From a virus: a stretch of 22,912 bases of DNA. The notes under the pieces were generated by a model, which was not told where the DNA came from, made no database searches, and saw nothing but the letters and a program-made list of their open reading frames with translations. Location of the stretch: the IMG/VR virus record IMGVR_UViG_3300027631_000144, positions 1 through 22,912 of that record. One strand, written 5' to 3'. Both the position numbers and the translations under genes were made by a program. This document shows positions 1 through 22,912 of the stretch, piece after piece (positions within the stretch are counted from its first letter, which is position 1; the number at the start of each line of letters is the position of its first letter).

Positions 1-190
1 CGGAAGCACTTCTAACAACTCTCTTTCTAGTCTTGCCCTTAAGGGGCTTCAATCTTCGAACCTGATTTAGGGATTTCTTCCCTATATAAAATCTACCAGT
101 TGGTATGTGTATCATTTTATAGACAAACCCAACCGCACCTTCCGGTGTACTTTCCTCTGTAACAATATTTCCATTAAACTTCCAACTCAT
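1..190 (-). CDS. GIY-YIG nuclease-type protein, 3' end cut by window edge
   Basis: Only the first 63 codons are visible, because the gene runs off the left edge. The ATG is at 188-190, 3 nt after the stop of the upstream gene, and the frame stays open to base 1. Residues 21-24 (GFVY) and 35-37 (YIG) have the spacing of the GIY-YIG core, with a TGR turn between them and a basic stretch afterwards (KPLKGKTRKR, 48-57). This layout matches the N-terminus of phage GIY-YIG proteins related to T4 Seg endonucleases. The catalytic Arg and Glu of the family would lie partly beyond the edge, so activity cannot be judged. It could be a free-standing homing endonuclease or a degenerate relative. The family call is fairly sure and the function is inference. 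Confidence 0.6.
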   Translation of the reverse strand, partial: MSWKFNGNIVTEESTPEGAVGFVYKMIHIPTGRFYIGKKSLNQVRRLKPLKGKTRKRVVRSAS

Positions 191-193
191 TAA

Positions 194-463
194 TTACTTC
201 TTTGTTCTAGCGTTAAAGAGTTTACTATACTCTTTATCCCCATTTGAATAGCCAGGTGCTTTATATCCAGCAGGTGGGGTTGGATGCGAACCAAGTTCAC
301 CACCTCTTGATTTTACTAAATATTTTTCATCTTTAACTAAATCTTTAGAGCCTTTAAATGGTTCTTTAACATCATCAATTGGTGTTTTATCTTTACCAAC
401 TAAATTAGCTTTTGAATTAGCCGGTGGGTTAGCTACCAACATATCGTATAAGTTACTGTTCAT
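194..463 (-). CDS. Small hydrophilic phage protein, unknown function
   Basis: An 89-aa protein is predicted from the ATG at 461-463. An in-frame ATG at 496 would add 11 residues, but it lies upstream of the ATATTTAT octamer at 484-491, which would then be inside the coding sequence. The later start also follows an A-rich run, so it is preferred. The product begins MNSNLYDML, then has a Pro/Asn-rich stretch (NPPANSKANL), many Lys and Asp residues, a Gly/Pro segment (HPTPPAGYKAPG) and a basic tail ending RTKK. No membrane segment or known domain is visible. It lies between a structural gene and the GIY-YIG gene, so it could be a minor virion component. The family is not recognised. Confidence 0.6.
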   Translation of the reverse strand: MNSNLYDMLVANPPANSKANLVGKDKTPIDDVKEPFKGSKDLVKDEKYLVKSRGGELGSHPTPPAGYKAPGYSNGDKEYSKLFNARTKK

Positions 464-483
464 CTTTTTTATATTTTGTACTA

Positions 484-491
484 ATAAATAT
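484..491 (-). promoter_or_regulatory. ATATTTAT octamer, putative late promoter
   Basis: In the sense direction the sequence reads TTATATTTATTAG, with the octamer ending 20 nt before the ATG at 463. It is one of seven copies placed in the same way in this window. A phage late-promoter core is the simplest reading, but no start site is known. Confidence 0.4.
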
Positions 492-504
492 AACAATTTT
501 TGGT

Positions 505-1449
505 TTAAGTATCAAACCTTACTATAAAGTTTAAAGGATAATCCGGTAAAGATTTAATTGGTTGTGGTAATTTTGCCACTGCAACCATATTTAATTCTTC
601 ATCATATAATGCAATTGTGGTTATATATGGTGCTAAATATGAACCAGTTGGGTCCACAGAACCACTATATAAATAATCATCAAAACTACCAAACTTATCG
701 GAATCTAAAGTTGATGCAAATGGATATTTTTTACCACGTATCCATTTTATACCAGCATCATAAAATGATGAAGTAACTAATTCCGTTGAATTATTGCTTG
801 AACCCGGTCTATTAACTAATTGAGTTATCTTTGAACCACCATCTTCATACACTGCTGATGGGTTTTGTGATACATTAAATTCATTTTCTAATACAGAAAT
901 GAATATTTCATTTTCATATATAGTTTTTGTTGAACGAAAATTTATAGTAAAATTGTTAAGTACAGACCCACTAACTACATCTTTCGTTACAACTATTAAT
1001 CCTCTATCATAAAATATATTACCTTTGATATTACTACCAGAATCTATAAGATTTGAGTATCCATCATCTGTATAAGTTCTACTTAGTGTCTCATCTTCCA
1101 ATACAACAGTACCAATCTTTATACCTTCACCATAATATTGTTGTGGTATTGAGAATATAGCCATTTCCGATTCTAACATTCTTTCATCAGCCGATGCATA
1201 TGATTTTCTAAGTCCAACCTCCGTTAATAATGATGATGTTTGTGGATTTAAATAAAATTGCGATTTTGTTGATGCATAAATTATTTTTTTAACAAAACCG
1301 TGACTTTTAGCATCATTTTCAGAATCTATAAAAGTTCCTTCACCATCTACACCAAAAATTGGGTATATATCATTTTCATCCAAAGTCCACTCTTTATAGA
1401 CTTTCATAGGTCTAGTGATAACATCGGATTTTGGTATTTCTTTAATCAT
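505..1449 (-). CDS. Phage tail/fibre-associated structural protein, paralogue of the 412-aa protein
   Basis: This 314-aa protein is rich in Ser, Gly, Asn and short beta-type segments, with no signal peptide or membrane segment. Its C-terminal part matches that of the neighbouring 412-aa product. Shared blocks are FYDRGLIVV (146-154; FYPDRGIIVL in the partner), NEFNVSQNPSAV (189-200; REFNYSNNPTYV) and YITTIALYDEE (275-285; FITTIGLYNDA), followed by a Gln-Pro-Ile. From memory, the ITT-hGLYN-hhAhAK-QP pattern recurs in structural proteins of marine T4-type phages. The N-terminal part (1-140) is not obviously shared. The gene sits alone behind a terminator and a putative promoter, so it may be expressed separately from its paralogue. 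Its place in the particle cannot be read from sequence. Confidence 0.65.
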   Translation of the reverse strand: MIKEIPKSDVITRPMKVYKEWTLDENDIYPIFGVDGEGTFIDSENDAKSHGFVKKIIYASTKSQFYLNPQTSSLLTEVGLRKSYASADERMLESEMAIFSIPQQYYGEGIKIGTVVLEDETLSRTYTDDGYSNLIDSGSNIKGNIFYDRGLIVVTKDVVSGSVLNNFTINFRSTKTIYENEIFISVLENEFNVSQNPSAVYEDGGSKITQLVNRPGSSNNSTELVTSSFYDAGIKWIRGKKYPFASTLDSDKFGSFDDYLYSGSVDPTGSYLAPYITTIALYDEELNMVAVAKLPQPIKSLPDYPLNFIVRFDT

Positions 1450-1468
1450 TTGATATTGTGAATTTTAT

Positions 1469-1476
1469 ATAAATAT
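1469..1476 (-). promoter_or_regulatory. ATATTTAT octamer, putative late promoter
   Basis: The sense strand reads GAATATTTATATAAAATTC, 19 nt upstream of the ATG at 1449. It lies directly downstream of the intrinsic terminator at 1487-1509, which is the arrangement expected when one transcription unit ends and the next begins. Confidence 0.45.
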
Positions 1477-1486
1477 TCATTAAACG

Positions 1487-1509
1487 AAAAACCCCCAATT
1501 AAGGGGGTT
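1487..1509 (-). terminator. Intrinsic (rho-independent) terminator
   Basis: On the minus strand AACCCCC pairs with GGGGGTT across a 6-nt loop (TTAATT), and the second arm runs into five consecutive T. The 7-bp stem with five G-C pairs stands out against the AT-rich surroundings. It lies 25 nt past the stop of the 412-aa gene and would end the unit that includes the 207-aa and 412-aa genes. The complementary strand has an A-run rather than a T-run on the 5' side, so it mainly serves minus-strand transcription. Confidence 0.85.
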
Positions 1510-1533
1510 GTTCTATATTGTTTTATGATTTTA

Positions 1534-2772
1534 TTAGAATGATAATTTAACTTTTATTAATACCTCTTTATCAAATGATTTAACAATTGGTTGAGATGTT
1601 TTAGCCGATGCTATTAATTCGTTTGCATCGTTATAAAGTCCTATCGTTGTGATGAATGTTTGTGGGTCGGTTTCAAATGTACCTTCTATAAAGAATCCAT
1701 CAGCATCTACATAAGTAGGGTTGTTAGAGTAGTTAAACTCTCTATTTGTTGCTCTTACAAAGAAGTGCTGAGTAGAAATGTTTTCAGTTCTACGAGCTTC
1801 AAAATCAAGACCACCAGCGATAGATTTAATTAATCTATGATGATTGAATTGCTCTGATGTTCTTAATAAAGAACCACTTAAACTTCCACTCACTACATAA
1901 TTACCTTCAGAAGTGTAAATTGTAGAAGTTGGAATATCACCAACAGTTTGTCCAATTGCTTTTGGATTTAATACAATAATACCTCTATCAGGATAGAATA
2001 AACCATATCCTAATCCAGTAGTTGCATCAGTTGCTGTGTTTATAGTTGCTTCGTTTTCAGTTCCAATTTCCAATGAACCAGATACTACTTTGAATACTCT
2101 ACCACTTAAACCCAAATCATCTCCAAATTTCTTACCACTATTATCAATAAAAGTAAAAGTACCATTAGTACCAGTAAGTTTTAATGACCAGTTACCAGCA
2201 TCCATCTTCTCTCTATATCTACTTCTATTAACATTAATAACATAGATATCGTTTGCATCAGTTGCAACTCCTGCCGTATTATCAAATGAGAATTTAGTAT
2301 CAGTTGGGTCTAACAACATTGCTCTATATTGAGCGTATGTTGATTTTGTTGCTAACAATGCGTTATCGTTATCAGATAATGCCATAGAACCACTACCAAA
2401 CACATGTCCATATGCTACCGCAAATTGAACTTCCGCTGTATCTGCGTTTGATACTGGATTGTAGTCATATACATTGAAGTAATATTGTCCACTTTTTGCA
2501 GTTGTTTGTGCAGATGAAGTGAAGAATTGAGTTAATGAACCAGAATCACCAGTCCATAATCCAGTAGTTACTACTTCTACTTTTGCGTTTACTTTATCAA
2601 ATTCACCGAATCTCTTATAAATACCAGTTGATATACCAGAACCTGCAGCAATTTGCTGACCTGCTGGTAACACCGTATTTAAAAGTGATATTAGTTCGTT
2701 TGAATCTATCGTACCCGTATTAGCTAAATCTCTAATTTGGGCGGTTACATTAGGGTCGTTTATTAATGCCAT
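1534..2772 (-). CDS. Phage structural protein with shared C-terminal fibre-type domain
   Basis: This is a 412-aa protein with long Ser/Gly/Thr-rich, beta-type sequence and repeated SGS motifs (VSGSLSGSLL, 294-303). The N-terminus (1-50) is more helical and includes LISLLNTVLPAGQQIAAG. Residues 259-412 align with the 314-aa neighbour: PDRGIIVL (261-268), REFNYSNNPTYV (344-355) and FITTIGLYNDANELIASAK (373-391). Similar pairs occur in marine and freshwater T4-type phages as virion proteins (from memory). It follows the 207-aa gene by 14 nt, so the two are probably cotranscribed, and an intrinsic terminator lies 25 nt past its stop. A tail-fibre, neck or capsid-decoration role is possible, and none can be chosen from sequence. 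Confidence 0.65.
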   Translation of the reverse strand: MALINDPNVTAQIRDLANTGTIDSNELISLLNTVLPAGQQIAAGSGISTGIYKRFGEFDKVNAKVEVVTTGLWTGDSGSLTQFFTSSAQTTAKSGQYYFNVYDYNPVSNADTAEVQFAVAYGHVFGSGSMALSDNDNALLATKSTYAQYRAMLLDPTDTKFSFDNTAGVATDANDIYVINVNRSRYREKMDAGNWSLKLTGTNGTFTFIDNSGKKFGDDLGLSGRVFKVVSGSLEIGTENEATINTATDATTGLGYGLFYPDRGIIVLNPKAIGQTVGDIPTSTIYTSEGNYVVSGSLSGSLLRTSEQFNHHRLIKSIAGGLDFEARRTENISTQHFFVRATNREFNYSNNPTYVDADGFFIEGTFETDPQTFITTIGLYNDANELIASAKTSQPIVKSFDKEVLIKVKLSF

Positions 2773-2786
2773 TTTGTATGTCTATT

Positions 2787-3410
2787 TTATGCTTTATAAG
2801 TTACAGTTACAGGAATAGTTTGAGAACCTCCAGTTTCGTTACCATAAACAGTGATAGTTGTTGAAATATCAATTGTTAAGTTTGGATTTGGAGTGAATCT
2901 AAATTCTAAACCGCTTAATACCTGAGCCGTTGTTGTGATTTCTTCACCTAAGAATACCGGAACAGTACCAGTACCAGTTGCTCCTCTAGTTACAGTAAGA
3001 GTACCAGAACGTTGGTCTGCTAATACCATTGTATATCCAGCATTTGTGTTTCCAGCAGGAGATGTTGTTGGAGTTAATCCTACACCACCTTCGGTTTGGT
3101 TTACACTAATTGACGGTACACCCAATCTTACAGTTGGAATTTGAGTTGTTCCTTTTGGTAAAGTAACTAACTTATATCTCAACACTTGAGTTTCATCAGG
3201 AGATGCTTCCGTTACAGGAATTGCTCTGATTGCTGAATCATAATAAGCTGAACCTTTTGGATGTGCAGGCTCATATAATGTATAATCAATCTCATCATCG
3301 CCTAAAGCGAACTTTGTAATGTTCAATGATTGACCCGATGCTAATTTTTGTCTACCTTTTTTGGTAAGAATTGCATCAACTGTGATTTCGGTATTATCTA
3401 AATATCCCAT
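2787..3410 (-). CDS. Phage virion structural protein (207 aa)
   Basis: The N-terminal 45 residues carry a pattern I recognise from structural proteins of T4-type marine phages: GYLDNTEITVDAILTKKGR, then ITKFALGDDEIDY (31-43). The rest is beta-rich and low in charge, with a Gly/Thr-rich middle (TTSPAGNTNAG, GATGTGTVPV) and a C-terminal segment of alternating hydrophobic residues ending VTVTYKA. There is no membrane segment. The start follows an A-run and an ATATTTAT site 27 nt upstream. It is cotranscribed with the 412-aa gene. Family recognition is from memory and the exact particle location is unknown. Confidence 0.65.
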   Translation of the reverse strand: MGYLDNTEITVDAILTKKGRQKLASGQSLNITKFALGDDEIDYTLYEPAHPKGSAYYDSAIRAIPVTEASPDETQVLRYKLVTLPKGTTQIPTVRLGVPSISVNQTEGGVGLTPTTSPAGNTNAGYTMVLADQRSGTLTVTRGATGTGTVPVFLGEEITTTAQVLSGLEFRFTPNPNLTIDISTTITVYGNETGGSQTIPVTVTYKA

Positions 3411-3437
3411 ATTTTTTTGTTTTTTATTCTATACTAT

Positions 3438-3445
3438 ATAAATAT
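3438..3445 (-). promoter_or_regulatory. ATATTTAT octamer, putative late promoter
   Basis: The sense strand reads TTATATTTATATAG, 27 nt upstream of the ATG at 3410, in the 55-nt gap after the 1761-aa gene. No hairpin terminator is visible in this gap, so readthrough from the large gene remains possible. Confidence 0.45.
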
Positions 3446-3465
3446 AACCATTTAATATTTTCAAA

Positions 3466-6400
3466 TTAATCCACCTCAAGTATTGGTTCACCACTACCTC
3501 TACCGGTCTTAGCCACTCTAAGAATGTTAGGATTAGTTGTAAATGTTTCTACTGCAGGTAATCCATCGGGAGTTGTTAATACACCATTTGCATCCAATCC
3601 TTGCTTAGAACCTTTCCAAAAAGAACGATTCAATCCCTCACTCAAATTATTTACATATTTGTAATGTGTGGGGAAATATCCATTAAGAGGTGTAACCGCA
3701 ACCACTTCATTACCAACACTAACCAATGAACTAGTACTAAATGGTGTTATTGAAACTTTATATTTGTAATTTGTTGTTGGAATATCTGCATATAATACTT
3801 GCTCACCTGGAACAGAACCAATAGTTGGATATCCTTTTATTTGAGTTGATACATTTGTTATATACTGCTCTTTTACTAAATAAACATTTTTTCTACTTCC
3901 GGTTGTTTCTGAATTTCCGAATATACCATCAAATGTTCTAATTATACCCACTCCATTCCTAGCATAAGCACCATATCCTAAATTTGCTAAAGAGTTTTTA
4001 TCCATTCCAATTGATTCAAGTTGAAATGAATCAACTTCTCCTGTTAAAGTTTCTCCAGTTGGACATTGAATAGATACATCATAGAAAGGTGCGTCTGCTA
4101 ATAAAAGTGAATCAAAGTTGTAATTTATTTCAGATTCATAATTTGGATTAGTTACTTCAAATACAGTAGCATCGGAGTTATCAATAAACATATTGTAATT
4201 GTTTAATGTACCTTCAAATGTAGTTGTATTTGTAGCATCTAATAATGCATCTTTAACATTATACGTTAATTCAATTTGATTATTATCATCAATATTTATA
4301 GAAGTATCATAATCATTTCTTTCCGATTCTGCTTTTTTCCATTTAGTTTTACTCCTTTCTAAATAGTGAGGTTCGATTAATAATCCTTTTGATACCTTTG
4401 CTCTAGCAGGCGCTAAATCGGCAAGTACATCAAATAAAGATTTATCAATATATCTTACCAATTGAATATATTCGTTTATATTTCTATTATCCAATCTTTG
4501 GAAATAATATTCTCTAAGTGTATCTAATTCTCTATATGTATCTTTATACTCATCCGATGGGTCACCAATATAGTTATCAATATTGAAATCACCAAATGCT
4601 TTTAAGATATCCATATTCAATTCCTTAATTGGAGAGAAGAATAATCCTAAACGATTTGAATCTATTGGAGCTTGGTCATATGCTTTTTTAGTTGCTCTAG
4701 TTTTATATGATAAATCGGTTACCAATGTTTGTTCTTCAAAACGAATTTTATTAGCTACTCCAAATCCAATAGAAGGAACATTTGCTGTTACCGTTCTATC
4801 ATAAGGAATATATTGATATGGATATGCTGATGCCGAATATATGAAACTACCAGTTGCTCCTAACTCTCCATATTCTTGATTTATAGCTACATTCTTAATA
4901 ACTGCATTTTCCGTTACAGTCCTATCTTTTGGATATTCAAAATCAAGTCTAAATAATAAATCTTCAGTAGATGCTGTATATGAATTACCATTTATAGCAT
5001 CTGGGAATAATGTATGGTTTTGAAACTTTGATGCTTGTAATGGTACTCTCCATAAACGGAATTCATCTAACGAACCACTAAATGTATTACCTACTGATAA
5101 AGAAGAGCCACTTTCCCAATAATTGCCGGCCGTCAATAAAGACATACTAGCATATGTAGTTATTCTATTACCGTCAGATGTTGCTAATATTACTTCAAAT
5201 AATGTACTACTACCATATGCATATTTGTTAAGTAAAACATTACTATAATTTTCAGTAGATAATGGAAAATCTAAACTACTAGTAAAAGTATCAGGTCCTA
5301 ATACATAAACAATGGATGATGTAATGTATTCATTTCCACTTGAAGTTGCTTCAAAATAAGGACCTGCTTGTGCAGATGAATCTCCTATTTTAAAATCCAA
5401 TCTAGCATAAGAACCAGTTGTTTGTATAATATCTAAATTAAATTGACTTGATGATATTATTCTAGTATCTTTAACTATATCAGGTTTAATTCTAAATTCT
5501 ATTGATTGTGGATATAATCCCGTATCACTCAATTCATGCCATGGTATTGAAATTGATGAAGATGATTTCATTTGAATTGCAGCTGTTCTATCATCAAATG
5601 TAAATTTAGTACTTCCACCTTTTGTTGGATCTTGTGGTCCACCAAACTCCATTATTGTCAACATAGATTGAGGTACACCATAACAAGCCATAATAGCTTT
5701 CATAGCTCTACCAGTTCCTTTATGTTTTAAAATATATGGAAGGTTATTTAATATTCTTCTCCATACTATATCATTTGCATCCTTAAGAGGCATTGAGTAT
5801 TTTTGGAAACCATCTTTATATGTACCAAATGCATATTCCCAAAGAAATTGAGAATCAAATGCTTTTTTATTTTCCCAACCAAGAGAAGATAACATATGTT
5901 GTACTACATCATTTGCAATTCCTTTGGTTTGTGATTCTTCTAATTGTTTAACTCTAGCTAATCCATTTATATATGCCCAAATAATATCAAAATGCTGACC
6001 TATCATTGTTAAGAATGTCAGAAAATCTTCATTATCCGTATCATTTACAAGATATACAGGTACATTATTTATTAAATAATTTGAATTATATTTGTCATAT
6101 GTAGATGATTCTTCTTTAACAGTATCATACCAATTAGTAACTTCCGTTGTTGTGGATGGTTTTAAAACATGTGTGGCCAATCCAGTTATTGGATGTGTAT
6201 ATATTTCTTTTGGATATGCTAATACATTTGTAGATGAATATAAAAATTTCTCATATCCATCAAGTCCTCTAATAACTTCGTTTAATAATCCATATACTTT
6301 TTTTGCTTCGTTAGCTTGAGAAACTCCAGCAAATTGTATAACTTCCCATTGTATATCATATAATCCATCTTCTGTAATTACTTGGTATCCGTTTTCAGTA

Positions 6401-8751
6401 AGAACTCCACCCGGTGGTGGTGTAAACGTAGTTGCTGATAATGATTCAAATTTATTTTTATAAAATTCAATTAATCGAATCTTATACATAAAATTATCTA
6501 ATCTTTCAGAAGCCGAACTAAAATTTACAAAATTTTCAAACACATATACAGATCCACTTACATATTCTATATTAAGTTTCTCCGTATCTATACCAAGTGC
6601 ATTTGCATATTTATTAACCAAATCATTTGATGTAACCGAACCACTAGCTACTAAATCTTCATATATTTGATATTCTATTCCATTATCAGGCTGTACTGAA
6701 AAGTTTGGTCCTTTTAATGTATTACATATCTCAACAGCTTCAGGTATTAATGATACCGTTTCAATTATAGGATTTGATATTAGTTTGGATATCCAAACTT
6801 CTTGATTTGGTTGTATTTCCGTTGAAAGTGGTTCATATAATTTTAATATTAAAGAACCTTGACTACCAGTCCACGTAGTAATAACTTTATTATTACCAGA
6901 ACCAATGTGTAATAAGTGAGTTAAGTATTTAGAAGTTTCATCTTTAAAAATAGAATCATTTAATTGAGAAACAAACGCATCGGATATTCTATTTATTACT
7001 AAACTTCTTGGTATTTGATTTGCACCTTTTTTAAAATTAATAGATATTATTTCAGTCTTTCCTACTACAACATCATGTCCACTTATATTGTATGGTACTA
7101 ATTTTAATGGTAATAAAATAGAATTTGTATCTTCTGATACCGATGCATTTCCTATATTTAATAGTTCTTGAAAATTTACATTTATAGAACCATCAGCTTT
7201 TTCTTGAATATATGTTGTTGAATCGCCTACATATATCCTTACATAATCCGTATTTATTGATTCAAACGATATATCAAATCTTACATTAGTACCCACATAA
7301 TCAGGTCCTACTAATTCAGATGGATATTGTATATTTCTTAAATCAGGAACACCAACATAAACTTCATCAACAGCTGTTAATGGTATTTCTAACGCATCAC
7401 CATCTCCATCTGCATTATTCGGAACTAAAATTACTTTATAATTTCCAATTTTTGAAAATGCTTCTGCTGGAATTAATATTACTATTTTATCGGATACTAC
7501 CCCATTTATTGCTGAAAGTAATGATTTAGGTCCATACAAATTATCAAATGTATAAGTTTTATCCCCAACAAATGCAGTTACTTTAGTAACACTACCTATT
7601 TTGTTTAATTGAATAGGATATTCTGATTTTGTATTTATGTTATACTTTCGTATTTCATCTTTATTAACCAAATCAATTACAGGCGAATCCAATACAATAT
7701 TTGCAAATTGTTCGGATGTAATATCTATTACATAATCATCTTCAAGTGTAATTTTTGTTGATACTGTTTTACCAAGTTCAGATTCAAGTATAGATACTTT
7801 ATATCCTTTTCTAGTTGCTTGTATTTTATTTAACTTGTATAAATTAAGATTAGAAGATGTTATTTGAAATATACTACCTTGGTCAGCTGCTATTACATTT
7901 TTACCTTTTAATAATTTAGTTTGTTCTCCATCATTTTTTGTAATTAATACAGAACTATCAGGTCCTTCTACATTTATAATTAATGTATTAATTGCGGATG
8001 TTGTTAATCCACCATTTGCTCTAGTTCCGATAGTTAATTCAAATGGAATTTCTTTAATTTCATTATTATCAATAGCACCATCAAATGTTTGCAAAACACC
8101 CTCTTTATAATATTCTATTTTAAATGAATATGGTGAGTTTTTAGTAAAAATTTGTTTTGCTTTGTTTGGAATTAAATCAAATACACCATCTCGTTCAATT
8201 ACTTGATTTTCATAGGAATCAAATGCTTGTTCTTGGAAATCAGGATTGTTTACTACTCTAATTACATATGATTCATTTGTAGTATATCCTTCTTTTTGTA
8301 GTGTAATTAATTTTACACCATCTTTAATTACATCACTTAATTTAAAATTTAATTTGTTTGGAGTTGTTTTAAATGTGTTTTCTCCATTTACAAAAATAGC
8401 AGATTGTGCTTGATTTGATGAAAGTCTAAGAACTATGTTAGCGTCTTGATTAAGAGTACCACCAGTATCATCACCACCAATTGGTATTATATTATTTCCT
8501 TGTACAACACCAGCAGAACCACCTGGTAAAATAACACCATCTACGGCCTGTGCTGCTCCTAACAATGCTATTTTTTTATTTCTAGCATTATCTGATTTTA
8601 TTTTATCATCTTCAGATGCTGGTTTGAATAGTTTTCCTAATATACCTTTTGGGGCAGATTTTTTCTTATTTGGCGATTGTTCAGCATTAGCCCTGTCTGG
8701 GCCACCTAAAATCCCACCAATTAACTTTTTATTTCTCTTATTATCTGCCAT
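3466..8751 (-). CDS. Giant baseplate/tail protein with tail-protein-I-like segment and LamG-like insert
   Basis: A 1761-aa protein, the largest product here. Residues 1-65 are Lys/Gly-rich and disordered-looking (GGILGG at 12-17). Residues 100-600 contain several beta-sandwich-like stretches. EVWISKL (651-657) resembles the LWISEI motif of the 393-aa protein. Residues 905-1035 are helical and contain WRRILNNLPYILKHKGTGRA (997-1016) and MACYGVP, the pattern of P2 gpI-type tail proteins that join baseplate to fibres. Residues about 1048-1275 read like a LamG/concanavalin domain (IEFRIKPD, GSLDEFRLWRVPL, LLFRLDFEYP). A second helical part follows (1375-1480), then a beta-rich C-terminus. By position after gp6 it may do the work of T4 gp7 or a related wedge protein, which is inference. 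Its glycan ligand, if any, is unknown. Confidence 0.7.
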   Translation of the reverse strand: MADNKRNKKLIGGILGGPDRANAEQSPNKKKSAPKGILGKLFKPASEDDKIKSDNARNKKIALLGAAQAVDGVILPGGSAGVVQGNNIIPIGGDDTGGTLNQDANIVLRLSSNQAQSAIFVNGENTFKTTPNKLNFKLSDVIKDGVKLITLQKEGYTTNESYVIRVVNNPDFQEQAFDSYENQVIERDGVFDLIPNKAKQIFTKNSPYSFKIEYYKEGVLQTFDGAIDNNEIKEIPFELTIGTRANGGLTTSAINTLIINVEGPDSSVLITKNDGEQTKLLKGKNVIAADQGSIFQITSSNLNLYKLNKIQATRKGYKVSILESELGKTVSTKITLEDDYVIDITSEQFANIVLDSPVIDLVNKDEIRKYNINTKSEYPIQLNKIGSVTKVTAFVGDKTYTFDNLYGPKSLLSAINGVVSDKIVILIPAEAFSKIGNYKVILVPNNADGDGDALEIPLTAVDEVYVGVPDLRNIQYPSELVGPDYVGTNVRFDISFESINTDYVRIYVGDSTTYIQEKADGSINVNFQELLNIGNASVSEDTNSILLPLKLVPYNISGHDVVVGKTEIISINFKKGANQIPRSLVINRISDAFVSQLNDSIFKDETSKYLTHLLHIGSGNNKVITTWTGSQGSLILKLYEPLSTEIQPNQEVWISKLISNPIIETVSLIPEAVEICNTLKGPNFSVQPDNGIEYQIYEDLVASGSVTSNDLVNKYANALGIDTEKLNIEYVSGSVYVFENFVNFSSASERLDNFMYKIRLIEFYKNKFESLSATTFTPPPGGVLTENGYQVITEDGLYDIQWEVIQFAGVSQANEAKKVYGLLNEVIRGLDGYEKFLYSSTNVLAYPKEIYTHPITGLATHVLKPSTTTEVTNWYDTVKEESSTYDKYNSNYLINNVPVYLVNDTDNEDFLTFLTMIGQHFDIIWAYINGLARVKQLEESQTKGIANDVVQHMLSSLGWENKKAFDSQFLWEYAFGTYKDGFQKYSMPLKDANDIVWRRILNNLPYILKHKGTGRAMKAIMACYGVPQSMLTIMEFGGPQDPTKGGSTKFTFDDRTAAIQMKSSSSISIPWHELSDTGLYPQSIEFRIKPDIVKDTRIISSSQFNLDIIQTTGSYARLDFKIGDSSAQAGPYFEATSSGNEYITSSIVYVLGPDTFTSSLDFPLSTENYSNVLLNKYAYGSSTLFEVILATSDGNRITTYASMSLLTAGNYWESGSSLSVGNTFSGSLDEFRLWRVPLQASKFQNHTLFPDAINGNSYTASTEDLLFRLDFEYPKDRTVTENAVIKNVAINQEYGELGATGSFIYSASAYPYQYIPYDRTVTANVPSIGFGVANKIRFEEQTLVTDLSYKTRATKKAYDQAPIDSNRLGLFFSPIKELNMDILKAFGDFNIDNYIGDPSDEYKDTYRELDTLREYYFQRLDNRNINEYIQLVRYIDKSLFDVLADLAPARAKVSKGLLIEPHYLERSKTKWKKAESERNDYDTSINIDDNNQIELTYNVKDALLDATNTTTFEGTLNNYNMFIDNSDATVFEVTNPNYESEINYNFDSLLLADAPFYDVSIQCPTGETLTGEVDSFQLESIGMDKNSLANLGYGAYARNGVGIIRTFDGIFGNSETTGSRKNVYLVKEQYITNVSTQIKGYPTIGSVPGEQVLYADIPTTNYKYKVSITPFSTSSLVSVGNEVVAVTPLNGYFPTHYKYVNNLSEGLNRSFWKGSKQGLDANGVLTTPDGLPAVETFTTNPNILRVAKTGRGSGEPILEVD

Positions 8752-8757
8752 TTGTTA

Positions 8758-8765
8758 ATAAATAT
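8758..8765 (-). promoter_or_regulatory. ATATTTAT octamer close to the start of the giant gene
   Basis: The sense strand reads AAATATTTATTAACAA followed directly by the ATG at 8751, leaving only 6 nt between octamer and start codon. If this is a promoter core the transcript would be nearly leaderless. It may instead be an A/T-rich translation signal. The other six sites have 19-27 nt spacing. Confidence 0.3.
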
Positions 8766-8766
8766 T

Positions 8767-9948
8767 TTATCTTAAGTTTTGTCTTTCGTTCATATCCCTT
8801 TCAAACGGACCATTGTTTCTATATGAACCACCATAATCGTAGTTACCACCGGAGTATCCACCACCACCCGGACGAGAAGGTCTTATTATTTCAGGAATAG
8901 GTTCGTTTTTAACTTCCTCAATTATTAACTTGTCTAATGTTAAAGTTTTTTCAGATTGCTCTACTGATTTTTTAACTACTTTACTTACAGTTGGTGATTT
9001 TGTATCTATTTGTAAATCTGCTTTTTTAGATTGTAATATATCTGGCGCTGAATCTAAGCTTTCTAATTTATCTATTTTCTTAGAGCCAAATCTAACATCA
9101 GGAAGTAATAAATATTTATTTATAGCGTTGATTACCAATACTTCTATTATTTTAGTAACATCAACTTTATTCAAAGATATACTTTGTTTATATGGTTTTG
9201 GTTTTCCGTAATTTATATCATTTATATTTGATATCTTTCCGGTAAATTCATTGATACAGGATTCTAAAAATGTTTTATGTACATTAGTGCAAAAAGTATC
9301 AAAATTTTCTATTTTGTATTCACTTCTAAATTTATCAAACCAAGCTTCCGAATATTTTGCTTTAATTGCACTTCCTATTGATGTTGGGTTAATTTGTTCT
9401 ACAAAAGATATTGAATATTTTGCTATATCCTCTGTAAAATTACTATCATTAATTAATAAATTAAATCTTTCTTTTAATTCTGCATTTATTTCAACACCTT
9501 TATCATTTGGATATAATCTAATTTCAGTTCTTGATGGAGATATTTCGGATATCCATAATTTATCCAAATTAGAATTACTTCCTACTCTTTTATTTATTAA
9601 AGTTACTTGAGTTTTAAATGTACCATTTTGATATCCCGCTTCTTTTAATAATTTCTCAACATCAATAAAATATTCCGATGGAAATTTATATTTTTGAAAA
9701 ATAGTACCTTCGGCTATCATAAAATAATCTCCAATATTTTCAGCTGTTAATGGTATATATCTAACATTACCAAAATTTCGTTGAGGTAATTGATTATCAT
9801 TTGCATCATATATAATAAATTCAATTGCATCATTGGCACTTATTCCAAAAAAAGACTCAATAGTTCCGTTTTCAAAAATTTGTCTATCATTTGAATCAAT
9901 TCGATATCCTTTATTTACTAATATTTCTTTAAACGTTTTTATTGCCAT
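8767..9948 (-). CDS. Baseplate-associated protein with WISEISPSR motif and Gly-rich tail
   Basis: In this 393-aa protein, residues 1-150 form a beta-rich domain ending in LWISEISPSRTEIRLYP (131-147), a motif I associate with structural proteins of T4-type environmental phages. A related motif occurs in the giant protein at 651-670. Residues 155-285 are helical and include CTNVHKTFLESCINEF (220-235). Residues 286-350 are Lys/Ser-rich and low in complexity. The C-terminus (357-393) is Gly/Tyr/Asn-rich (PGGGGYSGGNYDYGGSYRNN) and ends in a charged tail, which suggests a flexible linker or surface-exposed segment. It is 3 nt after the coiled-coil gene and 15 nt before the giant gene. No enzyme motif is visible, and a role in joining wedge to fibres is inference. 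Confidence 0.55.
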   Translation of the reverse strand: MAIKTFKEILVNKGYRIDSNDRQIFENGTIESFFGISANDAIEFIIYDANDNQLPQRNFGNVRYIPLTAENIGDYFMIAEGTIFQKYKFPSEYFIDVEKLLKEAGYQNGTFKTQVTLINKRVGSNSNLDKLWISEISPSRTEIRLYPNDKGVEINAELKERFNLLINDSNFTEDIAKYSISFVEQINPTSIGSAIKAKYSEAWFDKFRSEYKIENFDTFCTNVHKTFLESCINEFTGKISNINDINYGKPKPYKQSISLNKVDVTKIIEVLVINAINKYLLLPDVRFGSKKIDKLESLDSAPDILQSKKADLQIDTKSPTVSKVVKKSVEQSEKTLTLDKLIIEEVKNEPIPEIIRPSRPGGGGYSGGNYDYGGSYRNNGPFERDMNERQNLR

Positions 9949-9951
9949 TTT

Positions 9952-10959
9952 TTATTTCTTTTTCTTAAACATTCTAAATGTTAAAGATGTTTTACCGCCA
10001 GGTGTTTCTAATATAATACTACCATCATAGTCGTTATCAGAACCTCCAATTAATCCACCAAGTATACCACCACTACTTTTAGGATTTTTAGTTGCTGCTT
10101 TTGCTGTATCAACTACTAATACTAAAGTTTTAGTTTCTTTAGGTGCAATTGTTATTGGAGAAGTTTCTTTTAATAAATCTTGTGCATCTTCTTTAACACT
10201 AACCGTAACAGCTGTATCTTTAGGATTGTATATTTCAATTTCAGGTCCGTTTATCCATTGTACCGCTAATCCAGCCGTAACTTCAACTCTTAAATCTTTA
10301 TCGTCCGGTCTTGCTCTTTTTACAATTTTATATGTAACATCACCGGCTCCTTTATGACCATCTGCTATTTTAGCAGCCTTTCCATCAATTTCTTCTTTAT
10401 ATGCTTTGTTTTGTTCTTCTAATGCTTGTGTTCTTGCTGTTAAAGATACTCTCTGAATTGCTTCGGACGTTGCTTTTTGTATTGCATTTGATATCTCAAC
10501 TACCGATGATTGAACTCTTAAATTTGCTTGTTCTCCTTGATTTTGAGAAGATGCCGCTATAATTGATTGACCATCTATATCAACTCTAAGACTTTGTGTT
10601 ACAATTTCTAATTCTATCACCTTTGCACTTAAATCCAAAATCTCTACATTAAGTCTAGAAACTTCTTCAGTCAAATCTATTACAGATTGAGTTACTGGAT
10701 TGTATACTCGTCTTGGAACTGTATCTTCTACTGGAGGTGGTTCAATTGGCAGTAATTCTACAATTACAGTATCTATTGATTTTATTAGTTCACTTTCATT
10801 ATATTTAGGTCTATTTAATTGTCCAGATATTATACCATCTTCAGGACTCTTATCCATAAAATAATGAATACCATAATCGTTCTTTGTCTTAATAGCCAAA
10901 GAACCACTCAATTGTAATTCACTAATTATTTGTTCGTTGCGTAAACCTTTGTTTTCCAT
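9952..10959 (-). CDS. Coiled-coil structural protein with C-terminal beta domain
   Basis: This is a 335-aa protein. Residues 7-40 carry a fibre-type N-terminus (ISELQLSGSLAIKTKNDYGI) of the kind that begins phage tail-fibre or whisker proteins. A Pro-rich hinge (LLPIEPPPVEDTVPRR, 69-84) leads into a heptad-patterned region (90-195: VIDLTEEVSRLNVEILDLSAK, then further Ala/Gln/Glu-rich helix), probably a trimeric or dimeric coiled coil. Residues 205-290 look like an Ig-like beta sandwich (IEIYNPKDTAVTVSV, ITIAPKETKTLVLVV). A Gly-rich turn GGILGGLIGG (297-306) precedes a short beta end and KKKK. It starts 1 nt after the DNRLRE gene's stop. A short fibre, whisker or baseplate connector are all possible. 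Confidence 0.55.
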   Translation of the reverse strand: MENKGLRNEQIISELQLSGSLAIKTKNDYGIHYFMDKSPEDGIISGQLNRPKYNESELIKSIDTVIVELLPIEPPPVEDTVPRRVYNPVTQSVIDLTEEVSRLNVEILDLSAKVIELEIVTQSLRVDIDGQSIIAASSQNQGEQANLRVQSSVVEISNAIQKATSEAIQRVSLTARTQALEEQNKAYKEEIDGKAAKIADGHKGAGDVTYKIVKRARPDDKDLRVEVTAGLAVQWINGPEIEIYNPKDTAVTVSVKEDAQDLLKETSPITIAPKETKTLVLVVDTAKAATKNPKSSGGILGGLIGGSDNDYDGSIILETPGGKTSLTFRMFKKKK

Positions 10960-10960
10960 T

Positions 10961-12031
10961 TTAATTTTTTGCTATACTAAATGTTACATCTTCATCAAAA
11001 TATTGAACATTATCATTTATATTTACTTTAAATTCAATTTTATAAACCCTATCAGCTTCCCAATTTGAAAGATTCAATTTAATATAATTACCAATAGAAT
11101 CACAACTAACTTTAGAATAATCACTAAATGGGACTATAATATCATGCGAATTAAAATCTTTTATTTGATAATAAGTTGTTGTTGGTAAATATTTTACATC
11201 AGTATATTCAAATGTAGTTGAAAATGTTTTTGAAGGATACAGTTCTCTACCAACTAACCTAATTTTAGGAATAGTTCCTAGTTTATATTCTTTTTTAAAA
11301 TTAATTACATTAACTTTTATATTTTCAGCGGTTAATGCAGTTAAAGATCCTGTTACAAAGGATTGGTCGTTCCAACCTATTCTTATTTTTGGTTGATATA
11401 TTGTATTTGTTTCTTTACTAAATACTTTTACTATTCCATAATCTTCCGTATCATTTTCTACATCAAATGAATGTTTTACTATAAGTCCTTCATTTGGAAT
11501 AGAACCACTCATCCAAGCTTGTAACATTGGTTTTATGTTCATACCAATATCAGCAGTACTATAACTAAATGATTGATTGGTACTATAAGATGAATACCAC
11601 ACACCACCATCTCCAAATTGAGAACCAGTAGAACCAGCCGTAAATACTCCTATTGGTAGCCATTCTAAATTAGAATCACCTTCTCTATAATTCCATGTTA
11701 CTCCTTGTGTAGATACATTATCAAATCTAGTACCCACTCCCATTTGCCAACTTTGTGATATAGGATATGCATATAATGTATATTCTAATGGAAGTTCTTC
11801 ACTTTGAGTTTCTTTTAATATAAGTGTAGCTTCGCTCATAGATACCGAAGTATCTACTAAAGATGATGATAAAAATCCTACATCAAATTTAAGTAATGCT
11901 CTTGATACATCCTTTACATTGCCATAGTAAACTTTGCTTATTTCTAATATTTCATCCAATCCACAATTTTGATTGGGTTGTTGTAAATATATCGATGCAT
12001 CTTTTGATGCTGTCATAAAATAGTATGCCAT
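10961..12031 (-). CDS. DNRLRE-type beta protein of the baseplate region
   Basis: In this 356-aa protein, residues 3-225 follow the pattern of DNRLRE/CBM-like beta-sandwich domains: ASKDASIY at the start (8-15), then LDEILEISK (25-33), SRALLKFDV (43-51), A-LILKE, YTLYAYPISQSW (84-95), GVTWNYREG (110-118) and a late PKIRIGW. In bacteria such domains sit in surface or carbohydrate-acting proteins. Here, between gp6 and fibre-like genes, it probably serves as a structural or host-contact module. The C-terminal third (235-356) is beta-rich and unassigned. Its ATG overlaps the gp6 stop by one base (TAATG), implying translational coupling. The domain call is moderately sure and the particle role is inference. 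Confidence 0.6.
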   Translation of the reverse strand: MAYYFMTASKDASIYLQQPNQNCGLDEILEISKVYYGNVKDVSRALLKFDVGFLSSSLVDTSVSMSEATLILKETQSEELPLEYTLYAYPISQSWQMGVGTRFDNVSTQGVTWNYREGDSNLEWLPIGVFTAGSTGSQFGDGGVWYSSYSTNQSFSYSTADIGMNIKPMLQAWMSGSIPNEGLIVKHSFDVENDTEDYGIVKVFSKETNTIYQPKIRIGWNDQSFVTGSLTALTAENIKVNVINFKKEYKLGTIPKIRLVGRELYPSKTFSTTFEYTDVKYLPTTTYYQIKDFNSHDIIVPFSDYSKVSCDSIGNYIKLNLSNWEADRVYKIEFKVNINDNVQYFDEDVTFSIAKN

Positions 12032-14067
12032 TATCTTACCCTCCCTTTTATATCTTGGTCTGGAAACTTAACTTCAAAAACCGATGGGTCTAACGATGGA
12101 TAAACAATTTTATCCTTTGTTGCCGCATCTATATTATATGAATTTGGTGTATAGTTTCCGCCACATTTATTTGTTATTTTCAACATTGGTACAGATGATA
12201 CCCCTTCAACATTTGCTAAAAGTAATTCTATTTCACTTAGATTAATAGTTTGATTAAATGTCATATTATCTATTGAAAAATAATCTTTTAACTCATTAAT
12301 ACATTGAATTAGTATTTCACTTTTATTATAATTTGCGTAACATATAATTTCAAATTCAGCTCCTATATTGATAACATACCCATCTAATAAATTAATACCA
12401 TCCGTAAGTATTTTATATTCATTAAGATATGTTTTTATATTTTCCTTAACAGCTCTATTAATTGGTGTTAAATTTTCATTAACATCATAAGCTAACAAAT
12501 ATAAATTAATTGCAAATGGATTATTTTTTTCGTTTTCATTAGATGTTTTACCAATTAAAAATTTAGTAATATCTTGCTTAACAGATAATTCACTTGGTTC
12601 ATCGGAATCTGGTTTGTTTACAAAATTCATAACCAAATCCGTAAATTCTTGCAAATTATTAGGAGATGCTAATATAGATGATGGTGAATTATTATCTAAC
12701 GTACCATCTGCAACTGCATATGATTTAGCTACTGCTCCAAATTTTGAAGGCATTGATAATACTCTTATTTGATAATCCTTTGCAGTTACTGCTCTATTTT
12801 GTGCTCCAAAATTAGCTAATGCATTTTGTCTTACTTCATTTATAGTCTCACCACTCTTACCACCTGTAGCTGGTATTTCATTATCAACTGCTACTGAATT
12901 TTTCATTTTTATGTATAATCCCAACTCTTGATTCGTAAACGATGATACATCTTCATCAAACTCAATACCATTAATAGTTGTTATTGAATTAACAGAAACG
13001 TTTGATGATACCCCACCACCTACTAAATATCTTACAGTTATAGTTGTATTTGCTGGAGATGTTCCGTATGTTTTTGTTTTTAAGAAATTTGTTGGGTCAA
13101 ACGATTCTTCTAATCTACTAATTGAATTTGGCAATCCCAATCCAACATTTTTAAGATTTGGAATTAATTGTTCATCACTAGCAGTTGGGTCACCAGCTCC
13201 AAATTGAATAGTTGTTGTACTATTTTGATTTACAATTGTGGTAAATCTTTTTGGAGTTTTAATTGTTTTTAAAATATAAGGTACAGTTGATTTAAATTGA
13301 TACAAATCAGAATCATTTGCTTCTGTATTAGGATGTTCTATGAACACCATTTCTTGAGCTAAATATGGAACTTCATACCATTTATTATTATTTGAATCTC
13401 TACAATCTAATATTTCAATAATATCACTTTCAGGTAAATCTATATACTGATATGGACTATAATTACCAAATGTAACTTGCTTAGTAATTATACTTCCAGA
13501 TTTACAATCTACATACTTTTTAATTAAATAATAAGTAGGTTCACCAGTAAGAGCATCTCTTTCATATACGGTAATTTCTCTATTCATCTCATCTGAAAAA
13601 TCAACAATATCGGATGTTATAAAATCTATACCATTATCGTTTGAAGTTGCTTTCATTCCAGACTTTATTCGTAAATAATATTTAGAATCCGGCTTATTAT
13701 TTATTCCCAAGCCAACAGATGGAACTAATTGATATACAGATAATGTTGTTGTAGCTGGTGATGTTACTTTTGGCTTATAACCTAAATATCTTGCTAAAGG
13801 AATTACACTTTCAATATCATCAGCGTATAACATCAATGATTGTTTAAATGTATCATCTATATAATATGATAAAGTATCACCTATATAAGATGCCATTTCA
13901 ATAAACATCATACCAGGAGATGCTTCGCTAAAATCATTATAAGTTTTTGGAAAATAAGTTTTAGAAAATTCAATAAGATTTTGTCTAAATGCAGAAAAAT
14001 CTTTATTAAGATATTTTACATCTTTGCCTTTATTTTTGAAATTTTTATTTATAGTATTGAGTGCCAT
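12031..14067 (-). CDS. gp6: Baseplate wedge protein, gp6-like
   Basis: At 678 aa it is close to the 660 aa of T4 gp6. The N-terminal region is diagnostic: YLNKDFSAFRQNLIEFSKTY (19-38), then FSEASPGMMFIEMASYIGD (46-64), then LSYYIDDTFKQSLM and ESVIPLARYLGYKP (86-99). A baseplate-J-like segment follows near the middle (GGKSGETINEVRQNA, AVTAKDYQIRVLSMP). gp6 proteins dimerise to form the ring of wedges around the hub and change shape during sheath contraction (family knowledge). The gene follows gp25 by 3 nt, and this gp25-gp6 order is conserved across contractile-tail phages. Its stop overlaps the next ATG. There is no sign of damage or frameshift. Confidence 0.9.
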   Translation of the reverse strand: MALNTINKNFKNKGKDVKYLNKDFSAFRQNLIEFSKTYFPKTYNDFSEASPGMMFIEMASYIGDTLSYYIDDTFKQSLMLYADDIESVIPLARYLGYKPKVTSPATTTLSVYQLVPSVGLGINNKPDSKYYLRIKSGMKATSNDNGIDFITSDIVDFSDEMNREITVYERDALTGEPTYYLIKKYVDCKSGSIITKQVTFGNYSPYQYIDLPESDIIEILDCRDSNNNKWYEVPYLAQEMVFIEHPNTEANDSDLYQFKSTVPYILKTIKTPKRFTTIVNQNSTTTIQFGAGDPTASDEQLIPNLKNVGLGLPNSISRLEESFDPTNFLKTKTYGTSPANTTITVRYLVGGGVSSNVSVNSITTINGIEFDEDVSSFTNQELGLYIKMKNSVAVDNEIPATGGKSGETINEVRQNALANFGAQNRAVTAKDYQIRVLSMPSKFGAVAKSYAVADGTLDNNSPSSILASPNNLQEFTDLVMNFVNKPDSDEPSELSVKQDITKFLIGKTSNENEKNNPFAINLYLLAYDVNENLTPINRAVKENIKTYLNEYKILTDGINLLDGYVINIGAEFEIICYANYNKSEILIQCINELKDYFSIDNMTFNQTINLSEIELLLANVEGVSSVPMLKITNKCGGNYTPNSYNIDAATKDKIVYPSLDPSVFEVKFPDQDIKGRVR

Positions 14068-14070
14068 ATA

Positions 14071-14502
14071 TTATGAATTTATTTTAAAATCTACCGTAAA
14101 GTTTTGTTGATTATATTTGGCTGTAAATACTATACTAACATTTAAAGCATACTCATCTTTCATTCTATCGGTTGATTCTATATCAATTGAATTAATTTCT
14201 AATTGAGGTAACCAAAATTCAATAGCAGATTCAATAGAATCATATATTTTTGATTTAATATCACCATCGTTTTGTTCAAATAAAAGTTCTCTTAAATTAG
14301 TACCAAATAATGGTTGTGCTAATCTCTCACCTCTATTTGTCAACAATAAATTTTTAACATTAGATTTTAATTGTTCTAAGTTATTATACGTTTGATTGAA
14401 TGTATTAGTTCCCATTTGTAACGGCAACGATAATCCTATTGCATAATCATTTACACTTTTATTATTACCAGTTACAATATATTGACCAACTACTACTGCC
14501 AT
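14071..14502 (-). CDS. gp25: Baseplate wedge protein, gp25-like
   Basis: A 143-aa protein, near T4 gp25 (132 aa). The GPW/gp25 domain spans about residues 40-140. The conserved core is LEQLKSNVKNLLLTNRGER (42-60), followed by QPLFGTNLRELLFE (63-76), then a long helix and an alternating beta strand pair (ALNVSIVFTAKY). In contractile injection systems this protein seeds sheath assembly and holds the gp6 core bundle (family knowledge). The historical 'lysozyme' label for this family is not supported by catalytic residues here. The ATG overlaps the stop of the upstream 166-aa gene (TAATG). Confidence 0.9.
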   Translation of the reverse strand: MAVVVGQYIVTGNNKSVNDYAIGLSLPLQMGTNTFNQTYNNLEQLKSNVKNLLLTNRGERLAQPLFGTNLRELLFEQNDGDIKSKIYDSIESAIEFWLPQLEINSIDIESTDRMKDEYALNVSIVFTAKYNQQNFTVDFKINS

Positions 14503-15002
14503 TATTTCTTTTTAAATCGTTTTACTAATTCGGAATAATCTCTATTTAGAGCTTTATCCAATTCAGGTACACCAGTTTGAACACCTAATCCAGTTGGAGA
14601 AGGTCCTTTTGCCAAATCACCATAACCCATTTTTTCAGCAATTGCAGTTCTACCTACTATTGAACCCATATCACCCTGTCCAAAACTCATTGTTCTATAA
14701 CCATCACCAGTTGCAGGTGCCATTGCTGTTTCATTCAGAATTTGGTTAATCATCGGGTTTTTACTAAATTGCTTTGTAGGTATTACCTTAGAAGTCACAG
14801 ACTCCATAATAGGTTCATCCTCCATCATAGCCTTAGCCATTGATAATCCAGTATTTTTAGGTTTTACAGCAGTTTGTTTACCTTCTGCTATAAGTTTTTT
14901 CATTTCAGCCTTTACAGTTTCCTTAATTAATGCCGGAAGTTGTTCTTTTAATTCCTCTTTAATAAGGATTTGGATGGCCTTTAAAAGTTTATCAGTATCC
15001 AT
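14502..15002 (-). CDS. Small baseplate-region protein, unknown function
   Basis: A 166-aa protein. The first 40 residues are an amphipathic, Lys/Glu-rich helix (LLKAIQILIKEELKEQLPAL, 6-25). Then comes a flexible Met/Ser/Pro-rich middle, a short helix with NQILNETA (86-93), a Gly-rich stretch (GDGYRTMSFGQGDMGS, 99-114) and a basic tail (KRFKKK). No membrane segment or enzyme motif is visible. It opens the wedge unit behind an ATATTTAT site and overlaps the gp25 start by one base, so its translation is probably coupled to gp25. From memory, proteins of this design occur beside gp25 in environmental T4-type phages. A scaffold or wedge-assembly role is a guess. Confidence 0.6.
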   Translation of the reverse strand: MDTDKLLKAIQILIKEELKEQLPALIKETVKAEMKKLIAEGKQTAVKPKNTGLSMAKAMMEDEPIMESVTSKVIPTKQFSKNPMINQILNETAMAPATGDGYRTMSFGQGDMGSIVGRTAIAEKMGYGDLAKGPSPTGLGVQTGVPELDKALNRDYSELVKRFKKK

Positions 15003-15023
15003 ATTGTCTTATTTGTTATGTTT

Positions 15024-15031
15024 ATAAATAT
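15024..15031 (-). promoter_or_regulatory. ATATTTAT octamer, putative late promoter
   Basis: The sense strand reads CAAATATTTATAAACATAAC, 21 nt upstream of the ATG at 15002, in the 56-nt gap after the cell-wall hydrolase gene. It would start the gp25-gp6 wedge unit. No terminator hairpin is seen in the gap. Confidence 0.45.
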
Positions 15032-15058
15032 TTGAATTGTTATTTTTAAGATTTTAAT

Positions 15059-15949
15059 TTAAAAACCAAAAATTGTACCTCCAATTATCTTAGATGTTGG
15101 TTTACTTCTTAAATTATATAAGTAATTAATATTAGTACCAGCCCCATATGCTGCTGGATTATTTGATGTAAATAACGTAATTCCTTTTGGTACATCTTTT
15201 AATATATTTTTAGCAGCTCCATAAATAGATATTGCTGCATTTGTATTTCTAGTAAGACCATTTAAGTATGAATCTTTAGGACCAGGATCAAATCTAGTTC
15301 CAGTAACAGGTTGGAATTGATATGGTTGATTTATAATATCCGTAATTGTATCAAATCTATATTTTGGGTTTCTAACGCCAAGTGGAGTATATCCTATTCT
15401 AGTTCTATTTAATATAGTTGCCATAACCCAAGCTCTTTCAGTTTGATTTGATGTAGCTTCTGCGAATGTTAATGAAACTAAATCATTCCATTCGGTATCA
15501 GTCATATTTCTTCCTAAATAAGCTTCAGCTGCTTTTCTAGCATCTTGATTACTTGCTACAAAATTAGTAGATGGTGTATTACCATAGTTTGTAACATCTT
15601 TACCATCTGCGGTTTTTTCTGTTGGTTTAACATTTGTACCACCTCTTAAAATTGCCAATTCCGCTTCAAGATCATCAGGAACAACTACTAAATTACTTGT
15701 TATTTCAGGTGGTTTGAAACTAGTAGAATTATTTGGTAAATTAGGTATTTCCGTAGTATCCATTTGCATTTCAGGAATCGATTGATATCCTTTCCACTTA
15801 GCAAATCCAATTGAAGGTACACCAACACTAGTTGTATATGTCGTTAAACAAGTAGCCATACCTTCTACACCCAATAAATGTTCTTTAGCTAATGTTATAA
15901 AATCATCTACTAATAATCTAGGTACTTTATTTGGATTTATTATTGACAT
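15059..15949 (-). CDS. SleB-like cell-wall hydrolase, probable tail-associated lysin
   Basis: A 296-aa protein. Residues 1-55 form a small domain without known match (LLVDDFITLAKEHLLGVEGM). Residues 65-130 are a Pro/Asn/Thr-rich linker. Residues 135-260 fit the SleB/Hydrolase_2 family of peptidoglycan hydrolases (probably lytic transglycosylases): LVSLTFAEATSNQTERAWVM (157-176), with Glu164 as the likely catalytic acid, then ILNRTRIGY (179-187) and the substrate-loop motif NQPYQFQPV (207-215). There is no signal peptide or membrane segment, and the gene lies in the hub unit. It therefore probably digests peptidoglycan during DNA entry rather than at lysis, replacing the lysozyme domain that T4 carries in gp5. 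It starts immediately after the stop of the SGNH gene (0-nt gap). Confidence 0.7.
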   Translation of the reverse strand: MSIINPNKVPRLLVDDFITLAKEHLLGVEGMATCLTTYTTSVGVPSIGFAKWKGYQSIPEMQMDTTEIPNLPNNSTSFKPPEITSNLVVVPDDLEAELAILRGGTNVKPTEKTADGKDVTNYGNTPSTNFVASNQDARKAAEAYLGRNMTDTEWNDLVSLTFAEATSNQTERAWVMATILNRTRIGYTPLGVRNPKYRFDTITDIINQPYQFQPVTGTRFDPGPKDSYLNGLTRNTNAAISIYGAAKNILKDVPKGITLFTSNNPAAYGAGTNINYLYNLRSKPTSKIIGGTIFGF

Positions 15950-16972
15950 CTATAAAGCGTTTTTTATTATATTTGCTATTATTTTGTGTTGTGATTTGCT
16001 TGGATGTAATCCATCACTTAAAGGGCCTATTTCAAATTTACCTATAAATTGAGCATTTTTAATATCGGATAATAATGAAGATTGATATTTTTTATACTTT
16101 TCTATCATAGGTATGTATTTAGTAACATCACTAACATATTTGGTGGTTGGTATTTTTTTATAATCAGTAGAGGTATCCATATTATAACCAATGATAATAA
16201 CAGCTTTAGCTCCCGCGTTTGTTATTAAATCTACCATTTTTTGAACATTACTTATCGAAGTTTTTATCGATATTGAATCATTAAAAGCATCGTTAATTCC
16301 ACCATATATGTAAACTCTATCATATTTTGTAGATGATAGCTGATTTGGTAAATTATCTAGCATCCATTTTGTAGTCATACCACCTTTGGCTAATACATCT
16401 ATATTTAAATTAGGTAATTGTGGTTTTATAACTAATGGATATGATATAGAACCAGCCGTTACAGAATCTCCTACAAATAATAAAGATTCTTTTTTATTTG
16501 AATCTAATGGGTCTGTATTTGTATCTTCGTTTTTCTTATTAGATTTATTATCATCTTTTTGTACACTAGTTGATTTTGATGTTTTCCATATACCAGGATT
16601 TAACACTACATTTGTATTAACTAATATATTAGCAGCTGCTCCGATTGCTACTTGTTCTAATGTAACAAGCGGAGGAATGAGTGTACTCATAACAGCCCCA
16701 GTCCAATATTTAATTACACCCTTTCCCATTTCTCCAGTTAAATCGTATTGTGCTTTTGAATTTAATCCATTTGTTAAAGCTTGTACAAATATAGCTTTCA
16801 TACCATCTATATCACCTTTTACAAGCGGAATTCTATTTACTAAATCACCTCCTCTTTTTATACAAGCATCATACTGAATAGCAAATGTAGTTGCTACCAA
16901 ATCAATATTTTTAATATTTTCAGGTTTACTTACAACCTTCAAGACTTCGGTTCTAAAAGTTTCCCAAGACAT
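15950..16972 (-). CDS. Baseplate-type domain fused to SGNH hydrolase/esterase
   Basis: A 340-aa, two-part protein. Residues 1-130 are a helical domain starting MSWETFRTEVLKVV, with FAIQYDACIKRG (30-41) and DLTGEMGKGVIKYWTGA (77-93). I recognise this layout from baseplate genes of environmental T4-type phages, where it can occur without an enzyme. Residues 131-162 are a Lys/Asn/Asp/Ser linker. Residues 163-340 are an SGNH hydrolase: block I FVGDSVT (Ser170), block II Gly in AKGGMTT (195-201), block III GGIND (224-228; Asn227) and block V DGLHPS (Asp320, His323). All four family signatures are present, so an active esterase or deacetylase is likely. The substrate is unknown; capsule, O-antigen or O-acetylated peptidoglycan are candidates. 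Confidence 0.75.
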   Translation of the reverse strand: MSWETFRTEVLKVVSKPENIKNIDLVATTFAIQYDACIKRGGDLVNRIPLVKGDIDGMKAIFVQALTNGLNSKAQYDLTGEMGKGVIKYWTGAVMSTLIPPLVTLEQVAIGAAANILVNTNVVLNPGIWKTSKSTSVQKDDNKSNKKNEDTNTDPLDSNKKESLLFVGDSVTAGSISYPLVIKPQLPNLNIDVLAKGGMTTKWMLDNLPNQLSSTKYDRVYIYGGINDAFNDSISIKTSISNVQKMVDLITNAGAKAVIIIGYNMDTSTDYKKIPTTKYVSDVTKYIPMIEKYKKYQSSLLSDIKNAQFIGKFEIGPLSDGLHPSKSQHKIIANIIKNAL

Positions 16973-16975
16973 ATA

Positions 16976-17476
16976 TTAGAATTTTGGAATATTAGAAGAT
17001 ATTGAGTCTACCTTAGATTTAAAATCAGTTGCCATAGATTTTGCGGCTTCTAATTTTGATTTAGCTTCTTCTATTTTTGACATTGCTTTTTCTTTTAAAG
17101 CTTTAGCTTCTTCTATCTTAGCCATTGCTTTTTCTTTTGCTGCTTTAGCAGCTTCTAACGCAGCTTTTGCATCAGCTGCTTTTTTAAATTTTTGAGGAAC
17201 CGGAATTTCTTTCATTTTAGGCTTTTGGGGTTTCCTAAGCCTTAATGTTTTTAAATTAGGTATTTTTGGTATTTCAGGTTTTTTTAATGCGTTTTTTAGT
17301 TTATCCGCAGTTTCCGCAATTTTACCACCCAATTCTTTAACATTATTAAAAGCATCTTTTGCATCAGATACGCCAGGAATATTATTAACTGCACCGGCAA
17401 CCACATCTTTAGCTGCGCTTGCAAAATTTTGTAAATCGGGTTTTATCTGATTTGGTAGATTACTTAAATTTTCCAT
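16976..17476 (-). CDS. Lys/Ala-rich coiled-coil protein of the hub unit
   Basis: A 166-aa protein. Residues 1-66 include an Ala/Val/Asn-rich segment (FASAAKDVVAGAVNNIPGV) and a helix (GGKIAETADKLKNAL). A Lys/Pro-rich stretch follows (KKPEIPKIPNLKTLRLRKP, 65-83). Residues 98-158 are almost pure Ala/Lys/Glu helix, with two adjacent 14-residue repeats, KEKAMAKIEEAKAL (114-127) and KEKAMSKIEEAKSK (128-141), which gives a regular coiled coil. There is no enzyme motif. It sits 1 nt after the spike gene and 3 nt before the SGNH gene, so it is probably a rod or linker part of the hub, or a chaperone for spike assembly. Both are inference. Confidence 0.55.
   Translation of the reverse strand: MENLSNLPNQIKPDLQNFASAAKDVVAGAVNNIPGVSDAKDAFNNVKELGGKIAETADKLKNALKKPEIPKIPNLKTLRLRKPQKPKMKEIPVPQKFKKAADAKAALEAAKAAKEKAMAKIEEAKALKEKAMSKIEEAKSKLEAAKSMATDFKSKVDSISSNIPKF
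17054..17137 (-). repeat. Two adjacent 42-bp in-frame repeats
   Basis: Units 17096-17137 and 17054-17095 each code for 14 residues of the coiled coil. They match at 35 of 42 bases by eye, with mismatches mainly at the variable heptad positions. This suggests a recent in-frame duplication within the gene. Confidence 0.7.
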
Positions 17477-17477
17477 A

Positions 17478-18728
17478 TTATGATGTTTGATTTTTTGAAC
17501 TTAGTATTTCTTGCAATCTATTGTTAATATCAATAAAGTCATTAAAATTTTCAGGACCCAATGCAGTTGGGCCTGATGGAGTTAGGTATTGTTGATTTAA
17601 AATTGCTGTTAATAAATCTGCTAATAAATCAACTAATTTATTTCCCTTAACCATAGGTTCTCTATCAATATCACCCAAAAATATAGAACCATTTCCAGTA
17701 AAAAATGCAACGTCTCTATCATTTGTAATTACATTTACATTACCTCCAACACTAACATCAATTCCTAATTTATTATCAATTGACATAGCTCCATCTGAAA
17801 TAAATCCATAGTTCTTTTTTGAATAAAATATCATTTCAGCTGTTTTTGCTGAAATTATTATTCTACCAGAATTAAGTAATAATTGATTTCCTATTAATTT
17901 AGTAGGATAGTTACTAAATGAATCGGGCTTTGTTTCAAAATCATTAGAACCTTTGCTATCAATCGTACCTGGTTGAAAGGCTAATTGATAATCATTAGAA
18001 CTCATAGTTATTACGCTGCCATCTGAATTTATATCATCATCAATACTTAACGTTGGTTCTAATTCTCTATTAAATGAGCTTTCACCATTTCTTAATATAG
18101 TAACAGGTGAAAATGATTTTTTTGGATTATTATATGCTGAAAATCTTAAAGATTGTCCAAATCTAGATTCCAATAAAGAATCTCCTTCATATAATTTTAA
18201 TTTATGTATATTTGGTGTAAATTGAAAATAATCACCAAATTTATTATATTTTGATGATTTTGATAATTTTGTATTTGGCATACCAGTTATAACACCTTCT
18301 CTATACATTTTAGATGCATCTGGATTTGAATCTACATCCAAATTATTAGCAGATTCAAATTTTGTAGAAATGAAATTTATTGTTGCTGAATTATTAGGCC
18401 CATCGCCTGGTTGTATTTTTTTATAAAATGCACCAATACCATTTATTATTATTTCAACAAGTTCATTTATTACTGGAATTGTTTTTATTGAAGCATTATC
18501 ATATGGGAATGCGTATGATAAATCGGTTGAATCTACTGAATAATCATCTAACAATCTATATGCCACCGAACCAATATCTGCAACGGTTGCTTTACCTTTT
18601 TTTATTAATTCATGAGTATCATCTAAAATAATATCATAAACAACACCAATATTTATTTGTCTCGAAGAAGCATTTGGATTGGTTATATTATTAGATGCAA
18701 CCATTCTGCCCGAAAGTATCTCTCCCAT
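17478..18728 (-). CDS. Baseplate hub/central spike protein, gp5-like
   Basis: A 416-aa protein. Residues 25-97 resemble the OB-fold start of gp5/VgrG-type spikes (INIGVVYDIILDDTHELI, then YAFPYDNASIKTIPVINELV). Residues 168-215 include the conserved KLYEGDSLLESRFGQSLRFS pattern (177-196) known from spike proteins of environmental T4-type phages. Residues 275-355 alternate small and hydrophobic residues in short strands (NQLLLNSGRIIISAK, MSIDNKLGIDVSVGGNVNVI), as in a trimeric beta-helix spike, ending IFLGD. A final helical part (EPMVKGNKLVDLLADLLTAI, 357-376) is common in these proteins. No lysozyme domain is present, unlike T4 gp5. That activity appears to be moved to the separate SleB-like gene three genes downstream. 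Confidence 0.7.
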   Translation of the reverse strand: MGEILSGRMVASNNITNPNASSRQINIGVVYDIILDDTHELIKKGKATVADIGSVAYRLLDDYSVDSTDLSYAFPYDNASIKTIPVINELVEIIINGIGAFYKKIQPGDGPNNSATINFISTKFESANNLDVDSNPDASKMYREGVITGMPNTKLSKSSKYNKFGDYFQFTPNIHKLKLYEGDSLLESRFGQSLRFSAYNNPKKSFSPVTILRNGESSFNRELEPTLSIDDDINSDGSVITMSSNDYQLAFQPGTIDSKGSNDFETKPDSFSNYPTKLIGNQLLLNSGRIIISAKTAEMIFYSKKNYGFISDGAMSIDNKLGIDVSVGGNVNVITNDRDVAFFTGNGSIFLGDIDREPMVKGNKLVDLLADLLTAILNQQYLTPSGPTALGPENFNDFIDINNRLQEILSSKNQTS

Positions 18729-18729
18729 A

Positions 18730-19122
18730 TTACTTCATTTTCTTTTTTAACTCATCCATTTCGAATTCTAAATCATCAACTCTTTCAACTTCTAACTTAG
18801 TATCTTCTAAATCTCTAAGTAATTGTTCTTTCTCAAATGGAGATAGGAATCCTTCTTGTCCTTCAGTCTTTTTATCAGCTGCCACAATCTTAGTTGCAAT
18901 TGCTGCCAATTTAACCAAATGGTCATCATTTCGGATTGAACTATCTATTAGTGAATTGATTAATGGTCCTAAGTTACCCATATCGCTTGGACTTCTAACC
19001 ATATTTTTTAAATCATTGATTAAATCGCTGATTCTTGCTTTCTTATGTACTTGGTTGTTGTATATATCCTGAAATAATCCATTTAGGGATTTACCTGGAA
19101 ATAATTCGAAATCGTTTGACAT
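18730..19122 (-). CDS. Small helical protein, first gene of the hub unit
   Basis: A 130-aa, all-helical, highly charged protein: FELFPGKSLNGLFQDIYNNQ (5-24), a Lys/Ile/Leu helix (KARISDLINDLKNMV), IRNDDHLVKLAAIATKIV (63-80), and a C-terminal heptad helix (LLRDLEDTKLEVERVDDLEF, 101-120). From memory, similar proteins occur in T4-type environmental phages next to structural genes, without a settled function. The size and helical make-up would also allow a small terminase subunit or an assembly chaperone, but I see no diagnostic motif. It starts 27 nt after an ATATTTAT site and its stop is 1 nt before the spike gene. Confidence 0.6.
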   Translation of the reverse strand: MSNDFELFPGKSLNGLFQDIYNNQVHKKARISDLINDLKNMVRSPSDMGNLGPLINSLIDSSIRNDDHLVKLAAIATKIVAADKKTEGQEGFLSPFEKEQLLRDLEDTKLEVERVDDLEFEMDELKKKMK

Positions 19123-19149
19123 ATTAATATATTTACATTTTGTATGTAT

Positions 19150-19157
19150 ATAAATAT
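19150..19157 (-). promoter_or_regulatory. ATATTTAT octamer, putative late promoter
   Basis: The sense strand reads CCATATTTATATACATAC, 27 nt upstream of the ATG at 19122, within a 56-nt gap after the Ntn-hydrolase gene. It would start the hub/wall-penetration unit. Confidence 0.45.
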
Positions 19158-19178
19158 GGTTCTATTAAAATGTTGAAA

Positions 19179-19994
19179 TTAAACTGGGATTACTTCGATT
19201 GTAATCTTTGGTTGGTATCCTTCAGGCAATTGTCTATTAATACCTTTGAATTCATCTACCTTACCCTTAAAGTAAGTTATTTGTAATATTTTATCCGTTA
19301 GGTTCATTACAGTTTGAGATGATGTAGACATTTCTTCTGTATCTCTTTTCATATTAAGAGCCGGTTTCTTTGGAAAGTATTCCTTTCTCATAGCTTGTGC
19401 TATTTCTTTCCAATCTTCTACTTTATCAACTGATTTCTCAGCTGATATCTTTCTTAATTTTGAACTTAGATATTTCTCACCGCTTGTATATCCAGCATCG
19501 GTGAACATATGTCCGTGATTTGTACGAACAACAGGTGATTCGGAGTTTTGAAGTTTAACATCAGCCTTATGCTTTGATGTAGTTTCAATACTAACCATAT
19601 GTTTTGTAGATGATACAAATGTATGACCTTTAAGAGATAATCCACTCTTGCCCTTATATGATAGTGCAGCTCGTACCGCATCCATTAGAGTAGGTTGCTT
19701 AATGATGTTTCTCATCTTATCACCATCAGGACCTGGCTTTCCTCCTTTCTTTACAATCTTATGTTCAGCTTCATCGTGTCCAACTAATAGTGCTGAGTTT
19801 ACAACACCAATTCCGTTTTCATTTAAGCCCTCACTCCAATCCGTTACTAAATCGTGCAGATATGCAACTTCAACACCATCAATGATAGTGTGTACTATTT
19901 CTAAAGATGGATTATAAGCTCTATCTCTATTTTTAGCTAGGATAAACTTATCTTTAATTTCTTTAGATACGATTATGCACTCTTTAAGTTTCAT
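19179..19994 (-). CDS. Ntn-hydrolase-like protein (C45/acyltransferase or NRDE type)
   Basis: This 271-aa product matches the cysteine Ntn-hydrolase fold by pattern. Cys6 begins a strand (CIIVSKEIKDKFILAKNRDR, 6-25), with the conserved Arg of the RN/NRD motif at 23. NENGIGVVNSAL (58-69) gives the Asn/Gly turn, RTNHG (157-161) matches the conserved NH block, and STSSQTVMNLTDKILQITYF (223-242) matches the late strands ending in the substrate pocket. Family members expose the Cys as N-terminal nucleophile by self-cleavage; here that would remove only MKLKE. Substrates in the family are amides (penicillins, bile-acid conjugates, acyl-homoserine lactones), so the target is open. It ends the unit that also encodes the two leader-bearing proteins. 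Fold moderately sure, substrate unknown. Confidence 0.55.
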   Translation of the reverse strand: MKLKECIIVSKEIKDKFILAKNRDRAYNPSLEIVHTIIDGVEVAYLHDLVTDWSEGLNENGIGVVNSALLVGHDEAEHKIVKKGGKPGPDGDKMRNIIKQPTLMDAVRAALSYKGKSGLSLKGHTFVSSTKHMVSIETTSKHKADVKLQNSESPVVRTNHGHMFTDAGYTSGEKYLSSKLRKISAEKSVDKVEDWKEIAQAMRKEYFPKKPALNMKRDTEEMSTSSQTVMNLTDKILQITYFKGKVDEFKGINRQLPEGYQPKITIEVIPV

Positions 19995-19997
19995 TTC

Positions 19998-21152
19998 TTA
20001 TTGGATGTATGCGTTCAATTCATATGAGTTTCTCATACCATAAACTTGAATTTGAAGTTTCTTTCTTTGTACCTTACCATCTTTAGATAATTCAATACTA
20101 AATTTATTAGTCTTGCCTTCCGATGGTTTTCTAGGACCCATTCCTATTTGTCTGAAAGAATCATCATCATTTATTTCGTATCCTTTTTTCTCTGCGTATG
20201 CTTTAGCTGCTTGGATAGCTGATGTATATGATTTGTGATATACTTCGTAATCTGATTTTGCTTCCGTTATTGATTCGTTTGTTGATACAAATAATCTTAC
20301 CGAAAGAATTACATCATTACCAATATTTAAAGTTCTTACTTTATGTTTTTCTAAATCGTAAGCCGGATTTATTACAGTTGCTTTTGCAATTACACCATCT
20401 TTAATAAAGTGTGGTTGTAATCCAGAGTAGTTATCATCTCTAAACATAAAAACATCTTTAGGAGAATCCTTAGATATTTTAATTATCTTCTTTAAACCTT
20501 CCTTACCCATAAAGCAACCACCTTCACATTTAGTTCCACCATAAGTTTTACCTTTTTGTAATGTTACTTCGGTTACTGTACTTTCACCAAACATACCTAC
20601 AAAATTACCTTGATATTTGTTACCAGGTTTTCCACTTATTGCTGTTGAAAAGTCCATTCTATCTTTTAACTTTCCTTTAGATATAAAGTTAAAAAGTTTT
20701 TTAGCATTCAAATTGAAATCATCTATAAATTTTTGTACTGCAATTCCACGAGTACCAGTAAATCCAGCAATTCCCATTGCTTCTCTACCTATTACTTCAT
20801 CTACGGATTCAACTTTAGCTCCATCTAATCCACCATATCTAAGTGTATATATGTATTGATACAATTCAGGCCATCCACCTTTAACTGCACCAAATTCGTA
20901 TTTATAGAATACTTTAGAACCAAAAGTTGCAGATGATGTTTCTTCACCTCTACCACCTAAATATGGTTCTTGCTTATCTTTGAATTTTAAGAAAGCCTTA
21001 TATCCTCTCATTAAATCAGTATTTTTCTGAGCTAATGTAGTCATTATTTGCTTAACCTTTGGATATTTTTTTAAGAATGTTTCCACTGCTTTACTATCCA
21101 CTCTGCGAACTAAAATAGTTTCTTCGTTTAGTATATCTTTTAACTTTATCAT
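19998..21152 (-). CDS. Two-domain protein with capsid-targeting-like leader
   Basis: A 384-aa protein. Residues 1-10 (MIKLKDILNE) resemble the roughly 10-residue capsid-targeting leaders of T4 internal proteins, which end in a site cut by the head protease after (L/I)xE. Residues 20-290 are an unassigned domain with Arg49 (DLMRGYKAF), ETSSATFGS (71-79), a Gly-rich stretch, EVTLQKGKTYGG (195-206) and a CEGGC pair (Cys209, Cys213). A second (L/I)xE-like site, SITEA (294-298), precedes a compact C-terminal domain (300-384: YEVYHKSYTSAIQAAKAYAE, GPRKPSEGKTNKFSIEL, QIQVYGM, SYELNAYI). I recognise that domain as a stand-alone phage protein in other T4-type genomes. It may be packaged in the head and processed there. 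The function is not known. Confidence 0.6.
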   Translation of the reverse strand: MIKLKDILNEETILVRRVDSKAVETFLKKYPKVKQIMTTLAQKNTDLMRGYKAFLKFKDKQEPYLGGRGEETSSATFGSKVFYKYEFGAVKGGWPELYQYIYTLRYGGLDGAKVESVDEVIGREAMGIAGFTGTRGIAVQKFIDDFNLNAKKLFNFISKGKLKDRMDFSTAISGKPGNKYQGNFVGMFGESTVTEVTLQKGKTYGGTKCEGGCFMGKEGLKKIIKISKDSPKDVFMFRDDNYSGLQPHFIKDGVIAKATVINPAYDLEKHKVRTLNIGNDVILSVRLFVSTNESITEAKSDYEVYHKSYTSAIQAAKAYAEKKGYEINDDDSFRQIGMGPRKPSEGKTNKFSIELSKDGKVQRKKLQIQVYGMRNSYELNAYIQ

Positions 21153-21153
21153 A

Positions 21154-21426
21154 TTAAAATCCTATTGAAATTACATCACCATCTGCTTCAACCCAACGAA
21201 TCTTTAATGCTAATAATTTTTTAAGAGTATCGGCTCCAAAACGATAACCAGTTCCAAAGTTACCTCTTGCTGGAATATCTACAACCATTCCGTGAATACC
21301 GGCAAAAATTTGAGAATGGTCTCCACCAATTACTTTTTGAAATGCCACAACCTGTTTTTGTTGAATAGGTTTTAATTCTTTGAATTTTATTTCCGATGCT
21401 TCGTTTAATTGAGTAAGCTTTATCAT
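21154..21426 (-). CDS. Small protein with capsid-targeting-like leader
   Basis: A 90-aa protein. The N-terminus MIKLTQLNEA shares MIKL and an LNE site with the next gene's MIKLKDILNE, and fits a leader cut after Glu9. The mature part would be about 81 residues: a Lys/Gln-rich helix (FKELKPIQQKQVVAFQKVIG, 15-34), then HSQIFAGIHGMVVDIP (37-52), a Gly/Arg loop (ARGNFGTGYRFG) and a C-terminal hydrophobic strand ending VISIGF. No known domain or membrane segment is seen. It starts 1 nt after the stop of the upstream gene and ends 1 nt before the ATG of the 384-aa gene, so the three are translated from one message. A head-packaged role is inference from the leader. Confidence 0.55.
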   Translation of the reverse strand: MIKLTQLNEASEIKFKELKPIQQKQVVAFQKVIGGDHSQIFAGIHGMVVDIPARGNFGTGYRFGADTLKKLLALKIRWVEADGDVISIGF

Positions 21427-21427
21427 T

Positions 21428-22075
21428 TTATTTCTTTAATTTAATTTTCCAGTAAACACCACCTCTAATATATGGGGTGAATCCACCATTTATACCATCG
21501 GTTGTTTGATTATTAACACCTAAACCCAATTGGTATATCTTATCTTTCTTAGTATTGATTAAAACACCAGCTCCTACTGAACTTACAAAATCTGCTTTGT
21601 TAAATCCACCTTCTAAACCATAGAATACTTTAGTCTTAGGTAATTCTTTAACAATCATAGTTTCTTTGATAGTTCTTTGTTTAACATTTGCGTTGAAAGT
21701 TCTACCTAAGATTTTGTTTTGTGTGATTGTATCAATTACAGATACCGTTCCCAATGAATCAGGTAAAATCAATGTATCTTTGTATAATACCTTTGAGTAA
21801 TAGTCTTTTAATAATGCCGCAGTATCAATAACCGCTGGAATGATTACTTCTTTCTCTACGATTGTTTCATGATAGATATCTTCACCTTTCTTAGTTACTA
21901 TTTTAGTCTTAACTATATCAACCGTATCAATATCGTGCTTAATTACTTCATAAGCCTTACCAGCTATGAATACTTTCTTACCTGGCAATATCCCACCTGG
22001 GTTAAACCACTGCAATAAAACGAATATAATCAATGCTACGATTGCTATATTCTTAAAGTTCAACAATTTTTTCAT
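21428..22075 (-). CDS. Inner-membrane-anchored protein with beta-rich C-terminus
   Basis: Predicted at 215 aa from the ATG at 22073-22075. An in-frame ATG at 22135 would overlap the upstream gene and place the ATATTTAT site inside the coding sequence. MKKLLNFKN is followed by one membrane segment (IAIVALIIFVLLQWF, 10-24), then NPGGILPGKK. The middle (40-145) is Val/Ile/Thr/Lys-rich and looks extended, with KKGEDIYHETIVEKEVIIP (62-80). Residues 150-213 alternate hydrophobic and polar residues like outer-membrane beta hairpins (FYGLEGGF, VGAGVLI, YQLGLGV, YIRGGVYWKIKL). One membrane anchor plus a long periplasm-length region and a beta end would fit a spanin-like lysis protein or an envelope protein that modifies infection. 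Neither is proven. Confidence 0.6.
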   Translation of the reverse strand: MKKLLNFKNIAIVALIIFVLLQWFNPGGILPGKKVFIAGKAYEVIKHDIDTVDIVKTKIVTKKGEDIYHETIVEKEVIIPAVIDTAALLKDYYSKVLYKDTLILPDSLGTVSVIDTITQNKILGRTFNANVKQRTIKETMIVKELPKTKVFYGLEGGFNKADFVSSVGAGVLINTKKDKIYQLGLGVNNQTTDGINGGFTPYIRGGVYWKIKLKK

Positions 22076-22095
22076 AATGTATTTGATTTGTGTGT

Positions 22096-22103
22096 ATAAA
22101 TAT
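22096..22103 (-). promoter_or_regulatory. ATATTTAT octamer, putative late promoter
   Basis: The sense strand reads TCAATATTTATACACACAAATC, 20 nt upstream of the ATG at 22075, inside the 37-nt gap. It would serve the unit containing the membrane protein, both leader-bearing proteins and the Ntn-hydrolase. Confidence 0.45.
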
Positions 22104-22112
22104 TGATTTATT

Positions 22113-22912
22113 CTAAAATACCAACTTTGACCCAATTTGTATGTTATTTAATAAAGAAAAACTATCTCCAAAAGACATTGCCGCTTTATATGATGCCGAA
22201 AATCCAAATCTTTTACTTAATTTGTAATCATATCCCAATCCTACCATTGCTCCCGGAGTTCTACTCACAGTACTTCCACCAGTCACCGTATTCCAAGCTA
22301 ATGGGGATTGCATTACGAATACCTGCGGAGTTAGGGTAACCTTTCTATTATAAGGATATGGTTTCATCCAAAATCCTACCAAAGATGAACTTAAACTTAC
22401 ATCATATCCACCAGTCATTGCGTTTTGCATCATTAAAGTAATTATACCCACATTATATCCAAACGTTCCGTATTTAGGATGTGGTTTAATCCAAGTGTAT
22501 CCGTTAAGGTTCATTATAGTTCCCTTAAGATATGCAAATGTAGTTCCGTATGAATGTATTGCGTTTAATTTACCATCTTCAAAATCCATCTTAGTAATAC
22601 CACCACTTAATGCGAATTGGTTTAGGGTACTCCAAATAAGTGCGGTAGCTGAATATGATTTATCTCCCATTAAAGAAGATTTAGATACACCTACACTCAT
22701 CATTACAGCGTAGTTTCCGTCAGCATCTTCCGTACCAGCCAAATCACTAGCCATCATCATTGGATTTGCTACTGCTTTCTTTTTTTCTTCTTTTTTCTTT
22801 TCTTCCTTCTTCTCCTCTTTCTTTTCTTCTTTAGATTCTTCCTTCTTCTCCTCTTTTTTCTCCTCTGACTTTGATTCCTCTTTCTTTTCTTCTTTGCTTT
22901 CCGATTTAGTTT
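22113..22912 (-). CDS. Outer-membrane-like beta protein with Lys/Glu-rich linker, N-terminus beyond window
   Basis: The frame is open from the right edge (first full codon at 22910) to the stop at 22113, giving 265 visible residues. The ATG cluster at 22752-22760 is internal, because the preceding 50 codons are open and continue the same protein. Visible residues 1-45 are almost entirely Lys, Glu and Ser (KEEKK repeats). The rest is rich in Gly, Tyr, Ser and Thr with strand-like alternation (VSLSSSLVGFWMKPYPY, VTLTPQVFVMQSPLAW, MVGLGYDYKLSKRFGFSASY) and ends in Phe (GSKLVF), as outer-membrane beta-barrels often do. A signal peptide would lie outside the window. In a phage this could be an envelope protein that alters receptors or aids lysis, or a cargo gene from the host. 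The role is unknown. Confidence 0.6.
   Translation of the reverse strand, partial: TKSESKEEKKEESKSEEKKEEKKEESKEEKKEEKKEEKKKEEKKKAVANPMMMASDLAGTEDADGNYAVMMSVGVSKSSLMGDKSYSATALIWSTLNQFALSGGITKMDFEDGKLNAIHSYGTTFAYLKGTIMNLNGYTWIKPHPKYGTFGYNVGIITLMMQNAMTGGYDVSLSSSLVGFWMKPYPYNRKVTLTPQVFVMQSPLAWNTVTGGSTVSRTPGAMVGLGYDYKLSKRFGFSASYKAAMSFGDSFSLLNNIQIGSKLVF
22776..22910 (-). repeat. Lys/Glu-rich low-complexity coding tract
   Basis: About 45 codons of mainly AAA/AAG and GAA/GAG encode repeated KEEKK units with Ser interruptions. On the plus strand this gives unbroken pyrimidine runs, the longest from 22775 to 22832. Such tracts change length easily by slippage, so the linker length may vary among relatives. 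Confidence 0.8.

Follow-up and report, generated by a model that had tools for sequence, protein, structure and literature searches.

Two exchangeable enzyme seats, probably on a T4-like baseplate, and a possible deacetylate-then-cut enzyme pair

The locus examined here raises the question of why genes for an SGNH esterase and a SleB-like hydrolase lie side by side in the baseplate block of a virus, and whether their products might act in succession on the cell wall of the host. The locus resides in IMG/VR record IMGVR_UViG_3300027631_000144, of which positions 1-22,912 were analysed; this whole stretch of 22,912 nucleotides is called the window. An earlier note on this DNA proposed that the adjacent genes encode a two-step wall-penetration pair, in which an esterase removes acetyl groups from peptidoglycan before a second enzyme cuts it.

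The baseplate block and its two adjacent genes

The block is carried on the minus strand and reads in the order spike, coiled-coil protein, SGNH, SleB, conserved 166-aa protein, gp25 and gp6. The gp5-like central spike (17478..18728) was assigned from its position, its length (394-417 aa in relatives) and the earlier note. A Pfam search matched neither a lysozyme nor any other domain in this protein, in agreement with the claim that it lacks the lysozyme built into the T4 spike. An Ala/Lys-rich coiled-coil-like ORF that is absent from many relatives (16976..17476) separates the spike from the SGNH gene (15950..16972), which is followed by the SleB-type gene (15059..15949). Beyond these lie a 166-aa protein with 70-95% identity across relatives (14502..15002), a gp25-like baseplate wedge protein (14071..14502; GPW_gp25, E 1.1e-12; phrog_261, E 5e-22) and a gp6-like baseplate wedge protein used as a tree marker (12031..14067; phrog_219, E 4e-16).

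The SGNH and SleB-type genes, both minus-strand ORFs, are indeed separated by 0 bases, as the earlier note reported. The special status given there to the missing gap did not hold, however, since most neighbouring genes here lie -1 to 4 bases apart, and nearly all related gene pairs at the same two positions -1 to 15 bases apart, irrespective of the enzymes encoded. Because tight spacing is usual both here and in relatives, the zero gap is uninformative, and abutment was ruled out as a sign of enzyme coupling.

The GC content is 30%, and a Shine-Dalgarno-like leader precedes only 2 of the 18 genes, the remainder having A-rich leaders. These properties would fit Bacteroidota, and we consider the virus to be T4-like with a host that probably belongs to this phylum. 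A search of genome contigs for the host yielded no relative. The nearest cultured gp6 relatives, and the only ones, are Microcystis phage Mel-JY01 (42.6%), which carries a chitinase-type gene at the corresponding position, and Flavobacterium phage immuto (36.9%).

Several other genes of the window were also noted. Upstream of the baseplate block, a gene for a 271-aa protein (19179-19994), for which no family was found, retains 83-98% identity in most relatives (68-69% in the most distant), while their spikes retain only 45-60%. A 384-aa protein (19998-21152) has a 206-aa counterpart in a related locus (L003, 2017-2637) in which a middle stretch of ~180 residues is missing. The gene at 22113-22910 begins with Lys/Glu repeats and continues as an apparent virus-encoded outer-membrane beta-barrel protein, with no Pfam match.

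Two anchors with exchangeable cassettes

Scans with gp6, SGNH, SleB and the N-terminal domains of both enzymes returned ~250 loci, in which the genes between spike and gp25 were then read; collapse at 95% identity left 81 distinct pair groups. Two conserved N-terminal domains, here called anchors A and B, define two positions, seats A and B, that are occupied in the window by the SGNH and SleB-type proteins, respectively. Anchor A comprises ~130 residues (MSWxxFK...YDLVGEMGKGVxAYW) and corresponds to residues 1-130 of the SGNH protein (16583..16972, minus strand), which are mostly helical in an AlphaFold model (helices at residues 3-14, 23-39, 55-71 and 78-91). Anchor B comprises ~60 residues (MSxIxPT...LIxDDFIxYAxxHLxTVxG...WxGY) and corresponds to residues 1-60 of the SleB-type protein (15770..15949, minus strand). 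Both were delimited by alignment of relatives whose C-terminal enzymes are unrelated. Proteins in either seat consist of the anchor, a variable linker and then an exchangeable C-terminal enzyme, and both anchors recur in the 81 groups with unrelated cassettes. The N-terminal non-catalytic domains that the earlier note ascribed to both proteins are thereby borne out.

Seat A carries CHAP, VanY, M15_4, M15_3-like, CHAP7 (a cluster of its own with no Pfam match) or SGNH cassettes. Seat B mainly carries Phage_lysozyme, GH19, M15_4, VanY or SleB, and also CHAP7; one rare cassette looks by eye like a GH108-like domain, which is a guess. Fusion proteins with both anchors and a single enzyme, either M23 or lysozyme, occur in some viruses. 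The assigned seat enzymes other than SGNH all belong to peptidoglycan-cutting families, save for a serine-hydrolase-like add-on, with L200 seat B, L223 seat B and CHAP7 falling outside the assignment. Since the seats are filled by wall-cutting families, they appear to represent a wall-entry position.

Two arrangements depart from this scheme. The add-on, a domain with a GxSxxG motif and a late His, lies behind VanY in seat B of L168-L170 and in seat A of L223, which are different viruses, and may represent the recruitment of another acyl hydrolase to this position. In L065-L068 seat A is doubled, with M15_4 and CHAP each bearing its own anchor A, and GH19 is present in seat B.

Anchors also occur without enzymes. 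Between its spike and gp25, megaphage LR756508 encodes a 175-aa protein (L118, 10297-10824) that by eye resembles tandem anchors A and B with no enzyme, and in four loci (L132, L139, L155 and L159) a 69-aa protein next to an M15_3-like seat-A protein consists of anchor B only. These enzyme-free forms suggest that the anchors probably serve a structural purpose in their own right. No sequence relative of either anchor was found in the PDB, and immuto has no recognisable anchors at the corresponding position. Likewise, tblastn against cultured phages gave no match to the SGNH protein, the SleB protein or anchor A. The position and conservation of the anchors would place them in the baseplate near the spike.

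The SGNH and SleB-type enzymes and their pairing

The seat A gene encodes a 340-aa protein composed of anchor A and the SGNH cassette. Pfam Lipase_GDSL_2 is matched above its cutoff (E 1.3e-10, residues 166-330), and the AlphaFold model (pLDDT 87) has an SGNH fold, with Z ~19 over 157-170 residues and rmsd 2.1-2.3 against 4rsh and 5hoe. The catalytic domain (residues 159-340; 15953..16498, minus strand) contains S170 of block I, G198 of block II, N227 of block III, and D320 and H323 of block V. Ser170, Asn227, Asp320 and His323 are invariant in all 13 aligned seat-A SGNH proteins, and Gly198 is replaced by Ala in two of them. By block residues and fold the protein belongs to the SGNH/GDSL hydrolase superfamily, as the earlier note had it. 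An attempt to place it in a known phage or NCBI family gave generic matches only (phrog 'lipase'; weak PRK10528 in relatives).

Fold does not decide the substrate of this enzyme, because carbohydrate acetylesterases (5hoe, Axe2), TesA and other lipases or thioesterases, and aryl esterases score equally, within ~1 Z unit. One could therefore argue for a lipase or lysophospholipase that aids crossing of the outer or inner membrane: the fold comparison places TesA, a thioesterase/lysophospholipase L1, with the top matches (Z 18-19), and the family matches just described point the same way. However, the equal scores of carbohydrate acetylesterases, together with the wall enzymes that otherwise occupy the seat, make this reading rather improbable.

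Another candidate substrate is a capsule, O-antigen or other surface polysaccharide, which the SGNH enzyme would de-esterify, leaving the opening of the wall to SleB alone. In the literature consulted, most phage SGNH enzymes are tail-fibre polysaccharide deacetylases (PMC11058221, PMC9569702), and SleB occurs in places without SGNH. The enzyme studied here, however, sits on anchor A rather than on a fibre. Because the other occupants of the seats are almost exclusively peptidoglycan enzymes, a role on the wall appears more likely than one on the capsule, and we regard the surface-polysaccharide reading as unlikely.

If peptidoglycan is the substrate, the phage enzyme still differs from the established peptidoglycan O-acetylesterases. 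Ape enzymes carry GDS(H/F) together with Dx(V/T)H in family 1 or DG(I/V)H in family 2 (PMC1199599), whereas the window protein has GDSV and DGLH. As it lacks these motifs, classification as an Ape enzyme is not warranted, yet it may be Ape-like in action.

The seat B gene encodes a 296-aa protein composed of anchor B and a SleB-type cassette, a predicted lytic transglycosylase. Its catalytic domain was placed at residues 131-296 (15062..15559, minus strand) by a SleB alignment and by a fold match over residues 138-296. The SleB-like identity claimed in the earlier note is upheld by fold but not by the domain search. In the latter, Hydrolase_2 reached 20.4 bits against a cutoff of 27 for the window protein; among 22 aligned sequences (15 of them SleB proteins), six gave a match at E <= 0.01, the best being 2e-5. 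In the former, the model, with pLDDT 64 overall and 75-91 over most of the catalytic domain, has one strong match, to Bacillus anthracis SleB (4fet; Z 8.1, 117/122 residues), the next match being at Z 3.3; Foldseek alone gave no significant match. The candidate catalytic acid, Glu164, is invariant in all 15 aligned SleB proteins. These data point to a lytic transglycosylase fold for the modelled domain, and the catalytic sites of both enzymes look intact.

The earlier note suggested co-occurrence across related phages as a check on its proposal. Among the 81 groups, 11 carry SGNH with SleB, none carries SGNH with another enzyme, two carry SleB with M15_4 (L107 and L108), one carries SleB with a frame-broken SGNH (L138), and 67 carry neither. 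SGNH is thus paired with SleB in all 11 groups that contain it, but SleB is found without SGNH in L107, L108 and L109-L115, which partly fulfils a refuting condition named in the earlier note, and the pairing traces to one event. In a gp6+gp25 tree, the SGNH/SleB viruses form a single clade (14 of 14 tips, support 1.0), and the association therefore counts as one acquisition rather than as repeated co-acquisition. This tree reduces strict co-occurrence, when taken as evidence of coupling, to that one event.

Two further observations concern the distribution of SGNH sequences. The broken frame in L138 (2044-2679) is intact in its near twin L131 and reflects either a sequencing error or a real loss. 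Free proteins with related SGNH domains (28-48% identity) and an N-terminal hydrophobic segment are encoded in L085-L099, some of them on contigs of 100-295 kb.

A single acquisition raises the possibility that SGNH and SleB were merely inherited together and act independently, with no coupled mechanism. The clade structure is what such co-inheritance would produce, and movement of SleB by itself agrees with it. The SleB cassette of L107 and L108, whose partner is M15_4, nests near those of L002 and L004 (support 0.88), which suggests transfer of SleB, unaccompanied by SGNH, to a different baseplate. In other viruses (L109-L115), tail proteins of 1,440-1,540 aa also terminate in a SleB domain, with no SGNH within the stretch examined. 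However, cassettes in other clades swap often, even between near-identical gp6 backgrounds, and no swap was seen inside the SGNH/SleB clade. At the outside rate, 4.4 swaps in seat A and 4.7 in seat B were expected (P ~0.01 each), a rough statistic given that rates vary, that sampling favours viruses related to the window and that three clade tips have no readable seat A. We therefore consider independent action after co-inheritance to be quite unlikely.

The composition of the pair bears on the same question. SGNH/SleB is the only two-enzyme pair among the 81 groups that has neither a peptidase nor an amidase, an absence that deacetylation followed by cutting would explain. Relatives bearing lysozyme, an enzyme that is likewise sensitive to O-acetylation, have no esterase in the two seats.

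A proposed two-step entry and its relation to known systems

We propose that SGNH and SleB-type proteins fill two exchangeable enzyme seats on a T4-like baseplate, where the N-terminal anchors would keep each enzyme near the spike. During entry, the SGNH enzyme would most likely act first, stripping O-acetyl groups from MurNAc at C6, after which the SleB-type enzyme would cut glycan strands that otherwise resist cutting. Prior deacetylation would be needed because a lytic transglycosylase requires a free C6 hydroxyl. The bacterial chemistry is established and agrees with the earlier note: lytic transglycosylases cannot act where MurNAc C6 carries an O-acetyl group, and Ape esterases restore the free hydroxyl for them (PMC1199599, PMC6174289). 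Peptidoglycan O-acetylation reaches 69% in Bacteroides fragilis and 27% in B. thetaiotaomicron (PMC1199599), so walls of this kind are present in the phylum to which the host probably belongs.

The proposed two-step pair stands in part. In its favour are the wall enzymes in the seats, the exclusive pairing of SGNH with SleB, the lack of swaps in the clade, the lytic-transglycosylase fold of SleB and the match of SGNH to carbohydrate acetylesterases. Against it count the restriction to one clade, SleB without SGNH, esterase-free lysozyme relatives, the missing Ape motifs and the equal lipase and thioesterase fold scores. On balance, deacetylation followed by cutting from two exchangeable baseplate seats is our best explanation, with a probability of roughly one half. 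We hold somewhat more tentatively, at a little under even odds, the wider view that a widespread uncultured T4-like lineage has a two-seat toolholder by its spike, which one clade has loaded with a peptidoglycan O-acetylesterase and a lytic transglycosylase as a device tuned to O-acetylated walls.

Two fixed anchors with plug-in entry enzymes would provide a direct record of the wall chemistries met by these viruses, and two-seat relatives could supply lysin modules that nature has already paired. Should the SGNH enzyme prove to be a peptidoglycan esterase, these viruses would answer wall O-acetylation at the level of the virion. This modification is known mainly for conferring lysozyme resistance.

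A search of part of the literature found no description of a phage-baseplate esterase for O-acetylated peptidoglycan, of a baseplate SleB or of a two-anchor exchange system. Gene position and anchors suggest presence in the virion, which would group the two-seat system with modular virion-associated lysins. Staphylococcus phages phi11 (Gp44) and 80alpha (gp59, Tal) similarly have a baseplate hub with a C-terminal SGNH domain and a separate wall hydrolase in the baseplate (PMC7048315, PMC4876445). These, however, are siphoviruses of Gram-positive hosts with a gp27-like hub anchor and a putative SGNH activity, and theirs is not described as an exchangeable system of two seats. With its built-in lysozyme, T4 gp5 also places a wall-cutting enzyme at a contractile-tail spike, whereas here the enzymes reside on two separate anchored proteins and are exchangeable between viruses. 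The proposed chemistry, in which de-O-acetylation enables transglycosylase action, is that of Neisseria-type PatA/Ape and lytic transglycosylases (PMC6174289), but that system is cellular and periplasmic, and the phage SGNH protein lacks the Ape motifs. Finally, modular endolysins and receptor-binding proteins similarly keep the N-terminal part conserved while their catalytic parts are swapped (PMC10684548), whereas in the present lineage two adjacent, dedicated baseplate anchors appear to swap wall enzymes side by side.
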